A DNA stretch of 64,000 nucleotides from Anaerolineales bacterium. GTDB taxonomy: Bacteria > Chloroflexota > Anaerolineae > Aggregatilineales > UBA2796. Below are positions 1 to 64,000 of this stretch, one piece after another. The DNA lies in contig JABTTZ010000002.1 of assembly GCA_015075625.1 (NCBI GenBank), forward strand, positions 248,001 to 312,000, given 5' to 3'. The translations under genes were made by a program, and so were the position numbers. Under the pieces are notes generated by a model that saw only the letters and a list, made by a program, of their open reading frames with translations, was not told the origin of the DNA and searched no databases. Each line of letters opens with the position of its first letter. Position 1 is the stretch's first letter.

Positions 1-576
1 AGTATCTCCATTTTCATCGGCGTCACCTTAGGGATTCTGACGGGCTATTACGGCGGTCTGATCGATGATTCGGTGAATTGGATCATCACCACTGTAAGTT
101 CACTGCCCACGCTGCTGCTTTTGTTGATCATCATCTCGGTGACAAAACCCGGTCCGGCGGTGCTGATCATGGTGTTGGGGTTGTTGGGGTGGTTTGGGAC
201 GGCGCGTTTGGTGCGGGGGGAAACCTTCTCCATCCGCGCCCGTGAATATGTCACCAGCGCCCGCTCGATTGGCGCACCGGTCAGCCGGATCATGCTCGTT
301 CACATCCTGCCGAACTTGCTCAGCGTTGTCATGATCGGCGTGGCGATCAACGTTGGCGGACTGATTTTGACCGAATCGGCGCTGAGCTACCTCGGTTTTG
401 GGATCAACCCCCCGACGCCCAGTTGGGGCAATATGCTCTCCAACTCGCAGACGTTCTTCACCAAAGGGGTTCACCTTGTTATTGTGCCCGGACTGCTGAT
501 CACAATCACCGTCTTGTGCTTGTATGTCATTGGAGATGGGCTGCGCGATGCCTTCGACCCAACCTTAAAGAGTTAG
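1..576 (+). CDS. ABC transporter permease, DppC/OppC type (5' truncated)
   Basis: This is the C-terminal part of an inner-membrane permease of the peptide/nickel (Dpp/Opp) ABC importer family. The open frame runs from base 1 with no start codon, so the N-terminus lies outside the window. Several hydrophobic segments are visible, then the permease EAA-type loop (EYVTSARSIGAPVSRIMLVHILPN), which is where such subunits dock on the ATPase. The late segment ESALSYLGFGINPPTPSWG is very typical of DppC/OppC C-termini. The partner permease, binding protein and ATPases would lie upstream, out of view. Family assignment is firm; the substrate cannot be read from this fragment. Confidence 0.9.
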   Translation, partial: SISIFIGVTLGILTGYYGGLIDDSVNWIITTVSSLPTLLLLLIIISVTKPGPAVLIMVLGLLGWFGTARLVRGETFSIRAREYVTSARSIGAPVSRIMLVHILPNLLSVVMIGVAINVGGLILTESALSYLGFGINPPTPSWGNMLSNSQTFFTKGVHLVIVPGLLITITVLCLYVIGDGLRDAFDPTLKS

Positions 577-593
577 GCAACTTCGTCTACCTC

Positions 594-620
594 GTAGGGG
601 CGACCCTCTGTGGTCGCCCA
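594..620. repeat. Dispersed hairpin repeat, family A copy 1
   Basis: An inverted repeat with perfect 8-base arms, GGGCGACC at 598-605 and GGTCGCCC at 612-619, and a six-base loop. It lies just after the permease stop. Related copies sit at 5092-5118, 10144-10174 and, more loosely, 30858-30881. No T-run follows, so it is not a typical intrinsic terminator. Confidence 0.75.
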
Positions 621-660
621 TCCTAACAAACCATACCCCGCACTTCCCAATGACTACGCG

Positions 661-1605
661 CTAATTCGTACCGTGCAGCGCCTCTACAATCGTTAAGCTG
701 TTGTGATCCATCATGCTGAGGTAGGTTTCACCCTCTGTCCCCGCCTCACCGAGGCTATCCGTGTAGAGAGGGGGGGCAACTTTCACCCGTGCTTCCCGTG
801 CAATCTGTTCGATCAGAGTCGGATTTACCTGACTTTCGACAAAAATCGCCGGAACACCGGATTCGCGGATGGCAATGATCAGCGCGGCAATCTCCCCAGC
901 AGATGGGTCGGCGGCTTCCGTGCTGACACCAAGCACCGCCTCCACCTTGAGTCCATACCGAGCGCCAAAATAGGCGAGCGCATCATGGCTGGTGAATACG
1001 ATGCGCCGCCCTTCGGGAAGGGTTTCCACCAACGCGAGGATGCGCTCGTCTAGCGCCTCCAAGTCGGCTAGGTATGCTGCGGCGTTCGCCGTATAGATCG
1101 CTTCTCCGTCGGGGTCAAGGACGATCAGAGCATCGCGGATGGTCGTCACCATGTGCATGACATTCCTCACATCGTGCCACACATGCGGATCGCCCTCACC
1201 GTGATTATCCTCTATCTCGTGATTCTCTCCCTCAACAAGAGGCAGTGGGGTGATCCCTTCAGTCGCAGTGATCAACTTCGCCTTCGTCCGGCTGGCGGTG
1301 ATCAGGTCGGGAAGCCATGTCTCAAACCCCAAGCCGTTGGCAATGATCACGTCCGCCTCAATCAGTTTAACCGTATCGGCGGGCGTGGGGTCAAAGGTAT
1401 GCGCGTCTGCCCCGGCAGAGACGAGCGTCTCCACTGAAACACGCTCTCCGCCAACCTCTTTGACAAAATCGGTCAAAATGCTGAAGGTCACTATCGCCTT
1501 GATCGGCGCGTGCGCCTTTAAGGTGAAACGGGGCGCAGCAAGGCTCACGATCATAGTGAATATCAACGTAGATAGACAGACAGATCGAACGACGATTCGA
1601 GCCAT
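661..1605 (-). CDS. Metal ABC transporter substrate-binding protein (ZnuA/TroA family)
   Basis: This is the extracytoplasmic metal-binding component of a zinc or manganese ABC importer, 314 residues. An N-terminal hydrophobic segment (about residues 9-25) acts as signal peptide or anchor; no lipobox cysteine is present. Likely ligands are His69 (DAHTFDP), His141 (DPHVWHD), His207 (TSHDALAYF) and Asp283 (YTDSLG). A third His, rather than the Glu found in manganese proteins such as PsaA, points to zinc. A short acidic/His loop (residues 126-141) also resembles zinc-type members. No permease or ATPase gene is adjacent, so it appears to be an orphan binding protein. A palindrome upstream (1649-1665) is a candidate metalloregulator site. 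Confidence 0.88.
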   Translation of the reverse strand: MARIVVRSVCLSTLIFTMIVSLAAPRFTLKAHAPIKAIVTFSILTDFVKEVGGERVSVETLVSAGADAHTFDPTPADTVKLIEADVIIANGLGFETWLPDLITASRTKAKLITATEGITPLPLVEGENHEIEDNHGEGDPHVWHDVRNVMHMVTTIRDALIVLDPDGEAIYTANAAAYLADLEALDERILALVETLPEGRRIVFTSHDALAYFGARYGLKVEAVLGVSTEAADPSAGEIAALIIAIRESGVPAIFVESQVNPTLIEQIAREARVKVAPPLYTDSLGEAGTEGETYLSMMDHNSLTIVEALHGTN

Positions 1606-1648
1606 TGGACGAAATTCCTCTAGGTAAATTGTTGATATTGAGATCGCG

Positions 1649-1665
1649 TATCATTTACGATGATA
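1649..1665. promoter_or_regulatory. Candidate operator palindrome upstream of the metal-binding protein gene
   Basis: TATCAT-N5-ATGATA is a perfect 6+6 inverted repeat, 44 bases upstream of the metal-binding protein start and in the divergent spacer before the dehydrogenase genes. A Fur/Zur- or MntR-type repressor is a natural inference, but no regulator gene is nearby and the match is by position and symmetry only. Confidence 0.4.
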
Positions 1666-1812
1666 GTTTAAATGAGACAATGTGTCAATACAGAAGGGGG
1701 GTGTAAGCCTTGAACGCTCAGCGGGGAGGATAGTTCCCGCCCAAGCACGGTACAATCATACGTCATGATCTGTCATTGAAAACTATAACTGTTTAGATGA
1801 AGGGTGCTTGTC

Positions 1813-2835
1813 ATGCGTGCATTGGTCTATACCGCCCCCGGCACAGTGCGGCTGGAGGAACGCCCCCACCCCGAAGCGCCCGCCGAGGGTGAACTTTTGG
1901 TGAAAATTCGCGTCTGCGGGGTGTGCGGTAGCGACGTGACGGATTGGTACATGACGCCCCGCGCTCCGGTGGTCTTGGGGCATGAACCCGCTGGCGAAGT
2001 CGTCGCCGTTGGGAATGGCGTGACGGCGTTTGCCGTTGGGGATCGCGTTGCCCTTCACCATCATATGCCCTGTATGGTTTGCGAACGCTGCCGTCGGGGG
2101 GCATATACAAACTGCCTACAGTTCAAGAATACGCGCTTGTATCCGGCAGGAATGGCGGAATATGTGCGCGTCCCCCGCGAGATTGTGAACGGCGATGTCT
2201 TGAAACTGCCCGCTTCGCTCTCTTACGAGGCGGGGTCGCTGATCGAACCGATTGCTTGCTGTGTGCGGGCGCTGGATCGGGCGCGGGTGAAGGGCGGCGA
2301 TTCCGTCCTCGTCATTGGGGCGGGCTTTAATGGCATCGTCTTTGGGCTGCTTGCCCGTTCATGGGGGGCGGATCGGGTAGCGATCACGGATCGGACGCCC
2401 GCCCGTCTGGATCGCGCCCGACGGTTAGGGTTGGGAACGTTCAATGTTGATAATAGCGATGTAGACGATCAGATCAAAGCATGGAGCGGCGGCGATGGAG
2501 CAGGCGTCGTCCTTTGTACACCCTCGAAAATCCCTGTGATTGATAAGGCGCTGCGCTATGTTGCGCCTGGGGGGACGCTCATGCTTTACGGACCGCCTGC
2601 ACCGGCGGAATCATGGGCGCTAGATATGAACGATGCCTTTTTCAAAGAGATCACCATCACAAGTTCCTATTCGGCAAGTCCCTACGATACACGGCGGGCG
2701 CTCTCTTTGCTGAGCGATGGCGTCATTCACCCCGATGATCTGATCACTCACCGCTTTCCACTGGCAGAGGCGCAGACCGCGTGGGAGATGACCCGTGCCG
2801 CCGGCGATTCGTTGAAAATTGTCGTGACGATGTAA
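1813..2835 (+). CDS. Zinc-dependent alcohol dehydrogenase (MDR superfamily), first of a tandem pair
   Basis: A cytoplasmic medium-chain dehydrogenase/reductase that would oxidise a polyol or secondary alcohol with NAD(P)+; the substrate is not identifiable. The GroES-like N-domain has catalytic zinc residues Cys38 (CGSD) and His57-Glu58 (GHEPAGEV), and a structural-zinc set Cys87, Cys90, Cys93 and Cys101. The Rossmann motif is Gly169-Ala-Gly171-Phe-Asn-Gly174. The start at ATG 1813 is preferred over GTG 1804 because GAAGGG at 1799-1804 lies eight bases before it. It is followed after 21 bases by a second MDR gene, so the two are probably co-transcribed. It resembles L-threonine/sorbitol dehydrogenase-type members. 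Confidence 0.88.
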   Translation: MRALVYTAPGTVRLEERPHPEAPAEGELLVKIRVCGVCGSDVTDWYMTPRAPVVLGHEPAGEVVAVGNGVTAFAVGDRVALHHHMPCMVCERCRRGAYTNCLQFKNTRLYPAGMAEYVRVPREIVNGDVLKLPASLSYEAGSLIEPIACCVRALDRARVKGGDSVLVIGAGFNGIVFGLLARSWGADRVAITDRTPARLDRARRLGLGTFNVDNSDVDDQIKAWSGGDGAGVVLCTPSKIPVIDKALRYVAPGGTLMLYGPPAPAESWALDMNDAFFKEITITSSYSASPYDTRRALSLLSDGVIHPDDLITHRFPLAEAQTAWEMTRAAGDSLKIVVTM

Positions 2836-2856
2836 TTTGTAGAGGATGTACCTAGA

Positions 2857-3903
2857 ATGCCCCCGATGATGCGCGGTGTGTTTTTCCTTGGACCCGGAGC
2901 GCTTGAACTGCGTGAAGTTGCTATCCCCGAACCGGGGGCGGGGGAAGTGGTTGTCAAAGTGGAAGCAGCGACGACCTGCGGCACAGATCTAAAGGCCTAT
3001 CGGCGCGGACACAAGCTGTTCAAGCCGCCCATGCCGTTTGGTCACGAATGGGCGGGCTACATTCAGGCTGTTGGTGAGGGGGTGAGCGCGTGGCGGGAGG
3101 GGGATCGGGTCACGGGGGCGAATTCTGCCCCCTGCAACGGCTGTTTTTACTGTCGCAAGGGACGCCAACAACAGTGCCTCAGCCTTGAGTCTCGTTTTAA
3201 TTGGGGGACGTATGCCGATTATGTCCGTATTCCAGCACACATTGTCGCCCAGAATATGCACGCTATTCCAATAACGCTTAGTTTTGCCGAAGCTGCTTTT
3301 GCCGAACCGCTGGCGTGTGCCGTCCTCTGCACAACAAATGCCGGAATCCAATTGGGGGATACGGTGGCGATCCTCGGCGTGGGCGCACAGGGCTTGATGC
3401 AGATTCAATTGGCAAAACACCTTGGTGCAGCGCGGGTAATCGCCATTGGACGGGCAGCGGGGCGCATCGAACGAGCAAAGCAGTTAGGGGCTGATCTCAC
3501 CCTGAGTTCGCTGGAGGGCGACCCTGTGGTGGGGGTGAAAGCACTTACCGAAGGACGCGGTGCGGATGTCGTCATTGAGGCGGCGGGCAGCGCAGAGACA
3601 TGGGCGCAAGCGGTGAATATGACGCGACCCGGCGGGACGGCAATCCTCTTTAGCGGGTTGCCTAATGGAACTCAGGTCACTTTTGACGCCGCTCATCTCC
3701 ATTATGGAGAGATCACCACGAAGGGCATTTTCCACCATACCCCCCGTGCGGTAGAACAAGCCGTGTTTATGCTCCGTTCGGGGGCGGTGAATGTGAAGCC
3801 GATGATCGATGGAACAATTCGCCTCTCTGAAGTAGCCGAAGGGTTGGAGCGAATGCAGCGCAGTGAGGCAATCAAGCTGGCGGTGATGCCGGGATTGGGC
3901 TGA
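2857..3903 (+). CDS. Zinc-dependent alcohol dehydrogenase (MDR superfamily), second of a tandem pair
   Basis: A 348-residue MDR dehydrogenase. Catalytic-zinc motifs TTCGTDLKAY and GHEWAG and a four-cysteine structural-zinc lobe (CNGCFYCRKGRQQQC) are intact, and the nucleotide-binding glycine motif reads LGVGAQG. The two tandem proteins differ clearly in sequence and are not a recent duplication. Such pairs often act on successive or alternative sugar or polyol substrates, but nothing here fixes the substrate. ATG 2857 is followed at 2866 by another in-frame ATG, so the first three residues are uncertain. Confidence 0.87.
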   Translation: MPPMMRGVFFLGPGALELREVAIPEPGAGEVVVKVEAATTCGTDLKAYRRGHKLFKPPMPFGHEWAGYIQAVGEGVSAWREGDRVTGANSAPCNGCFYCRKGRQQQCLSLESRFNWGTYADYVRIPAHIVAQNMHAIPITLSFAEAAFAEPLACAVLCTTNAGIQLGDTVAILGVGAQGLMQIQLAKHLGAARVIAIGRAAGRIERAKQLGADLTLSSLEGDPVVGVKALTEGRGADVVIEAAGSAETWAQAVNMTRPGGTAILFSGLPNGTQVTFDAAHLHYGEITTKGIFHHTPRAVEQAVFMLRSGAVNVKPMIDGTIRLSEVAEGLERMQRSEAIKLAVMPGLG

Positions 3904-4001
3904 CCGAAATTTGATGGATTTGCTATCTGAAGGGTACGCTAGGGGCATGATTCTCTCGCGGCGGACGCCCTACCTAGTGTACCAATCCCTACAGGTGTTT
4001 C

Positions 4002-5072
4002 TTGCCTCCTAGCTATTGGTTGTCTCTGTTGGCTGTATTTGCGGCTGCTTTTGTCGCCTCTTTGTTGTTGACAGAGGTCGCTAAGCGAATCTCACCCCGC
4101 TGGGGGATGGTGGCAAAACCGGGCGGGCGGCGCAAACATAGCGGCGATATTCCCAAGTTTGGGGCGCTGCCTCTGTGGGGGGCGTTCAGTGCTGCCGTCA
4201 TTTTTGCCCAGTTTCTGCCCGTTGAACGGGCTGATCCCAAAGAGATCATCCGCGTCACAGGGTTATTGCTTGGTGGGTTTGTGGCATTTGTATTCGCTAT
4301 TTTGGATGATCGCTTCGATCTCCCGCCCATCCCCCAATTCATCGGACAATTCATCGCCGCTGGAATTGCCATCCTCTTTCTCATTTTCATTGAGCAGTTC
4401 AACAACCCGCTGACAGGGATCACGACAGAGCGCTTTCCCTACTTGCTGACGATTTTGATCAGCTTGTTTTGGCTGCTCATGATGATGAACACGGTAAACT
4501 GGCTGGACGGCGTGGACGGACTTTCGGCAGGGGTGAATCTGATTGCGGCGGGGTTGCTGCTCATCCACACCATTCGGGAGGGGCAGCTGAGTGTGAGCTT
4601 GCTCCCCATGGCCTTGATTGGTGCGTTGGCAGGATTCATGCGCTCGAATTGGTTTCCGGCGTCGATCTATCTTGGTGGGGGTGCCATTTATCTCGGCTTT
4701 ACGACGGGCGCTCTGAGCATCATTGGCGGGGCGAAAATGGCGACGATTCTGCTGGTGATGGGGCTGCCCCTGTTGGATGTGGCGTGGCAGATTGCACGGC
4801 GCTTGTGGGTGGGGAAAAACCCGCTGGTTGGGGATCGCGGGCATATCCATTTCCGCCTGATTGATGCGGGCATGTCCCCTCGTGTCTTGGCGCTAGGTTA
4901 TTACCTGTTTTGCGCTGCGTTTGGGATTATCGCCTTCACAACGACGAGTCGGCAGTTCAAATTCATTGCCATCCTCGTTATGATTGGGATCGCCGCCGCC
5001 GGATTTGCCCTCGTTGCGCGGCGGGGGATGCGCCGCGCACGTGCGACTGAGAAGGGGGATATGACCCTATGA
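4002..5072 (+). CDS. Glycosyl-4-phosphate/undecaprenyl-phosphate transferase (WecA/TagO/MraY family)
   Basis: A polytopic membrane enzyme that transfers a sugar-1-phosphate (usually GlcNAc-1-P) from UDP-sugar to undecaprenyl phosphate, the first step of wall-polymer or polysaccharide synthesis. About ten hydrophobic segments are visible. Family motifs are Asp102-Asp103 (LDDRFDLPP), NTVNWLDGVDGLSAG with Asp169 and Asp172, and the cytoplasmic histidine motif GDRGHIHFRL near residue 280. The WecA/TagO branch fits better than MraY because the gene is outside a murein cluster and has this HIHF motif. The start is uncertain: TTG 4002 has AGGTG four bases upstream, and TTG 4020 is an alternative. 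Confidence 0.88.
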   Translation: MPPSYWLSLLAVFAAAFVASLLLTEVAKRISPRWGMVAKPGGRRKHSGDIPKFGALPLWGAFSAAVIFAQFLPVERADPKEIIRVTGLLLGGFVAFVFAILDDRFDLPPIPQFIGQFIAAGIAILFLIFIEQFNNPLTGITTERFPYLLTILISLFWLLMMMNTVNWLDGVDGLSAGVNLIAAGLLLIHTIREGQLSVSLLPMALIGALAGFMRSNWFPASIYLGGGAIYLGFTTGALSIIGGAKMATILLVMGLPLLDVAWQIARRLWVGKNPLVGDRGHIHFRLIDAGMSPRVLALGYYLFCAAFGIIAFTTTSRQFKFIAILVMIGIAAAGFALVARRGMRRARATEKGDMTL

Positions 5073-5091
5073 CGTTGCCGAAGGCAGAGGC

Positions 5092-5118
5092 AGGGGCAGC
5101 CTTGTGTGGTCGCCCCTA
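5092..5118. repeat. Dispersed hairpin repeat, family A copy 2
   Basis: A degenerate copy of the 594-620 element: GGGGCAGCC, loop TTGTGT, GGTCGCCCC, with one mismatch and one wobble pair. It sits in the 125-base spacer between convergent genes. Confidence 0.6.
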
Positions 5119-5197
5119 GAGGAAGGTCGCTTTGCCTTCAAGCCCCGCAGGGGTGGCTGATTTCAGCCCGCTGCTTTCGCGTTGGGCGCGATTTTCG

Positions 5198-7996
5198 TCA
5201 CATTCCGCCCATCAGCGCTTTGATCCCGCCCAACACATCGTTCCCCAAATGGAAGCGGATCACCCGCCGACCATTCGCCACCAACGCTTGCATATCTCCC
5301 AACGCCTGCGCCAACTTCAGCACGCCAAAACTGAGCGCCGCCGTCGTCGCCCCTGCCTCATCGGGAATGGCGGCATCTTGAAGGGGGTCACTGGTCAGGA
5401 TCACAAACAGTCCGTTGTTTCCGTCCCCTTTGTGAAGCTGACCCGTGCTGTGCAAAAAGCGCGGTCCGTAGCCAAGCGTCACGGGTAGTTTGGTATGATC
5501 GCGCAGCGTGTTCCGCAGTTTTTCCAGCGTTTCGGCAACACGATATTCGGTGGGGTTCACATAGGCTTGAATCGCCATGTAATCGCCTGCTTTGGCAAGC
5601 CGCCCGAATGCCTGAAACGCCTCGCTCACCGTCGCCCCACTGACATTGCCATATACGGCAATCTTGCCCTCGGTGAGGATCGCTGTTTGGGTGGGGAGTG
5701 TCCCCTGTTCACGGTAGGTGGCAACCATCTGCCGCGCCAGAATTTTCGCGCTCTCCACGTTTGGCTGGTCAAAGGGCTGGATGCTCAGTACCCATCCGGC
5801 AGCGGCGACAGCGTATTCCCACAGGTAGTACATCCCGCCGAGGTCATAAGGATCGCTCAGGTGGAGACGGATGACGGGGTGTCCCGCCGCTTGGAGGGCG
5901 TCCACCGCTGCGTCATGCGTTGAATCGCCGGCAGTCTTCAGGTAGAAAAAGGCGCGATCTGTCCCATAGACTTCTGGCGCACCGACACTTTCTCCCACAA
6001 CGGGCAGAATGCCCTTCCCATTTTTCCCTGTTGATTCAGCGATCAACTGCTCTACCCAATCGCCAAAGCTGGCAATTGTTGGGGAGAGGATGAAGGTTGC
6101 TTTGTCGCGCCCTTGTGTTGCCAAAACGCCCAAGATCGCCCCCAACCATGCCCCATAGTTATCCGCTGCGGGCAGGGTTGCCCCACAGCGATCCACCATC
6201 AGGGACGCCCGATCCAAGAGTTTGTAGAGGTCAACGCCATCGAGCGCTGCCGGGAACAAGCCAAAGTAGGAGAGCGCTGAATAACGTCCACCAATGTTCG
6301 GATCGTTCAGAAAGACCGAACGAAACAGATAATCCTCCGCCATTTTTTGCAAGCCGCTGCCCGGATCGGTAATGGCGATGAAATGCTCCCCGATTTTCGC
6401 TTTGTTCTCCGCCCCAAAGGTTTCTGCCGTCAGGTTGTAGAAGTAGCGGAAGAAGGACACCATCTCCACCGTCCCGCCCGACTTGGAGGAAACGATATAG
6501 AGCGTATCTTCGGGGGGGAAACGGTAGGCAAAATCGCGCACGGTATCAGCATCGGTGCTGTCCAGAACGCCCAATTCAAGGTGCGCCGTGTTCACCCCAA
6601 AGGTTTTGGCAAAGACTTCTGGGGCAAGGCTGCTGCCGCCCATCCCCAAGACAAGCGCCTTCGTAATGCCATCCGACCACACCTCATCGGCAATGTCATA
6701 AATGGCATCGGTGACGGGTTTCATGACAGTGGGGCTGTCCAACCAACCAAGCCGGTTGCTGATCTCGGCGGGGTCGCTGCCCCAAACGGTGTGATCTTTC
6801 AGAGTAATGCGGGCGGGAATACGTTCGGTGTCCATCCGTTCAAGCGCCGCCGCTACTGCCCCTTCATACATTCCTAGCACGGCGGAACGCCCCTGAATCT
6901 CGGCAATGAGGTGTCGCCGTTTTACCGTGATGCTCCCCATAAGGGACTCGAAGGATTTTTTGAATGCCTCGACGCCTTCTTCAAGAAGGGTTTGGGTCAC
7001 ACCGTCAATATCGATCCCTAATGCGCCCAACTGGGCAAGCTGAGCGTGGGCAGTATCCATCCCCTGCATGATCGTGGCGGCGGGGACGCCATGATCGAGC
7101 GTTGCCTCTAGGGTGGCGGGAGGCATGGTGTTCACCGTGTCAGGTCCGATCAGCGTATCGACATAATGGGTGTCTGGGTAGGCGGGGTTTTTCGTCCCCG
7201 TGCTTGCCCAGAGTGGGCGCTGCACCCGCGCTCCGGCTTCGGTCAGTTTTGCCCATCGTGTGCCGCTGAAAACGGTCTGGAACAGGGCATAGGCAACCTT
7301 TGCATTGGCAATGGCAACTTTTCCCTGAAGATCGGTATTCCCCTTAGCAGCAAGAAGTTTATCCACCGCCGAATCGACGCGGCTGACAAAGAAGGATGCC
7401 ACCGATGCAATGCGGGTTAGGTCACCGCCGACGGCGAGGCGCTTCTCCAAGCCTGCTAGATAAGCATCCATGACCTCGCGGTACTTATCGAGGGCGAAAA
7501 TCAGGGTTACATTGATGTTGATCCCGCCGGCAATCAGGGTGGCGATGGCGGGGATACCCTCCGGCGTGGCGGGGACTTTGATCATCACATTGGGACGCCC
7601 AACAAGAGCAAAAAGCCGCTGTGCCTCACGAATGGTCCCTTCGGTGTCGTGCGCCAAAAGCGGGTTAACCTCTAGGCTGATATAGCCATCAACCCCGTTT
7701 GTTTCCTCATAGACAGGCTGCAACAGGTCAGCCGCACGACGAATATCGCCAACGGCGAGCGCTTCATAAATGGCATTGGGCGTCTCCCCTGCTTCAACCA
7801 AACGACGCATGTCGGCATCGTAATCGGTGCTGCCGGCAATTGCCTTCTCAAAGATGGTCGGATTCGAGGTCATGCCGAGGACGCCCGCCTCAATGAGCCG
7901 CGCAATCTCACCATTTTCAAGGAACAACCGCCGAATGTTGTCATACCAAATTGATTGACCGAGCGCGTTGATGTCGTGCGCTTTTGTCGTTGCCAT
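5198..7996 (-). CDS. tal-pgi: Bifunctional transaldolase / glucose-6-phosphate isomerase
   Basis: A 932-residue fusion of two central carbon enzymes. The N-terminal half (about 1-365) is transaldolase, with GMTSNPT at 41-47 and the Schiff-base lysine Lys140 in VMIKVPAT. The C-terminal part (about 375-932) is phosphoglucose isomerase, with sugar-phosphate-binding motifs LGMGGSSLAPEVF and SSKSGGTVEM. It would interconvert glucose-6-P and fructose-6-P and run the transaldolase step of the pentose phosphate pathway. The fusion is known from several bacterial groups including Chloroflexota; most bacteria encode the two separately. It follows the methyltransferase by five bases, so it is the last gene of a three-gene operon. 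Confidence 0.95.
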   Translation of the reverse strand: MATTKAHDINALGQSIWYDNIRRLFLENGEIARLIEAGVLGMTSNPTIFEKAIAGSTDYDADMRRLVEAGETPNAIYEALAVGDIRRAADLLQPVYEETNGVDGYISLEVNPLLAHDTEGTIREAQRLFALVGRPNVMIKVPATPEGIPAIATLIAGGININVTLIFALDKYREVMDAYLAGLEKRLAVGGDLTRIASVASFFVSRVDSAVDKLLAAKGNTDLQGKVAIANAKVAYALFQTVFSGTRWAKLTEAGARVQRPLWASTGTKNPAYPDTHYVDTLIGPDTVNTMPPATLEATLDHGVPAATIMQGMDTAHAQLAQLGALGIDIDGVTQTLLEEGVEAFKKSFESLMGSITVKRRHLIAEIQGRSAVLGMYEGAVAAALERMDTERIPARITLKDHTVWGSDPAEISNRLGWLDSPTVMKPVTDAIYDIADEVWSDGITKALVLGMGGSSLAPEVFAKTFGVNTAHLELGVLDSTDADTVRDFAYRFPPEDTLYIVSSKSGGTVEMVSFFRYFYNLTAETFGAENKAKIGEHFIAITDPGSGLQKMAEDYLFRSVFLNDPNIGGRYSALSYFGLFPAALDGVDLYKLLDRASLMVDRCGATLPAADNYGAWLGAILGVLATQGRDKATFILSPTIASFGDWVEQLIAESTGKNGKGILPVVGESVGAPEVYGTDRAFFYLKTAGDSTHDAAVDALQAAGHPVIRLHLSDPYDLGGMYYLWEYAVAAAGWVLSIQPFDQPNVESAKILARQMVATYREQGTLPTQTAILTEGKIAVYGNVSGATVSEAFQAFGRLAKAGDYMAIQAYVNPTEYRVAETLEKLRNTLRDHTKLPVTLGYGPRFLHSTGQLHKGDGNNGLFVILTSDPLQDAAIPDEAGATTAALSFGVLKLAQALGDMQALVANGRRVIRFHLGNDVLGGIKALMGGM

Positions 7997-8001
7997 GGGA
8001 A

Positions 8002-8748
8002 TTATCCTTCACCCGTTTTTTCCAGCACCAGAACATGAGATAAGCCGAACACCCGAAAGGGTGTCTTTTCCGCCGTATAGAGGATTGCCCGCAGCGCCTT
8101 ACCGAGGGCGGGCGCACGGCGCACAATGTTGTCGTAGCCGCCAAAAATGCGCCGGTGATGGACGACACGAGCAGGTAAATGGCGAAACAAGTGGCGCAAG
8201 CCATGTGCTGTATATACCCGCACATGGGGAGCAAGCCTGTTGCGCAGCGCATTGGGAAGATAATTGATCAATGGTGTGTTGCCGAAATGGTAAACGCCCC
8301 TCCAGTAATGCCCGTGCGTTTCAAAGGGATACCAGCGGTTGGGGCAAAAAAGGATAACCCGCCCGCCGGGGCGCGTCACGCGGATCATCTCGCGGGCAGT
8401 TTGGTGATCATTCGTAACGTGTTCAATAACCTCATTGGAGAACACCAGATCAAAGGCATTATCGGGGTAAGGCAGACGCTCTGCGACAGCAACACAAAAC
8501 CCTGGCTGAAGTCCCTCTGCGGCGGCGGCATCGCTCACCCGCACACCCTCTGTATCAAAACCATAGACGGACGGGCTGTAGCGGCGCTGAAACTCATAGG
8601 CATAGAGTCCCAGCCCGCAGCCGTGATCTAAAATCAGGGCATCTTTCAGCGGGGCGTGTGCGGCAACCATCTTCAAACGCCGCTCTTGCCCGCTGCGCCA
8701 CACGTAACTCGGCTCACCCCGCGCTGCTGCCAGATCAGAAGGTGGCAT
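8002..8748 (-). CDS. Class I SAM-dependent methyltransferase
   Basis: A 248-residue methyltransferase. The SAM-binding motif is LDHGCGLGLYA at 40-50, with an acidic strand end (GFDTEG), the post-motif NAFDLVFSNEVIEHV and a later PGGRVILFCPN strand, the Methyltransf_11/UbiE-like pattern. The C-terminal half is His/Arg-rich and should hold substrate determinants; the substrate is not recognisable. Three bases separate it from the ABA4-like gene upstream and five from tal-pgi downstream, so all three are probably one transcript. Confidence 0.85.
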   Translation of the reverse strand: MPPSDLAAARGEPSYVWRSGQERRLKMVAAHAPLKDALILDHGCGLGLYAYEFQRRYSPSVYGFDTEGVRVSDAAAAEGLQPGFCVAVAERLPYPDNAFDLVFSNEVIEHVTNDHQTAREMIRVTRPGGRVILFCPNRWYPFETHGHYWRGVYHFGNTPLINYLPNALRNRLAPHVRVYTAHGLRHLFRHLPARVVHHRRIFGGYDNIVRRAPALGKALRAILYTAEKTPFRVFGLSHVLVLEKTGEG

Positions 8749-8751
8749 GGC

Positions 8752-9234
8752 TCAATCGGTGGTGGTGAGCGTGTCGGTATTCAACGCTGCGGCGTGTTGG
8801 GCGCTGCGCAAGACGCGCCAAATAACGAAGCAGAGAATGCCGAACGGCGCCAAAAGAAACGTCAGGATGAGGCAAAGGCGCAGAACGCTGTTGGGCATGT
8901 CACTCTTGGGCGCCTCGTGGTATACCCAATAGCAGCCCGCCAAATCCATACACAGCAAATGAACCCATACCGTTAGGGCAAAGGGCGTCCGGCTGAAGAC
9001 GACGGGCAATCCCTCCAATGAGAACAAATTGCCGAGGCTCACTTGCCCAATGCTGGAAAGGACAGACCCAACGGCAAGCAGAAGGTAGATTGTGCCGAGG
9101 GCAATCAATGCCAGGTGACTTTTTAGAAGGCGGTTGGTGAACTCCCGATGGGGGGCAACAACCATCGCCAGCCAAAACGGGATTGGGATAAGCGTGGCAA
9201 GGACGAACAAAAGATTGAGCATAGTGGGCAACAT
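8752..9234 (-). CDS. ABA4-like family membrane protein (DUF4281)
   Basis: A 160-residue integral membrane protein with about four hydrophobic segments. The pattern VLATLIPIPFWLAMVVAP at the N-terminus and WVHLLCMDLAGCYWV in the middle matches ABA4-like proteins, named after a plant protein needed for neoxanthin formation; the role in bacteria is unclear. It is the first gene of the ABA4-methyltransferase-tal-pgi run. The start is either ATG at 9234 or ATG at 9222. Family recognition rests on motif memory, not a search. Confidence 0.7.
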   Translation of the reverse strand: MLPTMLNLLFVLATLIPIPFWLAMVVAPHREFTNRLLKSHLALIALGTIYLLLAVGSVLSSIGQVSLGNLFSLEGLPVVFSRTPFALTVWVHLLCMDLAGCYWVYHEAPKSDMPNSVLRLCLILTFLLAPFGILCFVIWRVLRSAQHAAALNTDTLTTTD

Positions 9235-9427
9235 CCTTTGTGATGGGCGGCAGAACAGGCAAGGACATCTTTTCGGTGAGGATTATAGCAAGTGAGCGCG
9301 GGGTGATGCACATCCCCTTTCGTTTCCCGTTCGTGCCAATCGCACATCTATCGTATACTTAGCCTCATTTGGGTAGGGAACTGCCCACCGGGTGGCAATG
9401 GGTGTCGATGGGAAAGAGACAGTCGAT

Positions 9428-10120
9428 ATGAAAATCCTCGTAGTGGATGATGAACAGACGATCCGCGATGCCTTAGGGCGGAAACTGCGCCGCGATGGGT
9501 ACACCGTATCCCTTGCCGCCAACGGCATAGAGGGGCTGCGCCTTTTCCATGCCGAACGCCCCGATCTCGTTGTACTGGATATTGTCATGCCAGAGATGGA
9601 TGGATTAACTGTCTGCCAGCGGATTCGAGAGGTTGCCGATACGCCTGTGATGATGCTCTCTGCCAATGCGATTAGCGAGGACGATATTATTCGGGGGTTG
9701 AATGCCGGCGCCGATGAATACCTTGTTAAACCCTTGCGCCTGAACGAATTTGTGGCGCGGGTGCAGGCGCTTCTCCGCCGCGCCCGGATGACGGGCGGGG
9801 AGACGGCAACAAGCTACAACGATGGCTACCTCAGCGTCGATATGCGCCGTCGTCATGTCTATATCTCTGGGGATCGCGTCCACCTGACGCCAACCGAGTT
9901 CAAGCTCTTGATCGTCCTGATGGAAAACGCCGGACGGGTGGTGACACAGCGGGAGCTTTTGGAGCAGGTCTGGGGGGAGCAATATGCCGACGAAATTTAC
10001 TATCCCCGCGTCTATATCGCCCAACTGCGGAAGAAGATCGAGCCGGACGCCGCCAACCCGGTCTATATTTTGACCGAACACCGCGTTGGCTATCGTTTTG
10101 AGAAACAGCCAACGCCATAA
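9428..10120 (+). CDS. OmpR/PhoB-family response regulator (orphan)
   Basis: A 230-residue two-component regulator. The receiver domain starts MKILVVDDEQ, with phospho-acceptor Asp51 (LVVLDIVMPEMDG) and conserved Lys in YLVKPLRL. The C-terminal winged-helix domain contains LTPTEFKLLIVL and ends GYRF. ATG 9428 is chosen because it begins the receiver fold exactly and follows a GGAAAGAG stretch; the earlier ATG at 9392 would add twelve unrelated residues. No histidine kinase is adjacent, so its partner and targets are unknown. Confidence 0.92.
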   Translation: MKILVVDDEQTIRDALGRKLRRDGYTVSLAANGIEGLRLFHAERPDLVVLDIVMPEMDGLTVCQRIREVADTPVMMLSANAISEDDIIRGLNAGADEYLVKPLRLNEFVARVQALLRRARMTGGETATSYNDGYLSVDMRRRHVYISGDRVHLTPTEFKLLIVLMENAGRVVTQRELLEQVWGEQYADEIYYPRVYIAQLRKKIEPDAANPVYILTEHRVGYRFEKQPTP

Positions 10121-10143
10121 GCTGCCGTACAGCCGAACCTCAT

Positions 10144-10174
10144 GGGGCGGGCGACCACACGGGGTCGCCCCGAC
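10144..10174. repeat. Dispersed hairpin repeat, family A copy 3
   Basis: GGGCGACC at 10149-10156 and GGTCGCCC at 10163-10170 form the same perfect 8-base stem as at 598-619. It lies in the 181-base gap between the response regulator and the EamA gene. The strand is ambiguous because the core is palindromic. Confidence 0.75.
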
Positions 10175-10301
10175 AAAACGCTCACGGGACGAACCGCCAC
10201 TACGGTTTTATGCCTTTTCATTCTAAACGTGTATATTTTGTGTAAGAATCTCCCTCTGAAGCACGTCTAAAGCTATCCACACAAATAGGATTTCCTCACT
10301 T

Positions 10302-11204
10302 ATGTTCGTCTGGCTTATGTTCCTCTCCGTCGGGGCGATCTGGGGATCGTCATACCTGTTAATCAAGATCGGCGTGAATGAGTTCGACCCAATCGCGCTC
10401 GTTGCTTTACGCCTCGGTATTGCCGCAGTCTGTTTTGCCGTGATGTTCCTCGTCACCCGCCGCCGCTTCCCGCGTGATCCGCGCACATTGGGCATTTTGG
10501 CGCTGGTGGGAATCACGAATACGGCACTACCCTTCATCCTGATCACATGGGGAGAGAAATACATCGACAGCGCCATTGCTGGCGTGTTGGTGGCAACAAC
10601 ACCGCTGTTCAGCCTTGTCATTGCTCACCTTGCTCTTGCCGATGATAAAATCACACTGGGAAAACTGCTCGGTTTGATCGCTGGCTTTACAGGGATCGTC
10701 CTCTTGGCGACGCGTACCGCCGGAGATGGGCAGAATTCCATTTTGGGGCAGGTGGCAATCTTAGGCGCGTCTGCCAGTTATGGCATTTCCTCGGTGATCA
10801 TCAAAAAGACGCTGAAGAACGTTGAGCCGATGACAGTGGCGGGGGTCACGCTGATGGTCGGCGGGGGGGCATCTGTCTTGTTCATGCTGCTCGCCGTTCG
10901 TCCCCTCCCCAATTTGAGCCTTGTCTCTACCGGGGCGCTGCTGGCGGTGATCATCCTCGGTGTGTTGAACACCTACATTGCCTATGTCTTGTTCTTCCGG
11001 GTGATCAAAGCGTGGAGCGCCACACGGGCGACGATGGTCACTTATATTGCCCCGCCCTTCAGCATCGCGCTTGGCTTGCTGTTTGGCAGCGAACGCTTCG
11101 ACATTCGCCTGATCATCGGGGCGGTGCTGATCATTGGTGGGGTTATCTTGGCGAACATGTGGAAAGATCAACCGCTGTTCAAAGCGCGAACGGCACAAGC
11201 GTAG
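10302..11204 (+). CDS. EamA/DMT-family transporter (RhaT-type permease)
   Basis: A 300-residue membrane protein with ten hydrophobic segments in two homologous EamA halves. Typical signatures are AIWGSSYLLIKIGV in helix 1, PLFSLVIAHLAL in the fourth region and the second-half repeat ILGVLNTYIAYVLFF. These are drug/metabolite-family exporters; the substrate cannot be told from sequence. It is monocistronic: the regulator gene ends 181 bases upstream and a strong terminator follows at 11247-11281. Confidence 0.9.
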   Translation: MFVWLMFLSVGAIWGSSYLLIKIGVNEFDPIALVALRLGIAAVCFAVMFLVTRRRFPRDPRTLGILALVGITNTALPFILITWGEKYIDSAIAGVLVATTPLFSLVIAHLALADDKITLGKLLGLIAGFTGIVLLATRTAGDGQNSILGQVAILGASASYGISSVIIKKTLKNVEPMTVAGVTLMVGGGASVLFMLLAVRPLPNLSLVSTGALLAVIILGVLNTYIAYVLFFRVIKAWSATRATMVTYIAPPFSIALGLLFGSERFDIRLIIGAVLIIGGVILANMWKDQPLFKARTAQA

Positions 11205-11246
11205 CAGCGGATTAGAAACGTCGTTTTGGTGAACCTTTCACCGTCT

Positions 11247-11281
11247 AGCCCCCTCGCCGTAACCAGCGAGGGGGCTTTTTT
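11247..11281 (+). terminator. Rho-independent terminator after the EamA gene
   Basis: AGCCCCCTCGC, an eight-base loop, then GCGAGGGGGCT form a perfect 11-base stem followed by a run of T. It ends the plus-strand transcript just before the convergent chitinase gene. Confidence 0.93.
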
Positions 11282-11285
11282 GCGC

Positions 11286-13013
11286 TTAGCGCAAGCTGTT
11301 CAACAGCGTCCGGCTGTTTGTAGAGAACACGCGGTTGTTGTAGACATCCCAGTTGATCGACCAAGTCATCAAGCCCCGGAAGGCTGGATAGCCCGCTGGT
11401 GTGCGCAAGACATACGCCCCGCCGTAGGACTGCCCTTTGACCAGATAGCGTAAGGCACGCTCAATATCGGCACTGGAAGTGTACCCGCCACCAGCCGCGC
11501 CCGGCGCGGCGGGCAAGCCAATGGCTACCTGATCGGGACGTAGGGCGGCGAACACGTTGTTGCTGCCGCTAGGGGCGCTGAACCCATAGAGCAGCATCTC
11601 TGCCATTGCTACTTGGAAATCAGCCGTGCCTTGCGAGTATCCGCGCCCATCCAAGCCCAACATGCTCCCTGAGTTGTAATGCTGAACGTGGACGAGGGTC
11701 AGAATGTCCCGCGTGGCGTGCAAGAGCGGAAGGTACGATCCCCAAATGCCGCCGTAGACACTGAACGCACCTTGTACATTCGCCGTTTCCGGCGCCATCG
11801 TCAAGATGAAATTTGCCCCGAACTGCGCACGAATTTGGCGAATGGCGTAAATCAGGTTGACAACAGGTGCTGATGTGGGATTACGAAGATCAGAATCACC
11901 CGCCCCAAGCGCCACTGAACGCCCCTCAAGGTCAATATCAATGCCATCGAACCCGTAATTCTGCATGATGTTGAGAACAGAGGTGATGAAGTTATTGCGC
12001 ATCGTGACGTTATCAAGGGAGACTTGCCCTTCTGCCCCGCCGATGGAGAGGACGACCTTTTGCCCTCGGCTGTGGAGGAAGGCAACATCGGCGCGGAAAT
12101 CATCGACGCTCTGAATCGCTGGATCGGGGTCAAAGGAAAGCGTTCCCGTGTTGCCCACTGGCACGGCGAAGGCGATGTTCACAATATCCCAATCTGCTGA
12201 GACATTGCGCAGACGCACCCCGCCCGCTTGGTTGATGAAGTTGTGCCAATAGCCGATTAGCAGTTTACTGGTGTTCCCTGGTGGGAGCGTTGGGGAGGCG
12301 GTGAAGGTGGGAGAGGGCGTAAATGTGCGTGAAGGTGTTGCCGAAATGCTTGGGGTGACCGTCGGGGTGAAGGTGCGCGTGAAGGTCGCCGTCAGCGGAG
12401 GTTGCGTTGGGTTGCCGCCACCGTAAACCTGCCAGAGCGCGAGTGTCGTTGCTGGCTCCCACCCAACAAGTGAGGTGTGCGCTTGCAAGCAGCGGTAGGT
12501 CTGCCCTTGATAGGAGACCAACGCACCGGCGGCGTAAGGGGTGTTCGGCTGCCATGCAGCGATGCTTGGTGTGTTTGTGGGCGGACCGAGAGGCGTATTC
12601 GTATTCGTGGGGGTGCGCGTCGGTGTGTTTGTGGCGGTGGTGGTTGGGACGCTCGTGTTTGTTGGAGGAAGGGTATTCGTCGGGATGCTTGTGTTTGTTG
12701 GAGGAAGGGTATTCGTCGGGATGCTTGTGTTTGTCGGGACACTTGTTGGGTTGCTTTGCGTCAGTTCCCACAGAGCGGGAACGTTGGGCGGCTCCCATCC
12801 GGTGAGGGAGGTATGCGCCTGACGGCAGCGGTAAACACTGTTGTTATAGGTGACAAGCTGGTTGACGGCGTAAGCTGTATTGGGCTGCCATGTGGGGGGA
12901 TTGCCTTGTGCATCGGTGTGTGTGGTCTGCCAGAAAAACAACGCACTAAAGACGACTGTGAGGGTGGCGAAGCAGAGAAAAGCGGACTTTGCGGATAGGA
13001 ACTTTTTCAGCAC
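11286..13013 (-). CDS. Secreted chitinase, GH18 with two CBM5/12-type chitin-binding modules
   Basis: A 575-residue extracellular glycoside hydrolase expected to cleave beta-1,4-GlcNAc polymers. A Lys-rich start and hydrophobic stretch (about 11-28) form a signal peptide. Two aromatic-rich modules, 41-83 and 153-196, share WQPNTAYA...YRC-QAHTSL-GWEP, the CBM5/12 pattern. They are joined by Thr/Pro/Ser-rich linkers (about 89-150 and 202-247), and the catalytic barrel begins near 249. The GH18 motif is complete: Asp356-Gly-Ile-Asp359-Ile-Asp361-Leu-Glu363, with Glu363 the proton donor. The barrel also shows KVVLSIGG. The linker DNA carries a 36-base tandem repeat. It is a single gene, convergent with the EamA gene. 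Confidence 0.94.
   Translation of the reverse strand: MLKKFLSAKSAFLCFATLTVVFSALFFWQTTHTDAQGNPPTWQPNTAYAVNQLVTYNNSVYRCRQAHTSLTGWEPPNVPALWELTQSNPTSVPTNTSIPTNTLPPTNTSIPTNTLPPTNTSVPTTTATNTPTRTPTNTNTPLGPPTNTPSIAAWQPNTPYAAGALVSYQGQTYRCLQAHTSLVGWEPATTLALWQVYGGGNPTQPPLTATFTRTFTPTVTPSISATPSRTFTPSPTFTASPTLPPGNTSKLLIGYWHNFINQAGGVRLRNVSADWDIVNIAFAVPVGNTGTLSFDPDPAIQSVDDFRADVAFLHSRGQKVVLSIGGAEGQVSLDNVTMRNNFITSVLNIMQNYGFDGIDIDLEGRSVALGAGDSDLRNPTSAPVVNLIYAIRQIRAQFGANFILTMAPETANVQGAFSVYGGIWGSYLPLLHATRDILTLVHVQHYNSGSMLGLDGRGYSQGTADFQVAMAEMLLYGFSAPSGSNNVFAALRPDQVAIGLPAAPGAAGGGYTSSADIERALRYLVKGQSYGGAYVLRTPAGYPAFRGLMTWSINWDVYNNRVFSTNSRTLLNSLR
12655..12744. repeat. 36-base tandem repeat in the chitinase linker
   Basis: Two identical 36-base units (12655-12690 and 12691-12726) are followed by a partial third unit. 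They encode the 12-residue linker repeat TSIPTNTLPPTN. Unit number could vary between strains through slippage, changing linker length without a frameshift. Confidence 0.85.
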
Positions 13014-13522
13014 GAGAGACCTCCCAAAACAAAAAAAGAAAATACCCTTTCGGGTTAGTTAGGAAACTTTATTTACTAACTCAATCAACTTTAGGGGAAA
13101 TTTGAAGGGTTGTCAAGAAATTGGTGAAGATTGTCCGTATGACTGGAGCGTATTTTAAAAAATCCTATCCCCCTTTTCCCGCTTGCAGGGAAAGGGGGTA
13201 AACAACCTCTCTCCGTTTGTTTATGGGGAGGGGCAAGGGGCGGGGTTTTGAAATGACGTGTAGATAGCGTTGGGTTAGATGGGCAAGTAGATGATATTAG
13301 CATCTTTGGTTCAGAACTAATAACCATCCATAGACAGGATGAGAGGGCGCAGGGTGCGGACGCCCCTGGGGCGTTCTCCCTACGGGCGTGCGGGCGGGGT
13401 GGCGGGTTAGAATGTCAACACACCCTAAAAGGGGCAAATGAATGGTAGCGCTATATCCCTCATGTCCTACCGAGCGCTTTAAAGGAGCGGCAGGCAGTTA
13501 GGGAGATGAGGGCAGCGGCGTT
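13014..13522. other. Non-coding spacer between chitinase and nucleotidyltransferase genes
   Basis: I see no credible gene in these 509 bases. They contain AT-rich DNA just upstream of the chitinase, where its promoter should lie, with a weak inverted pair GTTAGT/ACTAAC at 13054-13080. A C-rich hairpin sits at 13169-13198. The open frames here have no protein-like composition. Confidence 0.6.
13169..13198. repeat. C-rich hairpin repeat, family C copy 1
   Basis: CCCCCTTTTCCC, a seven-base loop, then GGGAAAGGGGG, pairing over 11 bases with one bulged T. Similar CCCCCTYTC/GARAGGGGG hairpins occur at 30757-30786 and 50768-50795. Confidence 0.6.
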
Positions 13523-13936
13523 CTATGGGAATCTGCACGCTTGGATCGCCGCCGCCAACAAGCCATCGGGGTCATAAAGGATGCGCATACCGTCACCGAT
13601 CACCTTCGCTGTGCCAGGGTCAAGGGGCAGCGCCGCCCAACTTGGATCGCTGATCCCAAACTCCACCTCACATGATCCCTCCCGCGCCCGTAGGGAGATC
13701 AGCCGCCCGTAATCCTCATACTGCACCGCCCCGAACGCGCCAAGCTGTTCGATCCATGTTGGATGATCGATGTATGGCGTTGGATTTGTTGAGAGAATCA
13801 CAAGATCAAGATCGGACTCAGGGGTGGCTGTCCCGCGTGCATAAGAGCCGACAAGGGCAACGGCGCGAATATCCGAAGTCACCCCTGCCCACGCCTGAAT
13901 CGCCGTTAAAAGGCGTTCTATACGGGGCGTGATCAT
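13523..13936 (-). CDS. Nucleotidyltransferase domain protein
   Basis: A 137-residue protein of the polymerase-beta-like nucleotidyltransferase superfamily. The motif Gly30-Ser31-x10-Asp42-x-Asp44 (LVGSYARGTATPESDLDLVIL) supplies the metal-binding acids that would transfer NMP to a small molecule or protein. The ATG at 13936 overlaps the ABC permease stop in ATGA, indicating translational coupling to the exporter. Length and sequence resemble MNT-like or aminoglycoside-nucleotidyltransferase-like proteins, but no HEPN partner is next to it, so neither a toxin-antitoxin nor a resistance role can be claimed. Confidence 0.8.
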   Translation of the reverse strand: MITPRIERLLTAIQAWAGVTSDIRAVALVGSYARGTATPESDLDLVILSTNPTPYIDHPTWIEQLGAFGAVQYEDYGRLISLRAREGSCEVEFGISDPSWAALPLDPGTAKVIGDGMRILYDPDGLLAAAIQACRFP

Positions 13937-14793
13937 GCGGTGATGTCTTGACGGTGAAAAAGGTAGACGGTCAGCCCAATCAGACCAATGATCCACAGGG
14001 TGAGAATGAGCAGGGACGTTTCCAGAGTTAAGGGGGGAAAGGTGCTGCCAAAGCCCATAGATGGCGAGGAGTGTCCTGTTTGCAACCATATGCTGGCGTT
14101 GTTGATGTTATAGCCGGGCATGAGTTGGTAAAGGCGCGTCAAGTTCGGAATGCGCAAGAGCCGTTCAAAGAGACTCAAGACGGGGATGAGGAACAACTCT
14201 GCGACAGAGAAAGCGAAGCCAATGATTAGCCCACCGGTGATTGAGCGCGTCAAGATGGCAGCAATTCCGGCAAACCCCGCCCCAACAATCGTCGTCAGCA
14301 GCGCCAAGCCCATGTTGAGCAGGTAGCGTGACTCGAAATTCGGCACAGGTGGGGGAGCCACCGGTTTGTTGGCAATAAGGTTCAACAACCCACTCCCCAA
14401 TGCCTGAATCACTGCTGAAGCGGTGAAGGCAACGAGCATCAGCACACACACGGAGAGAAATTTCATCAGAACAAGGGCAAAGCGACGGTTGCGGGGGACG
14501 ATGTTTTTCCATGTTCCCCAAATGTATTCCCCGGCAAAGACTGTTGCCGTCAGCCCCAACATAAGCAGTTGTCCAAGCTGGCTTGCCGGAACAACCCACG
14601 CCGCCAACATCGCCTCTGACCAGTTCATCCCATCTCGGAATTCAGGCGGGAGGCTTATCAGGACAAGGATGCTGATCACAATCACAAGAAGCGATGCTGC
14701 TGGAAAAATCCACACCAACCCAACCGCCACTGGACGGTTGCCGGTCACTTTTAGCCATTCAGCGCGAAAGAGCGCCCACGCCTCGCTAAACAT
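13933..14793 (-). CDS. ABC-2 type transporter permease
   Basis: A 286-residue membrane subunit of an ABC-2 exporter with about six hydrophobic segments, paired with the ATPase gene immediately upstream. The ATG at 14793 is chosen: it overlaps the ATPase stop by eight bases (ATGTTTAG), and the residues after it (MFSEAWALFRAEWLKVTGNR) match the usual cytoplasmic start of these permeases. Longer readings add unlikely sequence lying inside the ATPase gene. The substrate is unknown; such two-gene exporters move drugs, peptides or lipids. It is coupled to the nucleotidyltransferase by ATGA. Confidence 0.88.
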   Translation of the reverse strand: MFSEAWALFRAEWLKVTGNRPVAVGLVWIFPAASLLVIVISILVLISLPPEFRDGMNWSEAMLAAWVVPASQLGQLLMLGLTATVFAGEYIWGTWKNIVPRNRRFALVLMKFLSVCVLMLVAFTASAVIQALGSGLLNLIANKPVAPPPVPNFESRYLLNMGLALLTTIVGAGFAGIAAILTRSITGGLIIGFAFSVAELFLIPVLSLFERLLRIPNLTRLYQLMPGYNINNASIWLQTGHSSPSMGFGSTFPPLTLETSLLILTLWIIGLIGLTVYLFHRQDITA

Positions 14794-15706
14794 TCGTCTT
14801 GATTCCCTTTCCTGTGCCAGTGACATCAAGGAAGAATTCTTCCAAACTCTGCCGTTGGACAACAACCTGATAGACATCCACAGCGCGTTCAACAAGGGTG
14901 CGCACTATGGCGGGGGCGTCTTCAGGGGCGGCGGCGAGAGTCACCCCGTTCCCTTCGGGGGCCACCTGCCACCGTTCGCTGAGCGCGGCTACCAGTGTGT
15001 CATGCGGCGTCCCCTCAAGGTACAGGCGCGTTCCGCTGGAGAGCAGCGCCGAAACCGCTCCTTCGCGCAGCACTTCGCCGCGATGAATGATCGCCACCCG
15101 ATCACAGACTTGCTCCACTTCGTTGAGCAAGTGGCTGGAAAGGAACACCGTCCGCCCACGCTGTGTTGATTCCTCGCGGATCAATTGGCGAATCTCTTGC
15201 ATTCCCGCCGGGTCTAAGCCGTTCGTCGGCTCATCGAGGATCAGAATGTCGGGATTGGTGATCAACGCCGCCGCCACGCCGAGGCGCTGTTTCATGCCGA
15301 GGGAATAGGTGCGCACCCGCTGGTGGGCGCGGTTTGCCAAGCCGACACGATCCAAGAGTGCCTTGATTTGGGCTGGATCATAGCGGTTGGCGGTGCGGGC
15401 GATCACTTCCAAGTTGCGCCACGCGCTAAGGTAGGGATAAAAGGCGGGACCTTCGGCAATTGCCCCAACGCGGCGCAAGACATTGTGTTCACGGCGGACA
15501 TGCTGCCCAAAAAGGTAGACGTTTCCGGCGGTGGGGCGGACAAGATCAAGCATGATGCGGATTGCCGTCGTCTTGCCCGCGCCGTTGGGACCCAAAAAGC
15601 CAAAGACTTGTCCGGTGGGAATCTCTAAGGTGATTCCTTTTAAGGCATGGATGCGCCGGAATTTCTTCGTGATTCCCTCTAGCCGAATTGCCGGATCAAC
15701 AGTCAT
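14786..15706 (-). CDS. ABC transporter ATP-binding protein
   Basis: A 306-residue ATPase of the DrrA/CcmA-like exporter branch. Walker A is GPNGAGKT at 39-46, the signature is YSLGMKQRLGVA, Walker B is ILILDEPTNGLDP and the H-loop is VFLSSHLLNEVEQ. A C-terminal extension of about 80 residues is typical of this branch. ATG 15706 has AGAGG eight bases upstream; ATG 15710-15712, two codons earlier, has only two bases of spacing. It is the first gene of the ATPase-permease-nucleotidyltransferase operon. Confidence 0.92.
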   Translation of the reverse strand: MTVDPAIRLEGITKKFRRIHALKGITLEIPTGQVFGFLGPNGAGKTTAIRIMLDLVRPTAGNVYLFGQHVRREHNVLRRVGAIAEGPAFYPYLSAWRNLEVIARTANRYDPAQIKALLDRVGLANRAHQRVRTYSLGMKQRLGVAAALITNPDILILDEPTNGLDPAGMQEIRQLIREESTQRGRTVFLSSHLLNEVEQVCDRVAIIHRGEVLREGAVSALLSSGTRLYLEGTPHDTLVAALSERWQVAPEGNGVTLAAAPEDAPAIVRTLVERAVDVYQVVVQRQSLEEFFLDVTGTGKGIKTNV

Positions 15707-15740
15707 TGGCATGTCCTCTCGTCACATTTTTAGGGGTGGG

Positions 15741-16202
15741 TTAGGCTTTTCTTGCCTTTTCTTGACGACGTTTTTGCAGCCCATCAAGCACCCACGCTAA
15801 GCCGTTTTCCCGTTCGTTGTACATTTGGATGATCAGTTTGCGGTATTGGCGGATGGAGTTTACCAGCAAAAAGCCACGCACCAGCAAAAAGGTGGGGTTA
15901 TTACGAGGGACGATCACCGCCGCACGTCCGGTGGCATTTGGGTATTTATTGGCTGCCTCGCGGAGGCGCTGCCGCCCATAAGGTGTGAGTGTCTCAATAC
16001 CGGGTTTTGTCAGATCATAAACCAACCAGCGATCTGTTGTATTGCGGATGGTGACATAATCGACAATGGTATCATACCAGCGATCTACGGCGTCCTTTGA
16101 GGGGGGCGCGTGAAAGGTGAAGATCAGAATCTCACCATCGTGAAGGCGTTCAAGAGTCAGCGTTTCATCAATTCGTTCAAAGGTGGGTGTCGGTGTGGTC
16201 AT
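15741..16202 (-). CDS. Conserved-looking protein of unknown function
   Basis: I do not recognise a family with confidence. The 153-residue product is soluble, with mixed alpha/beta character: an early strand pattern EILIFTFHAPPS, a central RWLVYDLTKPG, then GRAAVIVPRNN and a C-terminal basic helix. The layout recalls STAS/SpoIIAA-like folds, but this is only an impression. ATG 16202 is chosen because AGGA at 16212-16215 is nine bases upstream. It is divergent from the response regulator at 16426 and lies 34 bases upstream of the ABC ATPase gene, so it may lead that operon. Confidence 0.65.
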   Translation of the reverse strand: MTTPTPTFERIDETLTLERLHDGEILIFTFHAPPSKDAVDRWYDTIVDYVTIRNTTDRWLVYDLTKPGIETLTPYGRQRLREAANKYPNATGRAAVIVPRNNPTFLLVRGFLLVNSIRQYRKLIIQMYNERENGLAWVLDGLQKRRQEKARKA

Positions 16203-16425
16203 AGTGAACATTCCTGTTTGTTCGATTACCTTCATCGCTAATCCTAACACAGGTCATCGGGACAAACGGGATATATACAAAGAACAAACTGAGAACAAAT
16301 AAGCTACCCGCCGTTTTCCCTCCGAACGTTTGAATCTGGCTTGCGTCGGGTTGTGAAGAATGATACATTTGTTTGAAGCATAGCGCTGGCATGAAAACAC
16401 ATCTCCACAAGCACAGGGACGGGGC

Positions 16426-17112
16426 ATGAGCGAAAAAATCTTAATCATCGATGACGAAGAATTCACGGTCAATTTGATTGCTCACCTGTTGGAGAAAAAA
16501 GGATACGAGGTGATCCGCGCCTATCGTGCCGAGGACGGCTTGCGCAAGGCATACCGCAGCCACCCGGATCTGGTGCTGCTCGATATTATGATGCCAGAGA
16601 TGGACGGCTTTGAGGTTTGTCGGCGGCTGCGCGAACTCTCCGATGTACCGATCATCTTTATCACGGCGAAAAGCGATGTGAAGGATGTTGTCAAGGGGTT
16701 GGAGTTGGGCGCCGACGATTACATTGTGAAGCCCTTTGAGAATGAGGAACTAATCGCCCGAATACGGGCGCACCTGCGCCGCTCGCCCTCTCCGGCGGGG
16801 GCAGAGGAAATCGTCTTTAACAACGGCGAATTCCGTGTGAACTTCCTCAACCGCGAACTGCGTGTGCGCAACAAAGAAATTCACCTAACACCGAAGGAAT
16901 TTAACTTACTTTCGGTGTTGGTGCGCAATACAGGGCGTGTTCTGACGCGCATTGAACTCGTCCGCGAGGCGTGGGGACCCAATTTCTCTGAAGCGGTGGA
17001 CAGTTTAAAACTCTACATCCACTACCTGCGCCAAAAGATTGAAGATGATCCACAGCACCCGCAATACATCCTGACCTCGCGGGGGGTCGGCTACCGATTT
17101 AACGGGAGATAG
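16426..17112 (+). CDS. OmpR/PhoB-family response regulator (orphan)
   Basis: A 228-residue regulator. The receiver has acidic pair Asp9-Asp10, phospho-acceptor Asp53 (LVLLDIMMPEMDG) and YIVKPF. The winged-helix output domain contains LTPKEFNLLSVLVRN and ends in GVGYRF. It resembles the YycF/PhoB branch more than the regulator at 9428. No kinase gene is adjacent. It lies eight bases upstream of gltX and may share its transcript. Confidence 0.93.
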   Translation: MSEKILIIDDEEFTVNLIAHLLEKKGYEVIRAYRAEDGLRKAYRSHPDLVLLDIMMPEMDGFEVCRRLRELSDVPIIFITAKSDVKDVVKGLELGADDYIVKPFENEELIARIRAHLRRSPSPAGAEEIVFNNGEFRVNFLNRELRVRNKEIHLTPKEFNLLSVLVRNTGRVLTRIELVREAWGPNFSEAVDSLKLYIHYLRQKIEDDPQHPQYILTSRGVGYRFNGR

Positions 17113-17120
17113 CATCTAGC

Positions 17121-18596
17121 GTGAGCGATACGAAGCCTGTCCGCGTCCGTTTTGCCCCTAGCCCGACAGGTGATTTGCACATTGGCGGTATCCGTACCGC
17201 CCAGTTCAATTGGCTCTTTGCCCGTCGGCATGGTGGGAAATTTATCCTACGCATCGAAGACACCGATCAAAAACGCACCCAAGAGCAATCCTACAAAACG
17301 ATCACCGAGGGCTTGCGTTGGGCGGGGTTAGATTGGGACGAAGGTCCCGACCTTGGCGGGGAGTATGGTCCGTATATTCAGAGTGAGCGCTTAGCCCTTT
17401 ATCAAGAATGGGCAAGGTGGCTTCTGGCGCAAGGGAAGGCATACCGCGCCTACGAAACCGCCGAGGAACTGGAACTGATCAGCACCGCCCGCCGCGCCAA
17501 CAAACTCCCCCCGGGCTATGACCGCCGCGCCCGCACGCTGACCCCCGCCGATTGGGAGCGCTTCGACGCCGAAGGTCGCCCCTATGTGATTCGCTTCAAG
17601 GTGCCCCTTGAGGGGGAAACTGTTTGGGAGGATATGGTACGGGGGGCGGTGCGTGTCCAGAATGAGTCTGTGCAAGATGCCGTCCTGCTGAAGGCGGATG
17701 GCTTCCCCACCTATCACCTTGCCCATCTCGTTGACGATCACTTGATGGAAATCTCCCATGTGATCCGCGCTGAGGAATGGATTCCCAGTACGGGGCTTCA
17801 TGCCCTGCTCTACGATGCCTTTGGGTGGGAACGTCCGAAGTTTGCCCATGCGCCGGTGATCCTCCACCCCGATGGGGGAAAAATCAGCAAGCGGAAACAC
17901 CCGGAGGCGTCTATTTCCTACTTCATGAAGGGAGGCTACCTTCCAGAGGCGGTGACGAACTTCCTGTGCAATGTGGGCTGGAACTACGGCGCAGAGGATG
18001 CCAAAGGCGAGGAAATCCAAGTCTTTAGCAAGGAAGATGCCGCAAAGGTGTTCGCCCTAGAGGACATGACGAACACGGGGACGAAATTTGATATTGTGAA
18101 GTTGCAATGGCTGAATGGTGAACACATCCGGCGCATGGATGATACGGAACTGGCACGGCGGCTGCGTCCCTACCTTGAGGACGCTGGCTACGAGGTAAAC
18201 ACCGAGGTGCTGCTGAGGGTCACACCCCTGATTCGAGAGCGGATTAAACTACTGACGGAAGTGGTGGGTATCGCCGGCTTTTTCTTCCAAGATGAAATCG
18301 CCCTCAGCACCACCGATGTCGTGCAGAAGGGGATGACCGCTGAGCAAACCCGCGAGGCGCTGCGCCGCGCCTACGAGACTCTGAAAACCCTCCCCACTTT
18401 TGACCACGCCGCACAAGAGGCGGCACTGCGGACACTGGCAGAGGCATTGGGCGTGAAAGCGGGTGGCTTGTTCGGGGCGATTCGGGTGGCGGTTAGTGGA
18501 TCAAAAGTGTCGCCGCCGCTGACGGAATCGCTGGAAATCTTGGGGCGGGAGGTCACTCTTGCCCGTTTAGAGCGGGCAATCGGCGTGTTGGGGTAA
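17121..18596 (+). CDS. gltX: Glutamyl-tRNA synthetase
   Basis: Class I synthetase, 491 residues, charging tRNA-Glu in the cytoplasm. The HIGH-type motif is FAPSPTGDLHIGG (His20) and the KMSKS-type loop reads KISKRKH near residue 255. RIEDTDQKRTQEQS, an amino-acid-binding segment, is intact, and the C-terminal anticodon-binding helical domain is full length. The start is GTG 17121, with GGGAG about 12 bases upstream at the end of the regulator gene. Whether it also charges tRNA-Gln cannot be decided here; that depends on gatCAB elsewhere. Confidence 0.97.
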   Translation: MSDTKPVRVRFAPSPTGDLHIGGIRTAQFNWLFARRHGGKFILRIEDTDQKRTQEQSYKTITEGLRWAGLDWDEGPDLGGEYGPYIQSERLALYQEWARWLLAQGKAYRAYETAEELELISTARRANKLPPGYDRRARTLTPADWERFDAEGRPYVIRFKVPLEGETVWEDMVRGAVRVQNESVQDAVLLKADGFPTYHLAHLVDDHLMEISHVIRAEEWIPSTGLHALLYDAFGWERPKFAHAPVILHPDGGKISKRKHPEASISYFMKGGYLPEAVTNFLCNVGWNYGAEDAKGEEIQVFSKEDAAKVFALEDMTNTGTKFDIVKLQWLNGEHIRRMDDTELARRLRPYLEDAGYEVNTEVLLRVTPLIRERIKLLTEVVGIAGFFFQDEIALSTTDVVQKGMTAEQTREALRRAYETLKTLPTFDHAAQEAALRTLAEALGVKAGGLFGAIRVAVSGSKVSPPLTESLEILGREVTLARLERAIGVLG

Positions 18597-18622
18597 GGAA
18601 GAACCAAGAAACTATCTGAGAG

Positions 18623-19324
18623 ATGACCGCCCTTGACGTGCTGCTGACTGATCTCTTTGAGGGGCAGCATCCTACTCTTTATGCGGAGGTTGAAGGGTGG
18701 CTGAAGGGATCGCGCCGATTCAGGGCATTTGTCACCAGCTATCAGACCAAAATACGGGCAAAACTGAGAACCGTCCGCGACGAAAACGGCGTGAATGATG
18801 TGCAGGCGGAATTGGAAACGGCAGCACTCTTGCTCCGCGAAAAACGATTCGCTATTGCTTACGAGACCTATGTCGCCACCAAAGAGCGCGGACCGGATTT
18901 CACCGTCACCTTCAAGACGCATACCCCCTTTAATGTTGAAGTCCGTCGTATCCGAAACAGTGAGCTAGATGAGGCAGAAACAGAAGTCCCTCTGGGCAAG
19001 CTCATGGCGGTGCTGTGGGATAAAGTGGGGCAAATGCCAGCGAGCATCATCAACCTGTTGTGGCTGATTGCCGAACGCCCTATCTCTGAGGCTGCCCTCA
19101 CCCAAGCCGTAACAACGCTCTGCCAATTGGCGGGACACAAAGCCGAGGATTTCTTCACCCGATGTGGGTTTGAGAGCGCCGCTGATTTCCTGAAGTATTA
19201 CCGCCGCTTGAGTGGGATTGTTGTGCGGCAGAGAGGGGAAACCAGGGTGTGGCTGAATAAAACGGCACGCCATAAAGCGCCGCCGGAGATTGTCACAGCA
19301 ATTCAACGTTTGGATGCTGTTTGA
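18623..19324 (+). CDS. Unknown protein, possible PD-(D/E)XK-like fold
   Basis: A 233-residue soluble protein that I cannot assign to a named family. The middle shows Glu64, then GPDFTVTF (Asp92), then FNVEVRRI (Glu106-x-Arg108), which has the spacing of a degenerate PD-(D/E)XK nuclease core with Lys replaced by Arg. The C-terminal 90 residues look helical, with an AEDFFTRCGFESAADFLKYY segment. It follows gltX by 26 bases on the same strand. The fold idea is inference only. Confidence 0.7.
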   Translation: MTALDVLLTDLFEGQHPTLYAEVEGWLKGSRRFRAFVTSYQTKIRAKLRTVRDENGVNDVQAELETAALLLREKRFAIAYETYVATKERGPDFTVTFKTHTPFNVEVRRIRNSELDEAETEVPLGKLMAVLWDKVGQMPASIINLLWLIAERPISEAALTQAVTTLCQLAGHKAEDFFTRCGFESAADFLKYYRRLSGIVVRQRGETRVWLNKTARHKAPPEIVTAIQRLDAV

Positions 19325-19428
19325 ATCCTCCACCATGCAGACTAGCGCTTATGCGTTGGGGTTCATTTGTGCTGTGTTTTTGGCAAAGTGTGGGGGAGTA
19401 GAACTCAATTCAATAGGTCTGTAGCTAA

Positions 19429-19469
19429 TAAAAAACACCTCAGATCGTCTTGATCCGAGGTGTTTTTTT
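19429..19469 (-). terminator. Terminator of the serine tRNA transcript
   Basis: Read on the minus strand, CACCTCGGATC, a five-base loop and GATCTGAGGTG pair over 11 bases with one G-U wobble and run into a long T stretch. The plus-strand reading has an A-C mismatch at the same point but also ends in T, so it may act weakly in both directions. Confidence 0.92.
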
Positions 19470-19472
19470 GTG

Positions 19473-19559
19473 CGGGAAGGGAGGGATTCGAACCCTCGAC
19501 TGGTTTTACCCAGTAACCACTTAGCAGGCGGCCCCATTCAACCACTCTGGCACCTCCCC
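19473..19559 (-). tRNA. tRNA-Ser (anticodon GCT)
   Basis: An 87-nt class II tRNA. The acceptor GGGGAGG pairs with CCTTCCC, the discriminator is G as in serine tRNAs, the T-arm is GAGGG-TTCGAAT-CCCTC, and the anticodon loop CTGCTAA reads GCT for AGC/AGT codons. A long variable arm is present. The 3' CCA is not encoded. It is the second of two serine tRNA genes. Confidence 0.95.
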
Positions 19560-19589
19560 AATGTGAGGCTATTCGCTTGTTAACACGGC

Positions 19590-19681
<92 letters not shown>

Positions 19682-19699
19682 GGGGTGGTCAGTAACCGT

Positions 19700-19728
19700 A
19701 GTATAGCATAGGCAGTAGGGTGCGGCAA
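19700..19728 (-). promoter_or_regulatory. Sigma70-type promoter of the serine tRNA pair
   Basis: On the minus strand, TTGCCG (19723-19728), a 17-base spacer and TATACT (19700-19705) with an extended TG motif. Transcription would begin about 12 bases before the first tRNA. Confidence 0.75.
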
Positions 19729-19766
19729 GGGCGGGGATGTGCGCCGCTTGTTGCTCTTTGTTCCTA

Positions 19767-22118
19767 TTACCCCGTCAATTTGTCCAGTAGTTTTTCACGG
19801 CTTGGACGGGCGCTTTCCACGTTTTGCCCCGTTTCGGCTTTGATCAGGGTGGCATACAAGCCCTTTTCCTTGATCAGCGTCTCGTGCGTGCCGCGCTGGA
19901 CAACCTTCCCCTTATCAAGGACGATGATCTCATCAGCATCGCGGATCGTGCTGAGGCGGTGGGCGATGATCAGGCACGTGCAGCCCCGCCGCCGCAAGTG
20001 ATCATCAATCGCTTTTTCGGTGATTGGGTCAAGGGCGCTGGTTGCCTCATCAAGGATCAACACAGAGGGATTAATGGCGAGGGCGCGGGCAATTTCAAGC
20101 CGCTGGCGCTGCCCACCACTAAAATTCCGCCCACTTTCCTCAATCAGATGATCATAGCCGCCCTGACGCTCTGCGATATTCTCGTGAATTGCCGCATCTT
20201 TCGCCGCCTGAATAATATCCGTCTCGGTAATCGTGCTGTCCCACATCGTCAGGTTTTCGCGGATCGACCCCTGCAACATGAAGATGTCCTGATCCACCAC
20301 CGCTAGCGAGTTTGTCAGGGTGGCGCGGGGAATATCTTCGCGCTTTTTCCCGTCAAAGAGGACTTCCCCCTCCCACGCATCAAACAAGCCGCTGACGACC
20401 CGCGCAATAGTCGATTTTCCTGACCCCGACCCGCCCACCAGCGCAACGCGCATTCCGGGTTTAAGGGTCAGGTTAAAATCTTTGATCAGGGGTTCTTCGA
20501 GGCGGCTGTAGCCAAAGGTCAGATTTTTAATGTCTACCCCACCGCTCAGCTTTGCTGGCGCGGTGGGGTCGGGTTGGGCAACCATCCCCACACGGGGATC
20601 GATGCGGTAGCGCAGCACGTCATCCAAGCGGTTCATATCCCCCTGCACCTCTTGCAAACGCCCGGCGAGGTTCACCAGATCGTTCACCGGATTCAGGAAG
20701 GTGAGCATCAGACTTTGGAAGGCGATCAACTGCCCCATCGTGAGGTAGCCATCCATCGCCCGCAATCCGCCAATGACGAGGATAGCGACGGTGGTCAGCC
20801 CTTGCAAAAAGGGGGGGACGGTTGCCAACATCGCCGTAGACATGCCCATCTGCTGCGAGGCGTTGACGCCTTTTGCCATGTAACCTGCCCAACGCGAGAA
20901 GAAGTCTGATTCCGCGCCGGTTGCCTTCAGGGTTTCGATGATTTGCAAGCCCTGCATCGATGTTCCCAGCGCTTTTCCTCGCTCTTGGAGCATTTTCTGG
21001 TTGGCATCGGTGCGGCGGCGAGAGACATAGCGCAGCGCGGCAAGGTTAATCAGGGCGATTCCAATCCCCACAAATGTCAGCAGCACATCGTACTGAAGCA
21101 TGATCACCGCGTAAAACAGGATCAGGATCAGGTTTAGGATAGTCGTCGCCAGTTCGCCAGAGAGAAGCTGTGCCACTTTATCGTTAATCTCAACGCGAGA
21201 GCCGATCTCACCGCCATAGCGCTGTGTGAAGAACTCGATAGGCAGGCGCAAGATGTGCCAGAAAAAGCGCCCTGATTCGCTGAGGGCGAGTTTTGTCTCC
21301 AACCGAAGGAGGTAATGCTGTTGAATGTAGATGAGGGCTGCCTGTAGAATGGCAACCAGCCCCATGGCAATGAGCAGCGCCGCCAGCCAATCTTGCCCTT
21401 TGATCAAAATATCGTCCACGAAGATGCGCAAGAAGGCGGGGACGATAAAACCGGGGACGATCAGGGCAAGCGAGGCGAGCATGACAAAGGTGATCGCCGT
21501 CCGCGCCCCGCGCAGCCGCCGCCCCAAACTGCCGAAAATACTGCGTCGTTGCCCACCTTTTTTGAACTCTGGGGTTGGCTCAAAAATGAGGACAACCCCC
21601 GTGAAACTCTCGTCAAATTCGGCGCTGGAGACGACGCGGGGTCCCTCGCCAGGGTCCATCAGATAAACCTTATCGCCCTTGAAACCCTCCACCACGAGGA
21701 AATGGTTGAAGTTCCAAAAGACGATGAAAGGAAGATCGTACTGCCGAAGTTCTTTGGGCTCTTTCTTAAAGCCCTTTGCCGTTAAGCCATATTTACGGGC
21801 AGCCTTCAGAACATTGCTGGCTTTGCTCCCATCGCGGGAGACGCCGCACTCCACGCGGAGTTCTTCCAATGGCACAAAACGCCCGTGATAGCCCAATACA
21901 GCACCGAGTGCCGCCGCCCCACACTCTACCGCCTCCATCTGCAACACGGTGGGGCAGCGGACGCGCTTATCGGGCGGGACTTCCGGCTTTTTTTCCTCAG
22001 CTTTGGGGGCGGCGGGAGCAGCAACAGGGGTAGTTGGCGCGGTGGGAATAACCGTCGGCTTTTCGACGGGGATTGTTGGTTCGGGCTGGTTCTGCGGCGG
22101 ATTGGGTTGGTCGGTCAT
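19767..22118 (-). CDS. NHLM-type peptidase/permease/ATPase exporter (C39 peptidase ABC transporter)
   Basis: A 783-residue exporter that cleaves a leader peptide and secretes the core. After a 50-residue Pro-rich extension, the C39 peptidase domain has oxyanion Gln60, catalytic Cys66 ([12 protein letters not shown]), His139 (NFNHFLVV) and Asp155 (LMDPGEG), all intact. Six membrane segments follow (about 200-480). The ATPase carries GGSGSGKST, signature [16 protein letters not shown], Walker [13 protein letters not shown] and IIAHRLST. It lies 33 bases downstream of the HlyD-like partner and in the same run as lanM. NHLM exporters usually pair with a second ABC protein, which is missing here. 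Confidence 0.93.
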
Positions 22119-22151
22119 GTGTGCCTCATAGGAATCACAAGATCACTGAAT

Positions 22152-22988
22152 CTAGAAATCCGCCGTCAGCGAGGCGAAAAAGGGCAAATAGCCGAAGATC
22201 AAGCTCAGCGGGCGACGATCCCCAATGACAACAGTGGCGTTGGTGAATGTTCCGCTTTGCAATTTGAAATCCGGTCCCTGTGAGGACGACCAACGGTAGC
22301 CGCTGGGAGTTGTCCCGTCTAGGGTGAGCGTTACCCGAATTTCCGTTGGCGAGCCGCCCGTTGTAACACTGGCGGCAAAGTCAGGATCACCCGTCAGACG
22401 GGTGATGCGGGCAGCAGAAGCGGGCGATTCGCTGATCGCCTTGACGGTTCCAAGCATGTAGCCGTTTTCCTCCCGCCGAACGGTGACGGGCGAAATTTGG
22501 ACGGTCATCCCGACGGCAATCCGCGCCCCTTCTGCTGGCGGGACAAACACAACTGCCTCTAAGGGGTTGCTGGCATCGTCTGTCGATTCCATTTCAAGAA
22601 GCGGCGTTCCGGCGGCAACCTCTGCGCCTTCTTCAACGAACAAGCGCAGCACACGCCCGGTAACCGCAGCGGCTGCTTTCGTCGTCCCCACCACCGCCAG
22701 GGTTTGATCTTTTTGGGTGAGCGCCCCTTCATCCACAAGCAGGGTCACCGTTCCCGCTGCTGAGGCAGTAACCGTGATTAAGCCGCCGCCGCGTGTTAAC
22801 AATCCCTCTCCGGTGACAACAAGGGGGACATTGCCGAACAAGCCCCATAGAAAAAGGGCAGCCAACAAAGCGCCAATGGCAGCGAGAGCGATCCAGCCAC
22901 GCGGATTGGTAATGCGCATCATCTCATCAAGCTGCTCCGGGGAGGAGAGACGATCTAGCGCGACCTTGCGAAAGAGTTTGCTTTCCAT
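22152..22988 (-). CDS. NHLP bacteriocin system secretion protein (HlyD/membrane fusion type)
   Basis: A 278-residue membrane fusion protein. The N-terminus KLFRKVALDRLSSPEQLDEMM followed by TNPRGWIALAAIG and one transmembrane helix (about 31-52) is the hallmark of NHLP-system secretion proteins. The rest contains biotinyl/lipoyl-like beta segments (VTLLVDEGALTQKDQ and a repeat near VLRLFVEEGAEVAAGTPLLEM). It would bridge the peptidase-ABC exporter and the cell surface. It sits between lanM (about 150 bases upstream) and the exporter gene (33 bases downstream). Confidence 0.92.
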   Translation of the reverse strand: MESKLFRKVALDRLSSPEQLDEMMRITNPRGWIALAAIGALLAALFLWGLFGNVPLVVTGEGLLTRGGGLITVTASAAGTVTLLVDEGALTQKDQTLAVVGTTKAAAAVTGRVLRLFVEEGAEVAAGTPLLEMESTDDASNPLEAVVFVPPAEGARIAVGMTVQISPVTVRREENGYMLGTVKAISESPASAARITRLTGDPDFAASVTTGGSPTEIRVTLTLDGTTPSGYRWSSSQGPDFKLQSGTFTNATVVIGDRRPLSLIFGYLPFFASLTADF

Positions 22989-23140
22989 GCGGCGTGTTCC
23001 TCACTGCGATCCGGTATCGTCAACCATACCATTGTAGACTAGGTGTCGATTAGAACCTATTTTAAAGTGCCTGTCATGCCCCTTTAGCTCCCTTACGTTA
23101 ATGCCTTCAGCCCTACAGAGGGGCATGGTTTATATGGGGG

Positions 23141-26100
23141 TTAATCTAAAATTGCCACTGAAGGGAGCAGGTTTGGGAATGCCAAGCGAAGCAAGCCATA
23201 GCCAATGCCGGTGACTCCCTGAAATAAGCTGTAGAGAGGCATCCCGGGCGGGAGTGCATCATCGAGGTAAAAATAACCCCGCGCCTTCCGCCGCGCCAAG
23301 ACATACGCCGCCCGCCGTCCGGCGGTATCGACCCAATCTGGCTGGTGGAGTTTGACCCCATTCACCAACAGCGACTCAATCCGCCCAAACGTCCCACAGC
23401 AGAGAAAATCAAAGCGCTCGGCAAGGGCTGGTTGGCTGGCTGCCGTCAGGCAGGCGTCAATTTCAAGGAGCGCCGCTTCGGGATCATCGACAACGGTGAG
23501 CGAGACCAACCGCGCTAGGGCAATCCCCGCTGATCCGTGACAGTAATTGTCGATGAAGAAGGGTCTTCCGTCGGGGGGTTGCTGAGAGGGGCGCAAATCG
23601 GGGAAATTTTTCGCCTCGGCATTGAATTTCGTCCTTTCATAGGCAATCGCTTCAAGGGCTGCCTCTAGGTATTTTGCCTCGCCCGTCACCTCGTAGAGTT
23701 TGATCAGCGCCATGCCGATTCCGGCAGAGCCATGCAAAAAACCAATCAGGCGCGTTCCCTCTAAAGTGACCCACGCCCGCAAACCGTCCTCCCCGGCGGT
23801 ACGGTTGGCAAGGAGATGATCGCCACAGGCTTTGGCGGTGGCGATCCATTCATCGTTGGGGGCGGTGCGCTGGAGTGCCAATAGTCCTAAAATTGCCCCC
23901 GCTGCCCCACCAAGAATATCCAAACGACGATCCGCCGCAATGCGCTGTGGGGTGATTCCCCGTGCGGCGGCGGCGGCATCGGCAAGGAAGGTTGAATCAT
24001 CGAGAAGGATCGCCATTTTTGTCAGCCCATAAACGGCGCTGGCAAAGCCATCCATGCCGCCGATTCCAAAGCGGCGCATGACGGTGCTTTCGGGGTGATG
24101 GACATCGACGCGCAAATTCCGCACGGCAGCCACCGTCATATCACGCCACGTCGGGTCGCCGGTCAGCTTTGCCACTGCCGCGAGGAAAATTCCCACGCCC
24201 GCTTTCCCTTCGTAGAGCGTATAGCTCATCAAGCCGAGGTCAAAGCGTCCGGTATTCACGTCGAACTGCGGCTGCACCCATTCCACCCCGCGCCCAATGG
24301 GAATGGCGCTTTCGCGGAGGGCATCGGCAATCTCAAGGGCGCGTTCAACAAGCGTTTCTGCCTTTAAGGGGGCAAGGCTGTCAGGCTCGACAGCGAACGG
24401 TTTGCTCCCCTCAGCAGCAGTGATTGTGGGGGTTATCTTGGCGGCGAAACGCAGTGCCAATGCGCCGCGCATCAGACCGACTTGGCGTTCCAAATCCTCA
24501 CCGCTCATCGCCAAAATGCGCCGAATTGCGAGATCGAAGCCGCTCTCGGCAAAGGGGGACATGATCGGTGAATCATCGGAGAGGAGGAGCGCGTTTGCCG
24601 CCGGATGAAACGGAAAGAGCGGAATATCCCCGCGCATAACCGAGGCGGATTCTTCCGCTAACGCCCGCCAAAAGGGATGGACGGAATATTGGAGGATCAT
24701 CCCCCGTGCTAGTTGTTCGATGATGAAGGCACGATCCGTCCCATCGCGGGTGCAATCGGGGCGGGTGGAACGTTGGTAAATCAGGCTGTACAGGCGCGTT
24801 GCCCGTAAGAGATAGCGGGCAGGGTGTTCCGCCATCTGCGCCAACGGACCATCAGGGGCGGTGAGGGGGGATCGGTTGCGCACAATGAGCGCATAGGCAG
24901 CGCGGAGTCCGCTCTCAATCTCATCCCGATAGCGATAGGGAGGCGCATATTGGGCGACGGTTTCCCCCTGTGGGAGCAAAAATAAAACGTTCTCGCGGTG
25001 CGCCTCGTGGTGTGTCCCCGGTTGGTAGGTAATTGTGTCGCGGTTGGGGTTAAACCATTTGGGGGCGCGGTAGGCAAGTTCTTCAGCGGTATCCCCACCC
25101 AAACCAGCAATATCGACGCTTTTCCCGCCGGGGATCATCCCCCACGCCGTAAGCAAGCCCGACCCCAAAACTGAATCGCCAAAGACCCAATCGGCGGCAT
25201 GAAGGGTGATTTCATCTTCAATCCCCTCAAAGGGGCGAACATGGGGGTAGAGCGATAGCTCCATATCGATGAGAGTAGGGTATTCGCCAGCAGCAATGAC
25301 ATTTTCGCGGTGGAAGTCTGTCCCCCCAATGGCATAGAGGATCGCCATAAGCGCTCCGGCGCGGCGGTAATAGCGACGGGCGGCGTCTTCATCGCGGATG
25401 GGCGCGAACTCAACAAATTCGGCATAGCCATAATCCTCGCGGGCGAGGGTGGTGATCGCCTTCAAGGGGGGGTATTCGGCGTGGATGAAGGGATCAGCTT
25501 TGGCGCGATCATTCAGCCAAACCAAAAGTGCATCATAGGCGGCGTCCAACCCTAAAGATTTCGGCTTGTAGACAACGCGCAGCCCGTTATCAAAACGAAG
25601 GATGTTCACCGTCCGCCCTTCGCGGTGGCGGTCACTGGCGCTGCCCTTCACGGCAAGGACTTCATTAGGTGAGGGGAGGGTCCGCCCGAAAAGGGCGTGA
25701 ATGGCGTCCCAATCCTCATGGATACGGCGGATGCATTCGGTGGTTGCCGTCACCCATTGAAGGGTGAGCGTCCCCACAAGGCGGGCAAGGGCGGCATATT
25801 CGGTGAGATACCTCGCCAAGCGTCCGCCGTGAAACTCCCGAACAAACGCATCATAGAGATCGCGGGGGTGTTCGCCCGGCGCAAAGCCGACGAGTCGTGT
25901 GATGTGTGGAGCGCGGTAAAGGGAAAATTCCAGAAGGAGCGTCTGCCCGCACGCACTGCTGAGCATGTCGATCAAGCCGCTTTCCATCTGTGCCAGCGCC
26001 ACAGCGGAGAAGCGGGCAAGCGCCTCGGCAGGGAGTGCCGCTCTCATACGCTTTCGTCCGGCGTAGAGGAAGGGGACGAGGATTTCCTCAAAGGGTTTGG

Positions 26101-26464
26101 GGTCGTCAGGAATGAGAAAACGGTTTGTCTCCGTGAATTCAGGATCGAGAAGTGCCTCAAGCGAGGGCATTTCGGCAAGCGCTTCGTTAAGAAGGATCGC
26201 CCATTCTGGGAGGGGTTGATCGTCTTTGAAGCGGACATCACGGATCATCCGTTGGGCGGTGTCTTTATCTAGCCCATCAAGGCTCAGGCGGCGCTCAAAA
26301 CGGGCGAGATCGTGGTTGGCAGCAAAAGCAATCCAACGTTCTAGCCGCGCAGGAAGAAGGGCATCGTCTTGATGGTCAAGAGGGGAGTACGCTTCAGTCA
26401 ACCGCTCTTGCGGCGTCGCAGCACGGGCGATGATCGCCCTAAGTTCAGCATCCGTGAAGGGCAT
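23141..26464 (-). CDS. lanM: Class II lanthipeptide synthetase LanM with CCG zinc motif
   Basis: A 1107-residue enzyme that dehydrates Ser/Thr and cyclises them onto Cys in a precursor peptide. The N-terminal dehydratase (about 100-690) has kinase-like motifs VVYKPKSL (298-305), GTDFHRENVI with Asp383, His385 and Asn388, and LIDMELSL with Asp400 and Glu402. The C-terminal LanC-like cyclase (about 745-1107) has GFLHGSAG (His911), Cys975 (NYCHG) and Cys1022-Cys1023 (LCCG). Most LanM proteins have Cys-His at the last site; Cys-Cys gives three Cys zinc ligands, as in ProcM. The start at ATG 26464 has AGGA seven bases upstream and lies downstream of an extended -10. No precursor gene is adjacent. 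Confidence 0.95.
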   Translation of the reverse strand: MPFTDAELRAIIARAATPQERLTEAYSPLDHQDDALLPARLERWIAFAANHDLARFERRLSLDGLDKDTAQRMIRDVRFKDDQPLPEWAILLNEALAEMPSLEALLDPEFTETNRFLIPDDPKPFEEILVPFLYAGRKRMRAALPAEALARFSAVALAQMESGLIDMLSSACGQTLLLEFSLYRAPHITRLVGFAPGEHPRDLYDAFVREFHGGRLARYLTEYAALARLVGTLTLQWVTATTECIRRIHEDWDAIHALFGRTLPSPNEVLAVKGSASDRHREGRTVNILRFDNGLRVVYKPKSLGLDAAYDALLVWLNDRAKADPFIHAEYPPLKAITTLAREDYGYAEFVEFAPIRDEDAARRYYRRAGALMAILYAIGGTDFHRENVIAAGEYPTLIDMELSLYPHVRPFEGIEDEITLHAADWVFGDSVLGSGLLTAWGMIPGGKSVDIAGLGGDTAEELAYRAPKWFNPNRDTITYQPGTHHEAHRENVLFLLPQGETVAQYAPPYRYRDEIESGLRAAYALIVRNRSPLTAPDGPLAQMAEHPARYLLRATRLYSLIYQRSTRPDCTRDGTDRAFIIEQLARGMILQYSVHPFWRALAEESASVMRGDIPLFPFHPAANALLLSDDSPIMSPFAESGFDLAIRRILAMSGEDLERQVGLMRGALALRFAAKITPTITAAEGSKPFAVEPDSLAPLKAETLVERALEIADALRESAIPIGRGVEWVQPQFDVNTGRFDLGLMSYTLYEGKAGVGIFLAAVAKLTGDPTWRDMTVAAVRNLRVDVHHPESTVMRRFGIGGMDGFASAVYGLTKMAILLDDSTFLADAAAAARGITPQRIAADRRLDILGGAAGAILGLLALQRTAPNDEWIATAKACGDHLLANRTAGEDGLRAWVTLEGTRLIGFLHGSAGIGMALIKLYEVTGEAKYLEAALEAIAYERTKFNAEAKNFPDLRPSQQPPDGRPFFIDNYCHGSAGIALARLVSLTVVDDPEAALLEIDACLTAASQPALAERFDFLCCGTFGRIESLLVNGVKLHQPDWVDTAGRRAAYVLARRKARGYFYLDDALPPGMPLYSLFQGVTGIGYGLLRLAFPNLLPSVAILD

Positions 26465-26503
26465 CCGGCTGTCCTGTGTTGTGTATCGAAGGCGTCGCCA
26501 CTC

Positions 26504-26512
26504 ACTATACCA
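26504..26512 (-). promoter_or_regulatory. Extended -10 promoter element for lanM
   Basis: TGGTATAGT on the minus strand matches the extended -10 consensus (TGNTATAAT) at eight of nine positions, about 40 bases before the lanM ATG. No good -35 is present, which is usual for extended -10 promoters. Confidence 0.5.
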
Positions 26513-26652
26513 CAAATCAGGAGGGAATACCCCTGCCTCAAAGCCCGGCACAAAGCGCTCTATTAAGGTGTAAAGATAAAACGCTAAGGGGGATTTGAAA
26601 CAACCTGCCTAAATGAATGTCACCTTTTTTTTGTGCAACATGCATCAAGGGT

Positions 26653-26680
26653 TTGACGCCCTGTGCTAGGTTGTTACAAT
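26653..26680 (+). promoter_or_regulatory. Sigma70-type promoter of malE
   Basis: TTGACG (26653-26658), a 16-base spacer and TACAAT (26675-26680), with the -10 matching five of six. It leaves a leader of about 120 bases before malE containing short hairpins, including GGCGAGG...CCTCGCC-like pairing near 26752-26770. Confidence 0.7.
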
Positions 26681-26808
26681 TGAATCTGATCATTGCCTGT
26701 GTGGGGATATTTTTCCATCCCAAACACAGCACAGTGGTTACCTGTGTCGTGGGCGAGGGCGTTCCTCGCCAATCAGTGCAAATCCTGTAGTGAAGGATCA
26801 AACCGCAA

Positions 26809-28053
26809 ATGTCCAAGAAAGTGTTAACCCTGTCTTTTATTTTGTTGGCGGTGGTAGCGATGATCGCTGCCCCCATCCACGTTGCTGTGGCACAAGACCC
26901 CACGCCAACGGAAGAACCGCTGCCCTCCACCGAGGGTGTGTTGACGGTTTGGGTCAACCTTGAACGCGCTCCGATTATCGAAGCGGCGGGCAAGGCGTTT
27001 GAGGAGAAGTATGGCATTCCGGTGCGCGTCCAGACGATGGGCTTCGGGGATGTCCGTAACAACTTCAACATTGCTGCTCCGGCTGGCAAGGGTCCCGACA
27101 TCATCGCCGGTGCGCATGACTGGGTAGGGCAGCTTTACGGAAATGGCTTGCTCGCCCCGATTGAACTGACCCCCGAAGTGGCGGAGAAGTTCGACGCTGG
27201 CGCGTTGGAGTTGTTCAACTACGATGGCAAGTTGGTTGGTCTCCCCTACCAAGTGGAGGCAATTGCCATGTACTACAACAAAGACCTTGTGACGGAAGTC
27301 CCAGAGACACTTGACGAAGCCGTAGCGCTCTCCGAGGCGTTGGTGAAAGATGGTAAGGTTGAGCAAGGCATTGCCTTCCCCACCGATCCGTACCACACCT
27401 TCCCGCTTTTCAGCATGTACGGTGGCGGCGTTTTCGGACGTGACGCCGAAGGCAACTACGACCCCACGAATGTCCTCCTCGACAGCGAAGGGACAATTGC
27501 CGGGGCGATGAAGATCGATGAACTGGTGAAGGCTGGTGTTCTGCGCGACGGTGTGGACTATGGCAAGCAGTCTGACCTGTTCAAGGCGGGTAAGCTGGCG
27601 ATGTGGGTGACCGGTCCGTGGGAACTCAACAACCTGCGCACTGCTGGTGTGAATTTCGGCGTGGCGAAAATCCCCGCTGGCACGCAAGCGGCTGCACCGT
27701 TCATCGGCGGGCAGGGCTTCATGGTCAACGCCTTCAGCAAGAACTTGCTCTTGGCGCAGGCGTTCCTGACCGAGTTTGTGGCGTCTGACGAAGTGCAAGA
27801 CGCGCTCTTTGATGCCGCACCCGGGATCAGTGCTTGGCTGGCGACCCGCGAATCGAAGAAGGACGATGATCTGAGCATGTTCGCCCTTTCCGTTGCCGAT
27901 GGGCAGCCCATGCCGACCATCCCCCAGATGGCAGCATTCTGGTCAACCGCAGGCAACGCAGTGACCTTGATCTACCAGCAGAAGGGTGACCCGGCAGAGA
28001 TCATGAAAGAAGCTGCCACCGCTGCCCGCGAAGAAATCGCAAAATCGAAGTAA
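26809..28053 (+). CDS. malE: Maltose-type sugar ABC transporter substrate-binding protein
   Basis: A 414-residue extracellular solute-binding protein of the MalE branch. The signal peptide (about 1-29) ends in HVAVAQ and has no lipobox cysteine. Features such as DIIAGAHDWVGQLYGNGLL, YQVEAIAMYYNKDL, KLAMWVTGPWELNNL and IGGQGFMVNAFSKN match maltodextrin-binding proteins. The symbol is by family likeness; another oligosaccharide is possible. ATG 26809 is preceded by GAAGGA. malF and malG follow on the same strand after a hairpin terminator. No ATPase gene is linked, so a shared MsmX/MalK-type ATPase elsewhere is inferred. Confidence 0.9.
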   Translation: MSKKVLTLSFILLAVVAMIAAPIHVAVAQDPTPTEEPLPSTEGVLTVWVNLERAPIIEAAGKAFEEKYGIPVRVQTMGFGDVRNNFNIAAPAGKGPDIIAGAHDWVGQLYGNGLLAPIELTPEVAEKFDAGALELFNYDGKLVGLPYQVEAIAMYYNKDLVTEVPETLDEAVALSEALVKDGKVEQGIAFPTDPYHTFPLFSMYGGGVFGRDAEGNYDPTNVLLDSEGTIAGAMKIDELVKAGVLRDGVDYGKQSDLFKAGKLAMWVTGPWELNNLRTAGVNFGVAKIPAGTQAAAPFIGGQGFMVNAFSKNLLLAQAFLTEFVASDEVQDALFDAAPGISAWLATRESKKDDDLSMFALSVADGQPMPTIPQMAAFWSTAGNAVTLIYQQKGDPAEIMKEAATAAREEIAKSK

Positions 28054-28083
28054 CGACCATCTGATGTAAGGTTCTGTAAAGCG

Positions 28084-28120
28084 ATGGGTCGGGTAGAGGC
28101 AACTTTACCTGACCCATTTT
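28084..28120 (+). terminator. Intergenic hairpin terminator between malE and malF
   Basis: A 12-base stem (28084-28095 with 28106-28117, one G-U pair), a ten-base loop and a T-run. Partial termination here would make more binding protein than permease, the usual stoichiometry of such systems. Confidence 0.88.
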
Positions 28121-28146
28121 TATATCTAGGTTAGGGTGGTTTAGTT

Positions 28147-29748
28147 ATGAAACTGTCACCGTTATCAACCCCGGCATTGATCACCCGCGTGGTCTTGCTC
28201 GGTCTTTTCAATGTGTCTGCCCTTTGGTTAGCTATCACGCTTGGCAGTCGGATGAGCGTGTTTTTAGGTATTCTAATCGGCATCTTCGCGCTCGTGACGA
28301 ATATTGTTTTCATTGATGATCGGTTGTTTCCCTGGCGGTGGATCGTCCCAGCCTTTGCCGGCATGGTGTTACTCGTCTTGTACCCTATTGGCTACTCCCT
28401 GAGCGTAGCCTTCACCAACTATGGCGACAACCACACCTACGATAAAGGGCGTGCCATCCAGATTATCACCGGACAAGGGTATATCGAACCCGCTGAGCCG
28501 CGCACCTTTCAAACGTACATCTATACGCGGCAGTTGGAAAAACCAGCCCTCACGGACTTCCGATTCTACTTGATTGACCAAGATGGCAATGCCTTTGTGG
28601 GCAAGGTCGATGAGGAAAAGCTGACGCCAGCGGCTGAGGTCGAGCTAGGCGAAAAAGACGCCAATGGCGTTCCAGCGACGATTTCCGGCGAATTCAAGAA
28701 AGTGCCGCCACAGACCTTCAGCCAAACACTGCAAGGGCTAACGCTCAACGACCCACCCTATCAAGTCCAATTGACGACTCTCCAACTCCTTCAACAGCGC
28801 TTTTTAGCAAAGCGTCTGGAACAGCGTTACATCTATGACGAAGCGGCAGATACAATCACCGATAGGCAAACGGGCGAGGTCTATACCCCTGAGCGCGGCA
28901 CATTTATCAACCGCGTCGGGGAAACGAAGAAGGAACTTAGCCCCGGCTTTTACATCTTCTTGGGGTTGGATAATCTGACAAGCGTCGTCACCGATCCGCA
29001 AATTCGCGGTCCATTCTTCATGATCTTCATTTGGACGATTAGCTTTGCGCTAGGGAGTGTTGTCAGCACCTTTGCCTTAGGACTGCTCTTTGCCCTTTTG
29101 CTGAATGCCAAACAACTCCCTTTCCGAGTGATCTTCCGTTCTCTGCTCATCTTGCCCTATGCTATTCCCTTTTGGCTCAGCGCACGGACGTGGCAGGGGT
29201 TATTGGGCAACAACGCCCCGGTGAACAACATCGTTGTTGGGCTAATGGGGCGTCCGCAGGGATCGGTAAACCTGTTTGCCGACCCCACCGCGGCAAAACT
29301 GGTGGTCTTGTTTGTGAATCTCTATTTAGGCTTCCCCTACATGATGCTGATCTGCTTGGGGGCGCTTCAGAGCATCCCTTCGGATATGTACGAAGCAGCG
29401 GTGATTGATGGGGCGGATGATCGTCAGCAGTTCCAATTCATCACGCTGCCCTTGCTGCTTTTGGCGGTAGGACCGCTCCTCATCGCCAGCTTTGCCTTCA
29501 ATTTCAACAATTTTACGCTGATCGAACTGCTGAACGGGGGCGGACCTCCGATGAGTGCCGGCGGTGTGGCAGGGCATACGGATATTTTGCTCTCGTATAC
29601 CTTCCGTTTGGCGTTTGGGGGAAGTCGCGGGGCGCAGTATGGCTTTGCTGCCGCTATTGGGATATTTATCTTCGTGATCGTCGCCTCGATCACCTTTATC
29701 AATTTCCGCTTCACGCGGCAGTTGGAGGAGGTCTCCAAAAATGTCTAG
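28147..29748 (+). CDS. malF: Maltose-type ABC transporter permease MalF
   Basis: A 533-residue membrane permease. Three hydrophobic segments fall in the first 95 residues, then an extracytoplasmic insertion of about 190 residues (roughly 95-290) corresponds to the P2 loop known from E. coli MalF, and then the core helices begin at GPFFMIFIWTISF. The EAA loop is YEAAVIDGADDRQQFQFITLP. A P2 loop is unusual outside MalF itself and supports a maltodextrin substrate. The TAG stop overlaps the malG start by eight bases (ATGTCTAG). Confidence 0.92.
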   Translation: MKLSPLSTPALITRVVLLGLFNVSALWLAITLGSRMSVFLGILIGIFALVTNIVFIDDRLFPWRWIVPAFAGMVLLVLYPIGYSLSVAFTNYGDNHTYDKGRAIQIITGQGYIEPAEPRTFQTYIYTRQLEKPALTDFRFYLIDQDGNAFVGKVDEEKLTPAAEVELGEKDANGVPATISGEFKKVPPQTFSQTLQGLTLNDPPYQVQLTTLQLLQQRFLAKRLEQRYIYDEAADTITDRQTGEVYTPERGTFINRVGETKKELSPGFYIFLGLDNLTSVVTDPQIRGPFFMIFIWTISFALGSVVSTFALGLLFALLLNAKQLPFRVIFRSLLILPYAIPFWLSARTWQGLLGNNAPVNNIVVGLMGRPQGSVNLFADPTAAKLVVLFVNLYLGFPYMMLICLGALQSIPSDMYEAAVIDGADDRQQFQFITLPLLLLAVGPLLIASFAFNFNNFTLIELLNGGGPPMSAGGVAGHTDILLSYTFRLAFGGSRGAQYGFAAAIGIFIFVIVASITFINFRFTRQLEEVSKNV

Positions 29749-30649
29749 CCTTGCCCGTTCTGCCCCCCAAAAACTGCCTCCGGCAAAGACTGGCATGGTT
29801 GTCGCCGGGCGCGGTTGGCGCTTGGTGATGCGCTATGCCATCTTAAGTATCGGTGTGCTTTTCGCCATCTACCCAATCGTCCTCTTGGTGTGGGCGTCTG
29901 TCGATTCGCGAAACAGCGTCACCGCCGGAATCAACCCAGAGTTTTTCACGACAGGGAATTACACCCGCTTGTTTAGCAGCCCACAAACACCGATTCTAAA
30001 ATGGTTGGGGAATTCCGTGTTCGTCTCAGGGACAAGCACATTGATTACTCTCACCCTGACCACACTCGGCGCGTATTCCTTCTCCCGCTACCGTTTCAAA
30101 TATCGCCAAGCCAGTTTGCTAGGGACGTTAATCATTCAAATGTTCCCTAGTGTGGTGGCGCTCGTCGCCTTTTACCTGCTGCTCCAGCAGATTGGGGAAT
30201 TCATTCCCTTTCTGGGCTTAAATTCGCTCGGCGGGCTGATCCTGATTTATTCAGGGGGGGCGCTAGGAGCGGGCGCATGGCTGATGAAAGGCTACTTCGA
30301 TACCGTCCCCCGCGATCTGGATGAGTCGGCACAGGTGGACGGAGCAACCCATTGGGTGACCTTCACTCAAGTGATCTTGCCACTGGTACGCCCAATTTTG
30401 GCGGTGACGGCGATCTTGAGTTTCATTGGAACGTTCAACGATTACCTGCTGCCGCGTGTTTTGATCAGCGATCAAGAGAGCTACACGCTCGCCGTTGGCT
30501 TGGCAAACTTCATCTCCGGGCGCTTCACGACGGAATGGGGGGTTTTTGCGGCAGGGGCGCTTTTGGGGACGCTGCCGATTATCTTAATATTCATCGCCTT
30601 GCAGTCGCAGATCGTTAGCGGTCTGTCGTCCGGTGCGGTGAAGGGGTGA
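29741..30649 (+). CDS. malG: Maltose-type ABC transporter permease MalG
   Basis: A 302-residue permease with six hydrophobic segments and the EAA loop LDESAQVDGATHWVTFTQVILP. The C-terminus is MalG-like (IALQSQIVSGLSSGAVKG), close to the tail that contacts the substrate in E. coli MalG. It overlaps malF by eight bases and is translationally coupled. It is the last gene of malEFG, followed by a repeat-rich spacer. Confidence 0.93.
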   Translation: MSSLARSAPQKLPPAKTGMVVAGRGWRLVMRYAILSIGVLFAIYPIVLLVWASVDSRNSVTAGINPEFFTTGNYTRLFSSPQTPILKWLGNSVFVSGTSTLITLTLTTLGAYSFSRYRFKYRQASLLGTLIIQMFPSVVALVAFYLLLQQIGEFIPFLGLNSLGGLILIYSGGALGAGAWLMKGYFDTVPRDLDESAQVDGATHWVTFTQVILPLVRPILAVTAILSFIGTFNDYLLPRVLISDQESYTLAVGLANFISGRFTTEWGVFAAGALLGTLPIILIFIALQSQIVSGLSSGAVKG

Positions 30650-30660
30650 GATGAGTGACC

Positions 30661-30720
30661 CCGACGCTATAAATCGTCGGGCTAAAGCTTGACCACCCCG
30701 ATGGGGCGTGAAAACCCTAA
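30661..30720 (+). repeat. CTAAAGC repeat, family B copy 1
   Basis: Contains GGGCTAAAGC, CCACCCCGATGGGG and a tail AAAACCCTAA, matching the order of motifs at 30899-30955 and, in part, at 43181-43231. Confidence 0.55.
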
Positions 30721-30756
30721 CCCCTTTCCCGTAAATATCTGAGGAGAAGGCATTCT

Positions 30757-30786
30757 CCCCCTTTCTCTGTCTGCGAGGAAAGGGGG
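30757..30786. repeat. C-rich hairpin repeat, family C copy 2
   Basis: CCCCCTTTC (30757-30765) pairs with GAAAGGGGG (30778-30786) over nine bases, as in the elements at 13169 and 50768. Confidence 0.55.
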
Positions 30787-30857
30787 CAGAGAGGGTTTGG
30801 GGTTCATAAAATCACCTTTCTGACGGACGACTAGGCTCTGTTGACATTGTAATTCCC

Positions 30858-30881
30858 GTAGGGGCGCCATGCCTTGCGCCC
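30858..30881. repeat. GTAGGGGCG hairpin, related to family A
   Basis: GTAGGGGCGCCATGCCTTGCGCCC shares the GTAGGGGCG head of the 594-620 element but has a different stem (GGGCG-CA/TGCGCCC). Confidence 0.5.
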
Positions 30882-30898
30882 ATCGCCGTCCGTGAGCG

Positions 30899-30955
30899 CC
30901 CGCCGCTAAAGCAGCGGGCTATGAGTAGCCACCCCTGCGGGACTTGGAAACCCTA
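30899..30955 (+). repeat. CTAAAGC repeat, family B copy 2
   Basis: CCCGCCGCTAAAGCAGCGGGCT forms a small hairpin and is followed by AGCCACCCC and a GGAAACCCTAA tail. The first part is nearly identical to 43183-43204. Confidence 0.7.
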
Positions 30956-31158
30956 ATCCCCAGTCTGACCTGTTCTGAACCACTCCGGGTGGGTCATGAC
31001 ATTTGGCGTTTAAAGTGATGATGACCCGCACTGTGTGCGCCGCCTTAGTTCCTCCATACTAAAAGCGTAAAGGCATGTGACGCCTCAGCACATGCGCCAT
31101 GATGCCCTTGCCATATTCGGCTGGCGTTTACCACGAATTACCTTTACGGAATACCCGT

Positions 31159-31653
31159 ATGGACCCCAAAATACCCATTCCCAACCCTGACGACAAACGG
31201 TGGCGGCTTGTGGTGGCGAAAATGCGCCATCACGGATTTGCCCCAGAAGCCCTTATCGAAACCTTACACGCTGTTCAAAGCGCCTTTGGCTATTTAGATA
31301 CGACGGCGCTGCGTTTCGTCGCAGCCAGTTTGCGGATTCCTCTCAGCCGCGTATATGGAGTGGCAACCTTCTATAACGTCTTCATTATGAAGCCGCAAGG
31401 GGAGCATACCTGTGTAGTCTGCTTAGGGACAGCCTGCTACATCAAAGGCAGCGCCGAGGTCTTGGCGGAAATTCAACGCACCAACCACCTTGCCCCCGGC
31501 GAAACCACCCCAGATAAAAAAGTGTCGTTGGTCATTGCCCGCTGTCTGGGGACGTGTGGCATAGCCCCTGTCGCCACTTTTGATGGCGATGTGATCGGCA
31601 AAATCAGCCCCCAACAGGCGGTATCCAAGATTGAGGAGTGGCTTACCCCTTGA
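31159..31653 (+). CDS. hoxE: Bidirectional [NiFe] hydrogenase diaphorase subunit HoxE
   Basis: A 164-residue NuoE-like subunit carrying one 2Fe-2S cluster. Ligands are Cys88 and Cys93 (CxxxxC in [10 protein letters not shown]) and Cys129 and Cys133 (CLGTCG). It is part of the NAD-linked diaphorase module that passes electrons between NAD(H) and the hydrogenase HoxYH. ATG 31159 is chosen because homologous sequence starts shortly after it and ACGGA lies eight bases upstream; an earlier in-frame ATG at 31099 would add 20 residues. It is the first gene of hoxEFUYH-hoxW-hypAFC. Confidence 0.93.
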
Positions 31654-33299
31654 ACACAGAAGACCTTCATCAACTAGCAGCGGAAGAAACCAAACGGCTG
31701 CAAAGCGCGAAGCACCGGCTCTTTGTCTGCATGGGAACAGGGTGTCTCTCGGCACACAGCGATCAGGTGAAGGCTGCGTTGGAACAGGCAGTGGAAAATC
31801 AGGATCAAAAACCACACTGCCACGTTGTCAGCGGGGGCTGTCAGGGCTTGTGCGCCTCTGGTCCGATGGTTGTGGTTGAGCCGCAGGGGACACTCTATCA
31901 GCACGTACAGCCCGACGACGCGCCGGAAATCATCGAACGCCTTGATCGAGCGCCGCTTGAACGGCTTATTGACACGCAGAACACGGCGTTTTTCCAACGC
32001 CAAAAGAAAGTTGTCTTGAATCTTGAGGGCAAGATAGACCCCGAACGGATTGAAGCCTATATTGCCGTTGGCGGCTATGCTGCTCTGCTCCACGCCCTGA
32101 CGGAAATGACGCCCGCCGAAGTGCTTGAACAAGTCACGCGCAGCGGGCTGCGCGGACGCGGCGGGGCGGGCTATTCCACCGGACTCAAGTGGAGTACGGT
32201 TGCCAAAGCCCGCAGCGAACACAAATACGTTATTTGCAATGGCGATGAGGGCGATCCCGGCGCTTTCATGGATCGCAGTGTCATGGAAGATTATCCGCAC
32301 CGGATCATCGAGGGGCTTGCCATTGCCGCCTATGCCATCGGCGCAGACAGCGGCTACATCTACGTGCGGGCAGAATACCCCTTGGCGGTGAAGCGTTTGG
32401 GGCTGGCAATTCGCCAAGCGCAAAAATTGGGGCTGCTTGGCAATGCCATCGGCGGCACACCCTTCAATTTCCATCTCGATATTCGGATGGGGGCAGGGGC
32501 GTTCGTCTGCGGGGAAGAAACGGCGCTGATCGCCTCTATTGAAGGGGGGCGGGGGACACCGCGTCCGCGCCCGCCCTACCCGGCAACCTCCGGCTTATTC
32601 GGTTATCCCACGCTGATCAACAATGTGGAAACCTTTGCCAATATCGCAGAGATCATCACGCATGGTAGCGATTGGTTTGCCCAGATTGGCACGGAAAAAA
32701 GCAAAGGGACAAAGATTTTTGCGCTGACGGGGAAGATCAACAACAGCGGACTCATCGAAGTTCCTATGGGGATCACCCTACGCGAGATCATTTATGAGAT
32801 TGGCGGCGGCATCCCTAATAACCGCGCCTTCAAAGCCGTGCAGACGGGCGGTCCCTCTGGCGGCTGTATGCCTGCCGCCCTTTTGGATAGCCCCGTCGAT
32901 TATGAATCGCTTCAGCAAGCCGGATCGCACATGGGATCGGGCGGCATGATCGTCATGGATGAAACCTCCTGCATGGTCGATGTTGCCACCTATTTCATGG
33001 AATTTTGCATGACAGAATCCTGTGGCAAGTGCATCCCCTGCCGCGTCGGCACAGCCCAAATGTACGATTTGCTCCTGAAGATTACGCATGGCGAGGCAAC
33101 CCTTGATGACCTTGCCATGCTCGAAACGCTGTGTGAGATGGTGAAGGCAACCAGTCTGTGCGGGTTGGGGCAAGGTGCGCCAAGCCCTGTTCAAAGCACG
33201 CTGCGCTATTTTCGAGAGGAATACCTCGCCCATATTGTTGAAAAACGCTGTCCGGCAGGCGTTTGCAAGATCAAGACGCGGGAGGGGGCAAGGGCATGA
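31650..33299 (+). CDS. hoxF: Bidirectional [NiFe] hydrogenase diaphorase subunit HoxF
   Basis: A NuoF-like flavoprotein of about 549 residues that binds FMN and NAD(H). An N-terminal thioredoxin-like domain has cysteines in [11 protein letters not shown] and CQGLCASGP. The FMN/NADH domain shows [14 protein letters not shown] and [13 protein letters not shown], and the C-terminal 4Fe-4S motif is [13 protein letters not shown] with a later LCGLGQGAP. The start is a choice between TTG 31650, which overlaps the hoxE stop as TTGA with GAGGAG 11 bases upstream, and GTG 31638. It ends in an ATGA overlap with hoxU. Confidence 0.93.
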
Positions 33300-34006
33300 C
33301 AAAGATTGTCACACTGAAGATCAATGATCGGGATGTCAGCGGGCGTGATGATGAAACAATCCTGGACATTGCCCGCGAAAACGGCATGTTCATTCCCACT
33401 TTATGTCACCTCGATGGGTTGGGGGACGTTGGCGCGTGTCGGCTGTGTCTCGTTGAAATCAAAGGGAGTTCAAAATTGCAACCCGCCTGTGCCACCCTGA
33501 TTCAAGAGGGGATGGACATTCAGACGGACAGCCCCCGTCTAGCGACGTACCGCAAGCTGATTGTTCAAATGCTGTTTGTCGAAGGAAATCACATTTGCTC
33601 TGTATGCGTCTCGAACGGGCATTGCGAACTGCAAGACATGGCGCAGACCGTTCAGCTTGACCATATCGATCTCGCCTACCGCTCTCCCAAGCGGGGTGTA
33701 GACGCCTCGCACAATCTTTTTGCCTTTGATGGCAACCGCTGCATTCTCTGTACGCGCTGCGTGCGGGTGTGCGATGAGATTGAAGGCGCTCATACCTGGG
33801 ACATCACCGGACGGGGCATTCACAGCGAGATGATCACCGATCTGAACCAACCATGGGGAACATCGGATACCTGCACAAGCTGCGGAAAGTGCGTTCAAGT
33901 CTGCCCCACCGGAGCGCTTTTCCAAAAGGGCAAAGCCGTTGCCGAAATGACAAAGCGCAAGGACTTTTTGCCCTACTTGGTCAGTATGCGGGAAAGGAAG
34001 AAATAG
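33296..34006 (+). CDS. hoxU: Bidirectional [NiFe] hydrogenase diaphorase subunit HoxU
   Basis: A 236-residue NuoG-N-terminal-like electron-transfer subunit. In order it has a ferredoxin-type 2Fe-2S domain ([19 protein letters not shown], and a cysteine in LQPACAT), a His-Cys3 4Fe-4S region ([14 protein letters not shown]) and two 4Fe-4S sites in [13 protein letters not shown] and [15 protein letters not shown]. The ATG at 33296 overlaps the hoxF stop (ATGA). It links HoxF to the hydrogenase HoxYH. Confidence 0.94.
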
Positions 34007-34008
34007 CC

Positions 34009-34569
34009 ATGACCGCCCCTCTTGCGACGCCGCCCACAGCAAAAAAGCGTTTGGCAACAATCTGGCTGGATGGTTGCTCCGGCTGCCATATGTCCTTCCT
34101 TGATCTGGATGAGCGGCTGCTAGAACTGACCGCCCACATGGAGATTGTGTACAGCCCGTTAGTCGATCACAAGGTATTTCCCAATCACGTCGATGTGACC
34201 TTGGTGGAAGGGTCGGTGAGCAGCGAGGAGGACTTGCATAAAATTCAGCATGTCCGTGCGCACACCGGATACCTCATCTCGCTTGGCGATTGTGCCGTGA
34301 CGGGCAATGTCCCTTCGCTGCGCAATCCACTTGGTGTGGGGGCAGTTATCCAGCGGGCATACCTTGAAAGCGATCTCCTTCATCCGCTGCTGCCCGATCA
34401 GGGTGTGCCAATATTGCTGCCCTTTGTGCGCCCTGTCCATGCCGTTGTGAAAGTTGATTTATATGTTCCCGGCTGCCCACCCTCGGCGGACACCATTTAC
34501 TATGCCCTGAGCGAGGTCTTGGCGGGACGAACGCCCGATCTAAGCACCCGTACTCGATTTGGAAAATGA
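34009..34569 (+). CDS. hoxY: [NiFe] hydrogenase small subunit HoxY
   Basis: A 186-residue small subunit that holds the proximal 4Fe-4S cluster next to the Ni-Fe site. Cysteines are Cys23 and Cys26 (DGCSGCHMSF), one in LGDCAVTGN and one in PGCPPSADT, the pattern of short group 3 small subunits. No twin-arginine signal is present, so the enzyme is cytoplasmic. ATG 34009 follows the hoxU stop by two bases; upstream in-frame ATG codons lie inside hoxU. Confidence 0.94.
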   Translation: MTAPLATPPTAKKRLATIWLDGCSGCHMSFLDLDERLLELTAHMEIVYSPLVDHKVFPNHVDVTLVEGSVSSEEDLHKIQHVRAHTGYLISLGDCAVTGNVPSLRNPLGVGAVIQRAYLESDLLHPLLPDQGVPILLPFVRPVHAVVKVDLYVPGCPPSADTIYYALSEVLAGRTPDLSTRTRFGK

Positions 34570-34611
34570 CACCGAACGCTCTCACCAAGCGGCACATGGA
34601 GATCACCCCCT

Positions 34612-36021
34612 ATGAGTCGTCAACTTGTTATTGATCCGGTCACCCGGATTGAAGGTCACTCAAAAATCACCATTCAGTTGGATGATGCCGGCAAGGTGCA
34701 AGATGCCTACTTCCATGTCACCCAGATGCGCGGCTTCGAGAAATTTTGTGAGGGGCGACCCTTTCACGAGATGCCCGCACTCATGGCACGTATCTGCGGG
34801 ATTTGCCCCGTCAGCCATTTGATGGCGTCGGCAAAGGCGTGTGATGCTCTGATGCGGGTCACCATTCCCAGACCAGCAATCCATTTGCGGCGGATTATGA
34901 ACCTTGCCCAAATTATCCAATCGCACGCCCTCAGTTTCTTTTACCTTTCCTCGCCAGACCTTCTTTTGGGGATGGATGCCGATCCACAGCAGCGCAACCT
35001 CTTTGGCGTAGCGGCGTTACATCCCGAACTTGCCCGCGATGGTGTGCGGATGCGCCAATTTGGGCAGCAGGTGATCGAACTCTTAGGCGGCAAACGGATT
35101 CATCCGGGGTGGGTGGTGCCGGGCGGCGTCAGCGAGGCGCTCTCCAGCGAAAAGCGGGAGACGCTCTTGGCGATGATCCCCGATGTGCTGCTCATTGCCC
35201 GCCGAACGTTGGCATGGTTCAAAGAGACGCTGGCGCGTTACCATGATGAGATTGAGAACTTCGCCAATTTTCCAAGCCTCTTTTTGGGGCTGGCAAACGC
35301 GGAGGACACCCTTGAAATGTACGATGGGCGCTTGCGGTTTGTTGATTCAGCGGGCGTCCTCGTTGCCGAAGTGGACGGTAAAGACTACCAAACGGTGATT
35401 GCCGAAGCCGTTGAACGGCAGAGCTATCTGAAATCGCCCTATTACAAGCCGCTTGGCTACCCAGAGGGGATGTACCGCGTGGGTCCGTTGGCACGGTTGA
35501 ATATTGTCAAGCGCTGCGGAACGCCTCTTGCCGATGAAGCCCTTGATGAATTCCGCCAACAAGATCGCACGAGTTCGTTTCATTATCACTATGCCCGCCT
35601 GATCGACATCCTCTACAGCCTAGAGGCGATGGATCGCCTTCTGCGCGAGCATGACATTTTGGATAGTCGGGTGCGGGTGTATGCCTCGCCCAATCGTCAT
35701 CATGGGGTGGGTGTCAGCGAAGCGCCACGTGGGACGCTGATTCACCACTACGAAATTGATGACAACGGGCTGATCACCCGCGCCAACCTGATTATCGCCA
35801 CCGGACACAACAACCTCGCGATGAATCGTGGGGTACTCCAAGTGGCGCAGCGCTATGTGGACAGCGCACGGCTGAACGAAGGGATGCTCAACCGCGTGGA
35901 GGCGGTGATCCGGGCATTTGATCCATGCCTTAGCTGTTCCACCCACGCTATAGGGCAAATGCCGCTCCACCTTCAACTTTTGAGCGCAGACGGCAAGGTG
36001 CTTGATGAGGTGAAACGATGA
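34612..36021 (+). CDS. hoxH: [NiFe] hydrogenase large subunit HoxH
   Basis: A 469-residue catalytic subunit that makes or oxidises H2. The Ni-Fe ligands are Cys62 and Cys65 (RICGICPVSH) and Cys439 and Cys442 (DPCLSCSTH). A 24-residue tail after His445 (AIGQMPL...) is the peptide removed by the maturation protease, encoded next. With HoxEFU and HoxY it forms a group 3d, NAD-coupled, bidirectional hydrogenase. ATG 34612 has GGAG about ten bases upstream. Confidence 0.96.
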   Translation: MSRQLVIDPVTRIEGHSKITIQLDDAGKVQDAYFHVTQMRGFEKFCEGRPFHEMPALMARICGICPVSHLMASAKACDALMRVTIPRPAIHLRRIMNLAQIIQSHALSFFYLSSPDLLLGMDADPQQRNLFGVAALHPELARDGVRMRQFGQQVIELLGGKRIHPGWVVPGGVSEALSSEKRETLLAMIPDVLLIARRTLAWFKETLARYHDEIENFANFPSLFLGLANAEDTLEMYDGRLRFVDSAGVLVAEVDGKDYQTVIAEAVERQSYLKSPYYKPLGYPEGMYRVGPLARLNIVKRCGTPLADEALDEFRQQDRTSSFHYHYARLIDILYSLEAMDRLLREHDILDSRVRVYASPNRHHGVGVSEAPRGTLIHHYEIDDNGLITRANLIIATGHNNLAMNRGVLQVAQRYVDSARLNEGMLNRVEAVIRAFDPCLSCSTHAIGQMPLHLQLLSADGKVLDEVKR

Positions 36022-36557
36022 TCCTCGTCATTGGCTATGGAAATCCCCTCAGCAGCGACGATGGGCTTGGTCCGTATGCCGTTGAGCAGTTGGCAGCGCA
36101 AGCCGAGCAAAGACTGGCAGATAAAGTCGATTACCAGATCGTCTATCAACTGACACCGGAACTTGCCGAGCCAATCAGCCGCGCCGAATGTGTCATTTTT
36201 GTTGATGCTGCCTATAGCGCTGGCGAAACGCCCGGGACGCTCACCTGCCAGATACTACCCCCCACCGCACCACCTCTCCGCACAACGTCAGCCGCCTTTA
36301 CCCACCACCTTGATGCGGCGGCACTGTTGGAAAGCGCTCAGTCTCTCTATGGGCGCCGTCCGGTGGCGTATGTGTACACCGTCACGGGGGAAACCTTTGC
36401 CTTAGGGCAGACCTTTTCCGCCGCAGTGGAGTCTGTTTTACCGACGTTGATCGATCATCTGAAAGCGAGGCTATCCCAATGCACGAATTTGGCGTTACCG
36501 AGAACATCCTTCGAGGACTTCTCAGCCAGCTTGAGCGGGAAGGTGTCACCCGCGTAG
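36018..36557 (+). CDS. hoxW: Hydrogenase maturation protease (HoxW type)
   Basis: A 179-residue endopeptidase that trims the HoxH tail after nickel insertion. The N-terminal GYGNPLSSDDGLGPYAVEQL holds the nickel-sensing acid pair, and FVDAAYSAGETPG holds the second conserved Asp. The start overlaps the hoxH stop (ATGA). The last 27 codons (36479-36557) lie over hypA in another frame. Family members usually end near residue 150-160, so this tail may come from loss of the original stop. Confidence 0.9.
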   Translation: MILVIGYGNPLSSDDGLGPYAVEQLAAQAEQRLADKVDYQIVYQLTPELAEPISRAECVIFVDAAYSAGETPGTLTCQILPPTAPPLRTTSAAFTHHLDAAALLESAQSLYGRRPVAYVYTVTGETFALGQTFSAAVESVLPTLIDHLKARLSQCTNLALPRTSFEDFSASLSGKVSPA

Positions 36558-36853
36558 GTAAGGTTCGTTTTCGCCGCAGCAGTGCCTTTTCCGAGGATGT
36601 TTTGCGCCAGACCTTCAGCGTTCTAAGCGCCAACACGCCACTGGAAGGGGCAGACCTAGTGGTAGATATTTCTGTCCTGAACGTCACCTGTCGCTGCGGT
36701 CACCGCAGCGATGTGACCAGCGATGATCTGGTGGGGCATATGTTCATCTGCCCACAGTGTGGGGCTGTGCGCGAGATTAGCGAAGCGCACGATCTTGAAC
36801 TGGTGGAAGTGATCGCGGAAACGGTGGACGCCGTTGATAGTAACCATGCCTGA
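36479..36853 (+). CDS. hypA: Hydrogenase nickel chaperone HypA
   Basis: A 124-residue protein that delivers nickel to the hydrogenase large subunit. The N-terminal Met-His-Glu supplies the nickel ligand His2. The structural-zinc site has Cys71 and Cys73 (CRCG) and Cys91 and Cys94 (CPQCG); the first pair is CxC rather than the common CxxC. GAGG lies nine bases before ATG 36479. It overlaps hoxW by 79 bases and hypF by eight. Confidence 0.94.
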   Translation: MHEFGVTENILRGLLSQLEREGVTRVGKVRFRRSSAFSEDVLRQTFSVLSANTPLEGADLVVDISVLNVTCRCGHRSDVTSDDLVGHMFICPQCGAVREISEAHDLELVEVIAETVDAVDSNHA

Positions 36854-39206
36854 ACGATGGCGAGTGCTGGTACGGGGGGCGGTGCAAGGGGTGGGCTTTC
36901 GCCCCTTCATCTACCGCCTTGCCAACGCCTATGCGCTGGCGGGATGGGTTAGTAACTCCTCACAGGGCGTAGTGATTGAGGCAGAAGCGCCCCCCGACAT
37001 CCTAGCAACCTTCCTTACTCAGATTGAGGCGCAAAAGCCCCCCCATAGCAGCATCCAGCGCATCACCGTAGAAAATATCCCTCCCTTAGGGATGGGCGAC
37101 AAAACAGGCGTGGCGCTGTTTGAAATCCACGAGAGCCATAGCGAAGGGAACCGATCCACAATCATCCTGCCCGATCTTGCCACCTGCCCTGACTGCCTGC
37201 GGGAGATCAGCGATCCGGCGAACCGCCGCTACCGCTATCCCTTTACGAACTGCACCCACTGCGGACCGCGCTACAGCATCATCAGCGGCTTGCCCTATGA
37301 CCGCCCCTACACAACGATGAGCGCCTTCACCATGTGCGAGGCGTGCCGCGCCGAATATGAGAACCCGCTGGATAGGCGCTTTCATGCCCAACCGAACGCT
37401 TGCCCCCACTGTGGACCCCATCTCAGTTTTTGGGATCGGGCGGGCGAGGTCATGGCGACTCACGATGAGGCGCTGCGCATGGCGGCAGAGGCACTCCGCA
37501 AGGGGGCGGTGGTGGCGCTGAAAGGGATGGGCGGCTTTCAACTGCTGGTCGATGCCCGCAATGAGGATGCTGTGCGGCGGCTGCGCAAACGGAAGCAACG
37601 CCTCACAAAACCCTTCGCTGTGATGATCCCCTCGTTGGCGCAGACTCAGGCGCTCTGTGAGGTGTCGGCTGCCGAAGAAGGCTTGCTCACCTCAGCCGAA
37701 GCGCCGATTGTACTGCTGCGGCGCTTGAAGCTGGTAGACTGCGATGAGCTTGCCCCTAGTCTAGCCCCCCACAACCCATACCTCGGTGTGATGCTCCCCT
37801 ATACACCACTACATCATTTGCTGCTGGCGGATTTAGGCTTTCCCGTTGTGGCGACCAGCGGAAACCTTTCGGGCGAGCCGCTATGCAGCGACGCATACGA
37901 GGCACTTCAACGGCTGAAGGAAATCGCTGATTATTTCCTCGTCCATAACCGCGCCATTGCCCGTCCAATCGATGATTCGGTAGCACGTATCATGGCTGGA
38001 ACACCGTGTGTTTTGCGGCGGGCGCGGGGCTATGCCCCACTGCCCATCGAACTCCCTGAATTCCCAGAAGATCAGCCCGTGACGCTGGCGGTGGGGGGGC
38101 ATCTCAAAAATACAGTGGCGCTCAGCGTCGGTCAGCAGGTTTTTCTGAGCCAACATTTGGGCGATCTGGATACGCCGGAAACGCTTGCCGTCTTCCACCA
38201 CGCCTTGCAGGATTGGCAAACCCTCTATGGGCAGCCCCCCACCCAAATTGCCTGTGACGCACACCCTGATTACCGCTCCACACAGGCTGCCCAAGAGATA
38301 GCACAGCGGCTTCAGGTACCACTCGTTCATGTGCAGCACCACTACGCCCATATAGTGGCGTGCATGGCGGAACATGGCTTATCTGCACCGATTTTGGGCG
38401 TGGCGTGGGATGGGACGGGCTATGGGACGGATGGTACGATCTGGGGCAGTGAATTCCTTCAGATCACGCCAAATTCGTTTGAACGCCGCACCTATCTGCG
38501 CCCCTTCAAACTGTTGGGGGGCGAAGGGGCAATCCGCGAGCCGCGCCGCGCCGCGCTGAGCCTGCTTTTTACGCTTTATGGCGAACCACGCCCCGACGCC
38601 CAGAGCGCCCGATGGGGAGGCATCCTTGGCTTTGCGCCGTCTGAGCTAAGGCTTTTGTACAGAGCGTGGGAACGCGGGCTAAACGCCCCACAGACTTCCA
38701 GCATGGGGCGGCTTTTTGATGCCCTTGCTGCGCTGCTTGGCTTGTGCAGCCGCGCTCATTTTGAGGGGGAAGCAGCGATGGCGTTGGAATTTGCCGCTGA
38801 GGGGACAACCACTGACAGATGGTATCCCTTTCCTGTGACGCCTGTCACTATCGAAAAGGGGCATAGTGGGCGCATTATAAAGGAAACCATCTTGGAGTGG
38901 GGCGCGATGATCAAGGCTGTTCTTGCTGATTTGGAGGCGGGCGTTCCCGTAGGGGAGATTGCCGTCGCCTTTCACCGGACGCTCGTTGATTTGATCGCCA
39001 CCGTCGCCGCGCAAAACCAGATTGAGCAGGTTGTGATGAGCGGCGGGTGTTTCCAAAACAAACGACTTCTCGAAAGCAGCATCGCCCGCTTACAAAACGA
39101 TGGCTTTCGCCCCTATTGGTCGCAGTGCATCCCCCCCAACGATGGAGGCATTGCCTTAGGGCAAATTGTGGCGGCAGGGCGACAAAGGATCACACCATGT
39201 GTTTAG
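36846..39206 (+). CDS. hypF: Carbamoyltransferase HypF
   Basis: A 786-residue enzyme that makes the carbamoyl group used to form the CN ligands of the Ni-Fe site. It has an N-terminal acylphosphatase domain (RGAVQGVGFRPFIYR), two zinc-finger-like segments with CPDCLREI, CTHCGPRYS, CEACRAEY and CPHCGPH, a YrdC-like domain (about 200-380) and a C-terminal Kae1-like domain with HHYAHIVACM and GVAWDGTGYGTDG. ATG 36846 overlaps the hypA stop (ATGCCTGA). All domains look intact. Confidence 0.96.
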   Translation: MPERWRVLVRGAVQGVGFRPFIYRLANAYALAGWVSNSSQGVVIEAEAPPDILATFLTQIEAQKPPHSSIQRITVENIPPLGMGDKTGVALFEIHESHSEGNRSTIILPDLATCPDCLREISDPANRRYRYPFTNCTHCGPRYSIISGLPYDRPYTTMSAFTMCEACRAEYENPLDRRFHAQPNACPHCGPHLSFWDRAGEVMATHDEALRMAAEALRKGAVVALKGMGGFQLLVDARNEDAVRRLRKRKQRLTKPFAVMIPSLAQTQALCEVSAAEEGLLTSAEAPIVLLRRLKLVDCDELAPSLAPHNPYLGVMLPYTPLHHLLLADLGFPVVATSGNLSGEPLCSDAYEALQRLKEIADYFLVHNRAIARPIDDSVARIMAGTPCVLRRARGYAPLPIELPEFPEDQPVTLAVGGHLKNTVALSVGQQVFLSQHLGDLDTPETLAVFHHALQDWQTLYGQPPTQIACDAHPDYRSTQAAQEIAQRLQVPLVHVQHHYAHIVACMAEHGLSAPILGVAWDGTGYGTDGTIWGSEFLQITPNSFERRTYLRPFKLLGGEGAIREPRRAALSLLFTLYGEPRPDAQSARWGGILGFAPSELRLLYRAWERGLNAPQTSSMGRLFDALAALLGLCSRAHFEGEAAMALEFAAEGTTTDRWYPFPVTPVTIEKGHSGRIIKETILEWGAMIKAVLADLEAGVPVGEIAVAFHRTLVDLIATVAAQNQIEQVVMSGGCFQNKRLLESSIARLQNDGFRPYWSQCIPPNDGGIALGQIVAAGRQRITPCV

Positions 39207-39442
39207 CCGTCCCCGGTCAATTAATCAGTGTTGATGAAAATCCCCCGCTTATGCGCATGGGGAAAGTCAACTTTGGCGGCATTTTCAAGGATGTTCACCT
39301 TGCCTATGTGCCAGAGGCGAAGCCCGGTGATTATGTCTTGGTTCATGTCGGCTTTGCCCTGAGTATTATTGATGAAACCGAAGCGAATCGCGTGTTCGAG
39401 TATTTGCGGCAAATGGATGAGTTGGCGGAATTATTGCAGTAG
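39197..39442 (+). CDS. hypC: Hydrogenase assembly chaperone HypC
   Basis: An 81-residue chaperone that carries the Fe(CN)2CO unit with HypD and docks on the large-subunit precursor. It begins MCLAVPGQL; Cys2 is the essential residue. The later VGFALSIIDETEA is also typical. The ATG overlaps the end of hypF by ten bases. The next gene is PFOR, 167 bases further. Confidence 0.96.
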   Translation: MCLAVPGQLISVDENPPLMRMGKVNFGGIFKDVHLAYVPEAKPGDYVLVHVGFALSIIDETEANRVFEYLRQMDELAELLQ

Positions 39443-39609
39443 CTTCGCTGATTGGACTGCAATCAGCCTTCTTACAAGGACTGCGGGCTGAATGGTTTTT
39501 GTCGCCTGACCAGCACCATCTCCCGCATCAACACATACAGCCTGATGAGAAATGCGATCAACGAATAAGGGAGCAATCTCCCTAAAAAATGCTATAGGAG
39601 GGTCGCTCG

Positions 39610-42600
39610 ATGCGTGAACCAACGTTTATCACCCTTGATGGGAATGAAGCTGTGGCGAGGGTTGCCTTTAAACTGAACGAAGTGATTGCCATTTACCCGA
39701 TTACGCCCTCATCGGCTATGGGCGAATGGGCAGATGAATGGGCAGCCAACGGGCAGCGCAACCTGTGGAACACCGTTCCAAGCGTGGTTGAAATGCAGAG
39801 CGAGGGTGGCGCAGCCGGCGCTATTCACGGCGCGTTGCAGGCAGGGGCGCTCACGACGACCTTCACCGCCTCGCAAGGGTTGCTCTTGATGATCCCCAAC
39901 ATGTACAAGATTGCTGGTGAACTGACGGCAACCGTCTTTCATGTGGCGGCGCGTTCGCTGGCAGCGCAGGGGTTATCCATCTTTGGCGATCACAGTGATG
40001 TTATGGCGGCACGTGCTACTGGCTTTGCCTTGCTTGCCTCAAATTCTGTCCAAGAGGCGCAGGATTTCGCCCTGATTGCCCATGCCGCGACGCTCAAAGC
40101 GCGTGTGCCATTCATCCATTTCTTCGATGGTTTTCGCACCTCTCATGAGATTGCCAAAATCGATTTGCTCGACGATGATGACGTGCGGGCAATGATCGAT
40201 GATTCCCTTGTTTTGGCGCACCGCGCCCGCGCCCTCTCGCCCGACCGCCCCGTACTGCGCGGGACAGCGCAAAACCCCGATGTTTACTTCCAAGCGCGGG
40301 AGACGGTCAATCCCTATTACGCGGAGTGTCCAGGCATTGTCCAAGAGGCGATGGATCGTTTTGCCGCCCTGACCGGACGCCAGTATCGCCTCTTTGACTA
40401 TCATGGCGCACCAGACGCCACACATGTCATTGTCCTGATGGGGTCGGGGGCAGAAGCTGTTCACGAAACGGTTGATTATCTGCGTGGTCAGGGCGAAAAG
40501 GTCGGTGTGCTGAAAGTCCACCTCTATCGCCCCTTTGATGTGCAGTGCTTTGCGGCGGCACTTCCCCCGACGGTGGAGCGTCTTGCCGTCCTTGACCGCA
40601 CCAAAGAGCCGGGCAGCGCCGGCGAACCGCTTTATGTTGATGTTCTGACGGCGCTTTACGAAGTGGGGCGCACGGGAATCACCGTTGTTGGCGGGCGTTA
40701 CGGGCTTTCCTCCAAAGAATTTAACCCGCCAATGATCCGCGCTGTCTTTGAAAATTTAGCGCAGCCTGAGCCAAAAAATCACTTTACCATCGGGATTCAC
40801 GATGATGTCTCAGGAACGAGTTTGGCTTATGATCCAGCCTTTTCCATTGAACCAGAGAACGTCACACGGGCGTTGTTTTATGGGCTTGGCTCAGATGGCA
40901 CAGTGGGCGCAAACAAGAACTCAATCAAGATCATCGGGGAAAGTACCGATCATTATGCTCAGGGCTATTTCGTTTATGACTCGAAAAAATCGGGGTCAAT
41001 CACCATCTCGCACTTGCGCTTTGGGGCGCAACCCATCCGGGCGACCTACCTGATCACACAGGCAAATTTTATCGCGTGTCACCAAGCGAACTTCCTAGAG
41101 CGCTATGACATTTTGGCAGACCTCATGCCGCACGGCGTGTTCTTGCTGAACACCCCTTATGGGGCGGCAGATGTGTGGGATAGGCTGCCACGTCCGGTGC
41201 AGGAACATCTGCTTGCTAAAGAGGGGCGTTTTTACATCATTGATGGGTCCAAAGTGGCGCGAGAAAGCGGCATGGGTGGGCGCATCAATACGGTGATGCA
41301 AGTCTGCTTCTTCGCTATTTCCGGCGTGCTGCCCAAAGATGAGGCGATTGCCGCCATCAAACATTCGGTTGAAGAAACGTATGGCAAAAAGGGCGGCGAC
41401 ATTGTGGCGATGAACCTTGCCGCGGTGGATCGCACCCTTGATAACCTGATTGAAGTGCCGCTTCCCGCCGCACTCACCAGTCGCCTGAACTTGACTCCGC
41501 CAGTGGCGGCGGGTGCGTCGCCCTTCGTGCGCGATGTATTGGGGACGATGATCGCCCGTCGCGGCGATAGTCTCGCCGTGAGCCAGCTTCCGGCGGATGG
41601 GACATACCCAACAGGGACAGCGCAGTACGAAAAGCGAAACTTGGCTGAGGAAATCCCCGTTTGGGACGCCGAACTGTGCATCCAGTGTGGAAAATGTGCG
41701 CTGGTCTGCCCCCATGCAGTCATTCGCATTAAGACCTATGAGCCAGCGTCACTGGCGGGTGCGCCGGAGACCTTCAAGGCAACCGATGCACGGGATACGG
41801 AATGGAAGGGCTTGAAGTACACCATTCAGGTTTCGCCGGAAGACTGCACCGGCTGCGGGATTTGTGTCGATGTGTGTCCGGTCAAGAGCAAATCGGCGGC
41901 AAATTACAAGGCGATCAACATGCGCCCACAGCCGCCGATCCGTGCCGAAGAAAACGAAAACTGGGCGTTTTTCACCGCGCTCCCAGAACTAGATCGCCGC
42001 CTGATCAAAATCAGCAGCATCCGTCAGCAGCAGGTTCAGCAACCGCTCTTTGAGTTCTCTGGCGCGTGTGCGGGCTGCGGCGAAACGCCCTACCTCAAGC
42101 TGATCTCACAACTTTTCGGAGATCGCTCCCTGATTGCCAACGCAACAGGCTGTTCTTCCATTTATGGCGGCAACCTCCCGACAACCCCTTGGGCAAAGAA
42201 CAGCGAAGGGCGCGGACCGGCGTGGGCAAATTCGCTCTTTGAGGATAACGCTGAGTTTGGCTTGGGAATGCGCGTCGCCCTTGATAAACAGATAGATTAT
42301 GCCTGCGAGCTGCTCAAACGGATGGCTGGTGAGTTGGGCGAGGATGTTGTTAGCGCCCTGCTCAACGCCGACCAAACCGACGAAGCGGGCATTTACGACC
42401 AGCGTGAGCGGGTCAGCCAGCTTAAGGCAGCCCTTGAGCAGAGTACGCACCGCGAAGCGGGCTTGCTGCGCTCTCTTGCCGATGTGTTGGTAAAGAAAGA
42501 TGTGTGGATCGTCGGCGGCGATGGATGGGCATATGACATTGGGTTCGGCGGCTTGGATCATGTCCTTGCCAGCGGACGAAATGTGAATGTACTGGTCATG

Positions 42601-43146
42601 GATACAGAGGTCTACTCGAACACGGGTGGGCAGATGTCGAAGGCAACCCCACGTGGCGCGGTGGCAAAGTTTGCCTCTGGGGGCAAGGCTGCCGGGAAAA
42701 AAGACCTCGGACTGATCGCCATGTCCTACGGGAACATCTATGTGGCGCGGGTGGCGCTTGGCGGCAAAGATGAGCAAACACTCCGCGCTTTCATTGAAGC
42801 GGAAGCCTATCAGGGTCCGTCTCTGATCATCGCCTATAGCCACTGCATTGCACACGGCATCACCATGTCAACGGCGATGAAGAATCAAAAGGCGGCGGTG
42901 GATTCCGGTCAATGGCTGCTCTACCGCTACAACCCGAATCATGTTGAGCAAGGCGAAAATCCGCTCACGCTAGACTCCAAACTACCGAAAATCCCTGTCA
43001 AAGAGTACATGGAAATGGAAAACCGCTTCAAGATGCTCCGCTTCAGCAAGCCGGCTGTTGCCAAAGAATTGGCAGCGCTGGCACAGGTGGATGTCGAACA
43101 GCGTTGGGCGCTTTATGACTACATGGCAAAGCGCGGGCTTCCCTAA
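39610..43146 (+). CDS. nifJ: Pyruvate:ferredoxin (flavodoxin) oxidoreductase
   Basis: A 1178-residue single-chain PFOR that converts pyruvate and CoA to acetyl-CoA and CO2, reducing ferredoxin. The order of domains is alpha (YPITPSSAMGEWADEW), gamma (GLGSDGTVGANKNSIK), a two-cluster ferredoxin region (CIQCGKCALVCPHA and CTGCGICVDVCPVKS) and a TPP-binding C-terminal domain (GACAGCGETPYLK, NATGCSSIYGGNLP, GDGWAYDIGFGG). A canonical AGGAGG sits eight bases before ATG 39610. It interrupts the hydrogenase accessory genes, between hypC and hypD. Confidence 0.97.
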   Translation: MREPTFITLDGNEAVARVAFKLNEVIAIYPITPSSAMGEWADEWAANGQRNLWNTVPSVVEMQSEGGAAGAIHGALQAGALTTTFTASQGLLLMIPNMYKIAGELTATVFHVAARSLAAQGLSIFGDHSDVMAARATGFALLASNSVQEAQDFALIAHAATLKARVPFIHFFDGFRTSHEIAKIDLLDDDDVRAMIDDSLVLAHRARALSPDRPVLRGTAQNPDVYFQARETVNPYYAECPGIVQEAMDRFAALTGRQYRLFDYHGAPDATHVIVLMGSGAEAVHETVDYLRGQGEKVGVLKVHLYRPFDVQCFAAALPPTVERLAVLDRTKEPGSAGEPLYVDVLTALYEVGRTGITVVGGRYGLSSKEFNPPMIRAVFENLAQPEPKNHFTIGIHDDVSGTSLAYDPAFSIEPENVTRALFYGLGSDGTVGANKNSIKIIGESTDHYAQGYFVYDSKKSGSITISHLRFGAQPIRATYLITQANFIACHQANFLERYDILADLMPHGVFLLNTPYGAADVWDRLPRPVQEHLLAKEGRFYIIDGSKVARESGMGGRINTVMQVCFFAISGVLPKDEAIAAIKHSVEETYGKKGGDIVAMNLAAVDRTLDNLIEVPLPAALTSRLNLTPPVAAGASPFVRDVLGTMIARRGDSLAVSQLPADGTYPTGTAQYEKRNLAEEIPVWDAELCIQCGKCALVCPHAVIRIKTYEPASLAGAPETFKATDARDTEWKGLKYTIQVSPEDCTGCGICVDVCPVKSKSAANYKAINMRPQPPIRAEENENWAFFTALPELDRRLIKISSIRQQQVQQPLFEFSGACAGCGETPYLKLISQLFGDRSLIANATGCSSIYGGNLPTTPWAKNSEGRGPAWANSLFEDNAEFGLGMRVALDKQIDYACELLKRMAGELGEDVVSALLNADQTDEAGIYDQRERVSQLKAALEQSTHREAGLLRSLADVLVKKDVWIVGGDGWAYDIGFGGLDHVLASGRNVNVLVMDTEVYSNTGGQMSKATPRGAVAKFASGGKAAGKKDLGLIAMSYGNIYVARVALGGKDEQTLRAFIEAEAYQGPSLIIAYSHCIAHGITMSTAMKNQKAAVDSGQWLLYRYNPNHVEQGENPLTLDSKLPKIPVKEYMEMENRFKMLRFSKPAVAKELAALAQVDVEQRWALYDYMAKRGLP

Positions 43147-43164
43147 ATAGAAGCACACTGAAAA

Positions 43165-43231
43165 GGCGGGAGTGCTTATGCTCCCGCCGCTAAAGCAGCG
43201 GGCTGAAAGCAGCCACCCCTTGGGGGTTTAA
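43165..43231. repeat. Hairpin plus CTAAAGC repeat, family B copy 3
   Basis: A perfect 8-base hairpin (GGCGGGAG/CTCCCGCC, 43165-43188) runs straight into CCGCTAAAGCAGCGGGCT...AGCCACCCC, nearly identical to 30902-30935. It lies just after the PFOR gene. Confidence 0.7.
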
Positions 43232-43326
43232 AAGATATATCCACACAGGCAGTTCTACCTTCTTCACCCCCAAAGCATTTTTGCTTGTGCTTAGAGGGAA
43301 CGAAAGGGAACTAAGGAGCTACGGGA

Positions 43327-44331
43327 ATGGACTTCTCAACGACCTACCTGCGCAAACGATTACGTTCGCCGCTGGTTGTCTCTGCCAACCCTCTGACGGA
43401 GAGCATTGACAACCTAAAGATGATGGAAGATGCCGGAGCGGGGGCAATCGTACTCTATTCACTCTTTGAGGAACAACTGCGCCACGAACAACATGCCCTT
43501 CATCACCACCTGACGCATGGGACGGAAAGCTATGCCGAGGCGCTGACCTACTTTCCAGAGCCTGTTGATTATCACACGACCTCCGATGCCTATCTAGAGC
43601 ATATTCGCAAGGCAAAAGAGGCGGTCAGTATTCCGATTATCGCCAGCCTGAACGGTTCGACGGCGGGTGGCTGGACGATCTTCGCTCAGAAGATCGAGCA
43701 GGCGGGCGCGGACGGGCTAGAATTGAATCTCTACTCGATCCCCGCTGACCCAGGCTGGTCGCCAGAGGAAGTGGAGGGGGGCTATCTCGTCACCGCCCAA
43801 ATTGTCAAAAGCACAATCACCATTCCGGTGGCGATCAAACTCAGCCCCTTTTTCACGAACATGGCGCATTTCGCCCGCCAACTCGATCAGCTTGATATCG
43901 ATGCGCTGGTCTTGTTCAACCGCTTTTACCAGCCCGATATTGATCTAGAGACAAGCAGCGTCTATCCGCACCTGATCCTGAGTACTTCGCACGATTTACG
44001 CCTGCCGCTGCGCTGGATCGCCCTGTTGTATGGGCATTTGAAGGCAAATTTGGCGGCGACGAGCGGGATTCACAGTGCGCAGGATGCGCTGAAGGCGATC
44101 ATGGCGGGGGCGAATGTGACGATGATGGCATCGGCGCTGTTGAAACACGGGATCACCCATTTGGCAAAGGTGGAACAGGATATGCGTGGGTGGATGGAGC
44201 AGCATGAATATGACTCCATCGATCAGATGTGTGGGAGTGTTAGTCAGCAACACTGCGAAAACCCCTCTGAGTTTGAGCGGGTGCAGTACATGCGGGCGCT
44301 GACAACCTACTTTCCGCGCCAAGACAGTTAA
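43327..44331 (+). CDS. Dihydroorotate dehydrogenase-like protein
   Basis: A 334-residue FMN-dependent TIM-barrel protein of the dihydroorotate dehydrogenase-like group. It begins MDFSTTYLRKRLRSPLVVSANPLTES and has GADGLELNLYSIP, IPVAIKLSPFFTN and a C-terminal phosphate-binding region (TSGIHSAQDALKAIMAGANVTMM). True pyrimidine enzymes usually have other residues around the active site; this group often sits beside PFOR genes and its reaction is not settled. It lies 180 bases after PFOR and 34 bases before hypD. Confidence 0.88.
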   Translation: MDFSTTYLRKRLRSPLVVSANPLTESIDNLKMMEDAGAGAIVLYSLFEEQLRHEQHALHHHLTHGTESYAEALTYFPEPVDYHTTSDAYLEHIRKAKEAVSIPIIASLNGSTAGGWTIFAQKIEQAGADGLELNLYSIPADPGWSPEEVEGGYLVTAQIVKSTITIPVAIKLSPFFTNMAHFARQLDQLDIDALVLFNRFYQPDIDLETSSVYPHLILSTSHDLRLPLRWIALLYGHLKANLAATSGIHSAQDALKAIMAGANVTMMASALLKHGITHLAKVEQDMRGWMEQHEYDSIDQMCGSVSQQHCENPSEFERVQYMRALTTYFPRQDS

Positions 44332-44365
44332 GCGTTAAATAGATAGCGTAAAGGACGCCCTCGCC

Positions 44366-45475
44366 ATGAAATATAGTGACGAATACCGTGATGCCGAGGC
44401 AGCGCAGCGCTTTGCGAAGGCAATCCATAAAACGACCACCCGCCCCTGGACGTTGATGGAAGTCTGTGGCGGACAAACGCACGCTATTGTCAAATTTGGG
44501 ATAGATGAACTGCTCCCTTCCCAAATCACCTTGCTCCATGGACCGGGCTGCCCGGTGTGTGTGACTCCTGTAGAGTTGATTGACAAGGCGACGGACATTG
44601 CCCTTCAACCGGGCGTGATTTTCACCTCGTTTGGGGATATGCTGCGCGTCCCGGGCACACGGCACGATCTCTTAACCTGTAAGGCGAGGGGCGCTGATGT
44701 GCGGATGGTCTATTCTCCCCTTGATGCCCTCAAGATTGCCCAGAGCCATCCAGATCGGCAGGTCGTTTTCTTCGCCGTTGGGTTCGAGACAACCGCCCCC
44801 GCCAACGCCATGGCGGTTTACCTTGCCCATCAGCAGAGCGTGACGAACTTTTCGATGTTGGTGTCCCATGTCCTGGTCCCACCGGCAATAGAGGCAATTT
44901 TGTCCTCACCGCGAAACCGTGTGCAAGGTTTTCTGGCAGCGGGGCATGTCTGCACGGTGGTGGGCTATGAGGAATACCTTCCGCTGGCGGCAAAATACCA
45001 TGTGCCTTTCGTGGTGACAGGGTTTGAACCGCTGGACATATTGCATGGCATTTACATGACAGTGAAGCAGCTTGAGGAAGGGCGTGCCGAGGTTGAGAAC
45101 CAATATGCACGCGCCGTTCGCCGTGAGGGGAACACACAGGCGCAGCGCATCGTAGGGGAAGTCTTTACCGTCGTCCACCGCACATGGCGGGGCATAGGGG
45201 AAATTCCCCGCAGCGGGCTAGGCTTGCGCCCTCCCTACACCGCCTTTGATGCTGAACAGCGTTTCGGCGTTGCTGATCAGCACAGCCCAGAAAGTAGCGA
45301 ATGTGTCAGCGGGCTTGTGCTGCAAGGGGAGAAAAAACCCCATGAATGTCCCGCCTTTGGTATACGCTGTACCCCCGAACACCCCTTAGGGGCGACGATG
45401 GTGTCTACCGAGGGGGCGTGTGCCGCCTATTACCGTTATCGCCGCGTTGTTCATCCCGAAACGAGCCACGCATGA
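44366..45475 (+). CDS. hypD: Hydrogenase formation protein HypD
   Basis: A 369-residue scaffold that, with HypC, assembles Fe(CN)2CO. Signatures are [50 protein letters not shown] and, near the C-terminus, the cluster region [32 protein letters not shown]. The stop overlaps the hypE start (ATGA). Confidence 0.96.
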
Positions 45476-46539
45476 TCACCTCACCCGTTGATCTCTCTGA
45501 ATTCGCACTCACCTGCCCGCTGCCCATCAGCGATTATCCGGCTGTCCTTTTGGCACATGGCGGTGGCGGCAAACTGACCCACCAGTTGATTGAGCGAATG
45601 TTCGTCGCAACCTTTAAGAACACCCTCTTAGATGCCCGTCATGATGGCGCTGTTCTTCCCCCGCAAGGCGGCAGGTTGGCATTTTCGACGGATTCCTATG
45701 TAGTTAAACCGCTCTTTTTTCCCGGCGGCGATATTGGCACGTTAGCTGTCACTGGCACGGTGAACGACCTCGCCATGTGCGGCGCACGTCCGGCGTTCCT
45801 CAGCGCTGCCTTCATCATCGAAGAAGGGCTGCCGATGGAAACGCTCTGGCGGGTCGTCCAGTCTATGGCGCAAACGGCGCGGTTGGCGGGCGTCCAAATT
45901 GTCACGGGCGATACAAAGGTGGTGGATCGCGGCAAGGGCGATGAGCTTTTCATCACAACGGCAGGGACGGGGATCGTTGTGGGCGATCAGGTTATTTCGC
46001 CCCGCCGCGTTCAGCCCGGCGACGCTATTGTGGTGAGCGGCGACCTCGGACGACACGGCATGGCGATTATGGCGGCACGGGAGGGCTTGGCGTTCGAGAG
46101 CGCCATTGAGAGCGACTGCGCCCCGCTGACCGACCTTGTGTTCGCCTTGCTAGAAGGCGGCATTGAGGTTCACTGCCTGCGTGATTTGACACGCGGCGGG
46201 CTTGCCAGCGCCCTGGTGGAGATTGCCGAAGCCAGCGGATGGCGTATTCATATTCATGAAAAGGCAATCGCCGTTCGCGAGGATGTGCGCGGGGCGTGCG
46301 AGATTTTAGGACTCGATCCGCTCTATGTGGCGAACGAAGGGCGCTTCGTCGCCTTTATCGCCGGAAAAGATGTTGACCGTGCGCTCAGCCTTTTGCGCCG
46401 GCAGGCGGCGGGTAAGGACGCGGCGATTATTGGCGAGGTGCAACCCAAAGCCGATCATCTTGTGACGATGCGCAGTCTGATTGGGACGAATCGCATCGTT
46501 GATATGGTCAGCGGCGAACAGCTTCCGCGCATTTGTTAA
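45472..46539 (+). CDS. hypE: Hydrogenase maturation protein HypE
   Basis: A 355-residue PurM/ThiL-like ATPase that dehydrates the carbamoyl group to the cyanide ligand. It has [46 protein letters not shown] and ends in Arg-Ile-Cys; the terminal Cys355 is the thiocarboxamide carrier. ATG 45472 forms ATGA with the hypD stop; a longer reading starting inside hypD is rejected. It is the last of the hyp genes here. Confidence 0.96.
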
Positions 46540-46618
46540 GTTCATTGACAAGGTGAAGGGGCGGGCAATCCCTCCCCACCGAATTTTAGACAGTCTGATA
46601 AAGGTAAGGATAAAGATC

Positions 46619-49255
46619 ATGGCTAAAAAATGGATTTACCTGTTTTCCGAGGGGAACGCAGAGATGCGCGATCTCTTAGGGGGAAAAGGCGCAGGGCTGG
46701 CGGAGATGACACGAACGGGCGTCCCCGTCCCGCCCGGTTTCACCATCACCACCGATGCCTGTAACGCTTATTATGATGCCGGACAGAAGTTCCCCGCCGG
46801 ACTGTGGGAGCAGGTGGTTGCCTGTGTAGGGACGCTAGAAAAACAAACGGGGCGGCGCTTTGCCGATGCCGCCAACCCGCTGTTGGTTTCCGTTCGCAGC
46901 GGAGCGAAATTTTCTATGCCCGGAATGATGGATACCGTCCTTGATCTCGGCTTGAACGCAGAGACGCTGCAAGGGCTGGCAGAGCAGACGAAGAACCCTC
47001 GCTTTGCCTATGACGCTTACCGTCGCTTCATTCAGCTTTTCGGCAAGATTGTGCTTGGGGTGGATGGCAGTAAATTTGAGCGGGCGCTGACACGGCTGAA
47101 GAAACGCCGCCTCGATTCGGAACTGACCACAGAAGAATTGATCAAGCTCTCGGAAACCTTCAAGCAGATTGTCTACGATGAAACGGGCAGCGAGTTCCCC
47201 GAAGACCCCTATGCACAGCTTGAACAAGCCATTGCTGCCGTCTTTCGTTCATGGTTCGGGCGGCGTGCCATTGATTACCGCCGTCACAACCACATTCCCG
47301 ATACGCTAGGGACGGCGGTCAATGTGCAGGCGATGGTTTTTGGGAACATGGGCGGTGACAGCGCCACAGGCGTTGCCTTTACCCGCAACCCTAGCACAGG
47401 CGAAGCCGACCTGTTCGGGGAATATTTGGTGAATGCGCAAGGTGAGGATGTGGTTGCCGGTATTCGGACGCCGCAGCCAATCGCCAAACTGAAAGAGGAT
47501 ATGCCCGCCGTCTACGAGCAGTTCAAGGGCATTGTCAACCAGCTTGAACAGCACTACACCGATATGCAGGACGTTGAATTCACCATCGAACGCGGCAAAC
47601 TGTGGATGCTCCAAACGCGCACCGGAAAACGCACAGGATTGGCGGCGGTGCGGATCGCCGTTGAGATGGTTGAAGAAGGGCTGATCAGCAAGGCAACGGC
47701 TGTGCAGCGTGTTGATGCCGAATCGCTGAACCAACTGCTTCACCCAATGCTTGATCCGCACGCCCGCGCCCAGACAAAACCAATCGGGAAAGGCTTGCCC
47801 GCCTCCCCCGGTGCGGCTGTGGGCAAGGCGGTGTTCGATCCTGATGAGGCGGAAAAAATGGCGGCGCATGGGGAGCGCATTATCCTCATTCGCAATGAGA
47901 CAACCCCTGAAGACTTACACGGGATGATCGCCGCCAAAGGACTTCTCACAGCGCATGGTGGGATGACCAGCCACGCGGCGGTGGTGGCACGCGGCATGGG
48001 GAAACCGTGTGTTGCCGGAGTGGGCGAACTGCATATCAATTACGCCACCCAGACGGCTGTCCTCGGTGATACGACGCTCAAAAAAGGGGATTGGCTAACC
48101 GTCAACGGGACAAGCGGGGAGCTTTTTATTGGGGCGCTGCCCGTTGTTGACCCGATCCTTTCCGATGAATTTACCATGCTCATGGCATGGGCGGATGAAT
48201 TCCGCACGATGGGTGTGCGTACTAATGCTGATATTCCCCGTGATGCGAAGATTGCCCGCCAGTTTGGGGCGGAGGGGATCGGTCTGTGCCGCACGGAGCA
48301 TATGTTCTTTGAAGGGGATCGGATTACCGCCATGCGCGAGATGATCCTTGCCGATACAGAGGAGGAACGGCGGGCGGCGCTGGCGAAGATCGAACCGCTT
48401 CAGCAGGGCGATTTTGAAGGGTTGTTCCGCGAGATGGACGGGCATCCAGTGATCATCCGCACGCTTGACCCGCCGCTCCATGAATTTTTGCCGCACGGCA
48501 ACAACGATATTCGGACGCTGGCAGAAAAACTTGGGCTAAGTTTTCAGCGCGTGAAAACGCGGGTGGAAAGCCTTCAAGAGGCGAACCCCATGCTTGGTCT
48601 GCGCGGCTGCCGCTTGGGGATTTTGTACCCAGAGATCACCGAGATGCAGGCGCGTGCCATTTTCAATGCGGCGGTCACTGTCCAACGGGAAGGGATCACT
48701 GTCTACCCCGAAGTGATGATCCCGCTGGTGGCAACGGTTGCCGAGTTGAAAGAACAAGCTGACCTTGTGCGCCGCGTTGCCGAGGAAGTTCAAACCCTTA
48801 CGGGTGCCTCGCTGGACTATAAAATTGGGACGATGATCGAACTTCCGCGTGCGGCGTTGGTTGCTCATAACATTGCGGAGGTGGCGGAGTTCTTCAGCTT
48901 TGGGACAAACGACCTCACCCAAACGACGCTTGGTCTCAGCCGTGATGATGCAGGGCGCTTCTTGCCCATGTATGTTGATCATAAAATCTTCAGCCAAGAC
49001 CCCTTCGAGTCCATTGACCAAGAAGGTGTAGGGCAGTTGGTGCGTATGGCGACAGAACGCGGGCGGGCGACGAACCCCGCGTTGGAGGTGGGCATCTGTG
49101 GTGAACATGGCGGCAACCCCGCCAGTGTGATGTTCTTTTACGATGTGGGGTTGGATTACGTCAGTTGTTCCCCCTTCCGTGTCCCCGTCGCCAAACTTGC
49201 GGCGGCGCAAGCGGCACTAGCCGCACAGGGGGCGTTGGTAAAGATCGATAAGTAA
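46619..49255 (+). CDS. ppdK: Pyruvate phosphate dikinase
   Basis: An 878-residue enzyme that interconverts pyruvate, ATP and Pi with PEP, AMP and PPi. The ATP-grasp region (LLGGKGAGLAEMTRTG, FGNMGGDSATGVAFTRNPSTG) is followed by the swivelling domain with phospho-histidine His452 (GGMTSHAAVVARGMGKPCV) and a PEP-binding barrel ending GICGEHGGNPASVMFFYD. ATG 46619 has AAGGA nine bases upstream. It follows hypE by 79 bases on the same strand and with PFOR gives a pyruvate/PEP node next to the hydrogenase genes. Confidence 0.97.
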   Translation: MAKKWIYLFSEGNAEMRDLLGGKGAGLAEMTRTGVPVPPGFTITTDACNAYYDAGQKFPAGLWEQVVACVGTLEKQTGRRFADAANPLLVSVRSGAKFSMPGMMDTVLDLGLNAETLQGLAEQTKNPRFAYDAYRRFIQLFGKIVLGVDGSKFERALTRLKKRRLDSELTTEELIKLSETFKQIVYDETGSEFPEDPYAQLEQAIAAVFRSWFGRRAIDYRRHNHIPDTLGTAVNVQAMVFGNMGGDSATGVAFTRNPSTGEADLFGEYLVNAQGEDVVAGIRTPQPIAKLKEDMPAVYEQFKGIVNQLEQHYTDMQDVEFTIERGKLWMLQTRTGKRTGLAAVRIAVEMVEEGLISKATAVQRVDAESLNQLLHPMLDPHARAQTKPIGKGLPASPGAAVGKAVFDPDEAEKMAAHGERIILIRNETTPEDLHGMIAAKGLLTAHGGMTSHAAVVARGMGKPCVAGVGELHINYATQTAVLGDTTLKKGDWLTVNGTSGELFIGALPVVDPILSDEFTMLMAWADEFRTMGVRTNADIPRDAKIARQFGAEGIGLCRTEHMFFEGDRITAMREMILADTEEERRAALAKIEPLQQGDFEGLFREMDGHPVIIRTLDPPLHEFLPHGNNDIRTLAEKLGLSFQRVKTRVESLQEANPMLGLRGCRLGILYPEITEMQARAIFNAAVTVQREGITVYPEVMIPLVATVAELKEQADLVRRVAEEVQTLTGASLDYKIGTMIELPRAALVAHNIAEVAEFFSFGTNDLTQTTLGLSRDDAGRFLPMYVDHKIFSQDPFESIDQEGVGQLVRMATERGRATNPALEVGICGEHGGNPASVMFFYDVGLDYVSCSPFRVPVAKLAAAQAALAAQGALVKIDK

Positions 49256-49267
49256 CCCCCGATAACG

Positions 49268-49305
49268 TCCGGCGCGGTTGTGTTTCTCCAGACGAACGCG
49301 CCGGA
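49268..49305. terminator. GC-rich hairpin between convergent genes
   Basis: TCCGGCGCG and CGCGCCGGA form a perfect nine-base stem with a loop of 20 bases, midway between the ends of ppdK and the lipoprotein gene. No T-run follows on either strand, so action as a bidirectional terminator is only a suggestion. Confidence 0.4.
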
Positions 49306-49330
49306 GGGTATGTGAGCGGCTGAATTGTCC

Positions 49331-50341
49331 TCAGCGCCGCAGCCACCCGCCACCAGCATGAATGGCGATCACCCGCCCCGTGTTTTCGGTGATTGTCATG
49401 ACGCCCTCTTGTGAGGCATTACCCTCCATCGTCGTCTGGTAGGCATATTCCGTCCCTAACGCCCATCCCAAGCGATCTCGGACGTTGGGTTGTGTTCGCC
49501 AGACTAAGCCAAACCCCCGTATCGGCTGAAGGACACCCTCTGGCGGGGTGATGCCCGGATCGCTTTCGGCGTCCCCCTCGCGGAATTGATCGGGGAAGGA
49601 CGTCCACTCGCCGCCCTCATAGAGGACATAAATCCGGTTTTGACTCTGCACCCAGAGCATCAGCCCGCGTTGGAAGGGTTGTTGGGCGACCAAGCCGGGC
49701 AAGATCGCGCCGGAGGGGGGGGCGCTGGCGCAGCCCATGACTGGATCGGGAAGCGTGCCATCGGGGCAGGCAAGGGCAACGCTCAAGGTTTGTGTCAGCG
49801 GGCTTGATTCCGACCCGGCGAGGAGCGTAAAACGCACCTCGATCTTCGCCGTTTGGGGGATGGTCACTTGGAGCGTCCCCGTCCCCGGCACTACCCATGA
49901 TTGATCCCGTTCACCTTCGGCAACCTCGCGGAAGATCGTCCCCATTTTGACGCCCTCTAGCGACCAGGCAAGGGTGATTGTGCTGCCCGGTTGGGTCGTT
50001 AGTGCATCAGCGGTGAAATAGTTGATGCGCACTGTGCCGCCGACAATACCTCCCCCTTCAAGGGTTGGCGTGTAAGGCAACGGAGAGGGGGCAAAGCCTA
50101 AAAGCGGCGTGGGCGACGCACCAAAGGTGGGCGTGGGGGGAATGATTTTCGTCGGGGAGGGGACGCCCGTCGGCTCAATGCGTGTGGCGGAAGGAATGGG
50201 GGTGATCGAGGGCGTCAGGGTTGGGCGGACAGTGGGCAAGATCGGCTCTACCGCCGCCCCACACCCGGCTAGGCTGAAGCCAACGATCAAGAGGCACAGT
50301 ACCCCGACACAGCGCACAGGACGATGACCGGGGAAAGGCAT
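49331..50341 (-). CDS. Putative lipoprotein with Thr/Pro-rich linker
   Basis: A 336-residue secreted protein of unknown function. The signal peptide ends in a lipobox, FSLAGC, with the cysteine near residue 26. A Thr/Pro/Ser-rich linker (about 34-92) leads to a beta-rich domain (GTVRINYFTADALTTQPG, ITLAWSLEGV) that looks Ig-like, and then a C-terminal domain with several Trp and Tyr. The linker style matches the chitinase. ATG 50341 is chosen because it starts the signal peptide; it follows the Trm112-like gene by 20 bases. Confidence 0.75.
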   Translation of the reverse strand: MPFPGHRPVRCVGVLCLLIVGFSLAGCGAAVEPILPTVRPTLTPSITPIPSATRIEPTGVPSPTKIIPPTPTFGASPTPLLGFAPSPLPYTPTLEGGGIVGGTVRINYFTADALTTQPGSTITLAWSLEGVKMGTIFREVAEGERDQSWVVPGTGTLQVTIPQTAKIEVRFTLLAGSESSPLTQTLSVALACPDGTLPDPVMGCASAPPSGAILPGLVAQQPFQRGLMLWVQSQNRIYVLYEGGEWTSFPDQFREGDAESDPGITPPEGVLQPIRGFGLVWRTQPNVRDRLGWALGTEYAYQTTMEGNASQEGVMTITENTGRVIAIHAGGGWLRR

Positions 50342-50361
50342 AGCGCACACCGCTTTTAGGG

Positions 50362-50613
50362 TTAGTCGGCTGGTGGCGGGACGGGCAGTTCTGTTTCGGG
50401 AATGGCTTTGTATTTCTCCCCGATCTCCACCAACATACGCGGGATGCCGTCTACAATCGGGTATTTGCAGCCGCTGTCGTCGCAAACCAACCAGCAGCCA
50501 TGAACAAGGCGGAGTTTGCCGGGGTCGTTGCCCTTATCTTGGTAGTGAACAGCGACAGGGCAGCGTAGAATGGCGAGAAAATCGGGCGCAATGCCTGTAG
50601 GTTTGTTGCTCAT
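50362..50613 (-). CDS. Trm112-like / UPF0434 family protein
   Basis: An 83-residue small zinc-ribbon-like protein. The core FLAILRCPVAVHYQDKGN, CDDSGCKYPIVDGIPRML matches the Trm112/YcaR family, whose eukaryotic members activate methyltransferases. Cysteines are at positions 18, 44 and 49, so one ligand of the usual four appears replaced. It precedes the lipoprotein gene by 20 bases on the same strand. Confidence 0.82.
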   Translation of the reverse strand: MSNKPTGIAPDFLAILRCPVAVHYQDKGNDPGKLRLVHGCWLVCDDSGCKYPIVDGIPRMLVEIGEKYKAIPETELPVPPPAD

Positions 50614-50675
50614 GGGTGATTCTAGTATCCATTTTAGCGCGTTTGCTTCAGATAGCCTGTCAGATTATCAAAACG

Positions 50676-50827
50676 TTAGAGCTTACGCAGTTGACCTTGT
50701 TTCCCCTGTAGTCATCGAAACATCGAAAGGGAATGTTTGAGGGAGCTTCCCCCTCAAACACCTCATTCCCCCTCTCTCCTCGTGGGGAGAGGGGGGTAGG
50801 CGGTGAAGGCAACTGCGTAACGTCTAA
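50676..50827. mobile_element. MITE-like element with 18-base terminal inverted repeats
   Basis: The left end (50676-50693) and the reverse complement of the right end (50810-50827) share TTAGA, two differing bases, then TTACGCAGTTG. The 152-base interior has no gene but holds a C-rich hairpin (50768-50795). It fills most of the spacer between two minus-strand genes. No clear target-site duplication was seen. Confidence 0.6.
50768..50795. repeat. C-rich hairpin repeat, family C copy 3
   Basis: CCCCCTCTCTCC, loop TCGT, then GGGGAGAGGGGG, pairing over 12 bases with one wobble. It is inside the MITE-like element. Confidence 0.55.
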
Positions 50828-50887
50828 AAGTATAACGCAAGTGTAGGGTAAGCACAGAGACAAGACCTCCCACTGGCGCTCCGGCGC

Positions 50888-51748
50888 TTACAACAAGCGA
50901 TAGAGGCGATCCGAAACGTAGAGAACGGCGACCTCCGTCCCAACTTTGGGTAATGCCGTTTTGCGAAGATCGTCGCGGTCTTCGCGCAGGATGCCGATCA
51001 CCTCGCGCTGATCGGGAGTGCGGAATTTGTAATGGAGGGTCACAATGTAGCTTGCTCCGCGCTCTAACGCCTCTGCTTTTGTGATCTCCCCACGCAGCAC
51101 CATGCCCCGCCGTTCAAAGTGACGGTTACGCAGGCTGATAAGGACGGCACGCCCCGTCAGGATTGCCGCTCCTGCCGCCGGCACAATGCCGATGATCAAT
51201 GCCAGATCAAGATCAATGGGGATCAGTTGTTGGAAGGCAAGGGTAGATCGGCGGGGATTTTCTGGGAGGTATTTGATGTAGATCGCCGCCCCCTCGGTGA
51301 ACGCCTCAAAGGTAGCGCGATCTATATCCGCCTCACCGCTGAATGATTCCCCTTGCGCGGTGGTAAAGGCAAAGGTGACCAGCCAACGATCAACTGCCCC
51401 CCGCAAGGACGTTAGTTGCGAGCGCCCGGTGACTGTGGCGGGAAGGGTAATCGCCCGCGCTTCGGCGTCGGCGCTTTGACGGACGGTGCGAACGCCCTCC
51501 AAAACTGCGCCGAAGGTACACAAGGCAGCGATCACCACCGCGCCAAGCGCCACTAACCAATGCCCCCCCAAGCTGACACGATCCCGCGCCGTCCCCTGCA
51601 CGATTCCATACTGATCGTGAACGATGTATGCTGCATCCGGGTTGGGGGCAAGTTTTTTCAGTTCGTCTGCCGCGCCCCCCGTTCCCTTCAAAAGGGAGGA
51701 CTGTGAAGACAGGGGCGATTTTGAGGGGGAGGCGGGTGGTTTTGCCAC
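50888..51748 (-). CDS. DUF3592-like membrane protein
   Basis: A 286-residue protein with two membrane segments (about 65-85 and 182-204). Between them is a beta-rich stretch, ATVTG...WLVTFAFTTAQGESFSGEAD...IYIKYLPENPRRS, the pattern of DUF3592 domains, and a second similar stretch follows the second helix. The function is unknown. The start is GTG 51748, with GGAG seven bases upstream. It begins two bases after the GH13 gene ends and is probably co-translated with it. Confidence 0.75.
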   Translation of the reverse strand: MAKPPASPSKSPLSSQSSLLKGTGGAADELKKLAPNPDAAYIVHDQYGIVQGTARDRVSLGGHWLVALGAVVIAALCTFGAVLEGVRTVRQSADAEARAITLPATVTGRSQLTSLRGAVDRWLVTFAFTTAQGESFSGEADIDRATFEAFTEGAAIYIKYLPENPRRSTLAFQQLIPIDLDLALIIGIVPAAGAAILTGRAVLISLRNRHFERRGMVLRGEITKAEALERGASYIVTLHYKFRTPDQREVIGILREDRDDLRKTALPKVGTEVAVLYVSDRLYRLL

Positions 51749-51750
51749 AA

Positions 51751-53622
51751 TTACGCTCCGCTGATGGCTAAAATCAAGCCGGTTGGGGCGCTTAGCTGCC
51801 CTAAGGCAATCTCGCCATTCATGACGGTGTATGTCCCGCCGCCCATGACGTCACGCAAGGTAACCCCATCGGCAAGATCAGCGTGCCAAAGCGGGAGATG
51901 TACCCCCGCATCGGGGCTGCCCCCACGCCAGCCAACAACGATCAAGCGCTCTGTGGGAGACTGCCGTTGAAAGGCGATCAACCCGTCCTGTGCATAGAGA
52001 ATTTGAAAGCCACCGTCACGTAGTGCTGCGGAGGTTGCTTTCAGATGCCCTAGTTTCTGGTGCAGGGCAAACAAATCTTGATCCCACCGTTCCCGCTCCC
52101 AAATCATGGTGGCGCGGTTGAACGGGTCGTTCGCTCCTTCCATGCCGATTTCGTCGCCATAGTAGACGCACGGCACGCCGGGGAAGGTGTAGAGAAGGAT
52201 TGCCCCTAGCGCTGCCAAGCGGCGATCTCCTTTGCAGACAGTCAAAATCCGCGTGGTGTCATGGCTGCCCAGAAGGTTGAACTGCATCCGCGCTATAACC
52301 CAGGGAATCACACCCATAAACCGCCGCCACTGCTCTGCCATATGCTCAGCGTCAAGCACATCGGTATCGTTCCAGTCGGCGCCCCAATCTGCGCCAAGAT
52401 CACCTCCGGCAAGGAAACGGCGGACGGGGAAGGTGAACCCCTGATAGTTCATCGAGGCATCTAGTTCGTCGCCCTGAAGGTGGGGTGTCCCATCGTGGAA
52501 GTGTTCGCCAATCAGGTAGGCGTTGGGCGATTCGTCTTTTACCGCCGCCCGAATTTCGCGCCCGATCTCATGACCAAGCTGCGATGCGCCCTGTTTGCCC
52601 TGCATGTTTGCCACATCTAAGCGCCAACCATCAATGCCGAAGGGTTCACGCAGCCAATGGCGCAAGACGGAATCTCCCGCGCCATAAAGCCGGCTGCGCA
52701 GTTTTTGGCTGCGGTAGTTCCACTTTACCAACGAGGGAATCCCTAGCCACGACACATAGTCGTGAGGATGGTCATTGAAGGTGAAAAACTCGTAATGAGG
52801 GGATTCAGCGCTTGCCTGAGCCTCCTGAAACCAGGGGTGAGTCCAGCCCGTGTGATTCAGCGTGACATCGAGCATAAGGCGCATCCCAACGGCATTAAGG
52901 GCGTGCCGCAAGGCAATTAGCGCATCGTCCCCGCCGAGATAGGGATCGATGCTGAAGAAGTCTACAATGTCGTAGCGGTGGTTCGTCCGTGCCGGGAAGA
53001 TCGGCGTCAAGTAGAGGGCATTCACGCCAAGCTCTTGAAGGTAGTCGATCTTCTGGGTGATACCCGGCAAATCGCCGCCGTAGAAATCGAGCGTCCCGCT
53101 TTCCTGCCAGGGGAGGGGGGGATCGCCCCAATTCCGGCGCTGGGTCTTGAAGCCTCGGTTCTCCCACGCCCCTTCGGGTATGTCGTTGGCGGGATCGCCG
53201 TTGAAGAAGCGGTCTGGGAAAATCTCGTAGAAAACCGCCGTAGAAACCCATTCCGGCGTATGAAAATCTGCCAGAAGGTTAAAATCGTGGGCATCGGGGG
53301 AATCGGCACGGCTAATTCCCTGTGCATTAAGGTAATAAGCCCCTTCCTTGCTCAGCAGTTTGAAACGGTAGGGATTGCGCGGCATGGTGATCGCCATCTC
53401 TGCTGTGTAGAGAGTGGTAGCCCCCTCAGTGGTGGCGGTCATTTTCGTCGTGAGGTTTTCGCCATCGGGACAGGTGCGGAGGTAGACCGCATGAACGGGC
53501 GTCTCCCCAACAAGACGGAGGCGAATCGTCACTGTTTCACCGAGGCGTGGTGTCGGGTTGGAGACAAACAACGCCGATCCGTCGTGGTGGACTGCGGCGC
53601 TCCAATGGAAAGCGTGCGTCAT
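51751..53622 (-). CDS. Cyclomaltodextrinase/neopullulanase-type GH13 alpha-glucanase
   Basis: A 623-residue cytoplasmic-looking enzyme (no signal peptide) expected to hydrolyse alpha-1,4 or alpha-1,6 glucosidic bonds of maltodextrins. The N-terminal beta domain (about 1-120) resembles the CBM34 module of cyclomaltodextrinases. The barrel has WVSTAVFYEIFPDRF, nucleophile Asp336 (GWRLDVAN), acid/base Glu373 (IGEHFHDG) and Asp455 (LGSHDTTR). It fits processing of sugars taken up by malEFG about 21 kb away. It is divergent from ricT. Confidence 0.92.
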   Translation of the reverse strand: MTHAFHWSAAVHHDGSALFVSNPTPRLGETVTIRLRLVGETPVHAVYLRTCPDGENLTTKMTATTEGATTLYTAEMAITMPRNPYRFKLLSKEGAYYLNAQGISRADSPDAHDFNLLADFHTPEWVSTAVFYEIFPDRFFNGDPANDIPEGAWENRGFKTQRRNWGDPPLPWQESGTLDFYGGDLPGITQKIDYLQELGVNALYLTPIFPARTNHRYDIVDFFSIDPYLGGDDALIALRHALNAVGMRLMLDVTLNHTGWTHPWFQEAQASAESPHYEFFTFNDHPHDYVSWLGIPSLVKWNYRSQKLRSRLYGAGDSVLRHWLREPFGIDGWRLDVANMQGKQGASQLGHEIGREIRAAVKDESPNAYLIGEHFHDGTPHLQGDELDASMNYQGFTFPVRRFLAGGDLGADWGADWNDTDVLDAEHMAEQWRRFMGVIPWVIARMQFNLLGSHDTTRILTVCKGDRRLAALGAILLYTFPGVPCVYYGDEIGMEGANDPFNRATMIWERERWDQDLFALHQKLGHLKATSAALRDGGFQILYAQDGLIAFQRQSPTERLIVVGWRGGSPDAGVHLPLWHADLADGVTLRDVMGGGTYTVMNGEIALGQLSAPTGLILAISGA

Positions 53623-53726
53623 GGTTTTTCCAATTCATATCAGAGAATTTGCTGAAGCCCATAATCTCCCGTATTATGGTGAGAAATGAGTTTCGTTCAC
53701 TAGTGTACCGTATAGAAAATTGAAGC

Positions 53727-54725
53727 ATGACCGATACACCGCAGACTGTACAAACTGAGACACTTTCACGGATTGCCGCCATCCGTTTCCAAAAGGTGGG
53801 CAAACTCTATCATTTCGACTGCCTCGCCTTTCCCAACCTTCAGCAAGGGGATTATGTCATTGTAGAGACGATGCGCGGGCGGCAAATGGGGGAGGTGGTT
53901 GAGTTTTATCCCCCCGAATCTGATCGCTTTGACTACAAGCCGATCACGCGGATGGCGACGCCCGCCGATCTTTTGCTGCGCCAACAATGGGAGGCGAAAG
54001 GGTTATCGACGCTGATCGAAATCCGCGAACTGGCTCATGAACTAGGCGGCTACGGGACGTGCAAATTTCTTGCCGTGCAGTACAACTATGATGGCACAAT
54101 CATGACGGTCATGTACAGCACAGACGACCAACGGGTGAACATCAACCGGCTGCGCAGCGCCCTTGCCAGCCGCTATTCGGCAAAGATCGATGTACGCCAA
54201 GTCGGTCCGCGTGATGTGGCAAAATTGATCGGGGGGATGGGCGCGTGCGGCATACCGCGCTGTTGTTCCTCGTTCCTCACGGAGTTCAGCCCCGTCTCAA
54301 TCAAGATGGCAAAAGCGCAAGGTATTTCCTTGAATCCGTCGGAAATCACAGGGATGTGTGGGCGGCTGCGCTGCTGCCTTGTCTATGAATATGAACAGTA
54401 TGTGGAGGCGCGTAAGCAGCTTCCCAAGCGAAACAAGCGGGTAGGCACAGCACAAGGTGTGGGGAAAGTCATTGACGTTCACCCCTTGTTGGACGCTGTA
54501 ACCGTTTTGGTCGAAGATACGCGCCTCCTCGTCAAACGGGATGATCTTCTCCCACTGGACGAATTGGAGGCGTTGGAGGCAAAAGCAAAAGGCGGCTGTT
54601 CTCGCCATGAGAGCGGCGGCTGTGATTGCGGCGCGAAACATGGCGGCAAGGATGCCGATGAGGACGAAGATGAGAATCTTCCCATGATTTTGGATGATGA
54701 GGACGATCCGATTGCTGATTTGTAG
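53727..54725 (+). CDS. ricT: PSP1 domain protein, RicT/YaaT family
   Basis: A 332-residue PSP1 protein. In B. subtilis RicT works with RicA and RicF in an Fe-S complex that aids RNA processing. The PSP1 core runs from about 15 to 270, with Cys174, Cys179, Cys180, Cys211, Cys216 and Cys217 (CGIPRCCSSF and CGRLRCCLVY). The protein is longer than usual: the tail adds Cys291, His294, Cys299, Cys301 and His305, then an acidic run (DADEDEDEN). No RicA or RicF gene is adjacent. Confidence 0.9.
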   Translation: MTDTPQTVQTETLSRIAAIRFQKVGKLYHFDCLAFPNLQQGDYVIVETMRGRQMGEVVEFYPPESDRFDYKPITRMATPADLLLRQQWEAKGLSTLIEIRELAHELGGYGTCKFLAVQYNYDGTIMTVMYSTDDQRVNINRLRSALASRYSAKIDVRQVGPRDVAKLIGGMGACGIPRCCSSFLTEFSPVSIKMAKAQGISLNPSEITGMCGRLRCCLVYEYEQYVEARKQLPKRNKRVGTAQGVGKVIDVHPLLDAVTVLVEDTRLLVKRDDLLPLDELEALEAKAKGGCSRHESGGCDCGAKHGGKDADEDEDENLPMILDDEDDPIADL

Positions 54726-54761
54726 CTGCTGTGCCGGATTATCAGGTTAAGGGCAAGGCGT

Positions 54762-55301
54762 ATGCTGCGTGGGTTTCAGGCTTTTTTACGGTTGGGGATG
54801 ATTCTGGGGCGTACTGCGCTTGTTCAAAAGGCGGCAACGTCTGCGCTAACCGCCGGCATGGAAGCGGCAAACCGCGCCACCCACAAGCACATTCGTCAGG
54901 TGTTCGCTGTGGATTTACCCCTGACGGTGTTTGTGCGGGGTAGCCAGTGTGAGCTTATCGTGCGCCGCGAGGCGGGCGACCATGTGGAGTTGAACGCGAC
55001 GTTGCTTGCCTCGTTCGGGGTGGAATTTGTCACCGAGCAAGATGAACACGGCGTTTATATCGTTGCCAAGCGAAGACCGATGCTAGGGAAAGTCTCACGA
55101 GTCAAGTTCAGCATCACGCTGCCGCCGGAAGCGAACCTTGTCGTTCATTTGACGCCCGGCACGGTGATGCTCCATGACGTGGATGGGGCGATCACGATTC
55201 CGGCGGCTGCTCCGGTGGATTCCCGTCCGGCGCTGACGGTGACACCCCCGCCGAATCCATCCCTTCCGGCACGGACGGGGTGGGGGCGTCGTCGGGCATA
55301 G
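54762..55301 (+). CDS. Unknown protein, possible adhesin-like beta domain
   Basis: A 179-residue protein. A helical N-terminus (about 1-45) leads to a repeating beta pattern (LPLTVFVRGSQCELIVRREAGDHVELNA, then VSRVKFSITLPPEANLVVHLTPG) that faintly recalls DUF4097 putative adhesins. The Pro-rich C-terminus overlaps the tail of the nuclease-like gene on the other strand over 110 bases. It starts 36 bases after ricT ends. Confidence 0.6.
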   Translation: MLRGFQAFLRLGMILGRTALVQKAATSALTAGMEAANRATHKHIRQVFAVDLPLTVFVRGSQCELIVRREAGDHVELNATLLASFGVEFVTEQDEHGVYIVAKRRPMLGKVSRVKFSITLPPEANLVVHLTPGTVMLHDVDGAITIPAAAPVDSRPALTVTPPPNPSLPARTGWGRRRA

Positions 55302-55713
55302 GGGGGACGCCTAGCGCTGCCCAAAAGTCAGCGTAATCAAGGGGGTGAAAATCCCCCGCCCCAACGAGGTATGCCCGCTGATCTGTCCACATGAAAAGGC
55401 GCTGCCCTCGCTCCCGTTGAAGCAAGACAGAAACCTCGCGCAAGCCGATATGATCCCGCGTTCGGACAACCCCCTTCACTTCGACCCACGCCTTTGGCTG
55501 GGGGAGGTAGAAATCGACCAAGTAACGGATCGTCTCCCCCAAGCGCTCTGGTTCGTAAAACCAGCGTAGATTTCGCGCCTCCAACGCCAACGCGAAACGA
55601 ATTTCCAGTTGAGAGCGGAAGCGCGTGAGACGCAAGGCGGGAGGGAGCGCCCCAGCGTGCCACGTTTGGGCATGGAGGGGCGGCAAGGGCAGTGACTTAC
55701 GCGGGCGGCGCAT
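55192..55713 (-). CDS. Putative PD-(D/E)XK endonuclease-like protein
   Basis: A 173-residue protein with a clear PD-(D/E)XK pattern: Glu37 (SQLEIRFALAL), Asp67 (YLVDFYLPQ) and Glu78-x-Lys80 (AWVEVKG). The arrangement is like TnsA-N or phage-type nucleases. The last 35 residues are Pro/Ser-rich and antisense to the neighbouring gene, so this tail may be extra. It starts 20 bases after the clpP gene ends on the same strand. The target is unknown. Confidence 0.72.
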   Translation of the reverse strand: MRRPRKSLPLPPLHAQTWHAGALPPALRLTRFRSQLEIRFALALEARNLRWFYEPERLGETIRYLVDFYLPQPKAWVEVKGVVRTRDHIGLREVSVLLQRERGQRLFMWTDQRAYLVGAGDFHPLDYADFWAALGVPPMPDDAPTPSVPEGMDSAGVSPSAPDGNPPEQPPES

Positions 55714-55733
55714 CGGCGTTTCGTCGGGCGAGC

Positions 55734-56321
55734 TTAAGCGGGCTTGTTCAGCACGCTGTCGATCAAGCCATATTCAAGCGCCTGCTGCGCCGTCATGTAG
55801 ATGTCGCGATCTGTGTCTTGCTCCAACTTGGCGCGGAGTTGCCCGGTGGTCTCCACAAAGAAATTGAGCAAGCTCTCCTTCAAGCGGATAATCTCTTTGG
55901 CTTGAATGGCAATATCGGAGGCTTGCCCGCCACCACCGCCATAGCTGAGCGGCTGGTGCATATGGATCGTGGCATTGGGGAGGGCATAGCGCAGCCCCTT
56001 ACGCCCCGCCGCCAGAAGAACCGTCCCAAAGCTCGCTGTCATGCCGATGGCGGTGGTGGAGACGGGGGCGCGAATGGCACGCATCGTATCGAGGATTGCC
56101 ATCCCCGCGTAAATTTCGCCGCCGGGGGATTGAATGTACATCCGAATCTCGCGTTCGGGGTCTTCGTGTTCAAGGTAAAGTAGTTGGGCAACAATTGAAT
56201 TGGCAACGATGGAATTGATCTCTGATCCCAAGAACACAATGCGTTCCTTGAGGAGCAGCGAATAAACATCCCAAGCGCGTTCATAGCGCCCGGTATCTTC
56301 AACGACGGTAGGGATAAACAC
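55734..56321 (-). CDS. clpP: ATP-dependent Clp protease proteolytic subunit
   Basis: A 195-residue serine peptidase that forms the ClpP barrel. The triad is Ser97 (GMTASFGTV), His122 (IHMHQPL) and Asp173 (DTDRDIY). The start is GTG 56321, with GAGGA eight bases upstream, giving the usual MFIPTVVED N-terminus; a longer reading from ATG 56372 adds a Cys-rich stretch not expected in ClpP. A glycine run (SYGGGGGQASD) after the catalytic His makes this segment two residues longer than in S. aureus ClpP. No clpX is adjacent. Confidence 0.93.
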   Translation of the reverse strand: MFIPTVVEDTGRYERAWDVYSLLLKERIVFLGSEINSIVANSIVAQLLYLEHEDPEREIRMYIQSPGGEIYAGMAILDTMRAIRAPVSTTAIGMTASFGTVLLAAGRKGLRYALPNATIHMHQPLSYGGGGGQASDIAIQAKEIIRLKESLLNFFVETTGQLRAKLEQDTDRDIYMTAQQALEYGLIDSVLNKPA

Positions 56322-56481
56322 AGCGAAATCCTCAATCTCTAGGTTGTGTTTGGTGCAGAAGATGCAACACAACGCCGCGTTTCACGTATCTAATTATGCG
56401 CATGAAGACGCCCCGCGTCTATTAGCAATCTACAAGAAAATTGGGCGCTTGGGGTAAACATGCGCGGAGGGAGTGAGGACG

Positions 56482-56898
56482 ATGGTTTGGGTCGTTGTTG
56501 GGGCAGCCGTCGCGCTTAGTGTGGCGTTCTGGCAAAAGATCGTCACTTGGGCAAATGGCATCCTTGCCGGATGGTTGGGCGATCTGTTTGGGGCAGACTT
56601 GAAAGAAGCCTTCACCATTTTGCTGGCGGCGGGAGATCGCTTTGCAGTGATCGTACAGCGGGCGGTAGCGCTGCTGCAAACGCGCATCGTTCGGGCGCGG
56701 ATTATCTTCCAGCGCATGGTTGGCGGGCGCGAACATCAAAAGACGGTGATTGCTGAATTACAGAAAGAGGATGGTGAGATTGTTGAACTGCGGGCGGCGG
56801 AGGTCATCGCCTGGCACGAGCTGCCCGACGATGTGCGCGAGAAATTCATCCGCCGCCAAAGTGCCGATGTGGAGATTGAGTTGAAACTGAAGGCATAG
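56482..56898 (+). CDS. Small membrane-anchored protein of unknown function
   Basis: A 138-residue protein with one N-terminal membrane helix (MVWVVVGAAVALSVAFWQK), a second amphipathic region (about 25-50), then a charged helical stretch (ELQKEDGEIVELRAAEVIAWHELPDDVREKFI). The start at ATG 56482 has GGAGGGAG eight bases upstream. No family was recognised. It is divergent from clpP and convergent with trpF. Confidence 0.68.
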   Translation: MVWVVVGAAVALSVAFWQKIVTWANGILAGWLGDLFGADLKEAFTILLAAGDRFAVIVQRAVALLQTRIVRARIIFQRMVGGREHQKTVIAELQKEDGEIVELRAAEVIAWHELPDDVREKFIRRQSADVEIELKLKA

Positions 56899-56959
56899 AA
56901 TTCCCCATCTTTCAGCCCTTGCCGCCTACGATGCCTGACACAGGGGGCGAAAAGGGGGG

Positions 56960-57631
56960 TTAGAGTGTTGCATCAGCAGTGTGTACTGCTGCCACGAATG
57001 CTGCCATTTTCGTGTGATCTTTTTTGCCCGGCGCAGCTTCTATCCCGCTGGAAACATCCACCGCCCAGGGGCGCACCGTCCGCACCACCTCACCTACGTT
57101 TTCAGGGGTAAGCCCCCCCGCCAACATAAAGCGGGGGAGACGCTCTTGTAAGGCGCGGGCAATCTCCATATTTCCTGTTTGCCCCGTCCCCCCAGCAAGC
57201 TCTTTGTGATAGGTATCCATCAGCAGGTGTGGTATCCATGGCGGCGCGGGGAGGGCGTTCGTGGGGAGGGCATCGAGCGCCTCTTGAACGGTGCGAGGCT
57301 GAATCACCGGATAACAGACGCCATGCAAGCGGCGTTGAATCTCGGCATAGACCTCCGCGCTGGCGCGGTGGATTTGCGCCCCTTGCAGTTTGCATTCCAC
57401 CACAAAACGTTCTACTTCGGTGGGGTCAGGTTCTACAAAAACGCCGATACACTGCGGCACGCGCTCCACATCCAACCCGCGCAAAAGTTCCATCAGCGTC
57501 TTGACGGTATCATAGCTCACCCGACGGGGGCTAACATGGAAGGTGATGAACCCGATATAATCTGCGCCCGCGTGAACGGCGGCGGTCATATCGGCAAGGT
57601 TTGTGATTCCACACAGTTTAATCCGCGTCAT
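56960..57631 (-). CDS. trpF: Phosphoribosylanthranilate isomerase
   Basis: A 223-residue TIM-barrel enzyme for the third step after anthranilate. MTRIKLCGITNLADMTAAVHAG contains the catalytic Cys7, and the late Asp lies in AVDVSSGIE with a following Gly-rich phosphate loop. The start overlaps the trpC stop (ATGA). It is the last trp gene here; trpB and trpA are not in the window. Confidence 0.95.
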   Translation of the reverse strand: MTRIKLCGITNLADMTAAVHAGADYIGFITFHVSPRRVSYDTVKTLMELLRGLDVERVPQCIGVFVEPDPTEVERFVVECKLQGAQIHRASAEVYAEIQRRLHGVCYPVIQPRTVQEALDALPTNALPAPPWIPHLLMDTYHKELAGGTGQTGNMEIARALQERLPRFMLAGGLTPENVGEVVRTVRPWAVDVSSGIEAAPGKKDHTKMAAFVAAVHTADATL

Positions 57632-58416
57632 CGGAGGACACCTGCTAATACCTGCACCTGTCCAGCAAGGTCACCTGCTTTGACCAGGCTTTCCCCCACG
57701 AGGATCGCCCGCGCCCCACATTCTGCCACAAAACGAACGTGTTCAACGGTGAAAATGCCGCTCTCGGCAACAAGGATCACTTCTGGGGAAACAAGCCGCG
57801 CCAGCCGTTCGGTAACGGCAAGATCGATGTGGAATGTTTTCAGATCACGGTTGTTGATCCCGATTAGAGGTGGGTTTAGGGGAAGGATGCGCTCCATCTC
57901 GGCTTCGTTGTGGACTTCGATGAGCGCCGCCATACCTAACGTTTTGGTATAGGCGTAGAGATCGGCAAGGTGGGCATCATCGAGAATAGCAGCGATCAAC
58001 AGAATCGCATCTGCGCCAGCGTTTCGCGCCTCGGTGATTTGGCGGCGGTCAATCGTAAAATCTTTCCGCAAGAGGGGAATCGTCACCGCCGCCCGCACCG
58101 CCCGGAGATCGTCCAAACTACCCTGAAAAAAGGGTTGATCGGTGAGGACGGAAATTGCCGCTGCGCCGTGTGCTGCATAGCCGCGCCCCAACGCCACTGG
58201 ATCAAAGGGATCGATCAACACACCTTTGCTTGGGGAGGCATGTTTGATCTCTGCGATTAGGGCAACAGTTTGGCGCGTTAGGGCAGCGGCAAAATCCCGC
58301 AGCGGTGGTGCCGCGGGGTCAAGACTGACCTCCCCTAATTGAGCAACTTCCTCCATTTTACGGGCAACGATGCGATCCAGAATCGTATCTGTTTTCGGGA
58401 GTCTGCTGAGTGTCAT
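57628..58416 (-). CDS. trpC: Indole-3-glycerol phosphate synthase
   Basis: A 262-residue TIM-barrel enzyme that closes the indole ring. Motifs are IAEIKHASPSKG (catalytic Lys), PLLRKDF, LIEVHNEAEME, IGINNRDLKTF and LVAESGI. The full length agrees with the family. It overlaps trpD and trpF by four bases at each end (ATGA). Confidence 0.96.
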   Translation of the reverse strand: MTLSRLPKTDTILDRIVARKMEEVAQLGEVSLDPAAPPLRDFAAALTRQTVALIAEIKHASPSKGVLIDPFDPVALGRGYAAHGAAAISVLTDQPFFQGSLDDLRAVRAAVTIPLLRKDFTIDRRQITEARNAGADAILLIAAILDDAHLADLYAYTKTLGMAALIEVHNEAEMERILPLNPPLIGINNRDLKTFHIDLAVTERLARLVSPEVILVAESGIFTVEHVRFVAECGARAILVGESLVKAGDLAGQVQVLAGVLR

Positions 58417-59453
58417 TGCGGCATGGCTACCTTTTGAGAGAAGGCGATTAATGCCTCTAGTTTACCTAATGCCGCACCGGAATCGAGACTTTCAGCGGCA
58501 ATTTTCACCCCGGCGGAAAGGTTTGCCACAACGCCGCCTGCCACAAGCGCCGCCGCCGTATTCAGCAGAATCACATCGCGCTTCGCGCCGTGAATCGTGT
58601 TGTTCAGAATCCCCCGCGTGATCTCGGCATTGCTGTTCGCGTCGCCCCCGGCAAGATCATCCGGGGCGGAGAGGGAAAAGCCCAGTTCGGCAGGGTCGAG
58701 GGTGTAGGTTGAGACTTCACCGTTGCGGACTTCGCTGATCCGGTTGATGCCCCCCGTTGTCAGTTCATCCAACCCACCTGCGCCATGGACGACAAAGGCG
58801 GCTTCCGCCCCCAAACTGAGCAGCACCTTTGCCAGCGGTTCGGTCAGCGCCGGATCAAAGACACCCATCAACTGCCGCCTTGCGCCCGCCGGATTTGTGA
58901 GCGGTCCGAGGATGTTGAAGATCGTCCGCACGCCGAGTTCGCGGCGGGGGCTGATGGCGTGTTTCATCGCCGGATGAAAAGCAGGGGCAAAGAGAAAGCC
59001 AATGCCTGTTTCATCAATGCACGCGCCAACCTGTTCGGGCGTCAGGTTAAGGTTGACGCCAAGCGCCATAAGGACATCTGCCGAGCCGCTTTTGCTGCTA
59101 ACTGAACGGTTGCCATGTTTGGCGACAGGCAAGCCCGCCCCCGCCGCCACAAACGCCGTCGTGGTGGAGATATTGAACGATCCTGTTCCATCGCCGCCCG
59201 TCCCGCAGGTGTCGATCAATTTGCCAACCTCAGCAATGGCGAGCGGCGGGTGATTCGCCGCCCGACGCATCGAGCGAGCGCTGCCGGTGATCTCATCCAC
59301 TGTCTCGCCCTTCAGCCGCAGCGCCATGAGGTAGCCGCCGATCTGGGCGGGGGTGGCGTTCCCACTCATGATCATGTCCATAGCGCCTTCGGCTTCCGCG
59401 TCTGTCAGATGTTCGCGGCGGGCGAGTTTAGTGATTGCCTGTTGAATATCCAT
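58413..59453 (-). CDS. trpD: Anthranilate phosphoribosyltransferase
   Basis: A 346-residue enzyme that joins anthranilate and PRPP. The PRPP motif is DTCGTGGDGTGSFNIST, followed by VAKHGNRSVSSKSGSADVLMALG and IFNILGPLTNPA. ATG 59453 (MDIQQAITKL) is chosen; a reading starting 84 bases earlier adds unrelated residues. There is a 71-base gap after trpG. It is not fused to trpG. Confidence 0.96.
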   Translation of the reverse strand: MDIQQAITKLARREHLTDAEAEGAMDMIMSGNATPAQIGGYLMALRLKGETVDEITGSARSMRRAANHPPLAIAEVGKLIDTCGTGGDGTGSFNISTTTAFVAAGAGLPVAKHGNRSVSSKSGSADVLMALGVNLNLTPEQVGACIDETGIGFLFAPAFHPAMKHAISPRRELGVRTIFNILGPLTNPAGARRQLMGVFDPALTEPLAKVLLSLGAEAAFVVHGAGGLDELTTGGINRISEVRNGEVSTYTLDPAELGFSLSAPDDLAGGDANSNAEITRGILNNTIHGAKRDVILLNTAAALVAGGVVANLSAGVKIAAESLDSGAALGKLEALIAFSQKVAMPQ

Positions 59454-59524
59454 AAACCCCCGAATCCTCTTGTGTGGTGCTGGTTTGCCCCGGTGCCGTT
59501 TCACGCCGGGGTATGGTCTCTGCT

Positions 59525-60094
59525 TTAGAAGCGGCACTCCAAGAAATTTTGCATCAGGCGCGGACCGAAAGACGTTAGGATGCTCTCTGGGTGAAACTGA
59601 ACGCCCAAGATCGGGTACTTTGTGTGTTGGAGCGCCATGATCTCGCCTTGATCGGTGAAGGCGGTCACTTTCAGTTCCTTCGGAAGGTCACCTTCCTCCA
59701 CGATCAAACTATGATAGCGCGTCGCCTCAAAGGGATTGGGAACACCGGTGAAAATGGGGGCGCTTTTGTGGTAGATCAGGGAGGTCTTGCCGTGCATGAG
59801 GCGAGGGGCGCGGCTGACCGTGCCTCCGAACGCCTGCCCGATACACTGATGCCCCAAACACACGCCGAGCGTCGGGATGCGCGTCCCCAAGCGGCGGATC
59901 ACCTCAAGGGAGATACCGCCATCGTCGGGGTCGCCGGGTCCGGGCGAGATGATAATATGTGAGGGGGCAAGCGCCTCCACATCTTCGACGCTGAGGGCAT
60001 CATTACGATAGACGCGAATATCTGCGCCCAACATGCCAAAGGCTTGGGCAAGGTTGTAGGTGAAGCTGTCATAGTTGTCAATTAGCACAATCAT
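59525..60094 (-). CDS. trpG: Anthranilate synthase component II (glutamine amidotransferase)
   Basis: A 189-residue class I amidotransferase that supplies ammonia to TrpE. It begins MIVLIDNYDSFTYN, has PGPGDPDD, nucleophile Cys79 (LGVCLGHQ) and the His/Glu pair in GVQFHPES. It may also serve para-aminobenzoate synthesis. A GNAT gene lies between it and trpE. Confidence 0.95.
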   Translation of the reverse strand: MIVLIDNYDSFTYNLAQAFGMLGADIRVYRNDALSVEDVEALAPSHIIISPGPGDPDDGGISLEVIRRLGTRIPTLGVCLGHQCIGQAFGGTVSRAPRLMHGKTSLIYHKSAPIFTGVPNPFEATRYHSLIVEEGDLPKELKVTAFTDQGEIMALQHTKYPILGVQFHPESILTSFGPRLMQNFLECRF

Positions 60095-60099
60095 GATCG

Positions 60100-60576
60100 T
60101 TAATCCTTTCGGAATTGAAAGCGCATTTCATTGGTAAGGACAAAGCCCAATGTCTCGTAGAGGGGGCGTCCGAACTCGCTGGCATGAAGAAGCATCGAAC
60201 GAAAGCCCGCTGTTTGGCAGTAGTCCATTGCCACATCCACCAAGCGGCGTGCCAACCCCTGACGGCGGTGGGCGGGTTCGGTATAGACATTTAACAAGTA
60301 CGCCCGCTCATCGGTGAGATCAAAGACGGTGGGGGGCATATCGAGGATGTAAATGCCCACCCCTGCTGCTACTTCCCCATCGGAGGCAACGGCAAACCAT
60401 GTCAAAAGACGATCTGCCGCCATTTTTGCCTTCGCCCAGACCAAAAACGGCTCGTCTAAGCGCTGAAGGGACGGCTGAGCGCCATGCCCGATGTCGATGA
60501 ACATGGCACGGCGGTGGTGGGCGATCAGGGCGAGATCGCCGGGGGTGTTTTCGGCGCGACGAATGGTGTAATCCAT
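60100..60576 (-). CDS. GNAT-family N-acetyltransferase inside the trp operon
   Basis: A 158-residue acetyltransferase. The acetyl-CoA motif is RRQGLARRLVDVAM, after the strand AYLLNVYTEPAH, and the C-terminal ETLGFVLTNEMRF is typical. ATG 60576 is four bases after the trpE stop, and the gene ends five bases before trpG, so it is within the operon. The substrate is unknown and no link to tryptophan synthesis is established. Confidence 0.88.
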   Translation of the reverse strand: MDYTIRRAENTPGDLALIAHHRRAMFIDIGHGAQPSLQRLDEPFLVWAKAKMAADRLLTWFAVASDGEVAAGVGIYILDMPPTVFDLTDERAYLLNVYTEPAHRRQGLARRLVDVAMDYCQTAGFRSMLLHASEFGRPLYETLGFVLTNEMRFQFRKD

Positions 60577-60580
60577 GATC

Positions 60581-62119
60581 TTAGAGAATCCCGCGTTCGG
60601 CGTTTTCGATGGCGACGGCAATTGCCCGCAGTTTGTGGATCGTCTCGTGGTATTCCTTTTCGGGGTCGCTATCGGCAACCACGCCGCCGCCCGCTTGAAG
60701 GATGACGCGCTTGCCACGCATCAGGACGGTGCGAATAGCGATACAGGTATCCATGCCGCCGCCATAGCTGAAATAGCCGACTGCGCCGCCGTAAATGCCC
60801 CGTCGCGTCCCTTCCAGTTCCTCAATGATCTCCATTGCCCGAATTTTGGGAGCGCCGGTGAGCGTTCCGGCGGGGAACGCTGCCCGCACAAGGTCAAAAG
60901 CGTTTAGTCCTTCGCGCAGTTTGCCCTCTACATTAGAGACGATGTGCATCACATGGCTGTAGCGTTCAATGAACATCATTTGGGAGACATGTACCGAGCC
61001 GAAATCGCAGACACGCCCTAAATCATTCCGCCCCAAATCAACCAACATGACATGTTCGGCGCGTTCTTTCGGATCGTTGAGCATGGCTTCTGCATTTGCC
61101 ACGTCTTGAGCGTGGTCAGCCGCACGGGGGGCGGTGCCGGCAATCGGGCGGATGGTAGCAAGGTGGCTTTCGGCATCAAAGCGAACGACCATCTCCGGCG
61201 ATGCGCCGATCACGCGCAGATCATCGGCGGGAAAATTGAGGAAGAACATATAGGGCGAGGGGTTCATCATCCGCAAGGCGCGGTAGATCATGAAGGGATG
61301 GGCGCTCGTCTCCCGCGTCAGGCGTTGGGAGGGGACAATTTGGAAGGCATCGCCCGCCGCAATGTACTCCTTCGCCTTGCGCACGGCATCTTCGTACTCT
61401 GGTTGGGTGAAATTGGACATGAGCGAGGCGTTTGTTGGCTCGGCAAGTTCGGGCATGGTGGGCGTCCCCGTGCGAAGGCGCTCCACCACCGCCTCGATGC
61501 GGCTGACGGCGGCATCATAGGCGGCGCGAGGGTCACCCTCGTTGTGGGCGTTAGAGAGGACGATCACTTGGTGTTTCACGTGATCGAAAATGACCAGCGT
61601 ATCCACGATCATGAACATGAGATCGGGCAGCCCTAGCTCATCCTTTGCCGTTGTGGGTAGTTTTTCCACATGGCGGATGAAGTCATAGCTGAGGAAGCCC
61701 ACCGCCCCACCGACAAAACGCGGGAGATCGGGCAAAGCAACGGGTTTGTAGGCACGCAGCGTCGCCTCGATTGCCGTGAGCGGGTCGTCTCCGGCGGGGA
61801 GGGGGCGGGTGGTCACCTTGTCCCCGCGCAGTTCACGCAATTCACCCTCTCGCCCGCTGAGAATAAGGGCGGGATTCACACCGAGGAAGGAATAGCGGGC
61901 GACCTGCTCACCGCCTTCGACACTTTCCAAAAGGAACGATGGTTCATCCATATTCCCGGCTAGTTTTAGGTAGACGGAGACGGGGGTTTCAAGGTCGGCG
62001 GGCAGGCGGCGATAGACAGGGACGAGATCGCCTTGGCTGAAATGGTGGGCGACATCCTCAAAGGAAGGCGCATAAAGCGCTTGGGGCGTAGTACGAAAGG
62101 CAACGGGAGAAGCCGTCAT
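60581..62119 (-). CDS. trpE: Anthranilate synthase component I
   Basis: A 512-residue enzyme converting chorismate and ammonia to anthranilate. The N-terminal region contains LLESVEGGEQVARYSFLG, near the tryptophan feedback site. The catalytic C-terminal half has MFFLNFPADDLRVIGASPEMVVR, RPIAGTAPR, VDLGRNDLGRV and FPAGTLTGAPKIRAMEIIEELE. AGAGG lies eight bases before ATG 62119. It is the first gene of the trp operon, behind a T-box leader. Confidence 0.96.
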   Translation of the reverse strand: MTASPVAFRTTPQALYAPSFEDVAHHFSQGDLVPVYRRLPADLETPVSVYLKLAGNMDEPSFLLESVEGGEQVARYSFLGVNPALILSGREGELRELRGDKVTTRPLPAGDDPLTAIEATLRAYKPVALPDLPRFVGGAVGFLSYDFIRHVEKLPTTAKDELGLPDLMFMIVDTLVIFDHVKHQVIVLSNAHNEGDPRAAYDAAVSRIEAVVERLRTGTPTMPELAEPTNASLMSNFTQPEYEDAVRKAKEYIAAGDAFQIVPSQRLTRETSAHPFMIYRALRMMNPSPYMFFLNFPADDLRVIGASPEMVVRFDAESHLATIRPIAGTAPRAADHAQDVANAEAMLNDPKERAEHVMLVDLGRNDLGRVCDFGSVHVSQMMFIERYSHVMHIVSNVEGKLREGLNAFDLVRAAFPAGTLTGAPKIRAMEIIEELEGTRRGIYGGAVGYFSYGGGMDTCIAIRTVLMRGKRVILQAGGGVVADSDPEKEYHETIHKLRAIAVAIENAERGIL

Positions 62120-62150
62120 GGGTCACACCTCTGGGTACAGGGTACAGGGT

Positions 62151-62455
62151 AATAAAAAATCCCACCGCCACAAAGGGACGAGATGGGATTTCCCGTGGTG
62201 CCACCCTCGTTACCCCGCCCGAAGGCGAGATCACTTGAAGCGGGTACGCGAGACGGCTTGTCATCGGATACCCTCAACCCTGATAACGGTGGTGTCTCCG
62301 GCGGGGGCTACTAGGGGTATAACCCTGTTTGCGCCCGCGACTCCCCGATCCATTCGGCGCTTGCTTGCGTACCACCCTCACAGCCAGTGGGTGGCTCTCT
62401 GAACACTGCTCCAGCGCGTACTCGTTCGGATCAACATCGTTGATATGTTCGATTG
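62151..62455 (-). promoter_or_regulatory. Tryptophan T-box leader of the trp operon
   Basis: On the minus strand the T-box sequence AGGGTGGCACCACGGG is perfect (62192-62207). It is followed by a terminator, AAATCCCA...TGGGATTTTTT (62154-62190). Upstream, Stem I features appear: GAGTACGC, AGAGAGCCACCC and a specifier loop GAATGGATC, whose TGG (62350-62352) reads tryptophan. Uncharged tRNA-Trp would stabilise the antiterminator and let trpE be transcribed. The fold was traced by eye, not computed. Confidence 0.9.
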
Positions 62456-62461
62456 TTGATC

Positions 62462-62491
62462 AGGATAACGCGGGTGAGGGGCGCTTGTCAA
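62462..62491 (-). promoter_or_regulatory. Sigma70-type promoter of the trp operon
   Basis: On the minus strand TTGACA (62486-62491), an 18-base spacer and TATCCT (62462-62467). It lies immediately upstream of the T-box leader. Confidence 0.7.
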
Positions 62492-62611
62492 GGGGAATTG
62501 GGCGAGGCGCACAAGAAAAGACTCTCTCTTTACTCCCTGTGGCTGGATACCTGCTTGGCAAAACGGCAATGGGGTTGTGTAGTTCCTTTTGCGGTCTTAT
62601 AATTCCCCCTC

Positions 62612-63535
62612 ATGACGACGACAACGGATCAGCCCTCCCCGCCGCGCAAGCGAGGGCATGTGCGCCTGACGACTGCTGACGACTCGCCTATGCGCCTCGC
62701 CGAACGTCGCCGTCTGCGTCGCCTTCAAAAGGCGTTGGGAAGTGACTCCCCGCCGCCTGCGGTCACCCCGCGTGACATGCCCTTCCAAATTTACATCAGC
62801 ACCCGTTGGCTGAGCGCGTTTTTGGTGGTGGTGATGGTCGCCGTGCTGGGGATTTTTCTCAGCCGCGATGTGTTCTATGTCAACCTGATCTATGTCGGTG
62901 GGACACGCTACCTGACGCCAGCAGAAATTTTTGGGCGAACAAAAATTGATCGTCGGCATATCTTCGCCGTCGATCCTGATGAGGTGGAGCGCATCCTCGA
63001 AGAAGACGCAACCATTGCCGACGCCGAAGTGCAGATGAGCCTTCCCGCCATTGTCGAAGTGATCATCACCGAGCGCGAACCCGCCCTTGTATGGGAACAG
63101 GCGGGCAAACGGGTGTGGGTCGATGTGGGCGGAAACGTCATGGAACAACGCGAAGACCTACCCGCTTTGATCCGTGTCATTGTCGAAAAGCCGAGTTCGT
63201 TTGCGGCACGGGGGGCGTGTCCACAGATGGGGATGGATTTGATCCTTGCCCCTGGAACGTGCATTGACCATCCGATGGTTGCCGGAGCGCTTCAATTCAA
63301 AGCGATGTACCCCAATGTGACGGAATTGGTCTTTGATCCGGCAAAGGGTTTGGGCTATCATCACGGCGGTGGGTGGGTCTTATGGTTTGGCGATGGGACG
63401 GACATCGGCTTGAAAATGGCGGTTAATGATAAAATTGTAAAGAGCCTCTTTGAGGGGCAGAAGAAACAGTTGGTTGAGGTAAATGTTGTTGACCCCGATG
63501 CGCCTTATGTGACGCTGGCGCCGGGCAGCCGCTAA
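62612..63535 (+). CDS. ftsQ: Cell division protein FtsQ
   Basis: A 307-residue bitopic divisome protein. A basic cytoplasmic N-terminus (about 1-60) precedes one membrane helix (about 67-84). The POTRA domain follows directly (VNLIYVGGTRYLTPAEIF), and the beta domain contains VEVIITEREPALVWEQAGKRVWVDVGG. Position directly before ftsA supports the call. The start is ATG 62612, 120 bases from the divergent trp promoter. Confidence 0.9.
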   Translation: MTTTTDQPSPPRKRGHVRLTTADDSPMRLAERRRLRRLQKALGSDSPPPAVTPRDMPFQIYISTRWLSAFLVVVMVAVLGIFLSRDVFYVNLIYVGGTRYLTPAEIFGRTKIDRRHIFAVDPDEVERILEEDATIADAEVQMSLPAIVEVIITEREPALVWEQAGKRVWVDVGGNVMEQREDLPALIRVIVEKPSSFAARGACPQMGMDLILAPGTCIDHPMVAGALQFKAMYPNVTELVFDPAKGLGYHHGGGWVLWFGDGTDIGLKMAVNDKIVKSLFEGQKKQLVEVNVVDPDAPYVTLAPGSR

Positions 63536-63561
63536 GTGTCACCTAGCCATGCCGGATAACC

Positions 63562-64000
63562 ATGTCGGATAACATTGTCGTAGGAATTGATGTTGGCACG
63601 ACGAAGGTTTGTACCCTTGTCGGGGAGGTGCGCGCTGATGCCATTCACATTATCGGCGTCGGAATCGAACCCTCGCGGGGGATGAAAAAAGGCGTCGTGA
63701 ACGATGTGAACACACTGACTCAAGCCGTCTCCGCCTCCATCCACAAAGCCGAACGCAGCAGCGGCTACCGCATTGGCAGCGCCTTTGTTAGCGTCGCCGG
63801 AGCGCACATCGACTCCCGCAACAGTCGCGGTGTGGTGGGCATCAACGGGACGCGGGGCGTTCAGCTTGCCGATCTGGAACGGGCGATGGAATCCGCCCGC
63901 GCCATCGCCCTCCCCCATAACCGCGAAGTCCTCCACATTATCCCGCGCAGCTACAGCCTTGATGGGCAAGATGGCATTCGCAGCCCGTTGGGGATGCACG
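63562..64000 (+). CDS. ftsA: Cell division protein FtsA (3' truncated by window end)
   Basis: The first 146 codons of FtsA, an actin-like protein that tethers FtsZ to the membrane. It begins MSDNIVVGIDVGTTKVCTLVG (phosphate-1 motif) and continues GVGIEPSRGMKKGVVNDV and AFVSVAGAHIDSRNSRGVV, the latter in the 1C subdomain. ATG 63562 is chosen; ATG 63549 stops after seven codons. It follows ftsQ by 26 bases, and ftsZ is expected next, outside the window. Confidence 0.93.
   Translation, partial: MSDNIVVGIDVGTTKVCTLVGEVRADAIHIIGVGIEPSRGMKKGVVNDVNTLTQAVSASIHKAERSSGYRIGSAFVSVAGAHIDSRNSRGVVGINGTRGVQLADLERAMESARAIALPHNREVLHIIPRSYSLDGQDGIRSPLGMH

Follow-up and report, generated by a model that had tools for sequence, protein, structure and literature searches.

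A MITE family with IS701-type ends in an Anaerolineales bacterium

Results

An element with inverted ends between two genes

The stretch of DNA analysed (the window) comprises 64,000 nucleotides of contig JABTTZ010000002.1 from an Anaerolineales bacterium. Two minus-strand open reading frames, at 50362-50613 and 50888-51748, are separated by a spacer that is filled by a repeat element, as the original prediction had proposed. The inverted repeat on which that prediction was based was re-found at 50676-50693 and 50810-50827 (18 nt, 16 of 18 complementary). The ends were placed by aligning 30 copies of the element with their flanks, and then 45 copies with one type of end (A) and 15 with a second type (B). 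This comparison set the true ends one base further inward on each side, at 50677 (TAG...) and 50826 (...CTA), with 50676 and 50827 belonging to the flank. The copy in the window is therefore 150 bp long (50677-50826, plus strand) and has A-type rather than B-type ends.

Its 17-base inverted ends are near-perfect: the left is TAGAGCTTACGCAGTTG (50677-50693, plus strand) and the right is TAGACGTTACGCAGTTG (50810-50826, minus strand). The core sequence TTACGCAGTTG occurred exactly twice in the window, at the two ends of the element, and when one mismatch was allowed three matches were found compared to 0.7 expected. The element is flanked by an imperfect 5-bp duplication on the plus strand, AACGT at 50672-50676 and AAAGT at 50827-50831, in which four of the five bases are equal; other copies have exact duplications of 5-6 bp. 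Since the same ends recur with target-site duplications in about 100 copies, the inverted ends are not due to chance.

The interior was confirmed to be non-coding, as originally proposed. The only open reading frame across it, 67 aa on the minus strand, translates the hairpins, had no Pfam match and is not a credible gene. Folding gave a stem formed by the inverted ends and two main inner hairpins. Hairpin 1 (TGTTTGAGGGAG...CCCTCAAACA, 50734-50760, plus strand) was seen in the fold, and its loop reads CTT or AAG depending on the copy; this flip (GGGGGCTTCCCCC / GGGGGAAGCCCCC) was present across several lineages in alignment A1. Hairpin 2 (CCCCCTCTCTCC....GGGGAGAGGGGG, 50768-50795, plus strand), which was found by both the inverted-repeat search and the fold, has a C-rich core that also occurs in other genomes with unrelated flanks.

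Bacterial MITEs are short, non-coding elements with inverted ends, target duplications and many copies, and they share their ends with an IS. One such element is Nezha, reportedly described as a MITE of cyanobacteria by Zhou et al. in 2008. The element resembles these MITEs in all of these respects, and at 150 bp it falls within their size range (under about 600 bp, with no transposase).

Copy number and distribution

The original prediction had proposed a genome-wide search for the ends as a check. BLAST of the window copy against its own genome, with the best 40 of 152 candidates scored, gave at least 66 alignments, 43 of which were copies (full or partial forward) at 69-100% identity. A sequence model built from 36 copies matched all 150 of the candidates scored in that genome (E≤1e-5). 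A hand count gave 103 own-genome places among the matches listed, corresponding to approximately 100 dispersed copies.

The model was applied to 13 genomes with 150 candidates scored in each, so that copy numbers are lower bounds, and some of the weaker matches span the interior only. A genome of the same genus (G001) had at least 151 matches at E≤1e-5, numbers like those of the own genome, and G003 had four; there were no matches in the other 10 genomes. In a BLAST search of 61 genomes, the matches outside the genus were limited to the C-rich hairpin part. A scan of named genomes, from which close neighbours of the window's own genome may be missing, found the left 24 bases of the element in one record (JACSRJ010000179.1, MAG Anaerolinea sp. 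CH2), and an exact match to the left-end pattern was not found in viral contigs.

Within the own genome the closest pairs of copies are about 98% identical and the median pair is 70% identical; copies that are up to 98% identical point to recent bursts. The copies from G001, which include tree rows L031 and L038, share differences and mostly form their own cluster in the tree, which indicates that the family expanded after the two species had separated. At the orthologous spot beside the 50362-50613 gene in G001 (L200) there was no element, and the divergence of that genome prevented alignment of the spacer. The window copy lies on a long branch (0.28) and has an 8-base insertion and is thus probably old.

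Target-site duplications and insertion preference

Boundaries of A-type copies were located by a search anchored on TTACGCAGTTG with up to three mismatches; eight of the 68 bounded elements in the end alignment were neither A nor B and were omitted from the duplication counts. Exact duplications of 5 bp flanked 16 of the 45 A-type copies and exact duplications of 6 bp a further seven. In 1000 rounds of a control in which the right flanks were permuted among copies, this total of 23 was compared with counts that averaged 0.6 and reached at most 5. At 21 of the 45 copies, no exact duplication of at least 5 bp was present. When duplications of 5, 6 or 7 bp were counted, they were present at 18 of 36 own-genome and six of nine G001 A-type copies. 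The 15 B-type copies had exact duplications of 7 bp (six copies) or 8 bp (two copies) and none of 5 or 6 bp; the shuffle means were 0.5 and 0.1. One published source (PMC8024623) gives duplications of 4-5 bp for the IS701 family and of 4-9 bp for ISGka1/2; the 5-6 bp observed here is near the former range and within the latter.

The flanks of the copies are 64% A+T, compared to 43% for the window. An open reading frame of at least 150 aa spanned the rejoined flanks at 13 of 51 insertion sites (the A and B copies, out of 60, with sufficiently long flanks) but at 94% of 300 random points in the window. The test is a rough one, because G+C-rich DNA such as this often contains stop-to-stop frames of 150 aa, but both sets were treated alike. 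Insertion avoids genes, and the copies are mostly intergenic.

IS701-type elements share the A-type ends

A search for an IS with the same termini, the other check proposed, found full-length elements with A-type ends (TAGNNNTTACGCAGTTG) in three relatives, one of the same family (G006) and two others (G091 and G146); together with G129, which carries a broken element, these genomes are family and order relatives. The IS in G006 is present in three copies that encode an identical protein, with target-site duplications AAAAT (L141) and TAGAGT (L175). A 5-bp duplication with one mismatch was seen at the IS copies L121 and L124, and there was no clear duplication at the copies in G091 (L123) and G146 (L142).

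All 17 bases of the family's left-end consensus, TAGGACTTACGCAGTTG, agree with the 3' end of the IS in G091 (L123), and in the window copy the right end agrees, likewise over 17 of 17 bases, with the 3' end of the IS in G006 (L141). The 3' terminal repeat of the IS contains the transposase stop codon (GCG-TAA-CGTCTA), and this sequence is retained in the MITE. The likeness is confined to the ends (about 19 bp); subterminal sequence is not shared, and the element, unlike the IS701-family members with the same terminal repeats, has no transposase.

Among the transposases of IS with these ends, P0005-P0007 scored 360-368 bits against the NCBIfam model NF049921 (transpos_IS701_2; cut-off 250) and were under the cut-off of the classical model NF033540. 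The NF049921 cut-off was exceeded by all four of the transposases from these groups that were scored (P0003 to P0007, P0001 left out). When the G006 transposase was compared with 399 genomes, full-length close relatives (at least about 70% identity) were found only in G006, G146, G091 and G129.

No IS with A-type ends was found in the own genome, where the 331-aa transposase query matched only relatives of 33-37% identity, or in G001, where it gave one weak match. The PF01609 search of the own genome gave 16 matches, and no IS bounded by A-type ends was present around these proteins in loci of 3-3.6 kb. Since no A-end IS was found in either genome, the copies in both look orphaned. The original proposal of a non-autonomous element that may be moved by a transposase encoded elsewhere was supported by the many copies and by the IS of G006, G091 and G146, whereas in the element's own genome no such transposase was found. 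Of the transposases encoded near copies, two were rejected as partners: an IS5-type transposase (P0002, L044) that adjoins a copy has its own ends, GAG.GTGTTATG, and the resident IS701_2 transposase (P0001/P0003), to which the loci around copies led, has the ends TAGGACTTTCGC. Relatives of P0003 occur in 25 of 200 genomes including the own genome, and the IS of G006, G091 and G146 are among them.

This resident IS701_2, the nearest own-genome transposase (about 35% identical), could itself have moved the MITE, in which case no lost partner would be needed. Its terminal repeat is TAGGACTTTCGCTT, its several copies are about 97% identical and look recent, the outer TAGGACTT and CGC are common to the MITE, and a relative in G386 with ends of the resident type is flanked by a 5-bp duplication, ACTCG. 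The difficulty lies in the inner half of the terminal repeat, where the resident TTTCGCTT is unlike TTACGCAGTTG, a core that the IS of G006, G091 and G146 match letter for letter. TTTCGC ends were found in none of the 45 A-type copies, an outcome that is favoured by the TTACGCAGTTG-anchored search with up to three mismatches. Furthermore, G001 has the MITE in similar numbers, yet it gave no match to the resident IS. We consider mobilisation by the resident IS unlikely.

The reading that we prefer, with a probability of roughly 0.93, is that the element is a MITE with IS701-type (transpos_IS701_2) ends that was mobilised in trans and whose partner has been lost or is unassembled. We infer transposition itself from the copies, their ends, the duplications and the IS in relatives. 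A DDE transposase from a full-length IS would have acted in trans by binding the ends that contain TTACGCAGTTG, the element would have inserted into A+T-rich, mostly intergenic DNA, and repair of the staggered cut would have left the 5-6-bp duplication. The interior is a double-hairpin segment rather than a shortened transposase gene. Multiplication would have been separate in the own species and its congener, the autonomous partner since having been lost from, or left unassembled in, both genomes, and the window copy would be old and now immobile. This reading would account for a repeat that fills about 100 spacers in a poorly annotated bacterial group, and would link it to one particular family of transposases, members of which persist in relatives.

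A second subfamily and possible exchange of ends

The B subfamily has CTCACC ends (CTCACCTTACGCA) and 7-bp duplications, and its copies are homogeneous (median interior identity of 0.93). Its ends match the CTCAC(C/G)TTACGCA-type ends of a second IS701_2 subgroup, members of which include L105 (G046), L107 (G056) and L113 (G152); L105 has a 7-bp duplication, TTACTAA, the same length as in the B subfamily. A 49-aa piece of the second transposase had relatives in eight other genomes of 200, several of them full-length with ends of this type. The loci around copies also showed that the own genome retains a 304-bp deletion remnant of this subgroup (L099:3058-3361, G000:C4), in which the CTCACCTTACGCAG ends are perfect and both termini of the second transposase are present. 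The remnant is an internally deleted IS701_2 in which the beginning of the transposase gene is joined to its end, a one-step example of the conversion of an IS to a mini-element.

Three copies (L012, L022 and L029) combine A ends with an interior that falls with those of B in the tree (joint group supported at 90/98, from 102 columns only), and two of these, L022 and L029, carry exact 5-bp duplications (ACATT and CTCCT). These sequences suggest an exchange of ends between the specificities of two transposases, which is the simplest reading of the three copies, although gradual divergence or recombination among adjacent copies may be the explanation. In the end alignment L019 and L030 look recombinant. 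We would put somewhat short of an even chance on the fuller proposal that one hairpin interior was given new ends, so that it now carries either A ends (TAG...TTACGCAGTTG, 5-6-bp duplications) or B ends (CTCACCTTACGCA, 7-bp duplications) belonging to two IS701_2 subgroups, and that the copies with A ends and B-like interiors transposed again. The family would thereby escape the loss of one transposase by means of the ends of the other. If real, the exchange would be a naturally occurring case in which a non-autonomous element changes its helper.

Compared to bacterial MITEs such as Nezha, the family differs in that its ends are those of IS701_2, that no partner IS was found in the genome of the host, and that two end types occur on one interior. 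A literature search on Chloroflexi/Anaerolineae repeats, Nezha, IS701 with MITE, chimeric MITEs and the letters ACTTACGCA found no description of this MITE family among the papers listed. The family and its link to IS701_2 appear to be new, as perhaps does the exchange of ends.

Folding and the hairpin module

The fold of the element is very stable (z of -7.8 and -7.5 for the two strands). This stability would suit a selected non-coding element, such as a structured RNA, a REP-like palindrome or a terminator, in which the inverted ends are simply the base of a stem; the mostly intergenic placement and the presence of the hairpin core elsewhere without MITE ends also fit. Such an element would not be expected to have exact duplications of 5-6 or 7 bp flush with its ends, or to share those ends with IS elements. 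Folding of the alignment revealed little covariation (five double-change cells among 837), no Rfam family scored above its gathering threshold for the element, and the terminator scan found no terminator-like T run there. We regard this explanation as highly improbable and retain the MITE reading.

A strict pattern of the hairpin core plus its tail was found in 10 of 399 genomes, and a reversed control was found in none. From these sequences, the core and tail may be a module common to different small elements. In G016, a genome of the same order, the C-rich core and a TAGGGGGTGAGGG tail were seen at L179-L188 beside unrelated ends, CTAGTACAGCGCGGCGG.

Other repeats

The locus L069:2092-4660 (G000:C3) has a long inverted duplication that includes two copies of the element in inverted orientation and bounds about 2.2 kb, with a reductase-like open reading frame and what we take to be RNase P RNA. 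Flanks containing CCTATAATTCGGTGAAGAAGGTA are found again at L019 and L030. In the window itself, a dispersed palindromic repeat (GCCCGCCGCTAAAGCAGCGGGCT...GCAGCCACCCCT) is present in three copies that are 82-85% alike (5137-5189, 30896-30946 and 43180-43232), and three direct tandem units of 36 bp each, a multiple of three, lie at 12636-12743.
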